DNA from: Methanoplanus limicola DSM 2279
GTDB taxonomy: Archaea; Halobacteriota; Methanomicrobia; Methanomicrobiales; Methanomicrobiaceae
Assembly (NCBI RefSeq): GCF_000243255.1
Contig: NZ_CM001436.1
Location: forward strand, 2,526,635-2,590,634
DNA: 64,000 nucleotides
Direction of reading: 5' to 3'
Position numbers and translations under genes: made by a program. Shown here piece by piece: positions 1 to 64,000 of the stretch. Position 1 is the stretch's first letter, and each line of letters opens with the position of its first letter. The notes beneath the pieces are model-generated. The model was not told the DNA's origin. It saw only the letters and a program-made list of their open reading frames with translations, and ran no database searches.

Positions 1-79
1 AGGCACTCACCGGACTGCAAATCAGCAGAACCGCAAGCCCCACTATCATCAGGAATGGGAGGGCCTTTCTTCCGTTCAT
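1..79 (-). CDS. Secreted protein, N-terminal part only
   Basis: This reading frame leaves the window at its left edge; about 26 residues are visible, starting MNGRKALPFLMIVG. They form a classic signal peptide: Asn-Gly-Arg-Arg-Lys start, a hydrophobic core and an SPVSA cleavage site. A strong ribosome site (AAAGGAGG) lies before the ATG. The ATG overlaps the stop codon of the upstream gene (ATGA), so it is co-translated with the small membrane proteins before it. If the element is an inovirus, this is the position where an adhesin-type minor coat protein would be expected; nothing visible proves that. Confidence 0.6.
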   Translation of the reverse strand, partial: MNGRKALPFLMIVGLAVLLICSPVSA

Positions 80-417
80 GGGGTGGCCTCCTTTAGCAGC
101 TTCCGGATTTTCTTTTCTAATCTTTTTTCTGATTTCCTTATCTGAAGTTTGAGAGATATTCCTGTACCTACAAGGAAGAAAAAAATCCCCAGTATGCCAT
201 CCTGAATGGCAAGGAAAAGATTACCTACAGTGCAGTGCATTGTGAAGAATACTAGGAAGATAATTCCAAATATCAATGAGAAAGCACCAACGATATATTC
301 AAAACTCTGGTTACTCTTTTTTTTCTCTTTTTTCCTGTCACTTTTAATGATATTTGAAATTCCTTTCAGAATTTCATTTTTTCCAGTTCCTTCTTTTGGT
401 TCTGTTAATTCGTTCAT
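76..417 (-). CDS. Small membrane protein of the provirus
   Basis: 113 residues from the ATG at 417, which has GGAGG about 9 bases upstream; longer frames starting further right have no such site. A charged, Lys/Glu-rich N-terminus (about 40 residues) is followed by two hydrophobic segments near residues 45-63 and 70-92 and a strongly basic tail. It starts 2 bases after the stop of the upstream gene and overlaps the next gene by ATGA, so it belongs to the same transcript. No family recognised. In an inovirus it could be a minor coat or assembly membrane protein; this is inference from size and position. Confidence 0.7.
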   Translation of the reverse strand: MNELTEPKEGTGKNEILKGISNIIKSDRKKEKKKSNQSFEYIVGAFSLIFGIIFLVFFTMHCTVGNLFLAIQDGILGIFFFLVGTGISLKLQIRKSEKRLEKKIRKLLKEATP

Positions 418-419
418 GA

Positions 420-794
420 TTAACGCCTCCTTCCTCCAAAAACTGCTACTAATATAGCCATGAGTCCGATTACAGCCACGATCCAGATCAGATAAGCAAC
501 ATATGTGGGCATCTGAATCTTCAGAAATTCGAGGGATTGAAACGGATCTGAGAACCATGTCTTTTCAGATGGCTTAAACACAAAAAGATAAGAGTAAGAC
601 TGATTCAGAGATACGGTGCCGGATGTGTTCGTTTCCCGGACAAGCTCGCCGGTGCCGTCATAGATAAGAATTTCTGTTGATTTGTCGAAATCGAGATCAG
701 AAAAGGTGATGACAATATCATCTTCTGCCATAACAGGTATGGAGAGAGCAGAGATCAGTAAGGTAAAAAGGAGGACTGTATGAATAAGTTTCAT
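420..794 (-). CDS. Secreted protein with C-terminal membrane anchor
   Basis: 124 residues. An N-terminal signal peptide (MKLIHTVLLFTLLISALSIP, then VMA) precedes an extracellular domain of about 75 residues. A C-terminal membrane helix (YLIWIVAVIGLMAILVAVF) and a short GGRRR basic tail follow. This topology fits a membrane-anchored minor virion protein. A GGAGGTAAC ribosome site lies before the ATG. It lies 12 bases after the coat-like gene and 2 bases before the next, in a leftward run. No sequence family recognised. Confidence 0.7.
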   Translation of the reverse strand: MKLIHTVLLFTLLISALSIPVMAEDDIVITFSDLDFDKSTEILIYDGTGELVRETNTSGTVSLNQSYSYLFVFKPSEKTWFSDPFQSLEFLKIQMPTYVAYLIWIVAVIGLMAILVAVFGGRRR

Positions 795-806
795 AATTGT
801 TACCTC

Positions 807-1148
807 CTACCTGCGGAATATTTTGAGACTTCCGCTTATTGCGTCCAGAATTGCATCAAAGAAATACAGGACGAATCCGACTACAGCAAGGATCATCAGC
901 GTAGGGATGATAGCTACAACCATGTTTCCGATTGATGGAAAGATTGTGGTTACCCCTTCAAGGAGATCGGTTATGGATGTCCAGTTGATTGAGGTATCCG
1001 CAGAGACGCAGGAGACCAGCCCGGCCATACCTGTAGATGCAGCCGCAACTTTAAGACCGAACCTGCTTTTCAGGACGGAGAAACGTGATTCTGTTTTTAT
1101 TGGCTCTGTGTCTGCAAAGTCAATATTGAGTGTTACATCATCAGACAA
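807..1148 (-). CDS. Procoat-like small membrane protein
   Basis: 113 residues starting at TTG, chosen because GAGGTGAT lies 7 bases upstream; there is no better in-frame start. An N-terminal leader of about 50 residues ends in a hydrophobic stretch and a signal-peptidase-like site (SCVSA before DTSINW). The remaining 62 or so residues have an acidic/amphipathic start, one long membrane helix (MVVAIIPTLMILAVVGFVLYF) and a basic end (KIFRR). That is the layout of the filamentous phage major coat precursor. Sequence identity to known coats was not testable here. It is the first gene of the leftward operon and is divergent from the regulator at 1279. Confidence 0.6.
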   Translation of the reverse strand: MSDDVTLNIDFADTEPIKTESRFSVLKSRFGLKVAAASTGMAGLVSCVSADTSINWTSITDLLEGVTTIFPSIGNMVVAIIPTLMILAVVGFVLYFFDAILDAISGSLKIFRR

Positions 1149-1207
1149 ATCGTATCACCTCATCGATAATATGACTGTTACATAGAGTAACATAAATATA
1201 GTAGTCG

Positions 1208-1263
1208 GTTAAATAACGTATTTAACAAACATGGGTTTGTCATGGAGTTAGTACACACTAACT
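1208..1263. promoter_or_regulatory. Three consecutive palindromes in the provirus divergent promoter
   Basis: Between the procoat-like gene and the small regulator are three inverted repeats. At 1208-1226 GTTAAATA and TATTTAAC flank ACG. At 1225-1240 ACAAAC and GTTTGT flank ATGG. At 1246-1263 AGTTAGT and ACTAACT flank ACAC, ending just before the AAGGAGA ribosome site of the regulator. All arms match perfectly. They are good candidates for operators of the divergent switch, possibly bound by the regulator itself. Confidence 0.65.
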
Positions 1264-1278
1264 AAGGAGAAAAAAAAA

Positions 1279-1569
1279 ATGAAATCCACCACCGCACTGA
1301 GCCGCATTTTAGGACTTGAACCTAAACAAAGGATCACGTCAACAATAAGGATCGAGAAGGAACTTTTAGATGTTATCTCTAATCATAAGCTGGAGAAGAG
1401 CGATACTTTAAACATCTCTATTCAAAGATTCATGAACATACATGGCATCCCTGTATTACTAATGGCAATGGAACCGGACGGGGTAAGGGTCAGGCCTCTT
1501 GATATGTCTGATGTTGCTAACCTGGCACTGTTGGATATGCTTCAGAATAAGGGATATGTCCGGAGTTAA
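1279..1569 (+). CDS. Small ribbon-helix-helix-type regulator
   Basis: 96 residues; ATG preceded by AAGGAGA. Residues about 20-53 (TSTIRIEKELLDVISNHK, then KSDTLNISIQRFMN) have the beta-strand, helix, helix pattern of ribbon-helix-helix repressors. The C-terminal half is unassigned. It is transcribed divergently from the coat operon and sits directly behind three palindromes, which suits an autoregulating repressor of a provirus. Its stop is 7 bases from the end of the convergent integrase gene. The fold call is from pattern only. Confidence 0.5.
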   Translation: MKSTTALSRILGLEPKQRITSTIRIEKELLDVISNHKLEKSDTLNISIQRFMNIHGIPVLLMAMEPDGVRVRPLDMSDVANLALLDMLQNKGYVRS

Positions 1570-1575
1570 AAAGGG

Positions 1576-2799
1576 TTATTTGTTCAGCTTCTCCCTGGCT
1601 GAACTTTCAAATTTTTTATATTCTTGATCCAGTGGTTCAAATTCCGGATCAGATTCAATATCATTGATGTAGTTATTGATATTCCTATTAAGGATCTCTT
1701 CAGCTTCTTCATTAAGAGGATTCCCACACTTATAGCAGAACATAGAATCCGGAGCGTTAACAGTATGACATTGGCTGCAGGTTATAGGTAGTAATAGATC
1801 TTTTTCCTGTTCATCATCCCGGACAATTCCGGCATGCTTCAGGAATTCGTTATCGATATCATCCTCTGACAACCTGACATAGGTCTGAAACATATTTGTA
1901 TTCAGATTTCCCCACATTGTTTTTTTTATGATTGACTCCTGATAGTTCTGAGTAATCATATGAGTTATCCGGCTCTTTCTGAACAGGTGGGTTTTTGTCG
2001 CTTTGGTTACTCCGGAGGCTTTAGCAGCTCTTTGTATTGCCCGGAGGAATCCGGAATAATTTAGAGGTGCATTAGACTGATAAGCAATGAAAATATTATC
2101 ATCAGGATTTTTTAGCGGGGTATTTTCCTTCCAGTTGGCCAGATATTCAGTTGAGAAGGTCAGACGGCTGTATCTGGTTTGTTTACCTTTATGATCATCC
2201 GAATAAAGTTTTACTCCGTATTCATCAAAAATAGCATCTCTCCATGTAAGCCGCCCTAATTCACCTATCCGACAACCACTTTCATACAATACGGCAATCA
2301 ATGCTTTATCACGGGTGTTCCTTGCTCCTTGAATAAGGTTGTATATTTCTTCCTGTGTTAGGAGCTCTTCCGGCTTTGTGGTTTCAGTATCTACAGGGGG
2401 AGATTTTATTTTTTTAACCTTCTTCTCCGGAATATCCGAATATTCATTCTCTATAAGCCATAGTAAAAAAGGCTTTAAAACTGTGATATAATCATGAATG
2501 GTATTCTGTGCAAAATCTTTGCCTCTGGTATTTTTGCCATTCTTTAAACCTTCAATTGCTTCATAAATATCAAAGATGGCTGCCTGTTTATATTCAGCCT
2601 TTAAAAAACGTCTCCATAAGGTCAGGTGAGTTGTAATTTTATTAATTCTGGTCGGGCTTAGATCATATGTTATTTTTCTTTCCCGTACATATTCTAAAAT
2701 CAGATTGGAATCTTTATTAGTAATTAAATTAGAATCTAAAGCATTTTTTAAAGTTCTTTCATGATTGTAAGTCTTAACTCCGGGGTGAATATCAGACAT
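1576..2799 (-). CDS. Tyrosine integrase with C-terminal zinc ribbon
   Basis: 407 residues. N-terminal SAM-like core-binding domain (about 1-140). The catalytic domain shows the Arg in SGCRIGELGRL, the HLFRKSR box (His and second Arg), a Trp in place of the next His (KTMWGN) and the nucleophile Tyr in FQTYVRLS. After it comes a zinc ribbon with two CxxC knuckles (CSQC and CYKC). It points away from the adjacent tRNA-Thr(CGT), whose 3' end is 55 bases from its start codon, as in archaeal elements that integrate at tRNA 3' ends. No convincing ribosome site, so it may be leaderless. Confidence 0.9.
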   Translation of the reverse strand: MSDIHPGVKTYNHERTLKNALDSNLITNKDSNLILEYVRERKITYDLSPTRINKITTHLTLWRRFLKAEYKQAAIFDIYEAIEGLKNGKNTRGKDFAQNTIHDYITVLKPFLLWLIENEYSDIPEKKVKKIKSPPVDTETTKPEELLTQEEIYNLIQGARNTRDKALIAVLYESGCRIGELGRLTWRDAIFDEYGVKLYSDDHKGKQTRYSRLTFSTEYLANWKENTPLKNPDDNIFIAYQSNAPLNYSGFLRAIQRAAKASGVTKATKTHLFRKSRITHMITQNYQESIIKKTMWGNLNTNMFQTYVRLSEDDIDNEFLKHAGIVRDDEQEKDLLLPITCSQCHTVNAPDSMFCYKCGNPLNEEAEEILNRNINNYINDIESDPEFEPLDQEYKKFESSAREKLNK

Positions 2800-2853
2800 A
2801 GAATAGATTTAAAAGGTCTAACAATTTAAGGCTTTAGACCATGAGATACAAAA

Positions 2854-2925
2854 AGCCGCTGGGGGGACTTGAACCCCCGGTCTGCTGATTACGAATCAGC
2901 CGCTATACCACTAAGCCACAACGGC
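2854..2925 (-). tRNA. tRNA-Thr (anticodon CGT), likely integration site
   Basis: A full 72-base cloverleaf reads on the minus strand. The acceptor stem is GCCGTTG with CAGCGGC, the anticodon stem GCTGA/TCAGC carries loop TTCGTAA, the T arm holds GTTCAAGTC, and the discriminator is T. The anticodon CGT reads ACG (Thr). Its 3' end faces the integrase, so the provirus probably inserted at the 3' half of this gene and restored it. Confidence 0.93.
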
Positions 2926-3180
2926 ACTGCAACTGTGCCTGTATATATTGTACCCGCGGATTTATAAAACTGTCATTTACCGTCCGGAAAAACCGGGCAC
3001 AGCAGATTAGCCTGACGGGCCTGAAACATTGCTTCCGGACGGGAAGATATTGCCCAAATAGGCATAACCCGGATATACTCATTTCTCCGGTGAAAACATT
3101 ACAGCAAAACAGGACAGGAAAAAATAAAAAATAAACGGGATACAGACATTTAATAAAATATGTGGAAATGCCCTGAAAAA

Positions 3181-3489
3181 TCAGGAATATCCTTTTATTG
3201 TGACGTTCTTATCGTCAAACTCTCTCTTATCACTGCCGCCCTTAGGCGCTGCAATCTCGCCGAATTTATCCTCATAGCCCTTAACGGTATTTGCCAGCAC
3301 CTCAGAGAAGTTCTTTGCATGCTTTGGACTTATAGAGACAATCGACTTTGCACGCGCCTGGTTTGTGCCCGGAATTTCGTGCATAAATACAAAAGTGAAC
3401 TCATCATCCTTAAAGGCAACCTGAATCCGGTTTGAATATACAGGATCAAGATCCTGAGGAATATTTACTGCTATCTCTCTCTTCTCCAT
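3181..3489 (-). CDS. DUF3467 family protein
   Basis: 102 residues. The stretch from YSNRIQVAFKDDEFTFVF through ARAKSIVSISPKHAKNF to YEDKFGEIAAP matches the compact DUF3467 pattern: an asparagine-led first strand, a central strand, an SPxHAK helix start and a YE.kFG end. The family's function is unknown. It is divergent from the Cas4-like gene, with a 44-base shared promoter region rich in A and T. Full length for the family. Confidence 0.8.
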   Translation of the reverse strand: MEKREIAVNIPQDLDPVYSNRIQVAFKDDEFTFVFMHEIPGTNQARAKSIVSISPKHAKNFSEVLANTVKGYEDKFGEIAAPKGGSDKREFDDKNVTIKGYS

Positions 3490-3533
3490 GCCATTATATT
3501 TTATGCTCTGAATGGTTAAGGTTTATTAAAGAT

Positions 3534-4310
3534 ATGACAGAAAAAAGACTGACAGATATATATACAGCAAAGGGCAGCAGACCGGAAACGGGAGATGAAC
3601 TCGAATTCGGGAGATATGACGGGGAAGAACAGGAAGAAGAAAAGCCGCAGCTAACCCCGATAAGCGGAGTTGTCGCCTGCCACGCCTGCCCGTTCCGCTA
3701 CTACCTCGAAAAAAACCGGGAGAGAGGCGAAGAACCGGCCGAATACACCATAGCCAAGCAGATATCCTACCACACCGGCGATGAGATCATAGAGGATGAG
3801 ATATTAGAAGAACTTGAAACAGTGAACCCTGACCTGACAGATGAGGACAGAGTAAACCTCAGGGACTGGGTCTCGGCATGCAGGAAAGAGAACTGGCAGA
3901 GACCGGCAGATTATGACGTAAAGCTGAAATCAGAAAAGTTCGGCATATACGGACGTGCAGATCATATCTTTGACAAAAGTCCGTACATCGGCATAGTCAG
4001 AACCGCACCGGCACCCGAAGCCGGCGTGTACGGAGCTGAGAGAATCCGGGCAGCAGCATTCGCATTCTGTGCCGAAGAGACCCTTGATGTAACATGCCGG
4101 GAAGTTTTAATTGAATATATCCCCTCCGGAATATCAAGGATATGTAAAATCCAGCCAAAAGACAGGAGAGAGACACTGAGAGCAATAAAGAAGGCAAAAG
4201 AGATAGACGGCGGCAAAATCCCGAAAAAACCAAAGGACGCACCCTGCGATAGATGCTACCTCAGGGACGAATGCCCCGACATGCCAAAGAGCATACTTGA
4301 TATTTTATGA
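3534..4310 (+). CDS. Cas4/Dna2-like PD-(D/E)XK nuclease with four-cysteine cluster
   Basis: 258 residues from the ATG at 3534; the frame extends upstream but would overlap the divergent promoter. An N-terminal Cys pair sits in VVACHACPFRYYLEK and a C-terminal group in CDRCYLRDEC, the usual ligands for the Fe-S cluster of Cas4/AddB-type nucleases. In between, GRADHIF and GIVRTAPAPEAG occupy the nuclease D and E/Q-x-K positions, though the canonical K is not obvious. ERIRAAAFAFCAEE takes the place of the QxxxY motif. No CRISPR array or other cas gene is in the window, so this is a solo Cas4-like protein of unknown role. Confidence 0.7.
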   Translation: MTEKRLTDIYTAKGSRPETGDELEFGRYDGEEQEEEKPQLTPISGVVACHACPFRYYLEKNRERGEEPAEYTIAKQISYHTGDEIIEDEILEELETVNPDLTDEDRVNLRDWVSACRKENWQRPADYDVKLKSEKFGIYGRADHIFDKSPYIGIVRTAPAPEAGVYGAERIRAAAFAFCAEETLDVTCREVLIEYIPSGISRICKIQPKDRRETLRAIKKAKEIDGGKIPKKPKDAPCDRCYLRDECPDMPKSILDIL

Positions 4311-4363
4311 GAGAGGCAACCGGAAAAAATATGCCAGACAGGCACAATTCCGGGCGTTAAACG

Positions 4364-4879
4364 TCAGTATTCAATCCCCTCTCTGCCCTTAACACCCTTA
4401 TCGTAGTAATGCTTCACCTTCCTCATCTCGGTTACAAGATCCGCCCTTTCAATAAGCTCTGCCGGTGCATAACGCCCCGTCATTATAACCTCAACATGCT
4501 CCGCCCTATTATTAATGGCAGAGAGGACGTCTTCGGTCTTAATCAGGCCCTTTGATATCGCAACATTGACCTCGTCCATGACAACGAGGTCATACTCCCC
4601 CGACCTTAAAATTCCGGCAACCTTCTTCAGTCCCTCCTCAGCAGAACGGATGTCGTTATCATCCGGAACCCTGCCAAGTAAAAGCCCTTCGCCAAACTGC
4701 TCAATGGTGAAATTCTCAAAATAGTCAGGAACTGAGAGTTCAGCAGTATTTCCCTTCTTGATAAACTGGCCGAAGAAGACTTTTCCCCCGGAAATTAAGG
4801 TTCTGACAGAAAGCCCAAGAGCCGCTGTCGTCTTTCCCTTTCCATCCCCTGTATTAATGTGTATATATCCTTTCTTCAT
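4364..4879 (-). CDS. cobO: Cob(I)alamin adenosyltransferase
   Basis: 171 residues, the normal size for the CobO/BtuR family. A P-loop is visible near the start (GDGKGKTTAALG), with a Walker-B-like DLVVMDEVNVAI and the conserved MTGRYAPAELIERADLVTEMR near the C-terminus. The enzyme transfers the adenosyl group of ATP to cob(I)alamin in the cytoplasm, in cobamide synthesis and salvage. Methanogens need cobamides for methyl transfer. It is a single gene, convergent with the Cas4-like gene and divergent from gdhA. Confidence 0.92.
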   Translation of the reverse strand: MKKGYIHINTGDGKGKTTAALGLSVRTLISGGKVFFGQFIKKGNTAELSVPDYFENFTIEQFGEGLLLGRVPDDNDIRSAEEGLKKVAGILRSGEYDLVVMDEVNVAISKGLIKTEDVLSAINNRAEHVEVIMTGRYAPAELIERADLVTEMRKVKHYYDKGVKGREGIEY

Positions 4880-5046
4880 ATTTTTACCTTTGATATTGCA
4901 GGATTAACCTGAAAACAGTTGAACAATGAATAATTGGGAATAAGAACATTTTAAGTTGATCATTTAAAGAAAATTCCGGAGATGATGAGATTATAACACT
5001 ATTTCAGCGGGAAAGAATTTATCGGATTGAGAACATCCTTTAAAAC

Positions 5047-6360
5047 ATGGATGAAGATCATGATATATTCAGTGCTGAGGAGAACCTCTACGATTCGGTC
5101 AGGAAAAACATATGCACCTGTGCTGTCGATATGGAGCTTACCGCTGACATTGAGGAACTTTTAAAAAAGCCCATGAGAGAGATCCATGTCTCAATCCCGG
5201 TGAGGATGGACAACGGCACAATAAAGACCTTTCAGGGTTTCAGAGTCCAGTACAACAATGCAAGAGGGCCGACAAAAGGCGGGATCAGGTACCACCCGGA
5301 CGAGAACGCGGATACAATCAGGGGTCTTGCAGCAATTATGGCGATGAAATGCGCCCTGAACGAACTGCCGCTCGGCGGGGCGAAGGGAGGCATCGTATGC
5401 AACCCGAAGAAGATGTCAGACGGAGAAACCGAGCGGATGTCAAGGGCATATATACAGGCACTCGGCCCGTTTATCGGGCCTGATATTGATATTCCGGCAC
5501 CGGATGTGTACACAGACAGCAGGATTATGGGCTGGATGGCCGATGAATACTGCAAATGCAGGGGCAGCAGCCATTTTGAGGTCATCACCGGAAAACCGCT
5601 CTCACTTGGCGGTTCTGAAGGAAGAAGCACATCTACGGCGAGGGGTGGATGGTTTACGGTACGTGAGGCTGCAAAGGAGATGGGGCTTGAGCTGCACGAG
5701 GTCTCCGGACATTTAAATGAGAATAATTCCGGGAGGAAAAAACCATCAGTCGCAGTGCAGGGTTTTGGCAATGTCGGCTATAATGCGGCACTGATTGGGA
5801 AGGAGAGCTATGACTGCCGGATTGTTGCCCTGAGTGACAGCAGAGGCGGGATTTATAATGAAGAGGGTTTTGATCCCCGGTCAGTTATGAAATATAAGAA
5901 GGAGAATAAGACGCTTACCGGTTATCCCGGCTCTGAGAGTATCACAAATAAAGAACTGCTCGAACTTGATGTTGATATCATGATTCCGGCCGCCCTTGAA
6001 CATGTAATAACGGATGAGAACGCCGGTAATGTTAAGGCAAAGATTGTCGCAGAGTTCGCCAACGGCCCTGTGACAACCGGAGGCGAGGAGATATTGCTTG
6101 GGAAAAATATCCATATCATCCCGGATATTCTCTGTAATGGCGGCGGAGTGATCGTCTCCTATTACGAGATGGTTCAGAACCTCAATATGGACCACTGGGA
6201 TGAGGATTATGTAAATAAAAGGCTTGACGGCAAGATGACCAGGACGTATAATAAGGTTTTAGCGTCCTCAAAACTGCATTCGATCTCTATGAGAAAGGCG
6301 TCCTATACGATGGCACTCAATAAGCTTGTTGAGTCTATGGCTGCAAGGGGCTGGATCTAA
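5047..6360 (+). CDS. gdhA: Glutamate dehydrogenase
   Basis: 437 residues. The N-terminal substrate domain has the family blocks GFRVQYNNARGPTKGGIRYH, MAMKCALNELPLGGAKGGI (catalytic Lys) and DIPAPDVYT. The C-terminal Rossmann domain has VQGFGNVGYNAA. The enzyme interconverts glutamate with 2-oxoglutarate and ammonia. Length and motifs fit the hexameric Glu/Leu/Phe/Val dehydrogenase family; the coenzyme cannot be told from motifs alone. The first codons follow an AT-rich leader with no clear ribosome site. Confidence 0.92.
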   Translation: MDEDHDIFSAEENLYDSVRKNICTCAVDMELTADIEELLKKPMREIHVSIPVRMDNGTIKTFQGFRVQYNNARGPTKGGIRYHPDENADTIRGLAAIMAMKCALNELPLGGAKGGIVCNPKKMSDGETERMSRAYIQALGPFIGPDIDIPAPDVYTDSRIMGWMADEYCKCRGSSHFEVITGKPLSLGGSEGRSTSTARGGWFTVREAAKEMGLELHEVSGHLNENNSGRKKPSVAVQGFGNVGYNAALIGKESYDCRIVALSDSRGGIYNEEGFDPRSVMKYKKENKTLTGYPGSESITNKELLELDVDIMIPAALEHVITDENAGNVKAKIVAEFANGPVTTGGEEILLGKNIHIIPDILCNGGGVIVSYYEMVQNLNMDHWDEDYVNKRLDGKMTRTYNKVLASSKLHSISMRKASYTMALNKLVESMAARGWI

Positions 6361-6397
6361 AAAAAAGCTTAAGAAATTTTAAGGATAGGTGGGACAG

Positions 6398-7636
6398 TTA
6401 TTTCCCGTACATATTAATAAGACGGATTAAGTCTGCAAAACCTTCCATCTCCATCTCAAGGACCTCATTTTTTGTCATGCCCATGCTTGTCTCGGCATCG
6501 GCTGTGAGGGTGTCAGGCCCTCTGACAACTGTTCTTGAAATGCCGTCTTCTGAGAGAATCTCCACAGCATCCGCTTCAAATATGAATGACCTTCCGGGGA
6601 TTATAACCGTTTTTTCAAGGCGGGATTTATCTATTTTTCTGAGGTCGTCTGATGTAAGCAGGCAGGCGATCTCCTTTTGTGCCGGAACAACCCATGTGTC
6701 GTTTCCGCATGCGTCAAGGATCTTCTGTATCGGGTGTGCGGCTATGCTTCCACTTATGACACTTGCCTTTCCGGTTACACGGGGGAGTTTTTCGAGGAGT
6801 CCGGGTTCGTTGAGGATGGCGAATGGTGATCCGATTGTTGGGTCATACATCGGTGTGCCGCTTATCTTCATCTTATATCTGCTGTTTAAACCTTCGACTA
6901 TCTCTGCAAATTCCCTCACTGTGTGCAGGAAGAAGACATCGTCCATTACAGGTGCATTGCCAAGGATTAAGCCCTGATCTCTCCGGTTCGCAAAGCGCAT
7001 TATGATTAAACCCTTTGCGCCGGCTTCGTCAAGCCACCGGCAGGTCTCTTCGAGGACTTCGCCATCGTTTATGCCCGGAATTATGACTGCTGCTGCATAG
7101 ACGTCTATCTTTTCACAGAGGCGCTTTAGGACTGCAAGTGAGGCTTCGGGGTTTTTATCGCCCATGTATTCTGCCCGGAGTTTTGGGTCAGATGCAAATA
7201 TTGTGAATGAAATCTCTGTAAGGCCGCATTCTATCATGAAGTCGGCGAGGTCAGGGTCGTCAAAGCCTTTTCCGCTGGTGTAGCCTATATGAAGGGGGGC
7301 CTCCATTGAACCGAGGATCTCCATTAAGTCTTTAAATTCCGGATAGCAGGACGGATCTCCGCCGCCGCTTATTGTTATTTTATCAAGCTCCCCGTCCGTC
7401 ATCTGGAGGTTTGCAAGGACATCGTCTGCAACTTCTTTTAAGGGTTTGAAGTCTTCATATCTTTCCCTCACTCCGTCTGTGCAGTATTCACAGCCTTTTG
7501 AGAAGGGAAGGCAGTATTTGCACCCGAAAGGTTCGGGATTCTCTTCCTTTTTTAATTTTTTAAAGTAGCAGTAACTGCAAAAGCCCTGGCAGTCTATGCC
7601 GGGTCTTCCTCCTATGTCCACGGTCAGGTGCGCCAT
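6398..7636 (-). CDS. mmp10: Methyl-coenzyme M reductase arginine methyltransferase Mmp10 (radical SAM)
   Basis: 412 residues. The start is diagnostic: VDIGGRPGIDCQGFCSYCYF, containing the radical-SAM cluster motif CxxxCxYC, followed by a cysteine-rich stretch (CKYCLPFSKGCEYC). A TIM-barrel region follows (ISGGGDPSCYPEF), and the C-terminal domain ends GFADLIRLINMYGK. Mmp10 is a cobalamin-dependent radical-SAM enzyme that methylates an arginine near the active site of McrA. It is specific to methanogens and their relatives, so it is strong evidence for the host type. It is a single gene beside the tRNA-Thr pair, convergent with gdhA. Confidence 0.93.
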   Translation of the reverse strand: MAHLTVDIGGRPGIDCQGFCSYCYFKKLKKEENPEPFGCKYCLPFSKGCEYCTDGVRERYEDFKPLKEVADDVLANLQMTDGELDKITISGGGDPSCYPEFKDLMEILGSMEAPLHIGYTSGKGFDDPDLADFMIECGLTEISFTIFASDPKLRAEYMGDKNPEASLAVLKRLCEKIDVYAAAVIIPGINDGEVLEETCRWLDEAGAKGLIIMRFANRRDQGLILGNAPVMDDVFFLHTVREFAEIVEGLNSRYKMKISGTPMYDPTIGSPFAILNEPGLLEKLPRVTGKASVISGSIAAHPIQKILDACGNDTWVVPAQKEIACLLTSDDLRKIDKSRLEKTVIIPGRSFIFEADAVEILSEDGISRTVVRGPDTLTADAETSMGMTKNEVLEMEMEGFADLIRLINMYGK

Positions 7637-7807
7637 TATCTTTCCTTCTTTAACATTGGTATGTATTCTCAGATTAATTGATTGGGTTTATTGCAGGTTC
7701 CGGGTATTATTCAGGGTTATTTTCACCACATACAACTAAGGAATCATTCCGGCCGGCAGAACAGAATGACAGATTATATATTGGAATAAATGCAACCTAA
7801 ATAGTGC

Positions 7808-7879
7808 GCCTCAGTGGCTTAGCGGTATAGCGGCTGATTTGTAATCAGCAGGTCACGAGTTCGATTCTCGTCTGAGGCT
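7808..7879 (+). tRNA. tRNA-Thr (anticodon TGT), copy 1
   Basis: 72-base cloverleaf: acceptor GCCTCAG/CTGAGGC, anticodon arm GCTGA-TTTGTAA-TCAGC, T-arm GTTCGATTC, discriminator T. Anticodon TGT reads ACA (Thr). A TATA-like TATATATTGG lies upstream and a T-rich tract (TTATTCTTTCTT) follows. Confidence 0.93.
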
Positions 7880-8058
7880 TATTCTTTCTTTTTTATGTGA
7901 TTTGTTAAATCCTGTAATGTGAATCATAACTGAAAATTATGCCTCTTTAAGGAAAGACTGCCATATTCCGGAGACCCTGAATAATTCTTTTCCCAAAGGC
8001 GAATTTAAAAGCCCAAATAAGAGCTTATATATAGGAATAAATTCAACCTAGTTAGTGC

Positions 8059-8130
8059 GCCTCAGTGGCTTAGCGGTATAGCGGCTGATTTGTAATCAGC
8101 AGGTCACGAGTTCGATTCTCGTCTGAGGCT
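8059..8130 (+). tRNA. tRNA-Thr (anticodon TGT), copy 2
   Basis: The sequence is identical to the copy 251 bases upstream. The promoter segment (TTATATA.GGAATAAAT.CAACCTA) and the T-rich tail are also nearly the same, so a unit of promoter plus tRNA was tandemly duplicated. Both copies appear functional. Confidence 0.93.
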
Positions 8131-8767
8131 TATTCTTTCTTTTTAGGTTTTTAAATCTTTAACTGAGTAGTTATTCAGTCCTTTAATCATTCATCCTGTA
8201 ATAAATGCATATCATTTTTCACTCACAATTCAGACACAGGACTCTATATTCCGGCTTTTCGCCAATTCAGAAAAAAAACATACAGAATACTGTAATATTA
8301 TTGAGGATGAATTCAATTCTGCTGGTGATGAAGTAATACGGGAATATAAAATGGAGAAGACTAACCAGACAGGTATGCTCTTTGAAGAGATGATATGTAT
8401 ATCCCTCTCACAGGCTGTGCTCTTTTTGCATACCTGGCCTTACCAGACGAATATAATTCCGGGATCTACGCGGACCTGTGCCAGCAGATCGTTTTTCACC
8501 AATATTTCCTGAGAGAAAAACAAAATCAGAAAAATTCAGTGAGAACCAAATTCTGATTATTATCTGTCAGTTCAGACCGGCCCTGCCGGATGTGATTGCC
8601 GGCACACATTGAGCAACATTAAACCGGCGGTGACATGGAAATACCTGTACGATCGATCTTTTGGTAGCTATTTTACGGGAAGATTTCTACAGAGCCAAAA
8701 ATTAGCATACCTCCCAAAATATAACCGCCAGTAATTATAAGCCATCAATAAAAATGAGGGGTAAGAC
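8131..8767. other. 637-base region without a recognisable intact gene
   Basis: No convincing gene. Short open stretches (for example from the ATG at 8351, about 50 codons) lack a ribosome site and any family signature. The only assignable part is an 87-base piece that also occurs at 40.7 kb. The composition and broken frames suggest decayed sequence next to the duplicated tRNA. Confidence 0.5.
8529..8615. repeat. Degenerate copy of the 3' region of the GYD-domain gene
   Basis: From GAAAAATTCAGTGA through TTCTGATTATTATCTGTCAG and TTCAGACCGGCC this closely matches 40666-40757, which covers the 3' flank and last codons of the GYD-domain gene there. Only the gene end is recognisable here, so it is a remnant of a duplicated and mostly deleted copy, or a short dispersed repeat. 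Confidence 0.7.
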
Positions 8768-8781
8768 TTAACAATTGTGAA
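8768..8781. promoter_or_regulatory. Sulfur-regulon palindrome upstream of the winged-helix gene
   Basis: TTAACAATTGTGAA, one mismatch from TTCACAATTGTGAA. It lies just upstream of a TATA-like TTATATTGG (about 8789-8797) and 33 bases before the GTG of the winged-helix gene, a position suited to autoregulation. Confidence 0.6.
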
Positions 8782-8813
8782 CTTCAATATTATATTGGTT
8801 GATTAGACTATGA

Positions 8814-9095
8814 GTGATCGTTTTTGTTGTAAAAACAGAAAAGAATGAGGAGAAAAACCGTAATATCGGGCATCTGCCTCCGTCTGTAAAGCTTGTATAC
8901 AAGACACTTGAACTGAACGGAAATCTGACCCAGAAAGATCTGATATCTGAGACGACACTTCCCTCAAGAACTGTCCGTTATGCCATAAAAAGGCTTAAGG
9001 ATGAGAATCTCCTGATTGAAAAGCATTATTTTATTGATGCCAGACAGAGTCTTTACGGGTTGAATTTATCACCTGAAGAGGTTATTGTTGCATGA
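8814..9095 (+). CDS. Small winged-helix transcriptional regulator
   Basis: 93 residues from GTG, the first in-frame start; the nearby ATG at 8810 is in another frame and stops at once. Residues about 23-72 form a winged helix: LPPSVKLVYKTLELNG, LTQKDLISET, the recognition helix PSRTVRYAIKRLKDENLL and a wing ending in GLNLSPEE. It contains no cysteines. The TATA box is about 25 bases from the GTG, so the message is probably leaderless. The palindrome found across the sulfur island lies at its own promoter, making it a candidate for the regulator that binds those sites. An IS66-type insertion now separates it from the island. Confidence 0.75.
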   Translation: MIVFVVKTEKNEEKNRNIGHLPPSVKLVYKTLELNGNLTQKDLISETTLPSRTVRYAIKRLKDENLLIEKHYFIDARQSLYGLNLSPEEVIVA

Positions 9096-9345
9096 TGCCC
9101 TTTAACATTGAGGAATTGTTCGCCTGTCGGTGGATATATAGGCACCTCATTTTATCATCCAGCATAAATATTTTGTAGATTCATATGTGAATGACGGTTT
9201 TTTTACAAGGTCTGAGAAAACAGATTTTTCTGCTGGCTGAAGCTGAAATTTAATAAGGAAACTTTTGTCGTTAACCTATGTGATACTAAACAGTTTTGCA
9301 GATATTTATGAAGCAGGGAAAAATATAGGAATTTCAGGTATATAT

Positions 9346-10806
9346 TCAGTGTTGTGAAGGATGAATCAAATTAAGCAAATCTTCAATTAAATCTGCACCA
9401 TTGTTCTGACTGGTAAAAAGTACAGATGCAAGTATTTCTAATGTCCGAGAACCTTCTGGTGATCTCGTTCCTCCGGAAATTTTCCTTTTTACAGTCATTG
9501 GCCTAACAGCTCTTTCAGCTTTATTGTTAGTACTCTCTACTTTCGGATTAATCACAAACTGAAATAATTTTTCCTTAACTCTCTTTAAACTCTCCCCAAA
9601 TTTCCTGCATTTTAAATTTTTATAAGGTCGGTCTAATTTATCCTGCAATTCTGAGATTAAATTTTCAACATCCTCCGGGCGGCCTTTTCCCTCGAATGAT
9701 TTTGCTTTAGCATGGATGTACTTCATTGTTTCATGGATATGTTTGCCCTCTTCACCATAAAGTTTTGAAAGATCTTTAGAATCTACAAGAAGATGAAACC
9801 AGCAAATCTGTTGTGCTCTGTTTCCGGTTTTTCTTGCCAATGTATTATACGCAGAGAATCGGTCATGAACATCTATTCCTTTTGGGTTTTCTCCAAGAAT
9901 AGAAAGTGGTTCCTTGTGACTGCGGGTTTTTGCAATCATGTATAGTGCTACACCTTCCGCAACAAAAACCCACAACCATTTGTTAATTCCACTCTCTCTC
10001 CAGGAAGTTTCATCCATGTATCTGACATCGGCTTCTCTGACCATCTCTTTGAGAACCTCATAATATTCAGAGAATTCCTTTGCAATCAATTCACCCATTT
10101 TTTTGACTTCACCAGTGCTGATTTTTAAACCGGTAAAGTTCTTAAATATTTTAGGTATTCCAACTGCAGTACCTTTCATTACAACATCCATCCAGACCGC
10201 AGTAAGCATAGCCCTTAAACCTATCCTTGCGTTTGGAAGAGCATCTAAAACTTCTCCTTCAACCATTTTTTTACATTTTGAGCAATATCTCCGAGGGATA
10301 TGATACATTGTAACAATTGGTTTAACTATGGGGATATCCTCAACAATTCTTGTCCTTTCTTCCTGCACTTTGCTCAATTTGGTATTGCCGCAGTAAGGGC
10401 ATTCAGCCACATCAATTGTCTTATGTATGTCAACCTTCTCCGGTTTTGGCCTAAAATTACCCTTATGTCCAGGTTGTGCCCCTCTCTTCTTTTTCTTCTC
10501 TGTTTTATTATTATCTGGATCCTTGGAATCTTTAGTTGTGCTTTTTTTTGACTCTTTTTTTATGGCATATGGTTTGCCACCTTTTTCTCCTGTAGTTGGT
10601 GGATGCCTGAATTTGTACTCATTGAATTCTTTTTTCAGCTTTTCATTTTCGTAGAGTAACTCTATGTTGGTGGAATTAGCCTGACTCAATTTTTTATTCA
10701 ACTTCTCGTTTTCGACCTTCAGTTGAATAATATCATGAGATAATTTGGCTATTTCTTTCTTGTACCTGTATGTTTTGTTGTAATTACGGATACTTTCGCA
10801 ATTCAT
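9346..10806 (-). CDS. IS66 family transposase
   Basis: 486 residues and apparently intact. Order: a long N-terminal coiled coil (about 15-75), a Lys-rich linker with RGAQPGHKGN, a zinc finger (CPYC and CSKC), then the DDE domain. MDETSWRESG supplies the first Asp, DVHDRFSAY the second, and ESTNNKAERAVRPMTVKRKISGG is the conserved region with the catalytic Glu. It cuts and pastes the element. The ATG overlaps nothing and lies 6 bases from the stop of the DUF2080 gene. Confidence 0.92.
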   Translation of the reverse strand: MNCESIRNYNKTYRYKKEIAKLSHDIIQLKVENEKLNKKLSQANSTNIELLYENEKLKKEFNEYKFRHPPTTGEKGGKPYAIKKESKKSTTKDSKDPDNNKTEKKKKRGAQPGHKGNFRPKPEKVDIHKTIDVAECPYCGNTKLSKVQEERTRIVEDIPIVKPIVTMYHIPRRYCSKCKKMVEGEVLDALPNARIGLRAMLTAVWMDVVMKGTAVGIPKIFKNFTGLKISTGEVKKMGELIAKEFSEYYEVLKEMVREADVRYMDETSWRESGINKWLWVFVAEGVALYMIAKTRSHKEPLSILGENPKGIDVHDRFSAYNTLARKTGNRAQQICWFHLLVDSKDLSKLYGEEGKHIHETMKYIHAKAKSFEGKGRPEDVENLISELQDKLDRPYKNLKCRKFGESLKRVKEKLFQFVINPKVESTNNKAERAVRPMTVKRKISGGTRSPEGSRTLEILASVLFTSQNNGADLIEDLLNLIHPSQH

Positions 10807-10812
10807 CTGATA

Positions 10813-10977
10813 TCAGTCTTCAGGCCCTACAATTACAAGATAGACTTTCTTTCCAAGGTGTTCCTTTGGACAATCAACCTTCGCACTTGTTCCAAAGGGT
10901 GTAACTTTTCGAATGTAGAACCCCTCAATGTTTTTGACATTAAGTTCAGTTTCTGCAACAATTGGTACTTTTTTCAC
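10813..10977 (-). CDS. DUF2080 transposon-encoded small protein
   Basis: 54 residues from GTG; an in-frame TAG lies three codons upstream, so no longer start is possible. The core NIEGFYIRKVTPFGTSAKV followed by DCPKEHLGKKVYLVIV is the DUF2080 signature, a small protein found beside archaeal transposases. Its role is unknown. It is the first gene of the IS transcript, with TATATATAAC about 25 bases before the GTG (leaderless) and a repeat of AGATATCT on both sides of ATT just upstream. Confidence 0.85.
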   Translation of the reverse strand: MKKVPIVAETELNVKNIEGFYIRKVTPFGTSAKVDCPKEHLGKKVYLVIVGPED

Positions 10978-11174
10978 AGATATCTATTAGATATCTAAAG
11001 TATATATAACTTACGATTTGAATCAAAATAGCGATATTTCCAGAAAAGTGATTCAAAAAAATGGGAAATTAGGATATTGCTTCAGAAGACTGAACATTTA
11101 CAATTTCAGAAAATTATAGAGATTGTAGTTCGCCAGCTAAAAATGATCAATTACGTGGGAAAAGTGATTATATA

Positions 11175-11912
11175 GTGTTTTCAAAACAGGAACTTGACAG
11201 GTATAAAAGACAGATACTGTCTTTTGGTGAGGAAGGCCAGAAAAAATTAAAGGATGCAAAGATATTTGTTGCCGGCGCCGGAGGGCTGGGCTCTCCGATA
11301 TCCATATATCTTGCAGTTGCGGGAGTCGGAACATTAGTTGTTGCCGATAAGGATGTTGTTGAGTTAACAAATCTCAATCGTCAGATTCTTCACTATAATC
11401 GGGATATCGGGAAGAAAAAGACAGAATCGGCAGAAGAAAAATTAAATGCACTAAATCCTGACATCAGAGTGGAAGTTCTGGACGTCACAATTGATGAATC
11501 AAATGTATCAGAACTGGTCGGTGATAGTAATGGAATTGTGGACGGAATGGATAATTTTCCAACCCGCTACCTCCTCAATGATGTTGCCCTTCAGAAAAGC
11601 ATACCTCTCTTTCACGGTGCAATAAGAGGATTTCACGGTCAGGCTACAACAATAGTCCCGGGTAAAACTGCATGTCTACGCTGCCTGTTTCCAAAAGCAC
11701 CGCCTGTTGAAGTTTTTCCTGTTGTCGGTGTAACTCCCGGGCTAATCGGTATGGTTCAGGCAACAGAGGTAATCAAATATATAACAGGTGAAGGAGAACT
11801 CCTGAAAAACAGGCTCATTATATGGGATGGGATGCAGGCACGAACAGAGGAGATACAGTTTGCCAAAAATCCCGCATGTGTATCCTGTGGAAATCTTATG
11901 AATAAGGAGTGA
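11175..11912 (+). CDS. HesA/MoeB/ThiF family E1-like adenylyltransferase
   Basis: 245 residues from GTG. Shows the adenylation fold: GAGGLGSPISIYLAVAGVG nucleotide loop, DVVELTNLNRQ, the DGMDNFPTRYLLND region and two zinc pairs (CLRC and CVSC). The family adenylates the C-terminal Gly-Gly of beta-grasp sulfur carriers so that they can be charged with sulfur. Three such carriers ending in GG are encoded nearby (12976, 19479, 23115), so it probably serves one or more of them in molybdopterin, thiamine-type or tRNA thiolation chemistry. There is no in-frame Cys clearly identifiable as an E1 catalytic thiol. Confidence 0.85.
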   Translation: MFSKQELDRYKRQILSFGEEGQKKLKDAKIFVAGAGGLGSPISIYLAVAGVGTLVVADKDVVELTNLNRQILHYNRDIGKKKTESAEEKLNALNPDIRVEVLDVTIDESNVSELVGDSNGIVDGMDNFPTRYLLNDVALQKSIPLFHGAIRGFHGQATTIVPGKTACLRCLFPKAPPVEVFPVVGVTPGLIGMVQATEVIKYITGEGELLKNRLIIWDGMQARTEEIQFAKNPACVSCGNLMNKE

Positions 11913-12007
11913 GGAAGATATGCTACCTGTCCGCATGATTGTGTCACATATCGGTTTTAATGCTGAAGCTATATTTTAAATATTTTTACGGTAACTAACC
12001 CTATATC

Positions 12008-12502
12008 ATGAGATATGTATCTTTGATTCTGGTTTTCATTGCAGCCGGACTTGTAATCTGTGCAGGGTGCACAGGAACAGACAGCAGTCCTGCAACCCAG
12101 GCACCGACGGTTCAGCCAACAGTTGCTCCAACATCTGCACCGGCAGAGCCGACAAAGAACTCTGACCTTGTCCCCGGACCGACACAGCAACCTGAGAGCA
12201 AGTATCAGGTGGTAGTCGGGGTTGACAAGGACACAGTCTACGGTACAATTACAGTAGGGTTCCGCGGTGGAATGGGTCAGAACTATGTAAACAACATCCA
12301 GGTCGACTGTTACTATGCAGATGGCGGACATGAGATAAAAGAGCTAAGTGCAGACAAAGTCCGCGGAACAGTCACATTTGACGGAGGTCAGAAGACACAG
12401 GACAGGATTAAGGTCACTGTAAACTATGAAGGTTCAGTCGGATCATATGTAATTTACGACAGTCTCGTCCCAAAAAAAGAGATCATTCCAATGATGAAGT
12501 AA
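12008..12502 (+). CDS. Exported lipoprotein
   Basis: 164 residues. The signal peptide ends in a lipobox (VICAGC at about residues 17-22). A Thr/Pro/Ala-rich linker follows (about 27-62), then a small beta-rich domain (about 65-155) that I do not recognise. Likely anchored at the outer face of the membrane. It is a single gene with a TATA-like TATTTTAAATA about 35 bases upstream and no link to its sulfur-related neighbours visible. Confidence 0.75.
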   Translation: MRYVSLILVFIAAGLVICAGCTGTDSSPATQAPTVQPTVAPTSAPAEPTKNSDLVPGPTQQPESKYQVVVGVDKDTVYGTITVGFRGGMGQNYVNNIQVDCYYADGGHEIKELSADKVRGTVTFDGGQKTQDRIKVTVNYEGSVGSYVIYDSLVPKKEIIPMMK

Positions 12503-12975
12503 AGAAGAAGAGAACAGATGAACAAAAAATTACAGAATTTATCTTACAATCCGCAGGTAAGAATTAATTCCAAAATATAAAATAGAAAGATCCACATATT
12601 ATGATCCAAATATACCCCTATAAAACAATACACTGTTTCATTCATCATCTGGGAACCCGCAGGCTCATGGGTGACTTTTTCAACTATGGATATCTTAGAT
12701 GGTTATGTTGGTGGATCCATTGAGTCAATTAATCACCTTGGTCTGGTGGCCGGAATATATGATTCCCTCCAAATTGCCTGGTTCTGAATGTGAAAAATAT
12801 TATCGCGATCGCTCAAAGTGCTGAATATAAGAGGCTGTTGCACGGTTATTTTCTTGTAGTCAATAGGACAATTTCATTTGACAAACAGGCATTTTTTGAC
12901 AAGTTTTAACCAATACATATAAACAATTTATCCATTTATCCACTACATTTTATTCACGCAACAACCTCATAAGAT
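12503..12975. other. Intergenic region with transposase debris
   Basis: 473 bases between the lipoprotein and the first sulfur carrier. It holds the IS1634-type remnant described separately and otherwise no gene. The last 70 bases are AT-rich and probably contain the promoter of the carrier gene. No copy of the regulon palindrome is present. Confidence 0.5.
12686..12787 (+). pseudogene. Remnant of an IS1634-type transposase (DUF4277 start)
   Basis: A 33-codon open piece reading MDILDGYVGG, then SIESINHLGLVAGIYDSL, then a stop. INHLGLVAGIYDSLQIA matches the conserved first block of IS1634-family transposases, which pairs with a GI.e.ID continuation. The rest of the gene is missing, so this is decayed IS debris. 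Confidence 0.5.
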
Positions 12976-13260
12976 ATGAGAATTAAAATTAAATTTTATG
13001 CACGTTTCCAGGAGTATTTTGGAAGTGAAATCATAAAGGAAATAGACAATAATTCAACTGATACGCTGAAAAGCATTGCAAAGTCAGTTACAGAGGACAA
13101 TCCTGAGGGACAGGCGTTTATTTTTGATGATGCAGGCAATTTCTATGATTATGTTATTCTTATGAAGAACGGTGAGAGGATCTATTCAGACGATGCAGAT
13201 GAAATCTCTGCTGAAGATGGTGATGAAATAAGGATTTTTCCACCAGTCTCCGGAGGATGA
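12976..13260 (+). CDS. MoaD/SAMP-type beta-grasp sulfur carrier (copy 1)
   Basis: 94 residues, MoaD-sized. Begins with the strand IKIKFYARFQEYFG and ends in EIRIFPPVSGG with the C-terminal Gly-Gly that is adenylated and thiocarboxylated. In archaea such proteins serve molybdopterin synthesis, tRNA thiolation or protein conjugation (SAMPs). It is about 1 kb after the E1-like gene and most like the carrier at 19479; both have the same IFxxxGxFxDYVxxM core. No regulon palindrome is seen upstream. Confidence 0.88.
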   Translation: MRIKIKFYARFQEYFGSEIIKEIDNNSTDTLKSIAKSVTEDNPEGQAFIFDDAGNFYDYVILMKNGERIYSDDADEISAEDGDEIRIFPPVSGG

Positions 13261-13400
13261 AATAATTTTCTCCAAAATATCTGTTTTGGGAGAGTATACT
13301 TTTAATGGCAGATATTAATATTAATAATTCCCTGAATCTGCAGAGTATGCAGGAATAAACTGGTTTATTGTATTTCCGGTTACAACTATACAGAATTATT

Positions 13401-14057
13401 ATGCAGACGCCAGATACCAATGAAGAGATGAAAAATACTGACTCAGGGCCTGTTCTGACAGGACCTCCTTTTTATCTGCCGGAATTTGAGAAGTCACACA
13501 GGTATATCATAGATGAATATGAAGTCGAAAAAAAAGACATTGCAATATTTATGCCGTGTGCTGTAAAAAAGCCATACAGCCAGAGTCCAAGCCACAAACT
13601 TATCAGAATGATAATCTCACAGGTTCTTCCTCCTGAGAGTTATCATATCGTTGTTTTTGGCACATGTGGCATAGTCCCGGGAGAACTTGAAGAGATGTAC
13701 CCGTATGCGCATTATAAGTACATGCTTGGAAAGGTCAATGATGAGAAGATAAGGGAGGATTTCCTCCAGATAGAGACTGAAAGAGTTGCGGCATATCTTG
13801 AAAAGACACGCGGTACATATAAATATCGTATAGGCTATTGTCTTGGCCTCTTCAGAGAGTCTCTTATCAGAGGCTCAAAAAAATCCGGTGTCCCAATAGA
13901 TCTTCTTCTTCCGTCAGGCGAAAAGATACAGAGAATTATTGAAGAGGAGGACTGCACATTTCAGGAAGGCAGTCTTTCAATGGATGACTACCTTGGTGAA
14001 TTCTGTGATGAACTTTTAAGGTTTAGAAAAATTGTTTTGAATAAAAACGGGAAATAA
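13401..14057 (+). CDS. Stand-alone DUF5591 protein
   Basis: 218 residues from the ATG at 13401. The core (IAIFMPCAVKKPYSQSPSHK, then VVFGTCGIVPGELEEMYPYAHY) is the DUF5591 region known from the C-terminal half of archaeosine synthase ArcS, where it carries the lysine-transfer chemistry of tRNA modification. Here the tRNA-guanine-transglycosylase-like and PUA parts are absent, so the molecule is a stand-alone version. Its substrate is unknown. It lies between a sulfur carrier and cysK but has its own AT-rich upstream region. Confidence 0.7.
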   Translation: MQTPDTNEEMKNTDSGPVLTGPPFYLPEFEKSHRYIIDEYEVEKKDIAIFMPCAVKKPYSQSPSHKLIRMIISQVLPPESYHIVVFGTCGIVPGELEEMYPYAHYKYMLGKVNDEKIREDFLQIETERVAAYLEKTRGTYKYRIGYCLGLFRESLIRGSKKSGVPIDLLLPSGEKIQRIIEEEDCTFQEGSLSMDDYLGEFCDELLRFRKIVLNKNGK

Positions 14058-14180
14058 CTCATTTTATGGATAAAATTACCGATTATATATTGATTAAATA
14101 GTTTTTGATTTCATACTTTTTTTAACATCCTGAATAACAGAATTTATTTATAATCAGGAAGAGATGCTAATATGTAATAG

Positions 14181-14194
14181 TTAACAATTGTGAA
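14181..14194. promoter_or_regulatory. Sulfur-regulon palindrome upstream of cysK
   Basis: TTAACAATTGTGAA, one mismatch from the consensus. It lies about 30 bases downstream of a TATA-like TTTATAAT (about 14145-14152), so it overlaps or closely follows the expected transcription start of the cysK-cysE operon. That position suits repression. Confidence 0.65.
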
Positions 14195-14267
14195 TTTTCC
14201 TGACAGAGAGGAAAAAAGAAGAATGAAAAAAAATTGTAAAAAGAAAGTTTTGTTGGGATGATTGAAA

Positions 14268-15206
14268 ATGGTGAAAATATATGGAAATATCACCGATACA
14301 ATAGGAAATACTCCTCTTATACGCCTTAATAGCATTACAGAAGGTCTCGATGCGACTGTGGTTGCAAAGGTTGAATCATTCAATCCGATGGGAAGTGTAA
14401 AAGACAGGATTGGAATCGCAATGATAGAGGCAGCAGAAGAAGCAGGGCTATTGACAGCAGATATAGAAATTCTTGAGCCTACGAGCGGCAATACAGGTAT
14501 TGCTCTTTCAATGGCGGCGGCTGCACGCGGATACAAAATAACTATCGTCATGCCCGATACGATGAGTTCAGAGAGGCGGATGCTTGTGAAAGCCTTTGGT
14601 GCGAATCTTATCCTGACGCCTGGAAAAGATGGTATGAAAGGGGCAATTGCACGTGCAGAAGAGATAAAAAAAGAAAAACCCGACTCCTTCTTCATACCTC
14701 AGCAGTTTAAAAACCCGGCAAACCCTCTAAAGCACATGAAGACCACCGCAGAAGAGATCTGGCGTGATACCGGCGGCAATGTGGATGCCGTCGTTGCAGG
14801 TGTCGGAACCGGCGGAACAATCACCGGAATTTCAGAAGTGATAAAAGCCAGAAAAAGTGATTTTAAGGCCGTTGCTGTTGAGCCGTATTCATCGTCAGTT
14901 CTCTCCGGAGAGAGTCCCGGCCCTCACAAAATTCAGGGTATCGGTGCAGGTTTTATTCCTGATACTCTGAAGGTAAGTCTTGTTGATGAAATTATCCGGG
15001 TAAAGGATGAGGATGCATTTGAAACCGCACGAGAACTTGCCCGTGATGAAGGAATTCTTTCAGGGATATCCTCCGGTGCAGCACTTTATGGTGCATTAAG
15101 CCTTGCCGGACGAGATGAATATGCAGGAAAAGTTATTGTTGTTATTCTTCCTGATACCGGTGAGAGATACTTAAGCTCCGGTTTGTTTGAAGAAAGGACT
15201 GATTGA
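14268..15206 (+). CDS. cysK: O-acetylserine sulfhydrylase (cysteine synthase)
   Basis: 312 residues from the ATG at 14268, which has GGGATGAT upstream; a TTG two codons earlier is less likely. It is a PLP enzyme: [13 protein letters not shown] contains the Schiff-base Lys, TSGNTG is the substrate loop and [10 protein letters not shown] binds the PLP phosphate. It makes cysteine from O-acetylserine and sulfide. Its stop is 1 base from the start of the CysE fusion, giving a two-gene operon. The promoter carries the regulon palindrome. Confidence 0.94.
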
Positions 15207-15207
15207 G

Positions 15208-16173
15208 ATGCCATTTCGTTTGCAGGAAGATATCAGAGCAATTAAGTCAAAAGACCCTGCAGCCCGCTCTGCAATTGAGGTAATGTTTTGCTATCCGGGA
15301 CTTCATGCACTATGGTTTCACAGGCGTTCGCACTGGCTGTGGGAACACAGACTAAAATTTTTTGCAAGATTTCTCTCTCATATAAGCCGTTTTTTTACAG
15401 GAATCGAGATACATCCCGGGGCTAAAATTGGGCACAGGGCAGTAATTGATCATGGTATGGGAGTTGTTATCGGCGAGACTGCCGAAGTCGGAAATGATGT
15501 TTTAATATACATGGGTGTTGTTCTTGGAGGAACTGCCCTTGAAAATGTAAAACGTCATCCTACTGTGGAGGACGATGTTGTGATAGGTTCGGGTGCATCA
15601 GTTCTTGGCCCGATTACGCTTGGGAAAGGCTCAAAGGTTGGTGCAGGTGCAGTTGTTATAAGATCAGTGCCTGCAGGTGCAACCGTTGTCGGTGTTCCCG
15701 GAAGAATTGCCGGACCGGAAGGGAGCACTGAATCCGGAAACGGGGACCCTGAGAGTATGCCTGATCCGATGTTGAGAGTTATAAGCCGGCTTTTAGACAG
15801 ACAGAGTCAGCTTGAAGACAGGATATTAAGCATGGAAAAGGCATTTTTATCCGGGGAGAATCCGGAAATCAGTTCTGAAATGGTCTGTAAAAACGAGATC
15901 CTTGAAGCTTTAAAAGAAGTCATTGATCCTGAAGTGGGTATTGATATTGTTGATCTCGGCCTTATTAAGGAAATCCGCGTGCAGGGAGATGAAGCAATAA
16001 TTGATATGATTCTGACATGCAAAACCTGCCCTCTTGTCAATTACCTTAAATCACAGGTGGAAAGAAAGGCGCTTGGAATCTGCGGAATAAACAGCGTTTT
16101 AGTGAATATTCTTGATGAACCCTGGAACTGGGACAGATTTGTCAGGCAGGAAGGAAATTTGAAGAAGATCTAA
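15208..16173 (+). CDS. cysE: Serine O-acetyltransferase fused to a MIP18 (DUF59) domain
   Basis: 321 residues. Residues about 1-175 are a full short-form CysE: helical start, then left-handed beta-helix repeats with [18 protein letters not shown] and [15 protein letters not shown] coiled linker (about 185-225) leads to a C-terminal MIP18 domain ([20 protein letters not shown]) with a TCKTCPL motif where SufT/PaaD proteins have their conserved Cys. CysE makes O-acetylserine for the CysK encoded 1 base upstream. MIP18 domains act in iron-sulfur cluster assembly. The fusion ties cysteine synthesis to cluster work; the joint role is inference. Confidence 0.88.
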
Positions 16174-16249
16174 AGAGGATTTAATGGAGAAACAAAAAAA
16201 AATGGAGAAACAAAAAAATGCTTTGATTAAAAAATAAAACCTCTCCTTC

Positions 16250-16318
16250 AATTATAGTCTGATACAAAACTTTCAGGAATTATCCGGAAAGTTTGTTTAA
16301 GGCTGTGCAGCGCGATTA
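16250..16318 (+). repeat. 141-base dispersed repeat, left half (split by the ISH3-type element)
   Basis: From AATTATAGTCTGATA through a hairpin (AAACTTTC with GAAAGTTT) to GATTA. This half plus 18054-18130 lines up with the unbroken inverted copy at 22899-23039. Once the duplicated GATTA is counted once, both come to the same 141-base length. Confidence 0.8.
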
Positions 16319-18053
16319 CAGTACTTTAAACATTTCCTGAAAAACCCCATTTTTTGCTCAGAGTATTTCTGCCCAACTTGAGAAAGTTAAGTACTTCTCT
16401 ATTTTAATGACAAACCGCATGGACTACTGCGCGTAATACTGCGCGTTTACCCCAATATCGCCAAATTCTTTTAGAATTTAGCCAGAATTTACCTTATTTT
16501 TTTGACGTACGCCTGATTTATGGTGGGGTTTATATACTCTCAAAAACCCCTCATATGGCAAATAATTGTCAAAATATAGGCAAATCAGAGCTTAATAAAG
16601 AAAATAAGCTTGGAAACCTTGAACCGATATGCGCTCTTGTTGAGGGGAATGTAACCTTAACAGGTGGCAGAAACTATGATAGTCTAACGTTGATTCGGGG
16701 AGCTATCGCTACGGCATGTTCTAATAACTCAATATCCGGTTTTGCAAAAATGACGGAAGGACTACCGTCCCATACGACTTGTCTAAAAAAACTTCATGGC
16801 CTTAATATGGAGGAATTGACACTAAATACTCCAAAAATGCTTTTAAAAGCGGGAAAAGGAATCCTTAAGAAAGGTCAGAAGTATGATTTTGCAATTGATA
16901 TAACGCTAATTCCATATTATGGGAAAAAGGATAAAAAAAATCCTAAATCTCCAATTGTAGGTGGAAAAAGAAAGGCATCGACAAATTATTTTGTTGGATA
17001 CCTGACATTCTCGGTTGTAAATATGGATAAGCACCTTATACTTCAGGTTATTCCTTTGTTTAGAGATTCCACTAACCTCACCGCAATAAAGAATTGTGTT
17101 GATTTAATTTATGGATATGGATTCAAGATCAAATCTCTGATGCTTGACCGTGAGTTTTACTCTGCTGAAATCTTCAGTTACCTTAAGGAATCTGAAATTC
17201 CTCACATAGTGCCTGTTAAGAAGAACAGTGATGAACTCAAAAGGCAGCTGAAGGGAAAGAAATCAAAATCATTTGAATATGTTATAAACGCCAAATCGAA
17301 GAATAAGCTAAAATGTAAGGTGAAAATTGTTGATCGTGTCATTTACATGAAAGGTAAAAAGGGTAAAAAAGGTGCTCTTCATCGTGCTTTTGTTGTGTAC
17401 AAAATTAATACTTCCCCAAATCAATTAGTGAGCGATACAGGCATAGATTTGCCATTGAATCAACATATGTCATTAATAATAAATTCAAAGTAAGAACATC
17501 CACCAAAGATCATGTGGTGAGATTTTTTTATTATCTAATTGCATGCATAATTCAGAATTTTTGGGTTTTAACAAAATGGAAGCGATTTGCAAAGATTCAG
17601 AGAGGACCAAAAGTAATAGACAGGGACAAATTCCCCTTAAATCATTATCTTGCCATCATATTTGAAGAAAGTATGACTCATTTTCGTATATTAAGGATTG
17701 ATGAAATTGCTATAAGCTGACATTCTGACATCTCAATGAACGGAATATGCAGCTGCGACCGATTTAGCGGTAGCTATCTATAATTTTGTAACTTTTTCAC
17801 TGGAAACAATACAATTTCAATTCAAAGATACTCTTTTCAGATTGATCTCGATGAGAAATGGAAGAATTAATGAGGCCTAAATGGGGATGAGTGATGTTAA
17901 TCAAAATAGGTTTACAAAATGTGCCTTGTGACCTCTGTGCAAAAAAACGGGGAATTTAGGGCCAATACTGCGATTTGGACAATTTAAGAGATTATTTTAA
18001 ATTTAATATTGTAGGTTTGAACATATTAATGATCGTCTAAGTTTAAAGTACTG
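16319..18053 (+). mobile_element. ISH3-type insertion sequence with exact ends
   Basis: Perfect 13-base terminal inverted repeats: CAGTACTTTAAAC at 16319-16331 and GTTTAAAGTACTG at 18041-18053. A 5-base direct repeat GATTA flanks it (16314-16318 and 18054-18058), the usual target duplication size of this family. Total 1735 bases. The transposase is frameshifted. About 320 bases after the gene are non-coding. The ends are confirmed by an unbroken copy of the target sequence at 22.9 kb. Confidence 0.9.
16555..17720 (+). pseudogene. ISH3-type transposase, frameshifted
   Basis: The first frame runs to about 17425 and contains FAIDITLIPYYGKK (first catalytic Asp) and LMLDREFYSAEIF (second Asp). 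Near LVSDTG the reading shifts. In the other frame the sequence continues ERYRHRFAIESTYV (catalytic Glu) and ends RILRIDEIAIS at 17720. All three DDE residues survive, but on two frames. Either the copy is recently inactivated or it uses programmed frameshifting; no clear slippery heptamer is seen at the joint. Confidence 0.85.
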
Positions 18054-18130
18054 GATTAGAATGGACACTTTGAAATAATCTTCCATTTCATTCCGATTAT
18101 TCCTAAACTTAAGATTATGCACTGTAAAAT
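18054..18130 (+). repeat. 141-base dispersed repeat, right half
   Basis: Begins with the duplicated GATTA and continues AATAATCTTCCATTTC, ATTCCGATTATTCCT and TTATGCACTGTAAAAT. It matches, inverted, the part of the intact copy at 22899-22970. The rest of the gap to larE is non-coding. Confidence 0.8.
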
Positions 18131-18161
18131 AAGATGATAAAAAAATAAAAAGACAGACAAA

Positions 18162-18962
18162 TTATATTTCATCCATGCTTCCGCTTCTGTAGCCCCCCAT
18201 ATCAAGGCATATATACTTAAATCCGGTATTTTTTAATTCCTTCATGATTAAATCCTTATTTTGAAGAAGTGCCAAAAAATCCGAGGGCAAAACTTCAATT
18301 CTTGCAATATCGCCGTGAAGCCTTACCCTGAAATTATTAAATCCAAGTGAAAAGAGGATGTCTTCAGCTCTTTCAACCATTCCCAGTTTTTTTGGATTTA
18401 TCCCATCACCGTATGGAATCCTTGAGGCAAGGCAGGCCGAAGATGGTTTGTCTGCAAATGAATGTCCAAGTTCGCGTGCAATCTCGCGAATTTCATCTTT
18501 GTTAATGCCGGCTTTAATGAAGGGATGCAGTATCCCTGCCTCATCTGATGCCTTTATTCCCGGCCTGTACTCACCAAGGTCTGAGACATTCTGCCCGTCA
18601 GCAATCTCAGTTATGTCATAGTCTTTGAGAAACTCTTTTATTTTCCCGGCGATGTGGCTCTTGCAGATGTAGCACCGGTTTTTTGGGTTTGAGGAAAGAC
18701 CCTCCACAAGGAACGGATCAAAGTCTATGACTTTTAACCGGAGTCCTATTTCAGCGGCAGTTTCCACTGCGTTATTATATTCTCTGTTTGGTATCAGAGG
18801 ACTGTTTAAAAAAATTCCCAGAACATTCTCCCCAAGAATTTCTACAGCAACTGCTGAAAGAAGTGAACTGTCAACCCCTCCTGAATATGCAATTGCAAGG
18901 GATTTGCCGGAACTGAGGTCTTCTTTTAATTTATTGAATTTAGCTTCAGTCGTGCTCTTCAT
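18162..18962 (-). CDS. larE: LarE-type sulfur transferase (PP-loop)
   Basis: 266 residues. The PP-loop YSGGVDSS sits at 26-33. Cys97 and Cys100 (RCYIC) and a third Cys near 177 (KPSSACLASRIPYG) are the three positions that hold a [4Fe-4S] cluster in cluster-type LarE proteins, which hand over a sulfur from the cluster rather than sacrificing a protein Cys. LarE thiolates the nicotinic-acid-derived nickel-pincer cofactor precursor. No larB/larC is visible here, so another substrate is possible. Its start is 24 bases after the stop of the XRE regulator, in one operon behind the regulon palindrome. Confidence 0.85.
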   Translation of the reverse strand: MKSTTEAKFNKLKEDLSSGKSLAIAYSGGVDSSLLSAVAVEILGENVLGIFLNSPLIPNREYNNAVETAAEIGLRLKVIDFDPFLVEGLSSNPKNRCYICKSHIAGKIKEFLKDYDITEIADGQNVSDLGEYRPGIKASDEAGILHPFIKAGINKDEIREIARELGHSFADKPSSACLASRIPYGDGINPKKLGMVERAEDILFSLGFNNFRVRLHGDIARIEVLPSDFLALLQNKDLIMKELKNTGFKYICLDMGGYRSGSMDEI

Positions 18963-18986
18963 AGCAGGGATTATTTCCGTATTTTA

Positions 18987-19292
18987 TTATTCGCCGCATC
19001 CGTCGTCGGTTCTGATCATCTTACATATGGCGCACATTCTTGATGTCAGATCTTTCACTTTTCCATCTTTTAGATCTTCTGCAAGCAGTTTTAATTCTTC
19101 CCTGACCTCGCTTTCAAATTCGATTCTGTACCCTCTCTTCTTTGAAAGATACTGTGATACTGCCGATGGTGCTATTCCAAGCAGTTTGGATGCCTGAAGA
19201 CTTGAAACACCCATTCCGACAAGCTCTTCTGCAAGAGCGGCGCGTATTGCAGGGATGACATCCCAGACTATTTTCTGACAGGGTAGATCCAT
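18987..19292 (-). CDS. XRE-type regulator with four cysteines (COG2522-like)
   Basis: 101 residues from the ATG at 19292; the longer frame upstream would run through the operator. A helix-turn-helix lies at about 27-52 (GMGVSSLQASKLLGIAPSAVSQYLSKKRG). Cysteines sit at 5, 87, 90 and 99 (MDLPC and MCAICKMIRTDDGC). This fits the archaeal COG2522 type of short regulators and could bind an Fe-S cluster or zinc. A perfect 18-base palindrome lies 44 bases upstream. It is divergent from the MoaD-like gene and co-transcribed with larE. With the winged-helix protein at 8814 it is a prime candidate for the regulator of the island. Confidence 0.8.
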   Translation of the reverse strand: MDLPCQKIVWDVIPAIRAALAEELVGMGVSSLQASKLLGIAPSAVSQYLSKKRGYRIEFESEVREELKLLAEDLKDGKVKDLTSRMCAICKMIRTDDGCGE

Positions 19293-19335
19293 AATTACCA
19301 CAACATTTTTTATTTGAAAAGTATTACAGTTATGT

Positions 19336-19353
19336 AATTCACAATTGTGAATT
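19336..19353. promoter_or_regulatory. Sulfur-regulon palindrome, perfect 18-base site
   Basis: AATTCACAATTGTGAATT, the best match to the island-wide consensus. It lies between the divergent XRE regulator-larE operon and the moaD-moaE operon, so one site could control both sides. Confidence 0.75.
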
Positions 19354-19478
19354 GGATGTATAGATAAATATTGATTTCGGTTATGTCTCCTGCTCTCCAG
19401 ATTAGTGATCTGATATTTATGGGAGATATTTGGGAGAGATATAAAAATAATTAATGTTACGGCCATGGAGTTTTAAAA

Positions 19479-19757
19479 ATGAAGCTAAAAATAAAGTTTT
19501 TTGCCAGATTTGCAGAAATTTTCCCAAAAGAGACTGATTTTGAGTATGATGGTGAGAATACAGTATATGATGCATTAAAGATGTTTTGTGGGAAATATCC
19601 AGAAGGAACTGAGAGTATCTTCAATCAGGACGGAAGTTTTCAGGATTATGTTCTGATTATGCACAATTTTGTCAGAATTGATAAAGATGATGTAAAGGCA
19701 ATCCAAATCGTTTCCGGTGATGAAATTGCAGTTTACCCACCGGTTGCAGGGGGGTGA
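19479..19757 (+). CDS. moaD: MoaD-type beta-grasp sulfur carrier (copy 2)
   Basis: 92 residues: strand LKIKFFARFAEIFPKE, core IFNQDGSFQDYVLIMHN, end EIAVYPPVAGG with the C-terminal Gly-Gly. The MoaE gene overlaps its stop codon (GTGA), so it is most likely the small subunit of molybdopterin synthase. It is divergent from the XRE regulator with the perfect palindrome between them, though that site is about 125 bases from its start. Confidence 0.88.
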   Translation: MKLKIKFFARFAEIFPKETDFEYDGENTVYDALKMFCGKYPEGTESIFNQDGSFQDYVLIMHNFVRIDKDDVKAIQIVSGDEIAVYPPVAGG

Positions 19758-20182
19758 CTGAAATATCTGTAAGAGTAACAAATAATGATGCGGATATAGC
19801 AAAGCTTGTAGAAAGCGCTAAATCGAGTGCAATGGGTGCAATTGTTGTATTTGACGGGATTGTCAGAGATGATGATATTGAGTGGATTGAATTAAGCGCA
19901 TATGAAGAGGGTGCACTCCGTGAATTCGAGGCTATAAGAGAGGATGCAATTAAAAAATTCGGGCTTTTATCGGTTGATATTATTCACAGAACCGGACGCT
20001 TAAAACCCGGTGACAATATCCTGATAATTGTTGTGGGTTCTCCTCACCGTAAAGACGCATTATCTGGATGTGAATACATCCTTGAAGAGATTAAGAGAAG
20101 GGCCCCTGTATGGAAGAAAGAATTTCGAAAGGGTGAAGAGCAATGGGTCGATCCCCACATAAATAAAAAAAATATTGAATAA
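19754..20182 (+). CDS. moaE: Molybdopterin synthase catalytic subunit
   Basis: 142 residues from GTG, overlapping the moaD stop by 4 bases. Conserved MoaE parts: GAIVVFDGIVRD near the start, YEEGALREFEAI, HRTGRLKPGD, VVGSPHRKDALSGCEYILEEIKRRAPVWKKE with the active-site Lys residues. With thiocarboxylated MoaD it puts the dithiolene sulfurs on precursor Z to give molybdopterin, needed for formate dehydrogenase and formylmethanofuran dehydrogenase in methanogens. FdhD at 25575 serves the same enzymes. Confidence 0.92.
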   Translation: MTEISVRVTNNDADIAKLVESAKSSAMGAIVVFDGIVRDDDIEWIELSAYEEGALREFEAIREDAIKKFGLLSVDIIHRTGRLKPGDNILIIVVGSPHRKDALSGCEYILEEIKRRAPVWKKEFRKGEEQWVDPHINKKNIE

Positions 20183-20239
20183 TTCTCATAACCCCTTTTG
20201 CAGCAATCAAATATGATCCCTCATACTCTCATGAGAATT

Positions 20240-21220
20240 TCAGGATATATCAAGCATCCTCTCAATTGCTCTTTCTGCCTTTATGGCAACTTCACCTGAA
20301 ACTACAATCCTGGGTTTCAGGCTTTTTAAGGAGTCTAAAACATCAGACAACCCTGTTTTCTTCATATTTACACACACTGCCGTCTCTGAGAGCGGATAAA
20401 ATACTTTGCCGGGGCATCTCTTTTCAAGCTGGTATAAAAGTCCTACCTCAGTTCCTATGACAAATTCCTTTGACCGGCTTTTGCAGGCATGTCGGACCAT
20501 TCCTGATGTTGAGAAGACATGGTCTGCCAGATCAATAACCTCCGGGCGGCACTCAGGGTGAGCAAGAACTTCTGCATCCGGGTGAAAACTTCTTGCAGTC
20601 TTTAAATCATCTGATGTTATTCTGTCGTGAACGTAACAGAAACCCTCCCACGGCAGAATCTTTTTTTCAGTAAACCGTGCCACATATGCAGCGAGATTTC
20701 GGTCGGGCAGGAATATTATTTCCTGCTCATCAAGGGACTCAACTACAGCGACCGCATTTGCAGATGTGCAGCAGATATCACTTTCTGCCTTTACTTCCGC
20801 AGATGTATTCACATATGCAACAACAGCGGCGTCAGGGAAGCGTTCACGAAGTACCTTAACCTCTCCTGCGGTTATCATCTCAGCCATCGGGCATTGTGCA
20901 TCTGCTACAGGCAGAATAACTGTTTTCTCAGGTGATAACACTGCTGCGGTCTCTGCCATGAAATCAACGCCGCAGAATACAATTACTTCTGATTCAAGAT
21001 TTGCCGCCGCTCTTGCAAGTTCGAGCGAATCTCCAACAATATCAGCTATATCCTGCACTTCCGGCAGCTGATAATTGTGTGCAAGAATAGTTGCATCCCT
21101 GGTTTTTTTCAGTGAATTTATCTGCTGTAAAGTGGATTCATTGTCTGTCTGATCATTTTGTCTTAGAATAATATCACAACCTTTTTTAAGATATTCAATA
21201 GTTATTATTTGGTCAGTCAC
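20240..21220 (-). CDS. nadA: Quinolinate synthase
   Basis: 326 residues from a GTG at 21220, the only plausible start before the family core; TTTTTATTG about 32 bases upstream would make it leaderless. Core: ATILAHNYQLPEVQDIADIVGDSLELA, GVDFMAETAAVLSPEKTV, CPMAEMI, YVNTSAEVKAESDICCTSANA, EVLAHPECRPEV. Conserved Cys ligands of the [4Fe-4S] cluster are present. It condenses iminoaspartate with dihydroxyacetone phosphate for NAD synthesis. The start codon lies inside the regulon palindrome. NadA's oxygen- and sulfur-dependent cluster may explain its place in the regulon. No nadB or nadC is adjacent. Confidence 0.9.
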   Translation of the reverse strand: MTDQIITIEYLKKGCDIILRQNDQTDNESTLQQINSLKKTRDATILAHNYQLPEVQDIADIVGDSLELARAAANLESEVIVFCGVDFMAETAAVLSPEKTVILPVADAQCPMAEMITAGEVKVLRERFPDAAVVAYVNTSAEVKAESDICCTSANAVAVVESLDEQEIIFLPDRNLAAYVARFTEKKILPWEGFCYVHDRITSDDLKTARSFHPDAEVLAHPECRPEVIDLADHVFSTSGMVRHACKSRSKEFVIGTEVGLLYQLEKRCPGKVFYPLSETAVCVNMKKTGLSDVLDSLKSLKPRIVVSGEVAIKAERAIERMLDIS

Positions 21221-21229
21221 AATTGTGAA
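21216..21229. promoter_or_regulatory. Sulfur-regulon palindrome over the nadA start
   Basis: GTCACAATTGTGAA, one mismatch from consensus. It covers the proposed GTG start of nadA and lies 85 bases from the start of the divergent 118-residue gene. A bound protein would block the expected leaderless transcription start. Confidence 0.65.
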
Positions 21230-21313
21230 TGTTTCGGCATGAATCAATAAAAAGCGATAGTGTACCAAAAGTTCTGTAAAATTGTAAAAAGACAATGTTG
21301 AAGGTGATAACTA

Positions 21314-21670
21314 ATGCCACGTGCTCTTACAAAAAAAGATATATCAATCCTTAAAAAAATTGCTCCTGAATCTGAGGGGTTAATCTGTAAAGGCTCAGGT
21401 AGTCCCTACCGTTCAATTCTACCGCCGCTTGCAAACCATTATTCAAAAGATTTGGAGGACTTTCTAAAAAGGCTTGAAGTGCTTGATGATGATGAAATCC
21501 ATTACCTCATCGGACTGATATATGATGGCAGCGAAAGCCTTGGATGCATTCCTGCTGAATATATGGAAGGTTTTCTGAATTTTATTTCAGAAAGGATTGG
21601 AGAGGAAAGTGCAGATTCGGTCATGAAATGTTTTGAAGAGACAACTGCCTGTGAAACATATTTTATCTGA
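21314..21670 (+). CDS. Uncharacterised 118-residue protein
   Basis: ATG preceded by AAGGTGAT, so this is a real gene. Mostly helical, acidic, with four Cys that form no tight motif (ICKGSG, LGCIP, MKCFEETTACE). I do not recognise a family. It is divergent from nadA and shares the intergenic palindrome, so it may be part of the regulon. Confidence 0.65.
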   Translation: MPRALTKKDISILKKIAPESEGLICKGSGSPYRSILPPLANHYSKDLEDFLKRLEVLDDDEIHYLIGLIYDGSESLGCIPAEYMEGFLNFISERIGEESADSVMKCFEETTACETYFI

Positions 21671-21749
21671 ATAATTACAATTTTTCTGCACTATTAAAAT
21701 CAGAGATACAGAGATTGGAAAAAAGAAAAATTACTTTTCGGTTATCAGA

Positions 21750-22745
21750 TCAGATATCTCTAAATGGCGTTAAATCACATCCTGTGCATGGCAGGCACAT
21801 TGTTTTTGCCAGTTTTGCATCAAGGTTGTTCTCCTTTAATATATCGCGCGCCATTACAGAAAGTCTGATAAGGCGCTCTGCTGTAGGTCGTTCTATTTTA
21901 ATCTCTCCGGCTCTTAAGGGAGATTGTGAAATTGGTCAAAGATTTGGAATGATTCCCATCTCAGAAAGCTTTGTAACACCGTTTTTGACGCATTCATCAT
22001 CCTCTCCAAGACCAATAATAAAGTTTGAACTAACTGAATTTCTGCCGAAAATATCTACTGCTCCTTTGAGGCTTTCAAGGATGAAATCCAGGGAAAGGCC
22101 CGGACAAACCTTTTCAAAGATTTCAGTGTCCATTGTTTCAACATTATATTTTATCTCATCTGCACCGGCATTTTTTAGAATTTTTGCAGAATCTGAGGTT
22201 GGATATACTGAAACACCTATTGGAAGGTCATATTTTTCACGAAGCATCTTTACTATCAGAGCCATACGCTCCACTTCTTTCTCTGGTGATTCAAAAACAC
22301 CGCCGGTAAGAGAAATTGCAGAAATATCTCCCTTTTCACAGGCTTCTTCAACCATTTTAAGGACTGTTTCCGGTTTTTTTATGCCGCCTTCAAGTTTAGG
22401 GACAGGGCAGAATTTGCAGTCATAGATGCAGTGTTCACTGACTGTGATGTAGGCCTGCCCGGGGCAGTGACAGAGCGGAAACTCAGGCATACCTTCGGCA
22501 ATCTGTTTATCACCTTCAATTACAGCTACTCCATCACCAATTTTGATTACTTTCAGTGTTGATGAGCTATTTATTGAAAGGCGGACTCTCCTTTCACCTG
22601 ATCTGATGAAAAAAGATTCCCCGCCTGCACCAGGACCGGCGGAAGCCTTTGTCTTTAATGTGTCCTTAAGCAGCAGTTCAGAATCTATGTCTGCTGAGCC
22701 GATGCTGATGAGATATGCTTTGTCTTCAGCCGTCATGTTGCGCAT
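21750..22745 (-). pseudogene. Radical-SAM protein with an in-frame TGA
   Basis: 331 codons with one stop. The first 269 codons contain the radical-SAM motif SEHCIYDCKFCPVPKLEG (CxxxCxxC) at about 109-116. The frame stops at a TGA (21936-21938) after GIIPNL, then continues open as PISQSPLRAGEIKIERPTA through a Cys-rich end (TMCLPCTGC) to a TGA at 21750. The tail has the proline-rich and ERP features expected of the same domain, so the stop sits inside the gene. A CGA to TGA change is the simplest explanation; read-through cannot be excluded. Exact substrate unknown. It is expressed behind a perfect regulon palindrome. Confidence 0.8.
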
Positions 22746-22775
22746 TGTTTTTTAACACTCCTGTTTAGATAATAA

Positions 22776-22793
22776 AATTCACATATGTGAATT
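22776..22793. promoter_or_regulatory. Sulfur-regulon palindrome upstream of the radical-SAM gene
   Basis: AATTCACATATGTGAATT, a perfect 18-base palindrome with the CATATG centre. It lies 31 bases before the ATG, between a TATA-like ACATAAA and an AGGAGTG ribosome site on the minus strand. Confidence 0.72.
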
Positions 22794-22898
22794 TATGTAT
22801 GTAATAGTCTTCGCGTATGATTTTATTGTTTTCCAATGTTTCATAAAACAAAAAATCGGGGAGTTTTTTTGCAGTATTTACTTACAAAATCATGAGAA

Positions 22899-23039
22899 TT
22901 TTTATAGTGCATAAACTTACGTTCAGGAATAATCGGAATGAAATGGAGATTATTTCTAAGCGTGCACTCTAATCGCACTAAATAGTCTTAATCAAACTTT
23001 CCGGATAACTCCTGAAAGTTTTTTTATCAGACTATAATT
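22899..23039 (-). repeat. 141-base dispersed repeat, intact copy
   Basis: Reads, on the minus strand, AATTATAGTCTGATA ... ATCCGGAAAGTTTGATTAA ... GATTA ... ATTTCATTCCGATTATTCCT ... TATGCACTATAAAAAT. It is the uninterrupted partner of the copy split by the insertion sequence at 16319. It contains a hairpin (AAACTTTC/GAAAGTTT, 22994-23022) followed on the plus strand by a run of T. It has no open frame. It could be a MITE-like element or a small RNA gene. Confidence 0.8.
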
Positions 23040-23114
23040 CACTGAAGCTAAGTATTTTTTGAGCCGGAAAAAACGGTTTTATGAAGTTACACAATAAAGG
23101 AATAAGAGAGTATT

Positions 23115-23306
23115 ATGTGGATAATTTTGCCGGATAAAAGTATAAAGAATATTTCTTCATCGGCACCAATAGAAGAGATTCTTCTGGAGCTTGGTTTAAA
23201 TCCTGCTTCTTTTATTGTTGTAAAGAACGGAAGTGTTGTTCCTGAGGATGTAAGTGCAGGTGAAGATGATGAAATAAAACTCATTACAATTTCACATGGC
23301 GGTTGA
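23115..23306 (+). CDS. ThiS-type beta-grasp sulfur carrier
   Basis: 63 residues, ThiS-sized, ending ITISHGG. The pattern (MWIILPDKSIKNIS, EILLELGLNPASFIVVKNG, EDVSAGEDDEIKLI) is that of ThiS and of TtuB-type carriers. The TtuA gene begins 4 bases after its stop. Because of that pairing it more likely supplies sulfur for 2-thiouridine in tRNA (TtuB role) than for thiamine. Confidence 0.88.
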   Translation: MWIILPDKSIKNISSSAPIEEILLELGLNPASFIVVKNGSVVPEDVSAGEDDEIKLITISHGG

Positions 23307-23310
23307 TTGA

Positions 23311-24234
23311 TTGCCAGCATCAGGTACAGGCTCTGAAAACAAGTGCGCCCTCTGCGGAAAGCCGGCAGTAATCCGGCTTAGTAATTCCAAAATAAGGCTG
23401 TGCAGCGGGCACTTTATAGAGGAGGTGGAGAATCGGGTATATGCCCACATAAGAAATAATAAGATGATTTCTCCAGGAGACAGAATTCTTGTAGGCTTAA
23501 GCGGGGGAAAAGACAGCACAGCCCTTCTTCTTATGCTTCATGGCTATCGTTCAGATTTCAAAGATGCAGAACCTGTTGCAGTAACGGTTGATGAGGGGAT
23601 TTCAGGATACCGTGAAGAGACTGTTGAAGCGGCAGTGAGCATTGCCTCAGAGCTTGGTATTGAGCATCACATAATCTCTTTTGATGAAATATTTGATGCT
23701 GATCTTGACAAAATTGTCGCCGGAAAAGATGTTCGTGCATGCAGTGTCTGCGGGGTTCTTAGAAGGCGGGCTTTAATCAAAGCGGCTGAGAGATTCAGCG
23801 CAAACAAGATTGCAACAGGCCACAATCTTGATGATGAGGCCCAGTCAGTTATAATGAATGTTTTAAGAGGGGACTCTGCCTCTCTTATACAGGATACATC
23901 AGAAGGATACCCCGGATATTTCATTCCAAGAATTAAACCTCTCTCTGTCCTCTCCGAAAAAGAGATTGTAACTTATCTTCTTGTCAGGGGGTTCTACCGC
24001 GACCTACCCGAATGCCCGTATGCAGGCACTGCCATGAGGTTGGAAGTTCGCATTATGCTTGCCGAACTGGAGCACCGGCATCCCGGCACAAAAGGGCATC
24101 TTATGAAATTCCAGGAGACGTTAAAGCAATCCTGCTATGAAAAACCTGATGGTAAATTCTATAACTGCCGTATTTGCGGTGAAATCTCAAGCAGTGAAGT
24201 CTGCCAGGTATGCAGGCATTTAAAGCGTGAATGA
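23311..24234 (+). CDS. ttuA: TtuA/NcsA-type tRNA 2-thiolation enzyme
   Basis: 307 residues from TTG, 4 bases after the carrier gene. An N-terminal zinc finger (CALCGKP ... LCSGHF), a PP-loop (GLSGGKDSTALL), the cluster Cys pair in ACSVCGVL with a third Cys in LPECPYAG, the ATGHNLDDEAQSV block and a C-terminal zinc finger (CRICG ... CQVC). TtuA uses a [4Fe-4S] cluster and a thiocarboxylated carrier to thiolate a tRNA uridine. The carrier is the adjacent gene; the E1-like protein at 11175 may activate it. Confidence 0.9.
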   Translation: MPASGTGSENKCALCGKPAVIRLSNSKIRLCSGHFIEEVENRVYAHIRNNKMISPGDRILVGLSGGKDSTALLLMLHGYRSDFKDAEPVAVTVDEGISGYREETVEAAVSIASELGIEHHIISFDEIFDADLDKIVAGKDVRACSVCGVLRRRALIKAAERFSANKIATGHNLDDEAQSVIMNVLRGDSASLIQDTSEGYPGYFIPRIKPLSVLSEKEIVTYLLVRGFYRDLPECPYAGTAMRLEVRIMLAELEHRHPGTKGHLMKFQETLKQSCYEKPDGKFYNCRICGEISSSEVCQVCRHLKRE

Positions 24235-24361
24235 ATAACAGGGGGGGGCTATTTTCGTTAAATTTTCAAATTTTTCCTTTTTTTTAATTTTCAATATTGC
24301 GGCAAAAATTGCCCAGTAATGAACTGTTAAATTGTTAAGAGGTTAAGTATAGTATAGAGTC

Positions 24362-24375
24362 TTCACATATGTGAA
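24362..24375. promoter_or_regulatory. Sulfur-regulon palindrome at the first tRNA-Cys promoter
   Basis: TTCACATATGTGAA (in CTTCACATATGTGAAG, perfectly symmetric). It lies between a TATA-like TATAGTATA (about 24348-24356) and the tRNA-Cys 5' end 8 bases downstream, exactly over the expected transcription start. Confidence 0.75.
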
Positions 24376-24383
24376 GATTGCCG

Positions 24384-24456
24384 GCCAAGGTGGCGGAGAG
24401 GCTACGCGGTCGCCTGCAGAGCGACTTTTATCCCGGTTCGATTCCGGGCCTTGGCT
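24384..24456 (+). tRNA. tRNA-Cys (anticodon GCA), copy 1
   Basis: 73-base cloverleaf: acceptor GCCAAGG/CCTTGGC, anticodon loop CTGCAGA (anticodon GCA), T arm GGTTCGATTCC, discriminator T as required for Cys, followed by TTTTT. It differs from the second tRNA-Cys at 27993 in the acceptor stem and D and variable regions, so the two are distinct genes, not a recent copy. A regulon palindrome overlaps its start. Confidence 0.93.
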
Positions 24457-24491
24457 TTTTGCCGGTTAAAATTTAACTGGTATTGTTCTGA

Positions 24492-25346
24492 TTATTGCTT
24501 TATGCTTCCATCTATTTGTATGGTTTTGTCAGTAATCGTTACCTTCTTCCCTGCTTTTTTAAGAGCACTTTCAATTATAACCCTGACTCCGCCACAGCAT
24601 GGAACTTCCATATGGAGAACTGTTATTGATTTTATCTCATGGTTTGAGAAGATCTCTGAAAGTTTTGAGATATACCCTTCAATGTCAGAATCGAGTTTGG
24701 GGCAGAAGATTATCAGAATTCTGCCTGTCAAAAAATCGGTATGAAAATTAGGGTAAGCGAACGGGACGCAGTCCGCAGCTACCAGTAGATCAGCACCATC
24801 AAAAAATGATGAGGAGGGATTTAACAGTTTTAACTGAACCGGCCACTGCCGGAGTTCTGAGGGATTTCTAACATTACCAGGCTGTGATTTCGTATATGGA
24901 CTCTCATCCCGTCTGATAATCTGGTTAGCAGATCCGGGACATGCACCTGCCTGATTCTCACATGCCTGTGCGCCTGAATTTTTGCTGTTGTTGTGCTCCG
25001 GAATTGGGACATTATTTTCAGTAAGATATTCGACTGCAGTGTTGTAGTATTCCTTTTCGCCATGGGAGAAGAGGTGCTCAAGATGAGCTTTTATGACAGC
25101 TTCTCCCTGCCGGACGATATTTGCCATGACGGCCTTTTCGTTGTAGGCCTCTGCTTCCCGCTCTGTTATTGAAATTGCCCCTTCAGGACATGTGCCGATG
25201 CAGGCTCCAAGTCCGTCGCAGAAGAGATCACTGACAAGCCTTGCCTTTCCTTCTATCAGCTGGATTGCTCCTTCGGGGCAGTCAGGGATGCATAGCCCGC
25301 AACCTGTGCATTTCTCTTCATTGATGTTTATTATCTTTCTTTTCAT
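24492..25346 (-). CDS. Two-cluster ferredoxin-domain protein
   Basis: 284 residues from the ATG at 25344-25346 (GAGGG upstream). N-terminal tandem [4Fe-4S] motifs: CTGCGLCIPDCPEGA and CDGLGACIGTCPEGA. A variable middle (about 95-170) holds extra Cys and His residues. The C-terminal half (from LLVAADCVPFAYPNFH to VPCCGGVRVIIESALKKAG) is a conserved, iron-sulfur-protein-like region with CPK and CCGG. Proteins of this build are common in methanogens and are poorly characterised; an electron-transfer role in the cytoplasm is likely. It is transcribed alone. Confidence 0.8.
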   Translation of the reverse strand: MKRKIININEEKCTGCGLCIPDCPEGAIQLIEGKARLVSDLFCDGLGACIGTCPEGAISITEREAEAYNEKAVMANIVRQGEAVIKAHLEHLFSHGEKEYYNTAVEYLTENNVPIPEHNNSKNSGAQACENQAGACPGSANQIIRRDESPYTKSQPGNVRNPSELRQWPVQLKLLNPSSSFFDGADLLVAADCVPFAYPNFHTDFLTGRILIIFCPKLDSDIEGYISKLSEIFSNHEIKSITVLHMEVPCCGGVRVIIESALKKAGKKVTITDKTIQIDGSIKQ

Positions 25347-25574
25347 AAAAAGGCCCTCTGTGTTTTTCAGTAACACCGGCAGTTGTATTTGCAGGGTTAA
25401 ATATCTTTCCTTCTCAGAAATTTGAGAAGAGTCAAAATAATTTTTGCTGGATTCAGAGTGAAATTCAGCATAATTTGATATGAAACTGATTTACAGAGTC
25501 CATTTAAAACGGCAAATTCTGACCGGAAATGGCAATATCCGGCACCGAAAAATTATTTTATTCACAATTTTAAA

Positions 25575-26369
25575 TCAAAGTTTATCTGATTTGTTTTGAT
25601 TATTATCATACAATGATGCCCCTTTTATACGCTCAAATCCTGAGTAGATATTCATCTTCCTGCTTCTTACAAATCCTGCAATAGTAAGTCCTGCAATATT
25701 TGCAGCCTCAACGGCAGCAGTCGTTGTTGCACCACGTGAGACAATTATAGGAATATTTGCAACCAGACATTTTCTGACCATCTCAGTAGAGATTCTTCCG
25801 GAACTTACAACAAAGGTTTTGGAAAAGTCAATATTATTTAAAAGGCCGTAACCGATAATTCTGTCAAGAGCATTGTGCCTGCCGATATCCTCGCATATTT
25901 TCAAAGATTTTCCTTCTCCGTCAAAAAGACCTATAATGTGAATTCCTCCGGTTGACTTATGAAGGTCAGACTCAAGCGTCTCTTTTACTGCACGCCTTAT
26001 AACATCAGGTGAGATAACAATATCGGATTCGATTTTGGGGAGATGTCCTGCATCAAGAAATGATGTACTTCCGCCGCAACCGGAGAGGACGGTTTTATGT
26101 GACGTTAAAATTGCAAACGGATTTTTTGTGAGGATACTTGCCCTGTTATCCTCAATTCTGATAGACTCTATCTCATCAGTTCCTCTGATAATTTTTTCGG
26201 TAAATAAAAACCCAATAACAAACTCCTTAATCATCACCGGACTTATCATCGCTGTCAGTGCATCTCTTCCGTTTACAATGACAGAAAGCAAAGTCTCTTC
26301 AATGACACTGTGATTTCCTGCGGCAAATGAATCATCTTCCACCCTGATTATTTCCAGATCTTTGTACAT
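25575..26369 (-). CDS. fdhD: Formate dehydrogenase sulfur carrier FdhD
   Basis: 264 residues from the ATG whose A is shared with the sufS stop; a GTG one codon earlier is an alternative. Family blocks: KEFVIGFLFTEKII, ILTSHKTVLSGCGGSTSF, EDIGRHNALDRIIG, SSGRISTEMVRK, SRGATTTAAVEAA. FdhD passes sulfur from a cysteine desulfurase to the molybdenum cofactor of formate dehydrogenase. The loop has one Cys (SGCGGST) where E. coli has CxxC. Translational coupling to a cysteine desulfurase gene suggests that enzyme is its sulfur source. Confidence 0.9.
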   Translation of the reverse strand: MYKDLEIIRVEDDSFAAGNHSVIEETLLSVIVNGRDALTAMISPVMIKEFVIGFLFTEKIIRGTDEIESIRIEDNRASILTKNPFAILTSHKTVLSGCGGSTSFLDAGHLPKIESDIVISPDVIRRAVKETLESDLHKSTGGIHIIGLFDGEGKSLKICEDIGRHNALDRIIGYGLLNNIDFSKTFVVSSGRISTEMVRKCLVANIPIIVSRGATTTAAVEAANIAGLTIAGFVRSRKMNIYSGFERIKGASLYDNNQNKSDKL

Positions 26370-27553
26370 CACGACACCTTCCTTGATATCTCCTCAATTG
26401 TTGCAGTCAGCATATCGACTTCCTCCGGATTATTATACAGATATGTGCTCACACGGACTGTCCCTGATTCAAGACCCAGATGCTGCATGAGAGGCATGCA
26501 GCAGTGTTCGCCTGATCTGACCATGATTGCTGAAGCCTCATCCAGAATATGTGCAACTTCATGTGGGTGCATTCCATCCATTACAAATGATACAACCCCG
26601 ATTCTCCTCTCATCAAAATAAGGGCCGACAATTTTCACATGGTCGATTGCACTAAGACCATCGATAATCCGTCCGGTCAGGCGCTCTTCATGCCGGCGAA
26701 TTGTATCCATACCGATGTCATTAAGATAATCAACAGCTCTGCCAAGCCCAATTGTGCCGCCAACAGGCGGTGTTCCTGCCTCATATTTCTCCTCTCCAGA
26801 AGCAGCCGTAAAGTTTTCTGCTGTTGCCGATTCAATAGAACCGCCTCCGATATGAAGCGGTTTTAAGTCAGGCCGGCGCATCCACAGCCCGCCTGTTCCT
26901 GTCGGCCCAAGCATTTTATGCCCTGAAAAAGAGAAATAATCACAGCCGATATCTGAGACATCAACAGGGATATGCGGAACGGACTGAGCCCCGTCAACCA
27001 AAAGCAAAGCATCATGCTGATGGCAGATATCTGCAATTTCTTTGACCGGGGTAATATTTCCAAGGACATTTGAAGCATGTGTAATGGCAGCAAGTCGTGT
27101 TTTGTCAGAAATGACACTCTCAAATGAGTCCGGATTAAGATAACCGTCAGAATCAGGCCTGACTATATCAATTTTAACACCATATTCACGGAGACGAAGC
27201 CATGGAAGAAAATTTGAATGGTGCTCAAGGACTGTCGCCACAACTCTGTCCCCGCTTTCCCATCTTATTCCGCCGGCTACCATGCCGATTGCTTCTGTTG
27301 TGTTTTTGGTAACTGCCAGGGTTCCCCCATCGCCTCCTATAAATGTTTTAATTTTATCATGAGCGTTTTTGTAACGCTCTGTTGCCACAACTGACAACCT
27401 GTGCACACCCCTTCCAATGTTGGCCCGGTAGCGGAGATCATAATCATTCATCTCATTTACTACCTGTATGGGTGTAAGGCTTGTAGCAGCGCTGTCTAAA
27501 TATATGAGATCATTGGTTATTGGGAAGTCTTTTCTGCTCTCTTCTATTCTCAT
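26369..27553 (-). CDS. sufS: Cysteine desulfurase, SufS/Csd type (group II)
   Basis: 394 residues from the ATG at 27551-27553 (GAGGAT upstream). PLP fold: YLDSAATS near the start, VLEHHSN, THASNVLGNITPV, DGAQSVPH, SFSGHKMLGPTGTG with the PLP Lys, RSGEHCCMPLMQHLG with the active-site Cys. It removes sulfur from cysteine as persulfide for clusters and cofactors. FdhD overlaps its stop. Its promoter shares an unusual palindrome pair with the second desulfurase at 33663. No sufBCD in the window. Confidence 0.92.
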   Translation of the reverse strand: MRIEESRKDFPITNDLIYLDSAATSLTPIQVVNEMNDYDLRYRANIGRGVHRLSVVATERYKNAHDKIKTFIGGDGGTLAVTKNTTEAIGMVAGGIRWESGDRVVATVLEHHSNFLPWLRLREYGVKIDIVRPDSDGYLNPDSFESVISDKTRLAAITHASNVLGNITPVKEIADICHQHDALLLVDGAQSVPHIPVDVSDIGCDYFSFSGHKMLGPTGTGGLWMRRPDLKPLHIGGGSIESATAENFTAASGEEKYEAGTPPVGGTIGLGRAVDYLNDIGMDTIRRHEERLTGRIIDGLSAIDHVKIVGPYFDERRIGVVSFVMDGMHPHEVAHILDEASAIMVRSGEHCCMPLMQHLGLESGTVRVSTYLYNNPEEVDMLTATIEEISRKVS

Positions 27554-27624
27554 AAAGATCCTCTGATTATTGCAATAAGCATCAGACGCACCAACTCTGA
27601 ATGAATTTTTCAACAGAAAGCGTT

Positions 27625-27678
27625 CATGAAATTATATTTCATGCAACTTTTCATGTAAGTTACGAAGTAACTTTCATG
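27625..27678 (-). promoter_or_regulatory. Shared desulfurase promoter element (sufS side)
   Basis: On the minus strand: CATGAAAGTTAC, 3 bases, GTAACTTACATG (27678-27652), then 8 bases, then CATGAAATATAATTTCATG (27643-27625), a second palindrome that contains the TATA box. Both palindromes recur, in the same order and orientation relative to the gene, upstream of nifS at 33546-33587. Transcription would begin near 27605. Confidence 0.75.
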
Positions 27679-27765
27679 TGAAAATTCCTGTTATCGCATT
27701 TTGGCGATAAAGGCAGATAATGCAGCGCTGACATCACTATCTTAAATCGTGATGATATATAATAT

Positions 27766-27779
27766 ATCACAATTGTGAA
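27766..27779. promoter_or_regulatory. Sulfur-regulon palindrome between sufS and tRNA-Cys
   Basis: ATCACAATTGTGAA, one mismatch. It is far (213 bases) from the sufS start and 214 bases before tRNA-Cys, so it is unclear which side it serves. Confidence 0.5.
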
Positions 27780-27943
27780 TGCCCTGAATAATTTGCAGAG
27801 TTTTGGCAGCATCGATCTTTAAGGACAGAAAAATAAAGCTTCACGCGCTAATGCAGAGTTATGCGGCAATAATTGCCAGATTAACGATTTAATAAATGAT
27901 TAGAGTCTTATAATTCATACTTTCCGGGCGAAAATATTATGTA

Positions 27944-27957
27944 CTCACAATTGTTAA
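27944..27957. promoter_or_regulatory. Degenerate regulon palindrome before tRNA-Cys
   Basis: CTCACAATTGTTAA, two mismatches, just upstream of the tRNA-Cys TATA box. With the site at 27972 it brackets that box; centres are 28 bases apart. Confidence 0.5.
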
Positions 27958-27971
27958 TACTATATTGCAGG

Positions 27972-27985
27972 TTCACAATTGTGAA
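27972..27985. promoter_or_regulatory. Sulfur-regulon palindrome at the second tRNA-Cys promoter
   Basis: TTCACAATTGTGAA, exact consensus. It lies between the TATA-like ACTATATTG (about 27958-27966) and the tRNA 5' end 7 bases away, the same geometry as at the first tRNA-Cys gene. Confidence 0.75.
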
Positions 27986-27992
27986 TAACTGT

Positions 27993-28064
27993 GCCAGGAT
28001 GGCGGAGAGGCAACGCGGCCGCCTGCAGAGCGGCTATATCCCGGTTCGATTCCGGGTCCTGGCT
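27993..28064 (+). tRNA. tRNA-Cys (anticodon GCA), copy 2
   Basis: 72-base cloverleaf: acceptor GCCAGGA/TCCTGGC, anticodon loop CTGCAGA (GCA), T arm GGTTCGATTCC, discriminator T, then CTTTTTCC. The SepCysS start codon is only 16 bases downstream, so tRNA and mRNA probably start from the same promoter. The short T tract between them could end part of the transcripts. Confidence 0.93.
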
Positions 28065-28080
28065 TTTTCCGGAGGCAATA

Positions 28081-29460
28081 ATGAATACACGTACAAGTAA
28101 AACATTTGAAGCGCTGTTCGCGCTTGAGGATATCCGTGAGGTGCTTAGACAGGCCCTTCCTACAGGTCCGGATGCTGCCGAAGAGGCAGAATTAAAAGCA
28201 GGTGTTGCACGTGTTCGTGCAATTCTTGATGATCTTGAGGCCGGAACCGGAAACGTCCATCAGCCAAAAATTGCAGGCATTCTTGATGTCCGCAGCAGAG
28301 AGGAGGAATATATCAATATCCAGCCGATTCAGGCCGCAGGGAGACTTACTCCTGAGGCACGAAAAGCTCTCATTGCATATGGTGACGGCTACTCAACCTG
28401 TGATGCCTGCCGAAAACCATTCAGGCTTGATAAGATTCAAAAGCCTCCGATTGCAGCCTTCCATGAAGACCTTGCAAAGTTTGTCAATATGGATGTTGCC
28501 CGTGTTGTTCCGGGAGCACGCAGGGGATTTCAGGCTGTTGCCTCATCGCTGGTAAATAAAGGAGACCCGGTAATTGTATCGGGACTTTCTCATTACACAG
28601 AGTTTCTCGCAGTTGAAGGTGCGGGAGGAATTGTCCGTGAAGTCCCAATCTCTAAGGAGCATCTCGTTGAGCCTGACAGAGCTGCTGAAAAAATTGAGGA
28701 AGTTATCAGAAGTGATGGTAAAACTCCGGCACTGATGATGATAGACCATGTTGACTACCAGTTTGCAAATATCCATGACATAAAGGGACTTACAAAGGTT
28801 GCACATCAGTATGACATCCCCTTCCTCTGCAACGGTGCATACACAGTCGGTGTGATGCCCGTTGACGGAAAGGCACTTGGTGCAGACTTTGTTGTCGGTT
28901 CCGGCCACAAGAGTATGGCATCGCCTGCCCCTTCAGGAGTTCTTGCAACAACCGATGAATGGGCAGATATTGTATTCCGGACAACTGCAATGACCGGGGA
29001 TGTTACCAACCGGAAATTCGGGATAAAGGAAGTTGAAATGCTTGGGTGCACGCTTATGGGCGGCACTCTGATGGCAATGATGGCATCTTTTCCGGCAGTT
29101 CGTGAACGCACAGCCCGCTTTGGCGAAGAGGTCAAAAAGTCGAATGCGTTCATAAAAGGTCTTTTGGAGATAGAAGGCACAGAGGTGCTCTCAGAGTATC
29201 CAAGAAAGCATACTCTCTCCAAAGTGGACACTACAGGAAGCTTTGACAAGGTTGCACAGGTGCACAAACGCCGTGGATTCTTCCTATCGGATGAACTTAA
29301 AAAACGTGGAATTGCAGGCGAATTTGCCGGTGCAACCAGGGCATGGAAGTTAAACACCTATGGGCTGTCCTGGGAGAAGATCAATTATCTCACACAGGCC
29401 TTCCAGGAGATAGCAGAAAAATACGAAATCCCGGTAAATAAGGGACATATACAAAACTAA
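28081..29460 (+). CDS. pscS: O-phosphoseryl-tRNA:cysteinyl-tRNA synthase (SepCysS)
   Basis: 459 residues from the ATG at 28081, preceded by CCGGAGG; the first 65 or so residues form an extended N-terminus. The PLP domain has YIN (GREE region) start, GDGYSTCDACRKPF with two of the essential Cys, ARRGFQA, DHVDYQFAN, GSGHKSMASPAPSG with the PLP Lys. It converts phosphoserine on tRNA-Cys to cysteine with sulfur, the methanogen route to Cys-tRNA and often to cysteine itself. It follows a tRNA-Cys gene by 16 bases, so enzyme and substrate tRNA share a promoter under the regulon palindrome. SepRS is not in the window. Confidence 0.93.
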   Translation: MNTRTSKTFEALFALEDIREVLRQALPTGPDAAEEAELKAGVARVRAILDDLEAGTGNVHQPKIAGILDVRSREEEYINIQPIQAAGRLTPEARKALIAYGDGYSTCDACRKPFRLDKIQKPPIAAFHEDLAKFVNMDVARVVPGARRGFQAVASSLVNKGDPVIVSGLSHYTEFLAVEGAGGIVREVPISKEHLVEPDRAAEKIEEVIRSDGKTPALMMIDHVDYQFANIHDIKGLTKVAHQYDIPFLCNGAYTVGVMPVDGKALGADFVVGSGHKSMASPAPSGVLATTDEWADIVFRTTAMTGDVTNRKFGIKEVEMLGCTLMGGTLMAMMASFPAVRERTARFGEEVKKSNAFIKGLLEIEGTEVLSEYPRKHTLSKVDTTGSFDKVAQVHKRRGFFLSDELKKRGIAGEFAGATRAWKLNTYGLSWEKINYLTQAFQEIAEKYEIPVNKGHIQN

Positions 29461-29476
29461 ATTAAATATGGCATAA

Positions 29477-29509
29477 TTTCAGGATACTGCAAAATTCAGA
29501 TTCCTGAAA
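29477..29509 (+). terminator. Possible hairpin after SepCysS
   Basis: TTTCAGGA (29477-29484) pairs with TCCTGAAA (29502-29509) in the gap before metY. There is no T-run after it, so its role as a terminator is uncertain. Confidence 0.35.
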
Positions 29510-29541
29510 AACGCTCATGTAAAATTTAATGAGGAATCAAA

Positions 29542-30837
29542 ATGACTGAAAATAATTTCCGCCTGGGAACAACAGCCCTTCATGCAGGCCAGGTGCCTGA
29601 CCCGACAACCGGGTCAAGGACAGTACCGATCTATCAGACAACATCATATGTGTTCAAAGACACAGAACACGGAGCAAATCTCTTTGGTCTTCGTGAGCCT
29701 GGAAACATTTATACAAGACTGATGAATCCGACAACAGATGTGCTCGAAAAGCGTATCGCAGCGATAGAAGGAGGGACAGGAGCAATTGCAACAGCCTCGG
29801 GAATGGCTGCAATAACCTATGCACTCCTGAATATCACGCGTGTTGGTGATGAGATAGTCTCGGCTGACAATTTATACGGCGGAACATATGAACTATTCAA
29901 CCATACACTGCCAAAATATGGGAGGAAGGTTGTTTTTGTTGACTCAGGAAATCCTGAAGCCTTCAGGGATGCGATAACCTCAAAAACACGGGCAATATAC
30001 GCTGAAACTATTGGAAACCCAAAACTGGACATTCCTGACTTTGAAGAGATATCAAAGATTGCCCATGAGAACAAAATCCCGTTTATTGTGGACAATACAG
30101 CCGGTATCGGTCTTGTCCGTCCAATAGATCACGGAGTGGACATTGTCGTTTTATCTGCCACAAAATATGTCGGAGGGCATGGCAATTCAATTGGCGGAGT
30201 AATTGTTGATTCCGGAAAGTTTGAATGGAACAACGGTAAATTCCCTGAGTTCACCGAACCTGACCCCGGTTATCACGGACTTAAATACTGGGATACCTTC
30301 GGGGATTTCCCCGGCCTTGGCAATGTTGCATTTGTCTTTAAGATAAGGGTTTCTCTTATGAGAGACACTGGTGCTGTAATAAGTCCGTTTAACTCATGGC
30401 TGCTCCTCATAGGTCTGGAGACGCTTCATCTAAGAGTACCCCGTCATTCTGAAAATGCACTGGCAGTTGCAGAATACCTAAAGACTCACCCGAAGGTTTC
30501 CTGGGTAAACTATACAGGACTTCCGGAGCATCAAAGCCACAAACTGGCACAGAAATATCTTCACGGAGGATTTGGCCCGCTCGTTACATTTGGAGTCAAA
30601 GGCGGTGAACAGGCAAGTATAAAGGTTATAGACAGTCTGAAACTCTTCAGCAACCTTGCAAATATTGGCGACTCAAAGAGCCTTGTCATTCATCCGTCAT
30701 CAACAACACACCAGCAGTTAACTCCGGAAGAACAGGCATCAACAGGAGTCACACCTGAAACTATTCGTCTATCTATCGGAACAGAGGATATTGCCGATAT
30801 AATTGATGATTTAAAGCAGGCATTAAACGGAGTGTAA
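29542..30837 (+). CDS. metY: O-acetylhomoserine sulfhydrylase
   Basis: 431 residues, typical for MetY. PLP enzyme of the Cys/Met metabolism class: [20 protein letters not shown] start, [41 protein letters not shown] with the PLP Lys, and [13 protein letters not shown] near the end. It makes homocysteine from O-acetylhomoserine and sulfide. GAGGAATC lies before the ATG. MetX, which makes its substrate, begins 7 bases after its stop, so this is a metYX operon. No regulon palindrome upstream. Confidence 0.92.
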
Positions 30838-30844
30838 AGTTATA

Positions 30845-32314
30845 ATGAAGGTGTCAGTCGGAGTTGTTCAGACTCATCAGGCAACCTTTTATGAGCCTCT
30901 TTTTCTCGACAGCGGGGCATCGTTACCCTCATTCACTATAGCTTATGAGACATATGGCAGGCTGAATAAAGAGAAGAGCAACGCCATTTTAATCTGTCAT
31001 GCTCTTACAGGCGATGCACATGCTGCCGGTCTCCATGAAGGTGAGACCCGGACAGGATGGTGGGAAAATTTCATAGGACCTGGGAAAGCTTTTGATACCG
31101 ACAGGTATTTTGTCATCTGCTCAAATGTAATCGGTGGGTGCAAAGGCTCAACCGGACCTTCATCTGTTAATCCTGAAACCGGGGGGAGTTATGGCATCTC
31201 CTTCCCAAAAATTAGCATACAGGATATGGTCCGTGCTCAAAAAAGGCTCGTGGAATATCTTGATATTGAGTGTCTTGCGGCTGTAGCCGGAGGTTCAATG
31301 GGAGGAATGCAGGCGCTCCAGTGGGCAGTCACATACCCTGATTCTGCAGGAAAAATAATTGCAGTTGCAACAACAGCACGTTCAACTCCCCAGCAGATAG
31401 CATTTAATGAAGTAGGAAGGCAGGCAATAATGTCTGATCCTCTCTGGAAGGACGGAAACTATTCAAAGGATAATCCGCCTGCAGACGGGCTTTCTCTTGC
31501 AAGAATGATAGGGCATATTACATATCTCTCTGATGAGGCTATGCATGAGAAATTCGGGAGAAATTTTCAGAATAAAGACAATTCAGAGCATGATTCCTCA
31601 ACGGAGTTTCAGGTTGAGAGTTACCTGCATTATCAGGGCACCTCATTTACAAGAAGGTTTGATGCAAACTCCTACCTGTATATAACAAAAGCTCTGGATT
31701 ACTTTGATCTTGCCAGAAATGACTCTCTTACAGCGGGTTTTGCCGGAATAAAGGCATCATTTCTGGTAGTATCTGTCTCATCTGACTGGCTGTACCCTCC
31801 ATATCAGTCTGAAGAAATTGTCAGGGCACTTGCGGCAAATGATATTGATGTTCAGTACTGTGAGATCAGATCAAAATACGGCCACGATGCATTTCTCCTT
31901 GAACATGGACAGATGAGCTATCTGATTGGCTCTTTTCTGGACCACCTTAATGTTCGCGATGTTATGGAGACAGATACACCCGCAATTATGGAAAATTCAT
32001 CCTTAAATGATGCTGCAAGGGTAATGATAGAAAATTCTGTCAATCATCTCCCAATTACTGCAGATGACGGGGAGCTTATCGGAATAGTGACGTCCTGGGA
32101 TATAGCCAAAGCGGTTGCATGTGGTCATAAAAATCTTGAAGATATTATGTCCTGTTCAGTAATTACGGCTTTACCGGATGAGACAGTAACAGAGGTTGCA
32201 CGGCGGATGGAGGAGCGGTCAATATCAGCTATTCCTGTAGTTGATGAGAAGAACAGGGTTATCGGACTCATATCGAGTGAGGCGATAAGCTCACTGATGG
32301 GTCGGTGCAGATGA
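30845..32314 (+). CDS. metX: Homoserine O-acetyltransferase fused to CBS domains
   Basis: 489 residues. Residues about 10-370 are the alpha/beta-hydrolase acetyltransferase: AGGSMGGMQALQWA carries the nucleophile Ser, VSSDWLYPPYQSEE the Asp and GHDAFLLE the His. The C-terminal 115 residues are a CBS pair (VRDVMETDTPAI ... NHLPITADDGELIGIVTSWD ... ISAIPVVDEKNRVIGLISSE). It acetylates homoserine for MetY. The CBS part probably senses an adenosyl ligand and adjusts activity; such fusions are usual in methanogens. Confidence 0.92.
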   Translation: MKVSVGVVQTHQATFYEPLFLDSGASLPSFTIAYETYGRLNKEKSNAILICHALTGDAHAAGLHEGETRTGWWENFIGPGKAFDTDRYFVICSNVIGGCKGSTGPSSVNPETGGSYGISFPKISIQDMVRAQKRLVEYLDIECLAAVAGGSMGGMQALQWAVTYPDSAGKIIAVATTARSTPQQIAFNEVGRQAIMSDPLWKDGNYSKDNPPADGLSLARMIGHITYLSDEAMHEKFGRNFQNKDNSEHDSSTEFQVESYLHYQGTSFTRRFDANSYLYITKALDYFDLARNDSLTAGFAGIKASFLVVSVSSDWLYPPYQSEEIVRALAANDIDVQYCEIRSKYGHDAFLLEHGQMSYLIGSFLDHLNVRDVMETDTPAIMENSSLNDAARVMIENSVNHLPITADDGELIGIVTSWDIAKAVACGHKNLEDIMSCSVITALPDETVTEVARRMEERSISAIPVVDEKNRVIGLISSEAISSLMGRCR

Positions 32315-32320
32315 AAAAAA

Positions 32321-33526
32321 GTGAAAAACCCTATGAAGATGGAGAGCAGCAAAGAGGAAAAGGAGCAGCAGATGGCTACTGAGAAGCGTATAAATAAAAA
32401 GATCTGGATGATACGCTATTCCGAGGTATTTTTAAAATCTGATCATGTCCGGCGTGAATGGGAGAAAACTATAGCAGACAACATCACAAAAAGTTTTCCA
32501 AATACAACTGTCAGATGTGAACGGGGGCGAATATGGGCTGAAGGAGAGGCTGACCCCGAAAAGCTCAGAAATATATTTGGAATATATTCATTCTCTTTAT
32601 GTGATGCTTTAGATTTGAAAGATTTATCAGACGGATTAAAGGTTTTTTGTGAAAACTCTGATATTTTGAATGCCAAAACTTTTGCCATACGTGTAAGGCG
32701 TATAGGCAGTCATTCATTTACATCAGGAGATATTGCTGAAAAATACGGCTCTTTGGTGCAGAGCATTTATCCGCACTTAAAAGTCTCTCTTAAAAACCCT
32801 GAACTGGAGATACATATCGAAATAAGAAATGATGAGTGCTACATTTTTGACAGGGTTGAGCAGGGTGCAGGCGGAATACCTTCGGGAGTTGAGGGGACGC
32901 TTGTTGCACTTGTTTCCGGAGGCATAGATTCTCCGGTTGCGGCATACATGATGATGAAACGCGGCTGCCAGATAATCCCTCTGTATGTAGAACTGGATGG
33001 ATTTTCAGATGAGACAAATCTTTCACGAACAAAGGGTGTCATAGAGACACTCAGAAAGTATCAGCCTGAGATCGAACTTCTTGTCGTTAAGGATTCTTAT
33101 CTTAAAGAAGCAAGAGAGATTCTTGAGAAAAACAGACAGGAGCGGTTTACATGCCTCATATGCAAACGCAGAATGTACAGAATTGCAGCAGAAGCTGCCA
33201 GAAGAACAGGGGCAAAAGGTTTTGTTACCGGCGAGGCGATGGGGCAGGTTGCATCACAGACGCTTGATAATCTGGCAGTACTTACAGATGCAGCAGCAAT
33301 TCCTGTTTACAGACCTCTTATCGGATTTGACAAGGAGGATGTAATAGAGATTGCCCGCAGTATTGGCACATTTGAGCCTTCTATAGCTTCTGCGAGCGGA
33401 TGCGGTGCTGTTCCGGATAAACCCTCGACTGCGGCATCTGTTGATGTTGTCAGAATTATCGAAAATAAGATAAAAGGTTCTGGAGAAGATTTAAGCTCAC
33501 TCTCCATTCTGCCACAGACTCTGTAA
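32321..33526 (+). CDS. thiI: ThiI-type sulfurtransferase
   Basis: 401 residues from GTG at 32321; ATG codons at 32333 and 32372 are equally possible because family members usually begin near MIRYSEVFLKSD. Domains: ferredoxin-like start and THUMP (about 60-175), PP-loop LVSGGIDSPVAAYMM, then FTCLICKRRMYRIA and ASGCGAVPDKPSTAAS. There is no rhodanese domain. ThiI makes 4-thiouridine in tRNA and can feed thiamine synthesis, using persulfide from a desulfurase, here encoded just downstream. It lies 6 bases after metX. Confidence 0.9.
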   Translation: MKNPMKMESSKEEKEQQMATEKRINKKIWMIRYSEVFLKSDHVRREWEKTIADNITKSFPNTTVRCERGRIWAEGEADPEKLRNIFGIYSFSLCDALDLKDLSDGLKVFCENSDILNAKTFAIRVRRIGSHSFTSGDIAEKYGSLVQSIYPHLKVSLKNPELEIHIEIRNDECYIFDRVEQGAGGIPSGVEGTLVALVSGGIDSPVAAYMMMKRGCQIIPLYVELDGFSDETNLSRTKGVIETLRKYQPEIELLVVKDSYLKEAREILEKNRQERFTCLICKRRMYRIAAEAARRTGAKGFVTGEAMGQVASQTLDNLAVLTDAAAIPVYRPLIGFDKEDVIEIARSIGTFEPSIASASGCGAVPDKPSTAASVDVVRIIENKIKGSGEDLSSLSILPQTL

Positions 33527-33545
33527 AAAATACTGTGTGATTTTA

Positions 33546-33587
33546 CATGAAAGTTACTCTGTAACTTACATGAAATATAATTTCATG
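33546..33587 (+). promoter_or_regulatory. Shared desulfurase promoter element (nifS side)
   Basis: CATGAAAGTTAC (33546-33557), TCT, GTAACTTACATG (33561-33572). Overlapping its last four bases is CATGAAATATAATTTCATG (33569-33587), a perfect palindrome around the TATA box. The same two palindromes occur upstream of sufS. Start of transcription would fall near 33605, 50-60 bases before the gene. Confidence 0.75.
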
Positions 33588-33662
33588 AACGTTTATACAG
33601 TTATCCGTCAACAAAAAAAATATATGCTTAAGATATAAATTTCACAGGAGATGCAGTCTGAA

Positions 33663-34844
33663 ATGACAGATAAAACACGTATGATTTACATGGACAACGC
33701 CGCAACAACACCTTTGAGACCGGAAGTTTTTGATGCGATGATTCCCTTTATGACACATAATTTTGGAAATCCGTCCTCTCTTTATGATATAGCCAAAATA
33801 TCCCGCGAGGCGGTTGCAAAAGCACGCTCTCAGGTCGCAGCGGCAATAGGTGCACAGCCAAAAGAGATCTATTTCACATCCGGAGGAACGGAGTCTGACA
33901 ACTGGGCGATTAAAGGTGTCTGTTTTGCAAACCAAAACAAAGGAAAACACATTATTACAACCTCTGTTGAACATCATGCAGTCTCACACACATGCAAATG
34001 GCTTGAAAAACAGGGATTTGAAGTAACTTATATTCCTGTTGATAATTACGGCCTTGTTGACCCTGATGATGTCTCAGCTGCAATCCGGGATGACACCATA
34101 CTTATCACAATAATGTTTGCAAACAACGAAATCGGAACAATTGAGCCAATAGCAGAAATCGGAAAAATTGCACGTGAGAGAGGAATATTATTTCATACTG
34201 ATGCTGTTCAGGCAGTCGGGCATGTACCGATTGACGTTGTTTCGATGAATATTGATATGCTCTCACTCTCAGGCCATAAGTTTAACGGCCCTAAGGGGAC
34301 AGGTGCTTTATACATCGGAAAGAGGGTTAAGATTGATCCCCTGATGCACGGCGGTGATCAGGAGAGAAGGAGGCGTGCCGGAACAGAGAATGTGCCGGGA
34401 ATTGTGGGTCTTGGTCTTGCACTTGAACTTTCCGTGTCTGAGATGGAGGAGAGTTCAAAAAGACTGATTCGTCTCAGAAACCGACTGACAGAGGGCCTGT
34501 TAAGGATTCCAAGGTCGCATATTTCCGGACATCCTGAGGAGAGACTACCAAACAACGTAAGTATTATCTTTGAGTACATTGAAGGAGAGTCAATACTCCT
34601 GATGTTAAACAGAAAGGGGATATCGGCATCGACAGGAAGTGCCTGCAATTCTGCATCCTTAGAGCCTTCGCATGTTTTAATGGCATGCGGCTTCAATCCG
34701 GAGATTGTGCACGGTTCACTCAGACTGACACTCGGGCACTCAACAACGGATGAGGATGTGGATTATGTCTTAGAGACTGTTCCTGAAATTGTGCAGAAGC
34801 TTCGCAATATGTCACCTCTGACACCTCCTGAACTGCGAAGCTGA
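33663..34844 (+). CDS. nifS: Cysteine desulfurase, NifS/IscS type (group I)
   Basis: 393 residues from the ATG at 33663. An earlier ATG at 33651 touches the GGAG and so is less likely to be used with it. Blocks: YMDNAATTPLRPEVFDAM, TSGGTESDNWAIKG, TSVEHHAV, MFANNEIGTIEP, HTDAVQAVGHVP, SLSGHKFNGPKGTGAL with the PLP Lys, and the STGSACNSASLEPSHVL loop with the active-site Cys. It gives persulfide sulfur to the scaffold encoded 54 bases downstream (iscU). This is the second desulfurase of the window. Confidence 0.93.
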   Translation: MTDKTRMIYMDNAATTPLRPEVFDAMIPFMTHNFGNPSSLYDIAKISREAVAKARSQVAAAIGAQPKEIYFTSGGTESDNWAIKGVCFANQNKGKHIITTSVEHHAVSHTCKWLEKQGFEVTYIPVDNYGLVDPDDVSAAIRDDTILITIMFANNEIGTIEPIAEIGKIARERGILFHTDAVQAVGHVPIDVVSMNIDMLSLSGHKFNGPKGTGALYIGKRVKIDPLMHGGDQERRRRAGTENVPGIVGLGLALELSVSEMEESSKRLIRLRNRLTEGLLRIPRSHISGHPEERLPNNVSIIFEYIEGESILLMLNRKGISASTGSACNSASLEPSHVLMACGFNPEIVHGSLRLTLGHSTTDEDVDYVLETVPEIVQKLRNMSPLTPPELRS

Positions 34845-34898
34845 GAGATGAATAATGAAAAATTAAAAAAAGGAAAATAGAGATAAAAGGTGATTTTG

Positions 34899-35315
34899 AT
34901 GGATTACAGCGAGACTGTTATGGATCATTTCGAAAACCCGAGAAATATGGGAACTATCGAGGGTGCTGACGGCATCGGAGAGGAAGGAAACCCGCAGTGC
35001 GGTGATATCATGAAGATTTACATCAAAGTTGACGAAAACAGGATTTCTGATGTGAAGTTTCAGACATTCGGGTGTGGGGCTGCGGTTGCGTCAAGCAGCA
35101 TGGCAACCGAGCTTATCAAAGGAAAGACGCTTGAGGAGGCATGGGAGCTTTCAAACAAAGCGGTCGCAGAGGCACTAGAAGGTCTTCCCCCGCAGAAGAT
35201 GCACTGCTCTGTTCTTGCAGAGGATGCAATTCACAAAGCGATAAATGATTACCGTGTGAAACAGGGGCTTTCCCCGTGGGAAGAGAGGGCCGGAAAAGAG
35301 ACCCATCATCATTAA
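34899..35315 (+). CDS. iscU: Iron-sulfur cluster scaffold IscU/NifU
   Basis: 138 residues from the ATG at 34899, fixed by AAGGTGAT 4 bases upstream. Conserved: YSETVMDHFENPRNMG, NPQCGDIMKIYI (Cys and Asp ligands), TFGCGAAVASSSMATE (second Cys), and PPQKMHCSVLAEDAI (third Cys). It assembles clusters from desulfurase sulfur. A His-rich tail (THHH) is present. It is downstream of nifS in the same operon. Confidence 0.93.
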   Translation: MDYSETVMDHFENPRNMGTIEGADGIGEEGNPQCGDIMKIYIKVDENRISDVKFQTFGCGAAVASSSMATELIKGKTLEEAWELSNKAVAEALEGLPPQKMHCSVLAEDAIHKAINDYRVKQGLSPWEERAGKETHHH

Positions 35316-35368
35316 ATCTCTATTTTTATACCGACTATCCGATCTTTTCCTCTGGAATGCGGGTGCTG

Positions 35369-36133
35369 TCAGATCTGATCGAGTTGTCCGGACAGTTCAA
35401 GAACTGAATTTATCGTTTTGTAACCTTTTTTTGTGATCATATAATCTCCCCGCTCGTGCATCTGAAGGATCATCTCCGAATCTGCCAGTTTTTTTATATG
35501 GAATAGGAGATTTCCGCCACGGAGACCTGTTATATGCGATATCTCCGAGAATGTTCTCCTCTGAGTGGTAAGTGATTTTAGGATCTGGAATCTTTGGATA
35601 TTTGCAAGAGGTTCGAGGATGTCTCTGACAACTTTTGCATCGTCGATCTCCAGAGTCTTATCTTCATCTTTGACTCTGTTATATATTCCAAGTGATTCCA
35701 TCAGGTCGACCTGTTTTTCAAACAGACGCCCGACCTCCGAAAAGCAGGTGCCGCATTTATCCGAAGGGCCTTTACTTCTGAGGGTTTTCAGATCATCCCT
35801 GTATGAATTTATGATCTCTTCGGAGACACTTCCGTCTTCTATGTGCCTGGAAGTCTTCCTGAGAAAATCCATAAATACTTCGTAGCATTTATCCCGCATT
35901 GAGCAGCTGTCAACCATGTGTGCAAAAAGATCGCTTCCGGCGGTCTTCACATGCTGCTCTCTGAACAGGTCTGCATAGTCAGCTTTCAGCTTGTTAAGTA
36001 TCAGATCGGTATGCTGACGGCCGGAGTTCGTTATGAATCTTCTGAGTTCCGTCCTGAGTTCGGATATCTCGTCTTTCAGCTCGCTGATATCGGGCGGGCC
36101 ATCCTGTGTTGTCTCCATGATATCTATATCCAT
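35369..36133 (-). CDS. ArsR-type winged-helix regulator with N-terminal Cys-bearing domain
   Basis: 254 residues. N-terminal coiled region (about 10-45), a helical middle with four Cys (SCSMRDKC and DKCGTC), and a C-terminal winged helix of ArsR type (about 175-250: LANIQRFQILKSLTTQ, FSEISHITGLRGGNLLFHIKKL). The Cys pairs could bind a metal or cluster. It is convergent with iscU and divergent from the Cys-rich small gene at 36257. Targets unknown. Confidence 0.75.
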   Translation of the reverse strand: MDIDIMETTQDGPPDISELKDEISELRTELRRFITNSGRQHTDLILNKLKADYADLFREQHVKTAGSDLFAHMVDSCSMRDKCYEVFMDFLRKTSRHIEDGSVSEEIINSYRDDLKTLRSKGPSDKCGTCFSEVGRLFEKQVDLMESLGIYNRVKDEDKTLEIDDAKVVRDILEPLANIQRFQILKSLTTQRRTFSEISHITGLRGGNLLFHIKKLADSEMILQMHERGDYMITKKGYKTINSVLELSGQLDQI

Positions 36134-36256
36134 ATTATATTTTCAGGTAATTTTTATTCATGGTTCAGGTCATAATTCTGTACCTGGACTCTTATGTATA
36201 TTTTTATGACGCTAAAATATATATTAATAACCGTCAAAGTAGTTCTGGTGACAAAA

Positions 36257-36424
36257 ATGTCGAAATGGAATTACACAGGAAAAAACGTATCGGTGGAGAA
36301 AGCCGAAGAGTCGCTGAAGGCGGTAAAGAGTGCATGCTTCGGATGTGATACACACAGCCCGGACTGTTCGATCGCAAAAGCTGCCGGCGACATCGCAGCT
36401 ATGACTGAGGAGGAAAGACTATGA
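36257..36424 (+). CDS. Small cysteine-rich protein
   Basis: 55 residues from the ATG at 36257; the longer frame upstream has no ribosome site. Core SACFGCDTHSPDCSIAKAAGDI holds three Cys (CxxC and a later Cys). Its stop overlaps the start of the MTH865 gene (ATGA), so the two are translated together. Family not recognised; metal binding is a reasonable guess. Confidence 0.65.
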   Translation: MSKWNYTGKNVSVEKAEESLKAVKSACFGCDTHSPDCSIAKAAGDIAAMTEEERL

Positions 36425-36678
36425 GTGAAGATAAAGGACCTTCAGTAAAGGACCAGATCCATGCCCAGATCACCGGTGCTCTCGCCGGTGCAGAGTTCCC
36501 GATTCAAACGCCTGAAGATCTCATCGCGGCGTTTCCGGACGGAGCGGATACAGCGTGCTGTGCCGGTGACCTGAAGGTGACCGCAGGGGAAGCCGGGAAA
36601 CTGCTCAAACCTGACGATTTCCCATTTAAAAGTGCAAAAGATGTCGCGGACGTCATTGTCACAAGGGCAGGGCTCTGA
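36421..36678 (+). CDS. MTH865-family protein
   Basis: 85 residues. Matches the MTH865 pattern: QITGALAGAEFPIQTPEDLIAAFPDG, then TAGEAGKLL, then DFPFKSAKDVADVIVTRAGL, with full family length. The fold is a small helical EF-hand-like one, and function is unknown. It is translationally coupled to the Cys-rich protein upstream. A T-run after the stop (CCGCTTTTTTTTAT) may terminate the transcript. Confidence 0.88.
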   Translation: MSEDKGPSVKDQIHAQITGALAGAEFPIQTPEDLIAAFPDGADTACCAGDLKVTAGEAGKLLKPDDFPFKSAKDVADVIVTRAGL

Positions 36679-36808
36679 TTTATCTGCCCGTCCCCGCTTT
36701 TTTTTATCAAATGGTTTTAAAATTACCAAAGGATTATAGAACTAAAACGAGGTAAGTCCTTAAGATCTTTCAGGTGAATTACTATAATTCAGCCCCCGAA
36801 ATACTGAT

Positions 36809-36917
36809 CTCAAATAGTAATAGAATCCGGAATAGTGATCACAAATGGTAATAGTATCCGGAATAGTGATCATAAATGGTAATAGTATCCGGAATAGTGA
36901 TCTCAAATAGTAATAGT
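36809..36917. repeat. 31-base tandem repeat, about 3.5 units
   Basis: Units at 36809-36839, 36840-36870 and 36871-36901, with a partial unit to 36917. The consensus is CNCAAATGGTAATAG followed by TATCCGGAATAGTGAT, with few differences. It sits in the gap between the MTH865 gene and the convergent HxlR regulator, where neither has a promoter. The rest of this 316-base gap (36679-36994) shows nothing else. Confidence 0.85.
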
Positions 36918-36994
36918 CATTCATGAACCAGCCAGTTCACAGATAATGAATGAAACGGTGTACTGTTTCATAGGAGTTTGAGATCACCGGGAAA

Positions 36995-37354
36995 TTAGAG
37001 GACGCACTCGCGGCAGTCCTGGTCCCCGCAGGCAACGTTTTCTATCTTCCATTTAAGCGCCCATTTTTTTATATCAGAAATTATACCGATTATCTCAATG
37101 CCGCTCACGGTCAGGGAATATTCGGTCCTGACAGGAAATGACCGTGAGTCGACCCTCCGATTTACAATATTCTCCTCTTCAAGCTCCTTTAAACGTTCGG
37201 AGAGCAACTTTGATGTGATTCCCGGAATTGATTCCTTTAATTCAGAAAACCTCAGAGTGTAATTTTCTCCTTTATATAGCTCGAGAACTATCAGGAGTGT
37301 CCATTTTTTCGTAAGATAGCGGACGGTCTGGTAGACAGTGCATGACTGATCCAT
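36995..37354 (-). CDS. HxlR-family transcriptional regulator
   Basis: 119 residues. Winged helix of the HxlR/DUF24 type: KKWTLLIVLELYKGENYTLRFSELKESIPGITSKLLSERLKELEEENIV with the wing at SRSFPVRTEYSLT. Cys5 near the N-terminus and a Cys-rich end (ACGDQDCRECVL) could sense redox or nitrosative state. It is divergent from hcp and separated by an 84-base region with a spaced inverted repeat, so it probably controls hcp and itself. Confidence 0.88.
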   Translation of the reverse strand: MDQSCTVYQTVRYLTKKWTLLIVLELYKGENYTLRFSELKESIPGITSKLLSERLKELEEENIVNRRVDSRSFPVRTEYSLTVSGIEIIGIISDIKKWALKWKIENVACGDQDCRECVL

Positions 37355-37370
37355 GGTATAGTTTTAGAAA

Positions 37371-37420
37371 CTTTTTGATATTTATACCTGAGTATCCTAT
37401 ACATACATTGTATCAAAAAG
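37371..37420. promoter_or_regulatory. Inverted repeat between hxlR-type gene and hcp
   Basis: CTTTTTGATA (37371-37380) and its perfect complement TATCAAAAAG (37411-37420) are 30 bases apart, with CCTATACATA between them. The 40-base centre spacing (about four helix turns) suits two regulator dimers on one face of the DNA. Confidence 0.6.
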
Positions 37421-37438
37421 ATATTGTGGTGAACAAAT

Positions 37439-39052
37439 ATGTTCTGTTATCAGTGTGAAGAGACGTTAAACGGAAAAGGATGCACTAAAAAAGGTATCTG
37501 CGGAAAGGACGAGGGAACTGCAAATCTAATCGACCTTCTGATATATCTGTGCAAAGGAATATCGGTCAGAAATATGGCTGCAATGGAGAAAGGCGCCGGA
37601 AATCCTGATGCGGGGACTTTCATAATGGACTCGCTTTTTACGACGCTGACAAATGTCAATTTCGATAAAGACCGCTACTATCAGCTTATCAACGAGGCTA
37701 TTGCAGTCAGGGACTCAATACCAAAAACCGGTGATGCTGAACATGACGCCTGCACATGGAAGCCAAAAGAGAAATCCGAAATTGAAGAAAAGGCAAAAGT
37801 GGTCGGGGTGCTCTCAACAGACAACGAGGATGTGAGGTCCCTTCGAGAACTTTTGGTCTACGGGCTTAAGGGAGTATCCGCTTACTATCATCATGCGGCA
37901 ATACTCGGGTTTACCGATGATGAAATCCCGGTATTCGTCCAGAAAGGTCTTGCATCAACTCTTAAAGATCTGAACGTAGATGAGATGACCGGACTTGTTT
38001 TGGAGTGCGGCGGAGTAGGGGTTAAGACACTCGAACTTCTTGACAGGGCGCATACAACTACATTTGGAAAGCCTGAGATTACAACCGTAAAGACAACAGT
38101 AAGAGACCGCCCGGCAATTCTCATTTCAGGACATGATCTATTAGATCTGAAGATGCTTCTTGAGCAGACGAAGGGAACGGGTGTGGATGTATATACGCAT
38201 GGTGAGATGCTTCCGGCACACGGCTATCCGGCATTTAAGGGAACTGACAATCTTGTCGGGAACTACGGACGTTCATGGTGGCACCAGAAGGAAGAGTTTG
38301 AGTCGTTCAACGGCCCGGTCCTGATAACGACCAACTGTATTGTTCCGCCAAAGGACTCATACAAAGACCGCGTATACACAACAAGTGTTGTGGGTTATCC
38401 CGGATTAAAGCACATAAAAGCTGATGAGAAAGGATACAAGGACTTCTCCGCAATTATTGAGCATGCAAAGAAATGCAGCCCGCCTGAGGCTGTCGGAAAT
38501 GGCAGCGATCTGATTACAGGCTGTGCACATGACGCTGTTTTAGCCCTTGCAGGCCCGGTTACGGATGCAATCAAAAACGGTGCAATCAGACGGTTCATCG
38601 TTATGGCCGGATGTGACGGAAGGCACAGGGAGCGTGAGTATTATACTGAGTTTGCAAAAGCCCTCCCCGCCGACACTGTGATCCTTACGGCGGGTTGTGC
38701 GAAATACAGATACAACAGCTTAGGTCTTGGAGATATCGGCGGAATCCCGCGTGTTCTTGATGCGGGGCAGTGTAATGACAGCTACTCGCTCGTTGTAATC
38801 GCCAAAGCTCTTGCGGAAGCGTTCGGTGTTGATATAAACGAGCTTCCGGTATCATACAACATCGCATGGTATGAGCAGAAAGCGGTGCTGGTCCTTCTTG
38901 CACTGTTAAATCTCGGAATAAAAAATATCACCATCGGACCTGTTCTTCCGGCATTTGTCTCACCGGCAGTTCTTGACGTTCTGGTGAAGAATTTCGGCCT
39001 TGGAAAGAACAGCACGGTTGAAGATGACCTGAAAAGGATGGTTCCCAAATAA
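37439..39052 (+). CDS. hcp: Hydroxylamine reductase / hybrid-cluster protein
   Basis: 537 residues. N-terminal [14 protein letters not shown] with the proximal cluster Cys residues, [10 protein letters not shown], the hybrid-cluster ligands in [34 protein letters not shown], then TAGCAKYRY. Hcp acts on nitric oxide or hydroxylamine and protects against nitrosative stress. It is divergent from an HxlR regulator and is followed 52 bases later by a small Cys-rich gene. Confidence 0.93.
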
Positions 39053-39104
39053 TTTTTTGTAACTATTCGCCCCCACACACCTTTGAATAAAGAAGATCGG
39101 TGAT

Positions 39105-39236
39105 ATGGATATAGCTGAGGATAACCCTGAAACCGTTATTTCGGCAGCCCGGGAGGGTAAATGTGTCTTCCGGGATGATAAAGAAGAGAAGGAATCAGGC
39201 AAAAAAGCCACCGGCTGCGGCGGCGGATGCAGGTGA
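39105..39236 (+). CDS. Small protein with a CGGGC end, downstream of hcp
   Basis: 43 residues: MDIAEDNPETVISAAREG, then KCVFRDDKEEKESGKK, then ATGCGGGCR. GGTGAT lies immediately before the ATG. The close Cys pair CGGGC and the Lys/Glu-rich middle suggest a small metal- or redox-binding protein, but I know no family. The 52-base spacing from hcp makes co-transcription likely. Confidence 0.55.
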   Translation: MDIAEDNPETVISAAREGKCVFRDDKEEKESGKKATGCGGGCR

Positions 39237-39543
39237 TAATTATTAAAACCGATTATCTGAGATGAGATGCCGCCCGCCTGAAAAGATCCATGAGAAAAAT
39301 CCAAAAGATTTTATAATCCAAAACATACCGTGAAAATACCGGCTACAACCTCTGAAAATATCAAAATATTCTTTTTTACATGAAGCATCTGTTTCATGAT
39401 TGTTTTTTAGGAAATCTGACTTTGAATACTAAACTTTTAACACCTGTAAAATAATGAAATCCAAAAAAGTAATCTAAATTGCTTTATTTTATTAATCAAA
39501 CACTAAAAAATTGTTAAAAGGCTAATATCTATTATTCAGCCTC
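39237..39543. other. 307-base AT-rich gap
   Basis: No gene. It holds a short hairpin, CATGAA with TTCATG around AGCATCTGT (about 39380-39396), and otherwise AT-rich sequence without known sites. Confidence 0.5.
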
Positions 39544-40482
39544 TCATTTATAATTACAAAAAGATCCGCATCTTCTGCACCCTTCATTGCATGGTTCAAC
39601 ATGTATTGTTACAACTGATCTGGGATATTCAAACTTTATATCTGATTCGAGGTGATCTGTAAGGTCATGAGACTGCTGAACAGAGACATCACCTGCAACC
39701 ACAAGGTGAAAATTTATGAATATCTGAGGGCCGGCCCTTCTTGTCCTTAGATCATGAAAACCTGCATATTTTGATGAATGTTCACAGATTATCTCTTTTA
39801 TCCGGTCTTTATCTCTTTCAGGAATACTTCTGTCAATAAGATTATGCAGTGTTCTCTTAGTGAGATCAAATGCAGCCTTTAAAATTACAAGAGCAACCCC
39901 TATTGCAATAACTGAATCTAATGCAGTTATTCCTGTTATCTGAATGAGAATCAGACCTGCAAAAACACCCAGTGAAGTGTAAACATCAGTTCGCAGATGC
40001 CATGCATCACTCTCAAGTGCAATTGATTCGGTATCTTTTCCCACTTTCATCAGTTTTTCTGAGACAAACCAGTTGACAGTTGCCGAAATCCCCATAACCA
40101 CGATTCCTGCCATCAGCATTTCAAAAGGAATAACGGCATGTCCCCCGCCTGTTAATTTTGACACAGCTTCGAAAATTATCAGAATTGCGGCAATAAAGAT
40201 AAGTAATGCCTCAATCAGTCCTGAGATGTCTTCAAATTTACCATGGCCGAATTCATGCTCATGATCAGGCGGTTCGGCAGATTTTCTGACAGAGATAAAA
40301 GCTATAACTGATGCAAGAAGGTCCATTCCTGAATGGATAGCTTCCGAAATAATACTGACAGAGCCAATTGAAACTCCGACAATTAATTTCATAGTAAAAA
40401 GACCACTGTTTGACAGGATTGAAAGTCTTGCAGTACTTTCTTTTAATTCTTCAGGTGAAATATTTTGATCTGCAGGAATCAT
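39544..40482 (-). CDS. Cation diffusion facilitator transporter
   Basis: 312 residues. Six membrane helices: helix 2 HSGMDLLASVIAF carries the first metal ligands (His/Asp), followed by HEHEFGHGKFED in the loop, and helix 5 has the second pair (SDAWHLRTDVYTSL). The cytoplasmic C-terminal domain follows (about 205-300). A Cys-rich tail (EPCNEGCRRCGSFC) is unusual. It exports divalent metal (Zn, Fe, Mn or similar; not decided here) across the cell membrane. It is a single gene. Confidence 0.9.
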   Translation of the reverse strand: MIPADQNISPEELKESTARLSILSNSGLFTMKLIVGVSIGSVSIISEAIHSGMDLLASVIAFISVRKSAEPPDHEHEFGHGKFEDISGLIEALLIFIAAILIIFEAVSKLTGGGHAVIPFEMLMAGIVVMGISATVNWFVSEKLMKVGKDTESIALESDAWHLRTDVYTSLGVFAGLILIQITGITALDSVIAIGVALVILKAAFDLTKRTLHNLIDRSIPERDKDRIKEIICEHSSKYAGFHDLRTRRAGPQIFINFHLVVAGDVSVQQSHDLTDHLESDIKFEYPRSVVTIHVEPCNEGCRRCGSFCNYK

Positions 40483-40665
40483 TTTTGTTATTATTAGTAT
40501 GGACTGAAAACACCATAAGGAATTTGGTAACTTCTGCCCGGTTTGCTGAGTCTGTCCTGTTAACCCTGTTTCTATCAGGAGAGACTCTTATGACGAATAG
40601 TAGCTAATTTTAGTGGATAAGTGAGAGAATTTTAGAATTAAAGTTTACCTTAACCGATGACATAT

Positions 40666-40757
40666 GAAAAATTCAGTGAAAATCAAATTCTGATTATTAT
40701 CTGTCAGTTCAGACCGGCCCGGACGGGTGTGATTCATCTGCCGGCACTGCAACGAGC
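40666..40757. repeat. Dispersed 90-base repeat, copy at the GYD gene
   Basis: It covers the 3' flank and last codons of the GYD gene and recurs at 8529-8615. AAATTCTGATTATTATCTGT and CAGTTCAGACCGGCC are identical in both. Because only this copy has the full gene, it is likely the source. Confidence 0.7.
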
Positions 40758-40978
40758 ATCTCGATTTCCATCCTGTCAGCCCGTCTTAAAACCATATTCA
40801 TTGCAGCCTTCTCGTCCGGAGCTTCAAACATGACAACCGTATCGTATCGTCCAAGCGTCCAGTAAATACCATGGTATTTTATCTCCCCTTCTGTGTCAGT
40901 CTCTATATCTTTCATATTCTGCTCAACAACCTCTTTGCTGAGTGATTTTTTGAATTTTGCAAGTGCAATAAACATCAT
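40709..40978 (-). CDS. GYD-domain protein
   Basis: 89 residues from the ATG at 40978 (an alternative ATG 15 bases upstream touches GGAAGG). FIALAKFKKSLSKEVVEQ starts the ferredoxin-like fold, IYWTLGRYDTVVMFEAPDE holds the GrYD motif that names the family, and it ends VAVPADESHPSGPV. Function in archaea unknown. It is a single gene. Confidence 0.82.
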   Translation of the reverse strand: MMFIALAKFKKSLSKEVVEQNMKDIETDTEGEIKYHGIYWTLGRYDTVVMFEAPDEKAAMNMVLRRADRMEIEMLVAVPADESHPSGPV

Positions 40979-41413
40979 AGCAATAGCCCTCATCCTTCCG
41001 GAGGATAAGTTAACATTAGAGAAGATTATATATAATTATTAGCCGGAAAACCGCCCGTAAAAAATAGGCCGGTTTTCCCGGATTCATTATTTACTGTTGC
41101 AACCGCACCACGGGAAAATGCAACGGTAGCAAAGTTACTGTGCCATTTTCAGGCATAACATTGTGGCACGGTAGAATGTAAATTACATAAACCCAAACAA
41201 GCCATAATCTGAGAATGATTCCTGAAAAAATAATCAAGTTTCATCCAAAACAAAAAAGGTGAAAATTCTGTCGCACCATGGGCCGTTGCAACGGCAGAAT
41301 CCTGTAACTACAGATTCATCCGGAGTATAAATCCGGTATTGACCACAACATCGCTACTGTTCCGGAAAATAGAGAATGGATAGATTTATCACAAAATCAT
41401 CCAAATACACCAT
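40979..41413. other. 435-base gap with hairpins
   Basis: No open frame of note. At 41045-41078 GGAAAACCG pairs with CGGTTTTCC across 16 bases. Further on GTTGCAACCG and variants (TGCAACGG, CCGTTGCAACGG near 41288) recur with inverted copies, so the region could fold, but nothing identifies a known RNA. Confidence 0.4.
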
Positions 41414-42589
41414 ATGAACTTTTCGGCTATCAGCCGGGTGCATACATTTATTCTGTGTGCTGTCATCTTCGGACTGATTTTTTCATGTGGATGTATCTCT
41501 GAATCATCTGTTTCTGAAAACACTTCACCCACAGAGGATACAAACCTGCCGTCTCCCCCGGAGGAGATCAGTGACGGACTACAGGATATTATTACAACCG
41601 GTCTTGAAAAGACCGGAATACCGGGATTATTAATCGAAATTTCAACACCTGAATGGATCTGGAGTTCTGCCGCCGGGAATGCCTCCATTTCCCCCAATGT
41701 TTTAGCAACGCCCGATATGCGTTTCATCATCGCCAGTGTTACCAAATCCATCACCAGCACTGCCATACTGAAACTCAGTGAAGAGGGGAAACTATCCCTT
41801 GATGATACTATCGATCACTGGCTGCCTGAAGAGATAGCAGAAAAAATACCCAACTCCTCCAGGATAACCATACGGCAGCTCCTTGACCATACAAGCGGCA
41901 TTGCTGATTACAACGAAGATGAAATTATCCGGACTGAATACCCAAAACCCGATCTTCCGGTACCATACCAATATGGGATGTGGCAGGGAATCAATGCAAG
42001 CCCACTCTTTGAACCGGGTTCGGACTATGAATATTCAAATGTGAATTATATACTCCTCACCCTGATCATTGACCAGGCAGCCCAGACACCGTATGAGGAC
42101 TACATCACCAGGGCAATTCTTGTACCGGCAGGCATGGATCAGACCTTTGTCCACCGCACCAACAGCATCCCCGGACCACATATGGGGTGCCCTGGAGAAG
42201 AGTACGTTGACGGAGAACTGCCTGATTTTTCAAACCTGTATATTCAGTTTGACAGGGGAGCAGGAGATATCGTCAGTACAACGTCCGATATGAACAGATT
42301 CCATCTTTTACTCGAAGATGCGAAGATCATAAGTCCTGAATCGCTTCAGGAGATGAAAACGATTAACAAAATGGATTATGGACTTGGATACGGAGGCATC
42401 ACCAACTCTTCAATGAATTTAACACTGTGGGGACACACCGGAGGATATCCGGGATCATACACTATGTGGTACTACTGGGAAGAGGAAGATACTGCATTAA
42501 CTATCAATATGAATTCACTTGGAGATATAGGAGGAGCAAACAGGGAGATTCTAATCCCCATTATCAGTTATATTCAGCAACAGGAGTGA
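41414..42589 (+). CDS. Exported serine beta-lactamase-like hydrolase (lipoprotein)
   Basis: 391 residues. The signal peptide ends in a lipobox (IFSCGC at about 22-27), then a Ser/Thr/Pro linker. The catalytic domain has class-C/PBP motifs: SVTKS (SxxK, nucleophile Ser), YSNVNY (YxN) and GHTGGYPG (HxG). Such proteins in archaea are peptidases or esterases rather than true beta-lactamases. The active site faces outside. It is a single gene; substrate unknown. Confidence 0.85.
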   Translation: MNFSAISRVHTFILCAVIFGLIFSCGCISESSVSENTSPTEDTNLPSPPEEISDGLQDIITTGLEKTGIPGLLIEISTPEWIWSSAAGNASISPNVLATPDMRFIIASVTKSITSTAILKLSEEGKLSLDDTIDHWLPEEIAEKIPNSSRITIRQLLDHTSGIADYNEDEIIRTEYPKPDLPVPYQYGMWQGINASPLFEPGSDYEYSNVNYILLTLIIDQAAQTPYEDYITRAILVPAGMDQTFVHRTNSIPGPHMGCPGEEYVDGELPDFSNLYIQFDRGAGDIVSTTSDMNRFHLLLEDAKIISPESLQEMKTINKMDYGLGYGGITNSSMNLTLWGHTGGYPGSYTMWYYWEEEDTALTINMNSLGDIGGANREILIPIISYIQQQE

Positions 42590-42792
42590 AATCACACTCC
42601 TTTTTTCTGCGGCCATAACAATAGAATAGCAGGAACACAATTCAGATAATCTAAATAAGGCCAGAATCAATTTTTTTGCCGCATGTCCATATCAATAAAA
42701 TGATTCACTGCCAGACTATCTTATTATTCACATAGTGAAATAGTGACATATGACCTGTGACTGAATTCTTCCAAGTTTTTCACTCATGGTCA

Positions 42793-43563
42793 TTAACTCC
42801 TTTCCAAACTATGTTCTTTAATTATTTCAATGTATTCAACTACTAACCGTTCACTCATCTCAAGAAGTAGAGATATTTTAGTGGGTTCCATCTTACTATT
42901 ATAGAGCATCTGGACTTTCTTGAATGACTTTATGTATCTGTCACATGCATCCTCGGTGTGATTCATCCTTCTTGAAATATCCGGAGTGGGTACATTTTGC
43001 AGAAACATACGGATAATTTCCTTCTTGTGAGTCAGGGATGGTCCAATATCAAGAACCATTCCACAGTATTTCAGAGTGGTTTTATTCTTCTTCTGATACT
43101 CGTTGATTAAATTTGACACTGTAGCTTTACAGATTCCAAGCAAAAGAGCAATATCTGATTGAGTTAGTACTGCTTCCTGCTCGTAAGCCTCATTGATGAT
43201 TCTTACAATTCTCCCAACTCTGACCTCTTTTGCTGAGAATCCATCATTCTTCATTTTGATATCATCTTCATGAACTATTGAAAGTATAACTGGCACTTTC
43301 TTAATGTCAGCTGAACTTTTTGCAGGCCCTGGTTTTTCAAACCGACTTCTGGCAAACCACATTATCTGTCCAACTTCAAGGCTCCAGGGATCATGTGAAT
43401 AATCCTTTACTGTTTTGATCACATCCTCAGTGATCATATTTAGGACACGATCTCCTCCAATGAAGGCATATTCGTCACGAAACAACCTTTTCATTGAATT
43501 TTCCAATCCGATAGTTTTGATATTTTGATTCTGTACTGAGCCTTTCCTGCACGATAAACTCAT
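42793..43563 (-). CDS. DUF1670 protein (copy B)
   Basis: 256 residues. Core from RVGRIVRIINEAYEQEAVLTQSDIALLLGI (helix-turn-helix-like) through LDIGPSLTHKKEIIRMFLQ to ISRRMNHTEDACDRYIKSFKKV and LEMSERLVVEYIEI, the DUF1670 pattern shared with the gene before it. Predicted to bind DNA through two helix-turn-helix units; function unknown, often found near mobile DNA. It overlaps the upstream gene by 4 bases, so the two are co-translated paralogues. Confidence 0.75.
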   Translation of the reverse strand: MSLSCRKGSVQNQNIKTIGLENSMKRLFRDEYAFIGGDRVLNMITEDVIKTVKDYSHDPWSLEVGQIMWFARSRFEKPGPAKSSADIKKVPVILSIVHEDDIKMKNDGFSAKEVRVGRIVRIINEAYEQEAVLTQSDIALLLGICKATVSNLINEYQKKNKTTLKYCGMVLDIGPSLTHKKEIIRMFLQNVPTPDISRRMNHTEDACDRYIKSFKKVQMLYNSKMEPTKISLLLEMSERLVVEYIEIIKEHSLERS

Positions 43564-44432
43564 ACCCCCACCCCCCCTTTTTTCTTCTGGAATTCAATCT
43601 GGATAGGTTCCATTATCTGAGAAATTCGTTCTCTACCAATGTCCTCATATTTGTTGTACAGCTCAAGATATTCTGAAACAACTTTCTCAGACAGATCAGT
43701 TAATTCACGGATTTCTACAGGAGAATAGCCTGACCTATGGAGGAATAGAACTTTTGAAAAGGCTTTGATGTATCTCTTTATTGCATCACCGGTATGATGA
43801 GTTCTAAGTTCTATGTCTGTGTACTCATATCCCTTGAGATATAGTTCAACAATCTGAGTCTTATGGGATATTGTTGGACCTATGTCCTGAATCGCCCCTC
43901 GTGTAGGGATTGTGATTCCTTCTTCCTTTAGCTCCTTTATATCTCTTCTAATACTCCTGACACTGGTCGTAAGCAACAGAGCGAGATCTTCCTGAACCAA
44001 TAATCCGCCCTGATCATATGCTTCATTTGTTAGCCTGACTATCCGGTGTTTTCTCAACCCACTTGGACCACACTCTCTTAAAACTCTTTCATCCTCAGTG
44101 TCAAAAACAGTAAGACTAACAGAAACCTTTCTGAGTTCATCTAACGATTTACCTGGTGGTTCATTAGCACTAACGGGATGATAAACGACCTGGTAATCTT
44201 TCCTAAGATTACCATAGTTCTCATCAATGTGTTCGCGCATCAGATGAACAAGTGATCTGCTTAATGCCTTAGAGAAGCCGTAATCCTCTTTCAGATCAAT
44301 CAGCAACTTCTTTTCATTGGTCTTCTGCCAAGCAGATTTCAAATATTTGACGTCATCTCCGGATTTAGGCACCAAAATACACCACATTAGTATTGCTATG
44401 AAGTGCCTTAAGTATGAGGACATATGTCCCAA
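43560..44432 (-). CDS. DUF1670 protein (copy A)
   Basis: 290 residues from the first ATG; GTG codons near 44375 are possible true starts, since the first 20 residues look unlike the family. RIVRLTNEAYDQGGLLVQEDLALLLTTSVRSIRRDIKEL is a helix-turn-helix, followed by QDIGPTISHKTQIVELYLKG, ELRTHHTGDAIKRYIKAF and LTDLSEKVVSEYLELY. It shares this whole core with copy B. A heteromer is plausible. No transposase is adjacent. Confidence 0.75.
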   Translation of the reverse strand: MGHMSSYLRHFIAILMWCILVPKSGDDVKYLKSAWQKTNEKKLLIDLKEDYGFSKALSRSLVHLMREHIDENYGNLRKDYQVVYHPVSANEPPGKSLDELRKVSVSLTVFDTEDERVLRECGPSGLRKHRIVRLTNEAYDQGGLLVQEDLALLLTTSVRSIRRDIKELKEEGITIPTRGAIQDIGPTISHKTQIVELYLKGYEYTDIELRTHHTGDAIKRYIKAFSKVLFLHRSGYSPVEIRELTDLSEKVVSEYLELYNKYEDIGRERISQIMEPIQIEFQKKKGGVGV

Positions 44433-44444
44433 ATGTAACTACGC

Positions 44445-44648
44445 AAAAAATGATGTTTCACAATTATAGATTAAAGCTTTTAAACCCGACAGAAGGCCTT
44501 CAGGAGCTAAAAAAGAGATAACTCCCCTGAATGATCCAAAATAACATTTCTAATCCAAAAAATTATACTTCCACAGCGGAATTACAGCAACTTTCCGGTT
44601 ATCAAAATCAAACTCATCATCCTGGTCAAATGTCAGGATTACTCCGGA
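44445..44648. repeat. 204-base direct repeat, left copy
   Basis: Nearly the same as 45453-45656 on the same strand. It carries the last 25 codons of the PIN gene and, on the other strand, the last 30 or so codons of the DUF4143 ATPase gene, both cut off from their bodies here. The unit was therefore copied from the right side. Confidence 0.85.
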
Positions 44649-44728
44649 CTAATAAGATAACCTTAAAATTTACACTTCTCCACGCAGCCAAAACGACTAT
44701 CAGGTAAAAGAACATAGAGAATATAATC

Positions 44729-44863
44729 ATGACTGCCGAAGCAAAAAAGCGAATTCACAATCCTGTAACCGGCAAGTACTATGAGGTTCGCCAAAAATCA
44801 AGCAAATATGGAAAGAAAGGTCAGATTAAAGGATTGTGGAGTTCTGCCAAAAACAGAAGCTGA
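44729..44863 (+). CDS. Small basic protein, possible antitoxin
   Basis: 44 residues: MTAEAKKRIHNPVTGKYYEV, then RQKSSKYGKKGQIKGLWSS, then AKNRS. Very basic. Its ATG stands behind ATATAATC. The sequence RxxSSKYGKKGQIKGLW recurs in archaea as a tiny gene before PIN-domain toxins, and here a PIN gene starts about 15 bases later behind AAAGGAG. I infer an antitoxin; the partner is broken. Confidence 0.6.
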   Translation: MTAEAKKRIHNPVTGKYYEVRQKSSKYGKKGQIKGLWSSAKNRS

Positions 44864-44877
44864 AAGGAGAGATATTT

Positions 44878-45529
44878 TATTCAGCCGAAAATATGGTTTA
44901 TTGATACAAATATAATTGCACACTGGATTTTAGGAAGCGGCGGAATCATTAAAAATCTCTGTTTTTCAAATGATTTATCCGAAGAATTCGCAGATGCTTA
45001 TCAGGAGATATAAACCGGCAATCAATCTTATTGATGAAATATTTTAAAAAGGAAACCGGATTTTAAGGATGAATTTTATTTTACATCTATTGCATCAAAC
45101 GAGCTTTTTTCCGCAATCCGGGATGAAATAAGAAGCATTATATTTTTTAAAAACGGAATTCCAATCTCAAGATGGCGCGATTCAAGAAACAATCCTGAGA
45201 TTCCTGAAGAAATTTATCTTGAAACATACAGAATAACTCTTGAATCCTTTGATGTACTATTTAAAAATCATGGAATAACAATAATTCCCGAAGTATCTCC
45301 ATGCGATGAAGATCAATACTGGAGCATATTATCTTCAATATTATTTCTGGTTAGTAATTCAAAAACACAGGATTCAAAGATACTAACGACTGCGATTCTT
45401 AATTGTGCTGATTATTTTATTACTCTGGACAGTCCTCTTATAAAATCCGCCAAAAAAATGATGTTTGACAATTATAAATTAAAGCTTTTAAACCCGACAG
45501 AAGGCCTTCATGAGCTAAAAAAGAGATAA
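44878..45529 (+). pseudogene. PIN-domain toxin, disrupted
   Basis: Begins KIWFIDTNIIAHWILG (first Asp) without an ATG, and stops at a TAA near 45013. After another frame break near 45055 the sequence runs open as DFKDEFYFTSIASNELFSAI (Glu), NSKTQDSKILTTAIL (Asp), YFITLDSPLIKSA (Asp) and ends NPTEGLHELKKR at 45529. All four PIN acidic positions are recognisable over three pieces. It is an inactive ribonuclease of the VapC type with its antitoxin-like gene still open. Confidence 0.75.
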
Positions 45530-45656
45530 ATCCCCAGAATTATCCAAAATAATATTTCTAATCCAAAAAATTATACTTCCACAGCGGAATTACAGCAACT
45601 TTCCGGTTGTCAAAATCAAACTCATCATCCTGGCCAAACGTCAGGATTACCCCGGA
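45453..45656. repeat. 204-base direct repeat, right copy
   Basis: The source copy: it runs from the PIN gene end through the 28-base gap into the 3' end of the convergent ATPase gene. See the left copy at 44445-44648. Recombination between the two would delete the toxin-antitoxin locus. Confidence 0.85.
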
Positions 45657-46868
45657 ATCAAGACCATATTTATCCATTGCCTCGATAAGACCATCTGTTT
45701 CCCGTTTGAAGTTGTCGTCATTTAATTCATAGCATACCTGAAATGCTTTTGTGATCCTGACACCTTCTTTTACCACAAAATCGCATTCATCCTTATCCTT
45801 ATGATAATATAATTCATACCCTCTTCTCCGGAGTTCAATGAATACCAGATTTTCAAGTAACGAGCCTTTGTTTCCTGAAAACTGAAATGAAGCATGTGTG
45901 ATGAAACCATTGTCCACACAATAGACTTTTTTAGGATTTCTCTGCTGTTTTTTCAGTGAATAATCAAATTTATTCAGAACAAAGATGAAGTACGCATCCT
46001 CAAGAGCATTGACAATGGATATAACCGTATTTGGTGCAACCCCAAACAACTCACCAATTTTGTTAAAGGAGGTCTCATTTCCGATATTGGAGAGCATATA
46101 TGTAATAATATTCTTAACCACTCCCTCATCCCGGATTTTATTCCGGACTAAGATGTCCCTGTAGATGATGTCATTTAATAGTGCCTGCAATATCCTCTCA
46201 TCCTTCCGGAGCACATACTCCGGAAAACCCCCGCCACTAAGATACTTCTCAAACTCCGCTGAATTTCTTTCCTTCTCTTTAGCCCGGCAAAATTCATCAA
46301 AATCAAACGGAAAAAGTTCATATCTGATATTCCTGCCCGTTAATCTTGTTCCAGGTTCACTGCTCATCAGGGTTGCATTTGAACCTGTGATGAATACCTT
46401 TTTGCCTGAATCAAGCAGTGACCGGACATATATCTCCCAGCCTTTTACATTCTGTATCTCATCTAAAAAGTAGATTTCAGACAGTCCCAGCTCTTTTAGG
46501 AAGATATCCTCAAGCTTCTCAAAATCCTTCAGCTCAAAGGATGCCAGACGGATATCCTCAAAATGGATATAATATACCGGTTTTTTCCCGGAAAGATACT
46601 GCCTTAAGAGTGTGGACTTGCCACATCTCCGGATGCCTGTGACAATCGTGGCAAAATTCTTCAGTGGTTCTATGGTGCAGCTCCTCTTAACCCCGGAATT
46701 TTGGTATAACTGCTGATGCTGCCGGAATTGTCCGTTTTGTCTTTTCTGTCCGTTCTGTATACTCTGTAGATTTTGTTTATACTGTATATTCTGTAAGAGA
46801 ATAATTCCCTTTAACTTTGCCTTTTCCATCATGTTCAACAGTTTTGTATTTGATAGCGACATTGCCAA
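45558..46868 (-). CDS. AAA ATPase with DUF4143 domain
   Basis: 436 residues. VTGIRRCGKSTLLRQYL is the P-loop (about residue 75), IYFLDEIQNVKGWE the Walker B, FITGSNATLMSSEPGTRLTGR the sensor region. DUF4143 follows (about 220-435), with a nuclease-like block KDECDFVVKEG near the end. The first 60 residues are Gln/Asn-rich, with repeated QN (KQNLQSIQNGQKRQNGQF), and not part of the family. ATG at 46868 or 46862. Such ATPases are common in archaea, are often in accessory regions, and their role is unclear. Confidence 0.85.
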   Translation of the reverse strand: MAMSLSNTKLLNMMEKAKLKGIILLQNIQYKQNLQSIQNGQKRQNGQFRQHQQLYQNSGVKRSCTIEPLKNFATIVTGIRRCGKSTLLRQYLSGKKPVYYIHFEDIRLASFELKDFEKLEDIFLKELGLSEIYFLDEIQNVKGWEIYVRSLLDSGKKVFITGSNATLMSSEPGTRLTGRNIRYELFPFDFDEFCRAKEKERNSAEFEKYLSGGGFPEYVLRKDERILQALLNDIIYRDILVRNKIRDEGVVKNIITYMLSNIGNETSFNKIGELFGVAPNTVISIVNALEDAYFIFVLNKFDYSLKKQQRNPKKVYCVDNGFITHASFQFSGNKGSLLENLVFIELRRRGYELYYHKDKDECDFVVKEGVRITKAFQVCYELNDDNFKRETDGLIEAMDKYGLDSGVILTFGQDDEFDFDNRKVAVIPLWKYNFLD

Positions 46869-47358
46869 TTGTGCATTTAAAATATAGGAATCTGTTCATT
46901 AGAAATATAGGAAACTGTGCAGTGAAAACAATTCTATAGCGATAGACATAGATATGCTTTAATGTCAAAAATATGATATTTAAGCTCTAAAATATTCATT
47001 AGATAACAAAAAGAAAAGATTTAATATTTAATAAATCCGACATTAAAATAAGGATAATATTTAATGCGCAATGGATTATTAAATCAAGGATTCAGCAGAT
47101 AATAAATTTGGGGATATGTGGAATTTAAGTTAAATAATCAATCATTATGGCCAAGCCATATTGAATTATTACATTAATAAATATAATATTTTATAAACTA
47201 AAAAATAAAAAAACAGTAAGATTGATAAAATATCTCTTTCACATCAGCAATAGTCCCAATTAGAACTTTATTATCTATTCTTCGTTGAGTTTGAAATATT
47301 TTCAGATATACAAAATATTCCTGAAAATCCTTAGATATTGTCTTAAATAAATGGGGCA
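46869..47358. other. 490-base AT-rich gap before the putative defence operon
   Basis: No gene. Much richer in A and T than the sulfur island. It probably contains divergent promoters for the ATPase and the defence-like operon; TATA-like stretches are too many to choose among. Confidence 0.5.
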
Positions 47359-48987
47359 TTGATTGTGGAATTTGCATATGACAATAAAGAACCTGGTAAT
47401 CAAGTAAAAGTATATGCTAAAGAATTAAAAAAGATCAGAACTGAATCAAGCAGTGAGAAAAGTAAACAGTACACATGTCCTTATTGTGGGGAATATGTTA
47501 AATATTATCATGGAAAAATACAGGAAGCACATTTCAGACACATAAGAGGTTCTTTAATCGCGAAAACATGCGACAAATATGTATCCGGAAATGGAATTGG
47601 CACCTCTAAGGACAGATATCTGTTAGATCAAAAACTGTTAGGATTTCCATTATATATTCGTAAACTTGGAGAAAATTTCAGGTTATTTATTGGGCTTTCA
47701 CCTGTACCAGAAAGCACAATAAATGATGATATAGAATCATCACAGGAAATAATAATTAAGGATCCTAATTATGTACAATTCGATCAAATATATCTCGAGG
47801 ATCTGATAGTTGATGAAATAACATACAAACCTCTGGATTATCTTTACGAAACCTATCATATTGAATACCGCCACAATCCCAATCCGCTTACAAGTAAATA
47901 CGGATGTTTTAAAGAAATTTATGGAATCGAACCGAAAGGCGCCCTCTTTTTTTGCAGCGATATGTTCTCAAGACGTATTGCATTTAACGGAAAAATTACA
48001 ACAGATACATATTACTACTTAGTTATACCCTCAGCAGAAATATTATCCAATAAAAAATTTCTGAGTATTGAATCCTGTAACATATTAGCAGTTAAATCTG
48101 ATTTGCCTGAAGAATGGTTTGTATATAAGATCAAATTTACTGAAATAACTAATGAATCTTCTGAATTTGCAAGAGACTTAAATCTGACTCTGGTTGAAAA
48201 ACCACAAAAATTAACGCCACTGTGGCCTCCACATGTCCAATATGGTAACCAACATATTTACAAAAAAGACTGCCATGCCCATTATCTGTTAGAGTCCCAA
48301 AAATCAGTTGAGAAAGATAAATCTTCAAAAGAAATATTACAACATAAAATTTTAATAAAAATTATTACATTAAACGCACATTTGGACATTCTAAATGTAG
48401 AAGTTAATAAAAATGAAACAAAAATCCCCTTAGAAGAGGATAATACTCAATTTAATCCCGTTACTTCCTGCAAGCCTTCACTTAATATTCCTCCTTATTC
48501 TCCCCCAACAATAGCGATACAGTACGGTAAAAAAGAACTCCAGAATCACGAAGAATTACAAACCACAAAAAACTCCACAATATCCTGCAAATCCAATTAT
48601 AAATGCAGTTTTTGCCATATCCGGAATAATTACCTAAAGACATTGATTACCAATAAATTAACGATACCTCAAATATCAGATATTAAGCCAGGCGATACAT
48701 TCCTCGTCCTCCATGGCCTGGATATTATAAGCAGGATACACTTTCCTCAAAAAAACGAAAAACAATCCAATGAAATAAAAAAAAGTGATAATCAGATGTA
48801 TCAAACTCTTATTCAGCTAAAAGGACAGCAGATAACGACTCCGATAATCCTAAAATATGCATTACAAGACCCCGATGAATATCCCAAAGTTAAATCATAT
48901 ATTCTAAACTCTCTTCGCATAGGTGAAATTCCAAAGCCAGCTTATGACTATATAATTAACAACATTAAAGGAGGAATCTTTAAATGA
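47359..48987 (+). CDS. CoiA-like zinc-finger protein, first gene of the putative defence operon
   Basis: 542 residues from TTG; a GTG two codons on is the alternative. At 40-61 YTCPYCGEYVKYYHG and AHFRH form a CxxC...HxxH zinc site like the start of competence protein CoiA and related nucleases. A second Cys group appears late (CKSNYKCSFC, about 410-420). The middle has no recognised catalytic motif. AT-rich like its partners and overlapping the next gene by ATGA. It may recognise nucleic acid; this is inference. Confidence 0.6.
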   Translation: MIVEFAYDNKEPGNQVKVYAKELKKIRTESSSEKSKQYTCPYCGEYVKYYHGKIQEAHFRHIRGSLIAKTCDKYVSGNGIGTSKDRYLLDQKLLGFPLYIRKLGENFRLFIGLSPVPESTINDDIESSQEIIIKDPNYVQFDQIYLEDLIVDEITYKPLDYLYETYHIEYRHNPNPLTSKYGCFKEIYGIEPKGALFFCSDMFSRRIAFNGKITTDTYYYLVIPSAEILSNKKFLSIESCNILAVKSDLPEEWFVYKIKFTEITNESSEFARDLNLTLVEKPQKLTPLWPPHVQYGNQHIYKKDCHAHYLLESQKSVEKDKSSKEILQHKILIKIITLNAHLDILNVEVNKNETKIPLEEDNTQFNPVTSCKPSLNIPPYSPPTIAIQYGKKELQNHEELQTTKNSTISCKSNYKCSFCHIRNNYLKTLITNKLTIPQISDIKPGDTFLVLHGLDIISRIHFPQKNEKQSNEIKKSDNQMYQTLIQLKGQQITTPIILKYALQDPDEYPKVKSYILNSLRIGEIPKPAYDYIINNIKGGIFK

Positions 48988-51149
48988 ATAACGAAAATTA
49001 CTCATTATGTCTAACTATAATCGAACAGAATAATTATTCTCAATTGCTTAGACTTGCAGATCCCATTGGAAAAGATGGACAAACACTATGGAAATTAGAC
49101 GGGAAAAGCCATAAACTTGATCTTCCGAATATCAAAACAATCAGTATGGATCGGTATCAGGCAAAAAATAACGATTTAGCCATATGGAAATGGGAATTAA
49201 ATCCAGAAGATCAAAAAAAGCAACTGTCAAACCGTACGAATGAAAAGTTTTACGAATTAATATTTTTAGATGATGAAAATATTGACAGCAAGGATGAAAT
49301 AAAAACACGTAAACTTGAAGATCTTATCGATATCCTGATATCAGGATTTAAAATTCCTGAATTCATAACTGATAATTTACTATTAGTCTTTGATAAATCT
49401 AAAAGAGATGGATATATTTGTTTTGATCTTAAAAAATCAGACTACAGTATAGAAAATAATACAATGAAAATTAAGGAGGGTACAACTCTTGAAATTCATA
49501 AAATTCGAGAAGAACTCTGTATTGATACTGATAATTACATCAAAAATGCTACAATAAAAAATTACTATGCTCAAAGGAGGATAATTTACAGAGAGAGAAA
49601 ACTTAAAAAACCTGATGGGCAGTTAAAAATAAAAAGTTTTATCTCTCTCTTCAAAAGTTACTTTGAGGAGATTACTGAAAAGATGAATTATGATGATGAA
49701 CAAAGAAATATTATTAAAAAAACAATATCCAATGCCTTAGATAACAGAGAAGATATTGAAGCATTTTTTAAATTAACCGGTTCAGACAATGAAGAATTTA
49801 TTTTTACCCATAATACAACAAGTAAATTTGAAGAAACTGCTCAGATTATTAAAAAATATGCATCCGATAAAGGGATGAAAAACTTTCTTGAAAGTGTAAT
49901 TGAAAATACTCCGGAATTTAAAGAATATTATCTTGATATATTAAAAGAAGACTATCTGACTGACGAAAAAGAAAAAGCTGAGCAGGAGTTGAAAATTCTT
50001 GAAGAAAAGAAGACTGATCTTCAAAATATCTTTAATAAAAAAGAAAAAGATCTTAATAACGAGCTTAAATCTTTAGAATTAAAAAAAGCTGAAATTACCA
50101 ATGAATATAGGAAAAAAGAAGAAAAAATCACTGAATACAACAACAAAATAAGCAATTTAGAAAATAGAAATGAACAACTCAACAAATATTGTGAAGAAAA
50201 AGTTGAGTCCATTAAAGAGAATACAGGTGCCCTATTAGGTGAAATTGCTGTACTAAAAGGCATCACTCAGAATTCTGCAACTCCAATTCAGGACTATAAT
50301 CTAACTAAGAACTGTTCTAAATCATTTGAAGGAGACAATATATATTCCATAACCAATAAAGAAGATCTTATAGGTGGACTGGAAAAAAATCTTGACAGCA
50401 TCTTAATTCCGGATGAATATAACTCAGGTGAATTAGCCAGATTTATTATTGGCTCTTACCTTTCTAAAACACCTGTTCTCCTAATAGGAAACACATCCCA
50501 GCTTCTGGCTGAAACTATATCCATAACATTCTGTGGCAGAACTTCTGAAATTATCTTTGTTCCTACAGGTTTTAGAAATTATGATGAGTTACTTAACTCC
50601 GTCAGGTCAAGTGAAAGTAATGTAGTATTTATTAAAAATGCAGTTGGATTCTGTGATGAATATATCTACCTCAATCTGATTAAGGATAATCCGGATAAAT
50701 TTCTTCTTTTTTCAGCAGAATTCCAGGATACTATAAGGATACTTCCGGCAGGAATCCTGGGATACATGAGCCTCATTGACTGTGAAAAAATAATACTGCC
50801 TTTTAATTTGAATGAAATTTATGATGATCTAACCCCTGCAAAAATTGAAGAAATGAGCAATGCAGAGTATAATAAAAATCAATATATGAAACTCTACAAA
50901 GAAATATGTGAGCTTTCAGAAGAATCAGGGTTAAAAAACGGCTATAACCTTTTAAGGGCTAAAATTCTCTCAACACTTTTAGGTCCTGAAAAAGAGGAAA
51001 ACAAATCTCTTATCAATATCCTTCTTCCTGAACTGGTTACATACAATCAGATTCAGGAAAACACAGATAATTACCTCGACTATTTACAAACCTTAGATAA
51101 AACAGAGTATTACAAAATAGCAGAAAAACTGTCCGGTGGGGAAAGATAA
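48984..51149 (+). CDS. Coiled-coil protein with a degenerate ATPase-like region
   Basis: 721 residues, ATG behind AAAGGAGGAATC. A helical N-terminal half, a strong coiled coil at about 330-425 (runs of Lys/Glu/Leu heptads), then a region at about 470-620 shaped like an AAA+ core. PVLLIGNTSQLLAETIS stands where a P-loop would be but lacks the GK[ST], and VVFIKNAVGF where Walker B would be. It could be an inactive ATPase acting as scaffold or sensor. No family recognised. Second gene of the operon. Confidence 0.6.
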   Translation: MNNENYSLCLTIIEQNNYSQLLRLADPIGKDGQTLWKLDGKSHKLDLPNIKTISMDRYQAKNNDLAIWKWELNPEDQKKQLSNRTNEKFYELIFLDDENIDSKDEIKTRKLEDLIDILISGFKIPEFITDNLLLVFDKSKRDGYICFDLKKSDYSIENNTMKIKEGTTLEIHKIREELCIDTDNYIKNATIKNYYAQRRIIYRERKLKKPDGQLKIKSFISLFKSYFEEITEKMNYDDEQRNIIKKTISNALDNREDIEAFFKLTGSDNEEFIFTHNTTSKFEETAQIIKKYASDKGMKNFLESVIENTPEFKEYYLDILKEDYLTDEKEKAEQELKILEEKKTDLQNIFNKKEKDLNNELKSLELKKAEITNEYRKKEEKITEYNNKISNLENRNEQLNKYCEEKVESIKENTGALLGEIAVLKGITQNSATPIQDYNLTKNCSKSFEGDNIYSITNKEDLIGGLEKNLDSILIPDEYNSGELARFIIGSYLSKTPVLLIGNTSQLLAETISITFCGRTSEIIFVPTGFRNYDELLNSVRSSESNVVFIKNAVGFCDEYIYLNLIKDNPDKFLLFSAEFQDTIRILPAGILGYMSLIDCEKIILPFNLNEIYDDLTPAKIEEMSNAEYNKNQYMKLYKEICELSEESGLKNGYNLLRAKILSTLLGPEKEENKSLINILLPELVTYNQIQENTDNYLDYLQTLDKTEYYKIAEKLSGGER

Positions 51150-51150
51150 G

Positions 51151-52182
51151 ATGAAAACGGGCATCCATTCAAAAATGGCTGAAGAAATGAAGATAATCCC
51201 CTTCCCAGAAGAAAACGAAGACAGATTTATAGCCCGTGTCATATATTCCGCCCTTTCAGAATGGATAAAAGCGTCAACATTTGACAGGAAAATTGATGAC
51301 CAGGAAGGCGTTACAGAAGATGGCTGCACAAAGCACCACATTACAAGGAAATGCGGAGATATTCTCAAAGGTTTTCTCGAAATATATCCACAGATAGAAG
51401 ACTATTTTTATCCGGAAGATGAAAAAGATCCAAAACCAATTCAGGAAATTCAGAAGAGACTATTTTCAGCAGGGGTATTAGTCTCAGGGATAAATAATAC
51501 TGTTCAGTTATCCCAGAAAAAATATGGATTTGTTACTGATAATCTTTATTTCGAGCGTGGTAACTTCCCTGAAACTGGCAATCAAATATCAGGTCTTGGA
51601 AGTTATATCAATAGGGTTCCTGAAAACTCTTCTACCCAACAATTAGAAGAACTATTCTTCATACCTGATGAAAACGCTGAATCTACCTTTTACAACTTCA
51701 ATAAAAGAATGAAAGGAAAATATACTCCTCTGTCAGAAATTCCGGAAAACTGGAGATTTTTTGACTTTAATTCTAAGAAAAGTTTTTATAAATCATGGAT
51801 ACCCTATTTTGATGAGACAAATAAAATTACAGCATATAAAAACAGTAACAACATTTTAGATTATGGAATTATCAAAAACAATAACGGAACTCTCTCATCG
51901 ATAACATTTCCAAATCATATTGTTGATACAAAAGAGGTCAGAAGATTTCTATACGGCATTAGATCAGCAGAAGGCAATCCCTGTAAGGCCAAATTAACAT
52001 TAATGGGCAAGTCAGTGAATATTGAATTTTATACATCTCTTCCTCAAAGAGAACAAACATTGTTGAACATGATTGCCTGGCCTGTTCGTAGCATGTATGA
52101 CAGAACACAATATACAGCACCTATTGTATTTCTGCCAATAATAAAAAAAATGTTTAAAAATTTGAATGTGGATATAGGGTGA
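51151..52182 (+). CDS. Unrecognised 343-residue protein of the defence operon
   Basis: Starts at the ATG directly after the previous stop (TAAGATG), with GGTGGGGAAAG upstream. Soluble, mixed helix and strand, no membrane helix, no tight Cys or catalytic motif visible. Its stop is 7 bases from the helicase start, so all four genes are one operon. Its constant place between coiled-coil protein and helicase suggests a specific subunit. Function unknown. Confidence 0.6.
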   Translation: MKTGIHSKMAEEMKIIPFPEENEDRFIARVIYSALSEWIKASTFDRKIDDQEGVTEDGCTKHHITRKCGDILKGFLEIYPQIEDYFYPEDEKDPKPIQEIQKRLFSAGVLVSGINNTVQLSQKKYGFVTDNLYFERGNFPETGNQISGLGSYINRVPENSSTQQLEELFFIPDENAESTFYNFNKRMKGKYTPLSEIPENWRFFDFNSKKSFYKSWIPYFDETNKITAYKNSNNILDYGIIKNNNGTLSSITFPNHIVDTKEVRRFLYGIRSAEGNPCKAKLTLMGKSVNIEFYTSLPQREQTLLNMIAWPVRSMYDRTQYTAPIVFLPIIKKMFKNLNVDIG

Positions 52183-52189
52183 TCAATGA

Positions 52190-55100
52190 ATGACAGACGC
52201 TTACGGAATTCAGAATACTCATAAAGAACTTGTTAATAAGCTAAAAAATTACATCCAGTCACAGTATTTTGGACTAAATAATCTGCTTCTTGAAGCAGGA
52301 GATGAACTTTTAGAAAGAGACAATACCATATATCAGGATCCATATATTGAATCAAATCCTTCATATCAGATTATCAGGAATGGTTTATTATCTGCAAAAA
52401 TACCGGAAAACATACGGGATATCCTTCACAGGATGAGTGAACAAAATCTTGGAGTTTTTGATAGTCCGTATGCCCATCAGATAGAGGCATTAGAGTCATT
52501 CTTTCAGGGAAAAGATGTTATGGTTACAACCGGAACCGGTTCAGGTAAGACTGAATGTTTCATGTGGCCAATTCTCGCAAGCCTTGCAGATGAAGCAAAA
52601 AAGAATCCTCAATCCTGGGAAAAAAGAGGGATCAGAGCATTATTACTTTACCCAATGAACGCCCTTGTATCCGATCAGATTGGTCGCCTGCGCAAAATGA
52701 TCGGAGATCAGGATGGCAAATTCCATTCCATATTTTCAGAATATACAAATAATCCAGACATCCGTTACCCACAGTTTGGGATGTACACCGGCAGAACCCC
52801 TTATCCCGGCGACCTGGTCAAAAGTAAAGACAAGGACCTTGCAAAAACAATGGAAAAAGATCTTCTTAATCCGGAAACTGATTTTATCAATGAATTAAAG
52901 AAGATCGGTAGGTATCCTGCAAAGAGAGATCTGGAAGGATTCATTGACAATTTAAAACAGGGAATTCATTCTACAGAACCAGAAGACGCTGAACTTATCA
53001 CCAGATGGGAAATGCAGAATAACTGCCCGGATATACTGGTTACAAACTATACAATGCTTCAGTTTATGCTGATCCGTGATATAGAAAAGCCAATCTGGGA
53101 GAGGACACGGGAATGGCTGAATGCATCTCCGGAAAATAAACTCCTGATTGTTATTGATGAAGCCCATATGTATCATGGATCCCCCGGAGGTGAAGTTGCA
53201 CTACTCCTCCGGCGTCTGATGTACAAATTAGGAATTAAAAGAGATAAAATCAGGTTTGTCCTCACCAGTGCAAGCATTCCGGTAAAATCAAGTGAAGATA
53301 AAGGAGCTATTCAGAACTTCATTAATGATTTAACAGTCAATAGCCCTGAAAATGAAAATTACTCAGTCATTACAGGCAAGCATAAAGAAATCTCATTAGA
53401 AGGCACTGCTAAATTCAAAGCAAACAAAATTTCAGATATATCTGTTGATAACTTCCTGAAAGATGAAGAAACAAGAATTTCAGAGATTAAAAAATATTTC
53501 AAGGCTTTAAATAAAAATATTCCGGACTTTACATATAACGAACTGGAAAATTATCTGTTCGAAAAACTTCCGGAATTTGCCCCGGTTCAGCGACTCATAA
53601 AGTCAACATCCGGAAAAGCAACCAATGTCAAAGAACTTGCAAAAATTGTCTTTCCTGATGATCCTGAAGATACAGCCAACTATGCAATTCAGGTATTACT
53701 GGCTATTATGCCTCTTGCAAAGAGTAAGGAAGGTCAGGTATTATTTCCGGCACGTCTGCATATGTTCTTTAGGGGTCTTGATGGGCTTTTTGCATGTACA
53801 AATCCGGATTGCCCAAATAAGCATTCAGGAGATGGAATAACTCTTGGACAATTATATACTGACAGTAGCAGAGAGGTCTGTTCCTGCGGTGGAAAAATAT
53901 ATGAATTAGTCAATGACCGTCGATGTGGAGCCATATTCATCAAAGGATACATGAGCAACAATGTATCAGCTGACGGAAATGATATCTGGAGATATCCCGG
54001 AGAAAAGTATTATCATGATATGAAAGAGGTTCACTTTTATATTGTTCCGGAAAAATACAGGCTTAAATCAAACAAATTATCAAAGGGTTGGTTAAATTCA
54101 AAAACAGGAGTTTTTACATCCAGCAATCCAAACAATGAAAATGGATTTTTAAAAGTCCTTTATTCACATACTGAAATAAAAAATAAGCCAGGGCAATTGA
54201 CCTTCACAACCTGTCCAAAATGCAATAAATTACTTGGTAGTCGTTCCTTATCTGATTTTTCAACAAAAGGAAATGAACCGTTCTATAATATTGTTGCATC
54301 GCAACTTCATATTCAGCCACCAACAATATTTGACAGAGAAAAACTTGAACGGCAACCAAATGAAGGGAGAAAGGTTTTACTCTTCTCAGACAGCAGACAA
54401 AAAGCTGCTGTTCTTGCAAAGGATATGACAAGATCAGCAGATGATGAGGCTGCCAGATCAGCAATTGTTCTTGCAGGATATAACCTTCAGAAGTGGTCTG
54501 AAAAGTATAATGAAAAGATAACATTAGAGATGTTATATCCGGCATTTCTTGAAATTGCAGGCATCAACCATTTAAGACTGTTCTATGGTGGAGATAGGGA
54601 CAAATTCAATAGAGATATTGAAAATATCAAAAAGGACATTAACCAGGCAAAACGAAGAAATAAAACACTAAAATATCATAACTTAGCTGAAAAACTACGG
54701 AATCCACCAGGATTATATTCTGAACAGTTGTTGAAAAACCTATGTTCATCATATAGATCTCTTGTAGATCTTGGACTCTGCTGGTTAATTCCAAGTAATC
54801 TGGAAGATATTGAAGACTCCATTGACGAATTAGCAGAAGAGAGCATCAACATTTCTGAAGAAGACTTTACTGCTCTTTTTTCTGCATGGGCTTATTACCT
54901 TTGCACAGATAAATATGCACTTGGAGAGAGTATTTCCAATAAAGTAAGAGATAATGTTTTTCTCTATTCTTACGGTCGTTTTGGAGTTGAAAATAAAGAC
55001 ATAAATAAAATGCCCCCTTTCCTCAAAAAAATTCTTAATTCACAGGGATATAATGAGGAAAAAATCTTATTAATCCAAAAGAACCTTCATCATAATTTTC

Positions 55101-57481
55101 TTAGAACAGGAAGCGAAGAGCAGGAATCAAATTTTCTGCTTCTCAACAAAATCTCACTGAAGTTTGATGATAATCATGAGTGGTTCCGCTGCAAAAAATG
55201 CTCTGGTATTTTTCCATATACTCTGTGGGGTCACTGCGCAAGATGTGGTGAAAAGTCAATAGAAAAGATAGCTGATTTTGAAAGATACAGATTCTGGAGA
55301 GAGCCTATATTAAAGGCGCTTGATGAAGGTACCGGAAGGGAAATAAAAACAATAAATTCAGAGGAACATACGGCTCAGTTGTCACATAAAGATCAACGCC
55401 AAAAAACATGGTCCAAAACTGAAAATTATGAAATGAGATTCCAGAATATTTTATTTGAAGAGGAGTTTCCAATTGATGTTCTGAGCTGTACAACGACAAT
55501 GGAAGTAGGGATCGATATTGGTTCACTTACTGCAATAAGTCTTAGAAATGTTCCACCTATGAGAGAAAATTATCAGCAAAGAGCTGGTCGTGCAGGCAGA
55601 AGGGGTTCTTCAGTTTCAACAATAGTAACATATGCACAGAACGGACCCCATGATGGCTGGTATTTTAACAATCCTGAGGAAATAATCTCCGGGAAAACAC
55701 GCCTACCCTGGATTGATGTAAATAACAAAAAACTAAATAAAAGACACCTGAATTTAGTGATTTTAAATGATTTCCTGAGCCTTCAGGAAACCAACCTTGC
55801 AGAATGTGACACCGCAGAATTTTACAACAATTATTATAATGCCTTTCTGGATTACCTTAATAATTATAGATTCAGGCAGGACTTTATAGATACAATGCTC
55901 TCTGAGAATTACAATAACAATGCCCCCATTGATGAATTCAGAAGAGATCTTATAGATAACTTAAAAGAGATCAGAAAATCTGTACTTAAAAACCCTGAAA
56001 GATATACATCAAATGAAAGTGAAAAATTCACACTTCTCGATCACCTTAATTCAGAAGGAATACTCCCAACATATTCTTTTCCACAGAACGTTGTTGGATT
56101 TTATATCGAAGATAAAAATGGAGAAATTGATCAAAAACCGGAGCGTTCACTTGATATTGCAATAAGTGAATATGCACCCGGTAAAATACTTGTCGTAGAT
56201 AAGAAAACATACAAGGTCGGAGGTATTTACAGCCACCATTCTAAATTTAAAGAGGGTTTTTATGAAAAACAGGCGAAACCCTATTTTGAAGATCCTAACT
56301 ACCTTTTTGAATTATATCAATGTGAAAATTCTGAATGTGGATGGACATCAATAGAGATACCACCAAATAATCAATGTCCTTTCTGCAAATCAAAAATAAT
56401 TTCAGACCATAAAATGTTAAGACCATGGGGTTTTGCTCCGGTAAATGGTACAAGTATTCCGGAATCATGGGCAGAGGTTGAATATTCATATGCCGAAGAA
56501 CCATGTTATTTTGCAGAACCGGTTCATAACGACCTGAAAAATACTGGATTTCCACATATACAGGCAGCAAACCGTTCAGATAAAATAACTATTATTAATA
56601 AAGGAATTAAGGGACTTGGATTTAATGTTTGCAGAGAATGTGGCGCAGCTGAAGTTGCACAAACTTCCGAACCCTCCCTTAAAGGAATAGGAAGACCATA
56701 TGTTCCCCGTTCAAAAAACAGATATCCATGCTACCATTATAATAGTTCCAATATTGAAAATGTATTTCTCGGTCATACTTTCAACACTGATATGGTCATC
56801 TTTGAATTTGATCTTGATAAAAATAAGATAAACACTGATTACAACGGACTATGGATCAAAAATGCTGCAGTTACTTTAACCGAGGCCATGCTTATGGCAG
56901 CAAGCAGAAGTCTTGACATAGAATATTCTGAGCTTAAGGCAGGATACAGAATTCACAGTAATAATGAAAATGTGTTTGTGGACATTTATATTTATGACAG
57001 TTTATCAAGCGGTGCCGGATATTCTTCAGAGTTATTAAATATAACTGAACTAATTTTTGAAAATACAAAAGAAACTCTAAATTGTCCATCTAATTGTGAA
57101 TCTGCCTGCCATAACTGTTTAAAACACTACTGGAATAAATACCGTCAGGACAAATTAGACCGATATGCAGCTCTCGATTTACTTAACTGGGGAATGTACA
57201 ATAAACTCCCTGAAGATATTACAAAAGAAGAACAGATTAAAATTCTAAAACCTTTAGAAGAGAGATTAAAAAGTTTTGACTCAGCCATTCATCTTATTAA
57301 TGATAAAAATGAGATATTTATTTCAAATGCCAGTATTAAAAAGAAAATCATTGTATATCCTGCTATGTACAATCTCCCAAACAGAAGAGATACAATTTAC
57401 CTGTCCGATAAAATGGTTAAAAGAGCGTTACCCGTAGCATACAAAATTATCAAAAAATATTTTTCCAATAATAATCCCTGA
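52190..57481 (+). CDS. Giant DEAH helicase with C-terminal DUF1998 (DruE-like)
   Basis: 1763 residues, ATG behind GGTGATC. Superfamily-2 motifs: TGTGSGKTE at 114-122, YPMNALVSDQ, VIDEAHMYH near 322, LTSASIP, LFSDSRQKAAVL, TTTMEVGIDIGSL, QRAGRAGRRG near 1128. A large insert lies between the two RecA domains (about 480-700) with Cys pairs; further Cys pairs occur at CKKC...CARC and CENSEC...CPFC. The C-terminal DUF1998 (about 1555-1670) ends LNCPSNCESACHNCLKHY. This size and order are those of DruE of Druantia and of related defence helicases. The three companions do not match the Druantia proteins I know. Confidence 0.85.
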   Translation: MTDAYGIQNTHKELVNKLKNYIQSQYFGLNNLLLEAGDELLERDNTIYQDPYIESNPSYQIIRNGLLSAKIPENIRDILHRMSEQNLGVFDSPYAHQIEALESFFQGKDVMVTTGTGSGKTECFMWPILASLADEAKKNPQSWEKRGIRALLLYPMNALVSDQIGRLRKMIGDQDGKFHSIFSEYTNNPDIRYPQFGMYTGRTPYPGDLVKSKDKDLAKTMEKDLLNPETDFINELKKIGRYPAKRDLEGFIDNLKQGIHSTEPEDAELITRWEMQNNCPDILVTNYTMLQFMLIRDIEKPIWERTREWLNASPENKLLIVIDEAHMYHGSPGGEVALLLRRLMYKLGIKRDKIRFVLTSASIPVKSSEDKGAIQNFINDLTVNSPENENYSVITGKHKEISLEGTAKFKANKISDISVDNFLKDEETRISEIKKYFKALNKNIPDFTYNELENYLFEKLPEFAPVQRLIKSTSGKATNVKELAKIVFPDDPEDTANYAIQVLLAIMPLAKSKEGQVLFPARLHMFFRGLDGLFACTNPDCPNKHSGDGITLGQLYTDSSREVCSCGGKIYELVNDRRCGAIFIKGYMSNNVSADGNDIWRYPGEKYYHDMKEVHFYIVPEKYRLKSNKLSKGWLNSKTGVFTSSNPNNENGFLKVLYSHTEIKNKPGQLTFTTCPKCNKLLGSRSLSDFSTKGNEPFYNIVASQLHIQPPTIFDREKLERQPNEGRKVLLFSDSRQKAAVLAKDMTRSADDEAARSAIVLAGYNLQKWSEKYNEKITLEMLYPAFLEIAGINHLRLFYGGDRDKFNRDIENIKKDINQAKRRNKTLKYHNLAEKLRNPPGLYSEQLLKNLCSSYRSLVDLGLCWLIPSNLEDIEDSIDELAEESINISEEDFTALFSAWAYYLCTDKYALGESISNKVRDNVFLYSYGRFGVENKDINKMPPFLKKILNSQGYNEEKILLIQKNLHHNFLRTGSEEQESNFLLLNKISLKFDDNHEWFRCKKCSGIFPYTLWGHCARCGEKSIEKIADFERYRFWREPILKALDEGTGREIKTINSEEHTAQLSHKDQRQKTWSKTENYEMRFQNILFEEEFPIDVLSCTTTMEVGIDIGSLTAISLRNVPPMRENYQQRAGRAGRRGSSVSTIVTYAQNGPHDGWYFNNPEEIISGKTRLPWIDVNNKKLNKRHLNLVILNDFLSLQETNLAECDTAEFYNNYYNAFLDYLNNYRFRQDFIDTMLSENYNNNAPIDEFRRDLIDNLKEIRKSVLKNPERYTSNESEKFTLLDHLNSEGILPTYSFPQNVVGFYIEDKNGEIDQKPERSLDIAISEYAPGKILVVDKKTYKVGGIYSHHSKFKEGFYEKQAKPYFEDPNYLFELYQCENSECGWTSIEIPPNNQCPFCKSKIISDHKMLRPWGFAPVNGTSIPESWAEVEYSYAEEPCYFAEPVHNDLKNTGFPHIQAANRSDKITIINKGIKGLGFNVCRECGAAEVAQTSEPSLKGIGRPYVPRSKNRYPCYHYNSSNIENVFLGHTFNTDMVIFEFDLDKNKINTDYNGLWIKNAAVTLTEAMLMAASRSLDIEYSELKAGYRIHSNNENVFVDIYIYDSLSSGAGYSSELLNITELIFENTKETLNCPSNCESACHNCLKHYWNKYRQDKLDRYAALDLLNWGMYNKLPEDITKEEQIKILKPLEERLKSFDSAIHLINDKNEIFISNASIKKKIIVYPAMYNLPNRRDTIYLSDKMVKRALPVAYKIIKKYFSNNNP

Positions 57482-57711
57482 TTTTTTAATTGCTGAACAT
57501 CTTGTATATTACATAAGAAAAGCCGGATGATTAAAAATTATAGAAAAGAGACATCAGATAAATATTCAGCCCCCTACCCGGCAAAAATCCCCTCCAAAAA
57601 TACGGCAGAACTCCAATAAGGGCTGACATTCACCCCGGCTCAATAGCATAATCAACATCAGCTTGTGCATGAATTGCCATCGTGTCAAATGTGAAAATTT
57701 TCAAAAAATCC

Positions 57712-59850
57712 TTAATATCTCCGGCAGAAATGCTTCATAATATACTCACCCGTATGCTTTGGCGACAGCTCAACCGAGGCTGAATCCTCCCGGATATAAA
57801 AAATCTCCTCACTGCCACCATCCGGACTGTCCCTTAAAACGACATAAAAAGGAACATCATCAGACTTAAAGACCTGAATCCAGCATAATATCTCTCCTTT
57901 CACCTCATGAAAATCTATAGCAAAATAACGGCTGAAATGGTTCTTCACATCCTTTGGATAGATCATCTTATTGATGACATCATCAACGATTTTTCTCCGG
58001 TAGCCGTCCGTATTGCGGCTCCGGAGTTTTGAAAACTCACTCTCAATGCCGACAATATTAAGTGAATCATCCTCCGGATTCTCCTTAACTCCGATAATAA
58101 GATTCCCGCCATTACTATTCAGAAAAGAGACAATATTCCTTGCAATCTTAAACTTAGAATAACCACGCCCAAGCCACCCGAATCTGTTATCATCAACATA
58201 ATTCTCCGGGTTCTCACTCCAGAACGCACTCGTCTTAAATTCAGCAACTCCCCTCTCACCGGAATCAATAATATCCAGCAGATTCTGAAGTTTCTTCGGC
58301 TTAACCTCCATCTCCGGTCTTAAAGAACGGCTGAAATGAATATTACTTATACTGCGGGAATAGTCCAGATTCAAAATCTCCTCATCACTCCTGGCAAAGA
58401 TCACATCATTAACAAACTCACCAAAAAACTTCAGTGCCTTATCCCCTTCAGCCCATTCATGATAGCAGTGTAAAATCTCAGCCCCCGTCTCCTTCTCAAC
58501 ATATTCCCAGTCAATGCTCCGGTGATAACTCCCGATATCACAGTCTGTAAAATCAAAGATAAGCTTAACACCCCTTACAGTGATATAATCTGCCAGAATC
58601 TTTGAAAGCGTCTTATTCTTCGTCCACTGCCAGTAAGCCGCATTGTCATTCCCAAACTGGCAGCTGTAATTCTGGACATACTCAAAAGGACTTAAAAGAC
58701 CGTAACATGCAGATATTATCAGAAGATGTTTATCCGAATGTAAAAGCCTCCCTCTTCCCTCATCATCAAGCCCGTCATAGAAATCACCGTTATACCTGAA
58801 GATTGCCGGAAGATACTCCCCGCTCTCATCTCCGCCGGAAAAATCAGGACCGTATCTTAAATCACGGTTATTGATGATCTCATTCTCAAAATTATCCCAC
58901 ACAATCTTATTACTCCTTATCTTCCCGTAGATCTCAGCCCTGTTCTCCATAATAAGCCTTACAGACTCAGGCCCGACACCGCTGTCAGCAAACGAAAATT
59001 CCGGAGAATAACCTGACTTCTCTCCATCAGAAGATTTATGGAAGGAATCAACAGTGAGAATCAGGACAGGACCTTCCGGCTTATAATCAGAGTAATTCAG
59101 GTCGTACTCCTCATCCGGAAAAACAACATCAGTAAGCGGACTGAGGACAATCCCGTTAATCTGGGCATAGAATATCGCCTTCTCAACATCCGCCGCTCTC
59201 CAGCCAGAACCGGTCTTCTCATTCAGAAAGGACGAATAATCACGGCAGAACTCAGTCAGGCCCTTATAGGCATTGTAATTGCTTATCGCGTCATCCTCAC
59301 CCGAACCGCTCACAACTCCAGAACGGAAAACGAAATCAGGCCTGCCGGAATAACCAAACCTCTTCTTATTGCTGTTCCACCACCTGCCTGTATGCCGGTC
59401 AGTCATCGGATAATTATCCGGATCATAAAACGAAAGAAAAGTGACCGGAATCGCAAAACCACTGTCAAAACCCGACAGGCGCCTCATCTCAAAGAAATTT
59501 CCGACTGTAAAATCCCCGGCCAGTCTCTTAAGGGAATGTGCAAATTTATTCCAGGTAACAGGATCAGAAAACCTCCCAAGTATCCGGGATGTAAGACTCT
59601 CCCTTCTGTCATTGCTGTAATAATTCTTCCAGAAGCAGACCTCACCGGAAACTGCAAAATTCGCAGCTCCGGGCCTGTTAACTGCCGACCGGAACTTCTC
59701 TTCAAAATCAGGAAGATTTTTGGGAGTTATAACATCAGTAAAATAGCCTTCATATTCCTGTGAACCGCTGAAATCAGAGAGATTCACATTCCAGATGAAT
59801 TCAGACGCAGCTTTTGCCCACCCGTCAGCCGCCTGAACATTACCCGCCAT
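57712..59850 (-). CDS. Fusion of a YaaA-like region and an AlbA/Schlafen domain
   Basis: 712 residues. The first 250 or so are unassigned (a block YPMTDRHTGRWW resembles part of a helix-hairpin-helix glycosylase-like fold, weakly). Residues about 355-470 (KHLLIISACYGLLSPFEYVQ, YEHK-like region, DFTDCDIGSYH) resemble YaaA, a DNA-binding fold. From about 530 comes an AlbA_2 domain: GERGVAEFKTSAFWSEN, IVSFLNSNGGNLIIGVKE, YPKDVKNHFSRYFAIDF. Such fusions are typical of defence genes. It lies 230 bases from the helicase, on the opposite strand. Confidence 0.65.
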   Translation of the reverse strand: MAGNVQAADGWAKAASEFIWNVNLSDFSGSQEYEGYFTDVITPKNLPDFEEKFRSAVNRPGAANFAVSGEVCFWKNYYSNDRRESLTSRILGRFSDPVTWNKFAHSLKRLAGDFTVGNFFEMRRLSGFDSGFAIPVTFLSFYDPDNYPMTDRHTGRWWNSNKKRFGYSGRPDFVFRSGVVSGSGEDDAISNYNAYKGLTEFCRDYSSFLNEKTGSGWRAADVEKAIFYAQINGIVLSPLTDVVFPDEEYDLNYSDYKPEGPVLILTVDSFHKSSDGEKSGYSPEFSFADSGVGPESVRLIMENRAEIYGKIRSNKIVWDNFENEIINNRDLRYGPDFSGGDESGEYLPAIFRYNGDFYDGLDDEGRGRLLHSDKHLLIISACYGLLSPFEYVQNYSCQFGNDNAAYWQWTKNKTLSKILADYITVRGVKLIFDFTDCDIGSYHRSIDWEYVEKETGAEILHCYHEWAEGDKALKFFGEFVNDVIFARSDEEILNLDYSRSISNIHFSRSLRPEMEVKPKKLQNLLDIIDSGERGVAEFKTSAFWSENPENYVDDNRFGWLGRGYSKFKIARNIVSFLNSNGGNLIIGVKENPEDDSLNIVGIESEFSKLRSRNTDGYRRKIVDDVINKMIYPKDVKNHFSRYFAIDFHEVKGEILCWIQVFKSDDVPFYVVLRDSPDGGSEEIFYIREDSASVELSPKHTGEYIMKHFCRRY

Positions 59851-59916
59851 ATAGTTAAATAAAACGTAATGATAAAAAAGCCCTCTTAAACTTAACAGAA
59901 TACGAAAAAATAAAGA

Positions 59917-60072
59917 TCATTCCGGATTAGAATCAGTTTTAATCCATTTGGTGTTCTCACACCTTGGGCAGACCGGAAGGACCTCCGAATCATCCTTAAG
60001 AGTAATTATCTCAGAGCATAATATGCACCTGTAATTCCCCTTTCCGGCCGCCTGACCTGTTGAAAATCTCAT
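59917..60072 (-). CDS. Small zinc-ribbon protein
   Basis: 51 residues: MRFSTGQAAGKGNYRCILCS, then EIITLKDDSEVLPVCPRCEN, then TKWIKTDSNPE. Two CxxC knuckles 16 residues apart make a full rubredoxin-type zinc ribbon, close to a known family of short zinc-ribbon proteins that begin with a F.TGQ.aG.G.Y pattern. Function unknown. A short palindrome (CAGCTGGCTGCCCAG, 60087 on) lies just upstream of the start. Confidence 0.75.
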   Translation of the reverse strand: MRFSTGQAAGKGNYRCILCSEIITLKDDSEVLPVCPRCENTKWIKTDSNPE

Positions 60073-60236
60073 TTAATTCACCCTTTAGCTGGGGCAGCTG
60101 GCTGCCCAGAACATATTGGTGTCAACGGTATATAACATTATATAAATTTAACCATACGTCGCAGAAAAATAAATCATATAGAAATATAGAGCAAAAATAT
60201 CAAATATAATTGCAAAAAGTAAGATAAATAGAAATA

Positions 60237-60974
60237 TTATTCAATATAATACCTGAAAACTTTACTGACAGGTGAAAGATTATAACTCTCTACAGAATAT
60301 ACATCCGGAATCCTCTCCGGAAGAACATACCCGTTAATATCATACTCCAGCGTCAGCCCTTCCTCTGTTTTCAGACTCTCCGGAAAGGCAAGATTTACCA
60401 TAACAAGGAATGACTCAGGTGATTCTGCCGGAATTAAAGGCCCGCTCAGTCTGACTTCCTGAAAAGATTCTTTCTCAAAATAACCGACAATTATTTTTCC
60501 TTCTCCGGATTTCGGGTCATACCTGCTGTATTCGCCATATGCGCCATCAGTATTTTTCTTAATCTTAATATCAGAGAGAGTCTCAAACGTGACATTGACA
60601 AGATCATATCCGACATTATTGAAGAGAAGAATATCAAAGTACAGCTTACCGTCCTTCACTTCTATATCAGGAGTATAAGCCGGAGGGTCAAATCCGGGCG
60701 GAAAGTGAGTGCTTACAGCCGAAGAAGAATCATACTCACCGGGCTTTATATGCAGTTCCCACTCCCCGTCATTATAGCTCACTTCAGTTTCAGCACGATA
60801 GCCGGGAATACCATCCGGAGACAGGAGATAAAACGTATCTGAGTAGTGCACCTCAAATACAGGCCCGCATCGCGGATTGCAGCTGTCAGGTGCCGTAGCC
60901 AGAAGAATGAACGAACCTCCGGCAAAGAAGATCACAGCCGCAAAAAGTATATACAACAATGTATTCTCTTTCAT
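60237..60974 (-). CDS. Membrane-anchored outer-face protein
   Basis: 245 residues. One N-terminal membrane helix (LLYILFAAVIFFAGGSFILLA) and then a beta-rich domain outside the cell with one CNPRC pair. No family recognised. It begins 1 base after the stop of the membrane-propeller gene, so it belongs to the leftward operon. Confidence 0.65.
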   Translation of the reverse strand: MKENTLLYILFAAVIFFAGGSFILLATAPDSCNPRCGPVFEVHYSDTFYLLSPDGIPGYRAETEVSYNDGEWELHIKPGEYDSSSAVSTHFPPGFDPPAYTPDIEVKDGKLYFDILLFNNVGYDLVNVTFETLSDIKIKKNTDGAYGEYSRYDPKSGEGKIIVGYFEKESFQEVRLSGPLIPAESPESFLVMVNLAFPESLKTEEGLTLEYDINGYVLPERIPDVYSVESYNLSPVSKVFRYYIE

Positions 60975-60975
60975 C

Positions 60976-62646
60976 TCACACCATCCCCTCTGTTGTGAAT
61001 ACGCACAGATAATCCCCGTCAGCGGTCTGCATGATTTTTAACCCGCCAAAATTCCCCGGAATAAGCGTCTCCCCTTCGTGACACTTTCCGTCATAATACT
61101 CCCCGTCAAACGAACAGCTCTTCATATAAAGACCACTTAAACCGACAGAGGTAATATCTCCTGCTGTAAATATGTCATAACCTAAAAATTTGTCTTCAAA
61201 AACCTCCTGAGAGGAGGAAAAATCCACAAATACGTCATTATACTCTCCGGAATTGGTATTGTAAAACCTGAAATACCTGTCAAATTCAGAGACCGGCCGG
61301 TCATCATACCGGATAATATCATCAATAAGGACCATATCATCCCCGTTCTTACCTGTATACTCCTGGACAGCTGAAGCATGACTGCTCCCGACAAACTCCT
61401 CCTTTACAAAATTTAAGGAATCATCAAGCCATAAAACCTTAAGCCTGCCCGAATCATCATCTGTTACCGACATATAGTAACCTCCGCCTGAGGATGTCAG
61501 AATTCCTCCGGTATTCATACGATAGAGCCGCTCAGAATAACCAGACTCGCCGTATGACTTAATATCAGAGAAATTTCCGTTAAAGTCCATAAATGCACAG
61601 TATTTACCCCATCTGAGAAACAGTTTATCATCTCCCGGATATACCATCTCAACCCGGTTTCCGCTTCTCTTTAAGTCCTCCGGAACAGAAGTATGCAGGA
61701 TAAGACTTCCGTCATAGCCAATGATGAATATATTCTTAGCCTCATCAGAGACGGCAAAGCCGGTCCCAAAAATTTCAGTGCCACAGCTTATGGGGTGCGG
61801 ACTTCTAAGGATGGGTATCTTATCCGAAGTTATACCGTCACGACCGGAAAAGGCCAGATAATTAATATCCCCCCTCTCTCTATAGTCATGTCCGAATATG
61901 GCAAATGTCCCGTTTTTCATCTCAACAACAGGCACAGCACGATCATACGTAGTGTTTAACAGCCCAATTTTACTTATGCTGTCCCCGTCAGATGATATTA
62001 GAATTAAAGAGAGGTCATAATCATCATATTCTCCGTATCTGATAACCTCCGGCTCATACAAATGAGCTGAAACAAGACCGAAAAATACCGGGACAAATAT
62101 TATCAGGAGGATTAGCAGAACTGAATATACAGAACTTCTCCTGATATAACCGGAATTTACCCTTCCCAAAGAGACAGACCTGCCGGCATAAAAAGAACCG
62201 ATAAGCCCGGCTGTGGCTCCGGATATAACAAACGGAAAGAAGTTTAAAAACGCAGAAATGAGTGTTCCAAACTGAATTAAACTGTTAAAAAACCTTAATG
62301 ATGAAATGGCAAGCGGTAGTGCAAGAATGAAAAAACCGGTGAAAAAGCCGCCAAAGGCGCCGTAATACCTTACCTTCAGAGCATCATTTGTGCCGCTCCT
62401 CTTAAACCTTTCACTGATCAAAATTCCGGAGAAGAACCCGGCAAGGAACTGGACAAAGACGACCAGAGAGACTATCTGCCAGAATGCACCCGTCATCAGA
62501 GCATACATCTGATGACTCCCATAAAAGTACATTATAGCAAAATATGAGATCAAAATGACAACAGTCCCTATAAATCCGCATTTCACCGATATTTTAACCG
62601 ATTTGATAAACAGCCCGCTCCCATTGGAACTGTCGGAATCAGCCAT
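60976..62646 (-). CDS. Multi-helix membrane protein with an outer beta-rich domain
   Basis: 556 residues. Four to five membrane helices occupy the first 215 or so residues (MYFYGSHQMYALM, LVVFVQFLAGFFSGILI, GGFFTGFFILALPLAI, VFVPVFFGLVSAHLYE). Then a long soluble part (about 220-556) has repeated DG/Y-rich strands, such as DDSGRLKVLWLDD and YSERLYRMNTGG, suggesting a beta-propeller. Start ATG behind the gene at 62649. Unknown role; extracellular sensing or binding are possibilities. Confidence 0.65.
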   Translation of the reverse strand: MADSDSSNGSGLFIKSVKISVKCGFIGTVVILISYFAIMYFYGSHQMYALMTGAFWQIVSLVVFVQFLAGFFSGILISERFKRSGTNDALKVRYYGAFGGFFTGFFILALPLAISSLRFFNSLIQFGTLISAFLNFFPFVISGATAGLIGSFYAGRSVSLGRVNSGYIRRSSVYSVLLILLIIFVPVFFGLVSAHLYEPEVIRYGEYDDYDLSLILISSDGDSISKIGLLNTTYDRAVPVVEMKNGTFAIFGHDYRERGDINYLAFSGRDGITSDKIPILRSPHPISCGTEIFGTGFAVSDEAKNIFIIGYDGSLILHTSVPEDLKRSGNRVEMVYPGDDKLFLRWGKYCAFMDFNGNFSDIKSYGESGYSERLYRMNTGGILTSSGGGYYMSVTDDDSGRLKVLWLDDSLNFVKEEFVGSSHASAVQEYTGKNGDDMVLIDDIIRYDDRPVSEFDRYFRFYNTNSGEYNDVFVDFSSSQEVFEDKFLGYDIFTAGDITSVGLSGLYMKSCSFDGEYYDGKCHEGETLIPGNFGGLKIMQTADGDYLCVFTTEGMV

Positions 62647-62648
62647 TC

Positions 62649-63500
62649 TTAAATTACCTCATAATTCCGGTTAAAATCCCTTCCGTAAATCCGCCCGACA
62701 GAAACAGAGACGTTTTCGGTATCCGCCGGAACAGGGTCTGTACGTATAAAAAATCCAATCGCATCACCGTCCCACCTGACAGAGTTAAAGCGTGTAAACT
62801 CCTCTGCATCCCTGCCGGTTACAGAAATACTGCCGTTCAGCACAGGTCCGGGTGGCATATTGCTCTTATTCTGCGGGGTTGCAACCTCTTTGATAAACAT
62901 TGCATGGGCCACAAAGTAAAACTCTGAACTCTTATTGGTAAACTCTGCGGACTCAAGTTTTACATCAAGACCGTCCTTGCAGAAAGATATCCCCGGATAC
63001 AATTTCATGTTCAGTGCACCCCTGGATTCAACATCATCGGGAAGTTTCTGAGCATACATCTCCGGATTGGAAGGCGTGATCATCGGCCCCTGGCTCACTT
63101 TCCGGTCAATTACATCGCCCGAACTTCCGACTGTGATGGTTATATACTGCAAAAGTCCGTATCCTTTGGAAGGATATGGCGAGAAATGAAATGTATAGAT
63201 GGTTTTTCCGTCTTCTCCGACTGTAACTTTGCTTTCATACTCTCCAGGATCGCTGCCCCCGGTCACATTGGTGAGGGCAGAATCATTAAGGGCGATTAAC
63301 AGTGCCTCATCTTCGGTAATTCCACCGTCCTCCTGAATACACCCACATACTGCACAGACGGATATTATTGTGACTGCCACCATTATTGTTATCATTATAG
63401 CCGGCAACCTGCCGGACATATGTCCCAAATTTATATCTAAATCCAAATCATCTAATTTCATTTTATTACTCAACGGAATTTTATTCATAGCCCACTTCAA
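62649..63500 (-). CDS. Membrane-anchored PepSY-like protein
   Basis: 283 residues from the first ATG; the fourth codon gives an ATG as well. A membrane segment at about 34-52 ends CAVCGC, which could be a lipobox. Then TEDEALLIALNDSALT and DGKTIYTFHFSP recall PepSY-type repeats, and a beta-rich C-terminal domain follows. It is 3 bases before the membrane-protein gene. Similar in its N-terminal domain to the next gene, so they may share descent. Confidence 0.6.
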   Translation of the reverse strand: MKWAMNKIPLSNKMKLDDLDLDINLGHMSGRLPAIMITIMVAVTIISVCAVCGCIQEDGGITEDEALLIALNDSALTNVTGGSDPGEYESKVTVGEDGKTIYTFHFSPYPSKGYGLLQYITITVGSSGDVIDRKVSQGPMITPSNPEMYAQKLPDDVESRGALNMKLYPGISFCKDGLDVKLESAEFTNKSSEFYFVAHAMFIKEVATPQNKSNMPPGPVLNGSISVTGRDAEEFTRFNSVRWDGDAIGFFIRTDPVPADTENVSVSVGRIYGRDFNRNYEVI

Positions 63501-63549
63501 TCATATGTTTTTTTTATACATCCCGAATTCTTTATTTATGTCCGGAAAT

Positions 63550-64000
63550 TCACTCATTTTTGCCGGAACTATTCAGCAGGAGATCAGCACGGGTACTCTT
63601 ACCGGAAAAGTATTCCGGTGGAATAATATGCAGCGGTTCATGTATGCCGGATTTCCGGTACACAACCCTGCCATTCACACTGGATATGGAAACTTTGCTT
63701 ATATTGTAATCTTCAGTCTGTATCCTGAAATTATAGATTATATTTCCATCATTCTGACCTGTCACATCAAATGTGTAATACGGCTGCCCATCCATCATGT
63801 ACGGTGAAATGCCCTGATCTCTGATATCTGATAGTGCCAGTTCCAGTGCCTCATCATGACTCACATGATGAATATCATTATTATCCCCGTTCATCATCCC
63901 CGGAGGTCTTGGCGGCGGATATGAACCTCCGACATATACAACCCTTCCGTCCATGCTTACCATCGGAATCACCTGTCCGGCCGGAAAACCGTCATCGGCA
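63550..64000 (-). CDS. PepSY-like secreted protein, C-terminal part only
   Basis: The frame is open to the right window edge; about 150 codons are seen. A Pro/Gly-rich stretch (SYPPPRPPGMMNGD) follows an end-of-domain piece VVYVGG, then a PepSY-like domain (HDEALELALSDIRDQG ... YYTFDVTGQNDGNIIYNF ... ISSVNGRVVYRKSG). Two such domains in tandem are likely, since VSMDGRVVYVGG before the linker repeats the VNGRVVYRKSG pattern. Start lies outside. Confidence 0.6.
   Translation of the reverse strand, partial: ADDGFPAGQVIPMVSMDGRVVYVGGSYPPPRPPGMMNGDNNDIHHVSHDEALELALSDIRDQGISPYMMDGQPYYTFDVTGQNDGNIIYNFRIQTEDYNISKVSISSVNGRVVYRKSGIHEPLHIIPPEYFSGKSTRADLLLNSSGKNE

Follow-up and report, generated by a model that had tools for sequence, protein, structure and literature searches.

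The four-gene operon of Methanoplanus limicola DSM 2279 examined in this study, which lies within a 64,000-nucleotide stretch of the genome (hereafter, the window), is very probably a DruA-less Druantia type I operon, druBCDE, with a putative antiviral role. From the nucleotide sequence, the original prediction had recognized the operon as one with a DruE-type helicase and a probable role in defence, and this reading was supported. The further claim that the operon is a candidate new defence system was not upheld, as all four encoded proteins corresponded to known Druantia type I proteins, namely DruB, DruC, DruD, and DruE.

Four intact open reading frames, all on the forward strand, were located at 47359–48987, 48984–51149 (druC), 51136–52182 (druD), and 52190–57481 (druE). 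The druB/druC, druC/druD, and druD/druE junctions measured −4, −14, and +7 bases, respectively, in line with one operon of B-C-D-E order and with the tight spacing originally described. The reported AT-richness was also confirmed, the G+C content being 34.0% in druBCDE versus 41.9% across the remaining window. Meanwhile, the start of druB was reassigned from the TTG at 47359 to a GTG at 47365, since the alignment of close homologues to DruB begins at this codon and a GGGG sequence is found 8 bases upstream of it; druB thus most likely spans 47365–48987 on the forward strand and encodes 540 amino acids. In a comparison with the related copy L023, the differences fell mainly at third codon positions and internal stops were absent, which fits the pattern expected from purifying selection.

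Among the PADLOC profiles, DruE1 matched the helicase over its whole length (2046 bits, residues 2–1758), and the other DruE classes scored 662 (DruE2), 608 (DruE3), and 600 bits (DruE4). DruD1 likewise covered the whole length of the third protein (E = 1e-26, residues 12–347). The matches of the first two proteins were weak, with DruB1 (E = 4.6e-7) restricted to residues 28–80 over the zinc motif and DruC1 (E = 1.1e-7) to residues 283–532. Neither the Druantia II/IV partners DruM, DruF, DruG, and DruL nor the type III partner DruH gave a PADLOC match among the four proteins; types II/IV and III were thus ruled out by these unmatched partners together with the DruE1 score of 2046 bits against at most 662. 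In Pfam and NCBIfam, no model for DruB, DruC, or DruD exceeded the cut-off, which explains why the companions had looked unknown.

Because the B and C matches were weak, the archaeal proteins of BCDE-only loci were compared, profile against profile, with the Druantia I proteins of E. coli and P. putida; the single-sequence similarity of DruB and DruC to the canonical proteins was weak as well. Each protein matched its own canonical counterpart, with E-values of 6.3e-8 over 255 columns (DruB), 1.1e-7 over 311 columns (DruC), 2.3e-5 over 289 columns (DruD), and 1.1e-217 over 1676 columns (DruE), whereas the off-diagonal pairs gave 0.05–0.9 and the column-shuffled controls no better than 0.04; as each of these values derives from a single comparison without database calibration, the weight is carried by the contrast between the one-to-one diagonal, which alone matched, and the off-diagonal pairs. 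By these comparisons, the companions are the Druantia I proteins DruB, DruC, and DruD, and their genes follow the canonical order. They had been described as unlike known Druantia proteins; in the profile comparison, each of them matched its Druantia I counterpart only. A match of the companions to a known type had been named beforehand as the first result that would refute the original prediction, and this result was obtained.

The presence of a 1763-residue DEAH-DUF1998 helicase was verified, as the 1763-amino-acid product of druE, an SF2 helicase of the YprA family, contains both DEAD/DEAH and DUF1998 (MZB) regions. Its Walker A motif GTGSGKT (52532–52552), DEAH box (53156–53167), and motif VI QRAGRAGR (55577–55600), all on the forward strand, were kept in 32 of the 32 aligned DruE proteins. 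The MrfA zinc-binding (DUF1998) domain at 56879–57121 on the same strand (Pfam MZB, E = 1.3e-10, residues 1564–1644) retained its cysteines. Aligned end to end with E. coli DruE, the protein showed approximately 34% identity. A nuclease at the C-terminus of DruE was considered and rejected, as the aligned tail contained no conserved acidic/lysine motif. This lack of nuclease-like residues agrees with the published description of the type I DruE C-terminus as an "inactivated Vsr" (PMC12458937), and no nuclease was recognized in any of the four proteins.

DruB was shown to combine beta-rich domains with a CxxC-H-C zinc motif (C40, C43, H61, and C71; 47476–47571, forward strand) that was conserved without change in all 13 DruB proteins, that of P. 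putida among them. The original description of a CoiA-like zinc protein was sustained, with the Pfam CoiA_N match (residues 32–64, E = 1.4e-4) lying below the curated cut-off. Since a fold search against the PDB returned only low-probability immunoglobulin-like matches, no fold is claimed for DruB. A nuclease was rejected here too, its invariant residues being the zinc ligands and aromatic, glycine, and proline residues, with no acidic/lysine catalytic set. DruC had been described as a coiled-coil protein with a degenerate ATPase core, and the coiled coil and the lack of a P-loop were both confirmed. The AlphaFold2 model (mean pLDDT 74.6) placed a long coiled-coil helix of 88 residues at 325–412 (49956–50219, forward strand). 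For the C-terminal core at residues 459–716 (50358–51131, forward strand), Foldseek retrieved a magnesium-chelatase ATPase at a probability of 0.99 (E = 0.011) and BrxL at a probability of 0.94 (E = 0.013), and the P-loop GxxxxGK[S/T] was absent from the DruC alignment. As these structural neighbours were found at E values of about 0.01, the assignment of a P-loop-less AAA+-like core is suggestive rather than proven. A PDB sequence search with DruC gave no meaningful match. In addition, the M. limicola DruC has a beta domain at its N-terminus for which the P. putida protein has no counterpart. No relatives of DruD were found in viral contigs.

Druantia type I has been described as a five-gene system including DruA (PMC7251935, PMC13316683), and the main text of a survey of YprA helicases does not mention DruA (PMC12458937). 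DruABCDE was found in E. coli NZ_CP022393.1 (L076) and on the P. putida plasmid NZ_AP015030.1 (L025). The M. limicola operon shares B, C, D, and E with these loci in the same order and differs from them in that DruA (PF14236/DUF4338) was detected neither beside it nor, by a six-frame PF14236 search, anywhere in the genome (3.2 Mb, single contig, 99% completeness). The same search gave DruA in none of 23 genomes carrying BCDE, several of which are draft assemblies, and all five DruA-bearing plasmid records searched alongside as positive controls gave a PF14236 signal. A DruA/DUF4338 gene adjoining or near the helicase was present in Natrialbaceae, Haloplanus, Nitrosococcus, Leisingera, and Meiothermus records. 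Fusion of DruA to the large DruC seen in certain bacteria was rejected on the negative six-frame search, and so was a replacement fifth gene, as the clustered flanking reading frames shared no family across unrelated loci. Since one defining feature of the five-gene type I is missing, we call the locus a DruA-less variant rather than a plain member. This absence, which the original prediction did not state, is the one unusual feature of the operon.

In total, 23 genomes carried the DruA-less block, at 24 loci; they belonged to Methanomicrobiales-type archaea and to gut bacteria of the Lachnospirales. The gene order was constant and the overlaps were mostly similar. Besides M. limicola, the archaeal carriers comprised ten Methanomicrobiales-type genomes and a Methanofollis MAG, with Methanogenium and Methanofollis as the named relatives; the Lachnospirales contributed 12 loci in 11 genomes, which have the same block without DruA and differ in their bacterial hosts and in B, C, and D proteins only about 15–22% identical to those of M. 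limicola. Co-occurrence as a unit, proposed as a check on the original prediction, was thus observed: beyond M. limicola, 22 genomes carry the block, at 23 loci, indicating that the four genes are not a chance grouping. At L062, the druB position holds a gene that the druB profile used did not recognize. One Lachnospirales genome harbored two DruA-less loci (L064 and L072), the latter with an extra DruB-like gene downstream of druE.

A FastTree phylogeny was built from 32 DruE proteins. In it, all 24 DruA-less loci grouped in one clade with a support of 1.0, within which the Lachnospirales loci (L014, L063, L069, and others) appeared as sister lineages, and the seven sampled DruA-bearing loci fell outside. 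A single loss of DruA is the simplest history on this tree, in which a single sequence served as the outgroup and few loci outside the clade were sampled, most of them from plasmids. Within the order of M. limicola, Methanomicrobiales, DruD matches were obtained in 12 of 232 genomes, and the distribution is therefore patchy. At six loci, the G+C content of the operon lay 7–20 points below that of its flanks, which suggests horizontal spread, and the operon was probably gained horizontally.

These results bear on the other explanations of the locus. DruA may be required for activity, in which case the BCDE loci would be defective or doing something else, and the absence of one of the five type I genes (PMC7251935, PMC13316683) would suit a decaying Druantia I locus that lost DruA and its function, as would two bacterial copies that look split (L066 in druD and L067 in druC). 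We nevertheless regard such decay as very improbable, because all four genes are open in M. limicola with the third-position bias noted above, the DruA-less loci make up an old clade spanning two domains of life, and intact persistence in 23 genomes is not expected of a decaying locus. A role of the operon in DNA repair or genome maintenance, without antiviral function, would be in keeping with the DNA-repair-related helicases that make up one of the main branches of the YprA family (PMC12458937); this explanation is very unlikely given that the helicase is a DruE1 protein grouping with DruA-bearing Druantia, and given the patchy distribution and the AT-richness of the operon relative to its surroundings. 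A distinct new system pairing a DruE-like helicase with unrelated partners, for which the missing Pfam/NCBIfam models and the partial DruB and DruC coverage in PADLOC could speak, is largely refuted by the exclusive, order-preserving matches to the canonical counterparts and the whole-length fit of DruD to DruD1, and is highly improbable.

The DruA-less Druantia I operon was further compared with other systems. DISARM, ARMADA, and Dpd are likewise built around YprA-family helicases (PMC12458937); in contrast to these systems, no methyltransferase, BrxHII helicase, 7-deazaguanine, or separate nuclease gene was found among the four genes. The haloarchaeal plasmid loci L026 and L027 resemble the operon in being archaeal with a type I-like DruE, but a divergently encoded DruA homologue adjoins them and, by sequence, the two genes preceding druE can barely be recognized as B, C, or D. 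These two loci also share an FtsK-like gene and two unknown genes near the divergent DruA and the DruE1-type helicase, and may represent another Druantia I-like form.

With regard to the neighbourhood, the predicted YaaA/AlbA fusion was confirmed as a 712-amino-acid protein with YaaA-like and Schlafen AlbA_2 domains, encoded next to the operon on the opposite strand (57712–59850); it had no PADLOC match, and none of the other BCDE loci was flanked by a relative. On the other side, the 3′ end of an AAA/DUF4143 ATPase gene (45558–46868, reverse strand) was apparently duplicated at approximately 44.5 kb (44480–45600), and inspection by eye suggested a broken PIN/VapC-type toxin gene at approximately 44.9–45.5 kb between the two 3′-end copies. 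Two adjoining DUF1670 proteins with helix-turn-helix matches, possibly a tandem duplication, were encoded at 42793–44432 on the reverse strand. A type I restriction HsdR-like gene lay alongside the L023 copy and a RhuM-family gene alongside L012 (Pfam match on the L014 relative; PADLOC candidate family PDC-S05), and no recognized defence neighbours were detected at the other BCDE copies among those scanned.

Two further YprA-type helicases were encoded elsewhere in the M. limicola genome. The second DruE-family helicase (1970 amino acids; L077:8479–14391, approximately 414.5–420.4 kb of the genome) matched DruE2/DruE4 of types II/IV over its whole length at approximately 1670–1710 bits, with no PADLOC match in the two adjacent reading frames scanned for partners. 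The third (1782 amino acids), which fits no single DruE class well, was found with a type IIG/DrmMI-like methyltransferase of 1691 amino acids and an unknown protein of 401 amino acids (L078:872–12615, approximately 425.9–437.6 kb); this region is possibly an ARMADA- or DISARM-like locus.

The druBCDE operon most likely works like Druantia type I. Based on the subunit anatomy and on work showing that type III DruE engages ssDNA-containing infection or replication intermediates (PMC13192584), DruE would act as an ATP-driven translocase engaging viral DNA, DruC would serve as an oligomerizing or bridging partner that scaffolds DruE rather than as a motor, and DruB and DruD would supply recognition and assembly, such that, without DruA, the four proteins might jointly block viral DNA or dismantle it. 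Beyond the DruE motifs, we infer this mechanism from the anatomy. It is conceivable, at somewhat below an even chance in our estimation, that BCDE constitutes a complete and separately evolving Druantia subtype, shared by archaea and Clostridia, in which defence requires neither DruA nor apparent DruE nuclease activity and proceeds through DNA translocation and a P-loop-less AAA+-like DruC.

In the literature on Druantia and YprA helicases, we found no statement of a split between the BCDE core and DruA, and no report on Druantia with Methanoplanus was found. PADLOC DruB1 and DruD1 fitted the DruA-less Lachnospirales locus L063 at more than 500 bits; the curated family thus probably already includes DruA-less loci, and the surprise is accordingly modest. 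A clade that consistently lacks DruA separates the BCDE core from DruA, and it thereby makes the role of DruA directly testable and provides a four-gene system to reconstruct.
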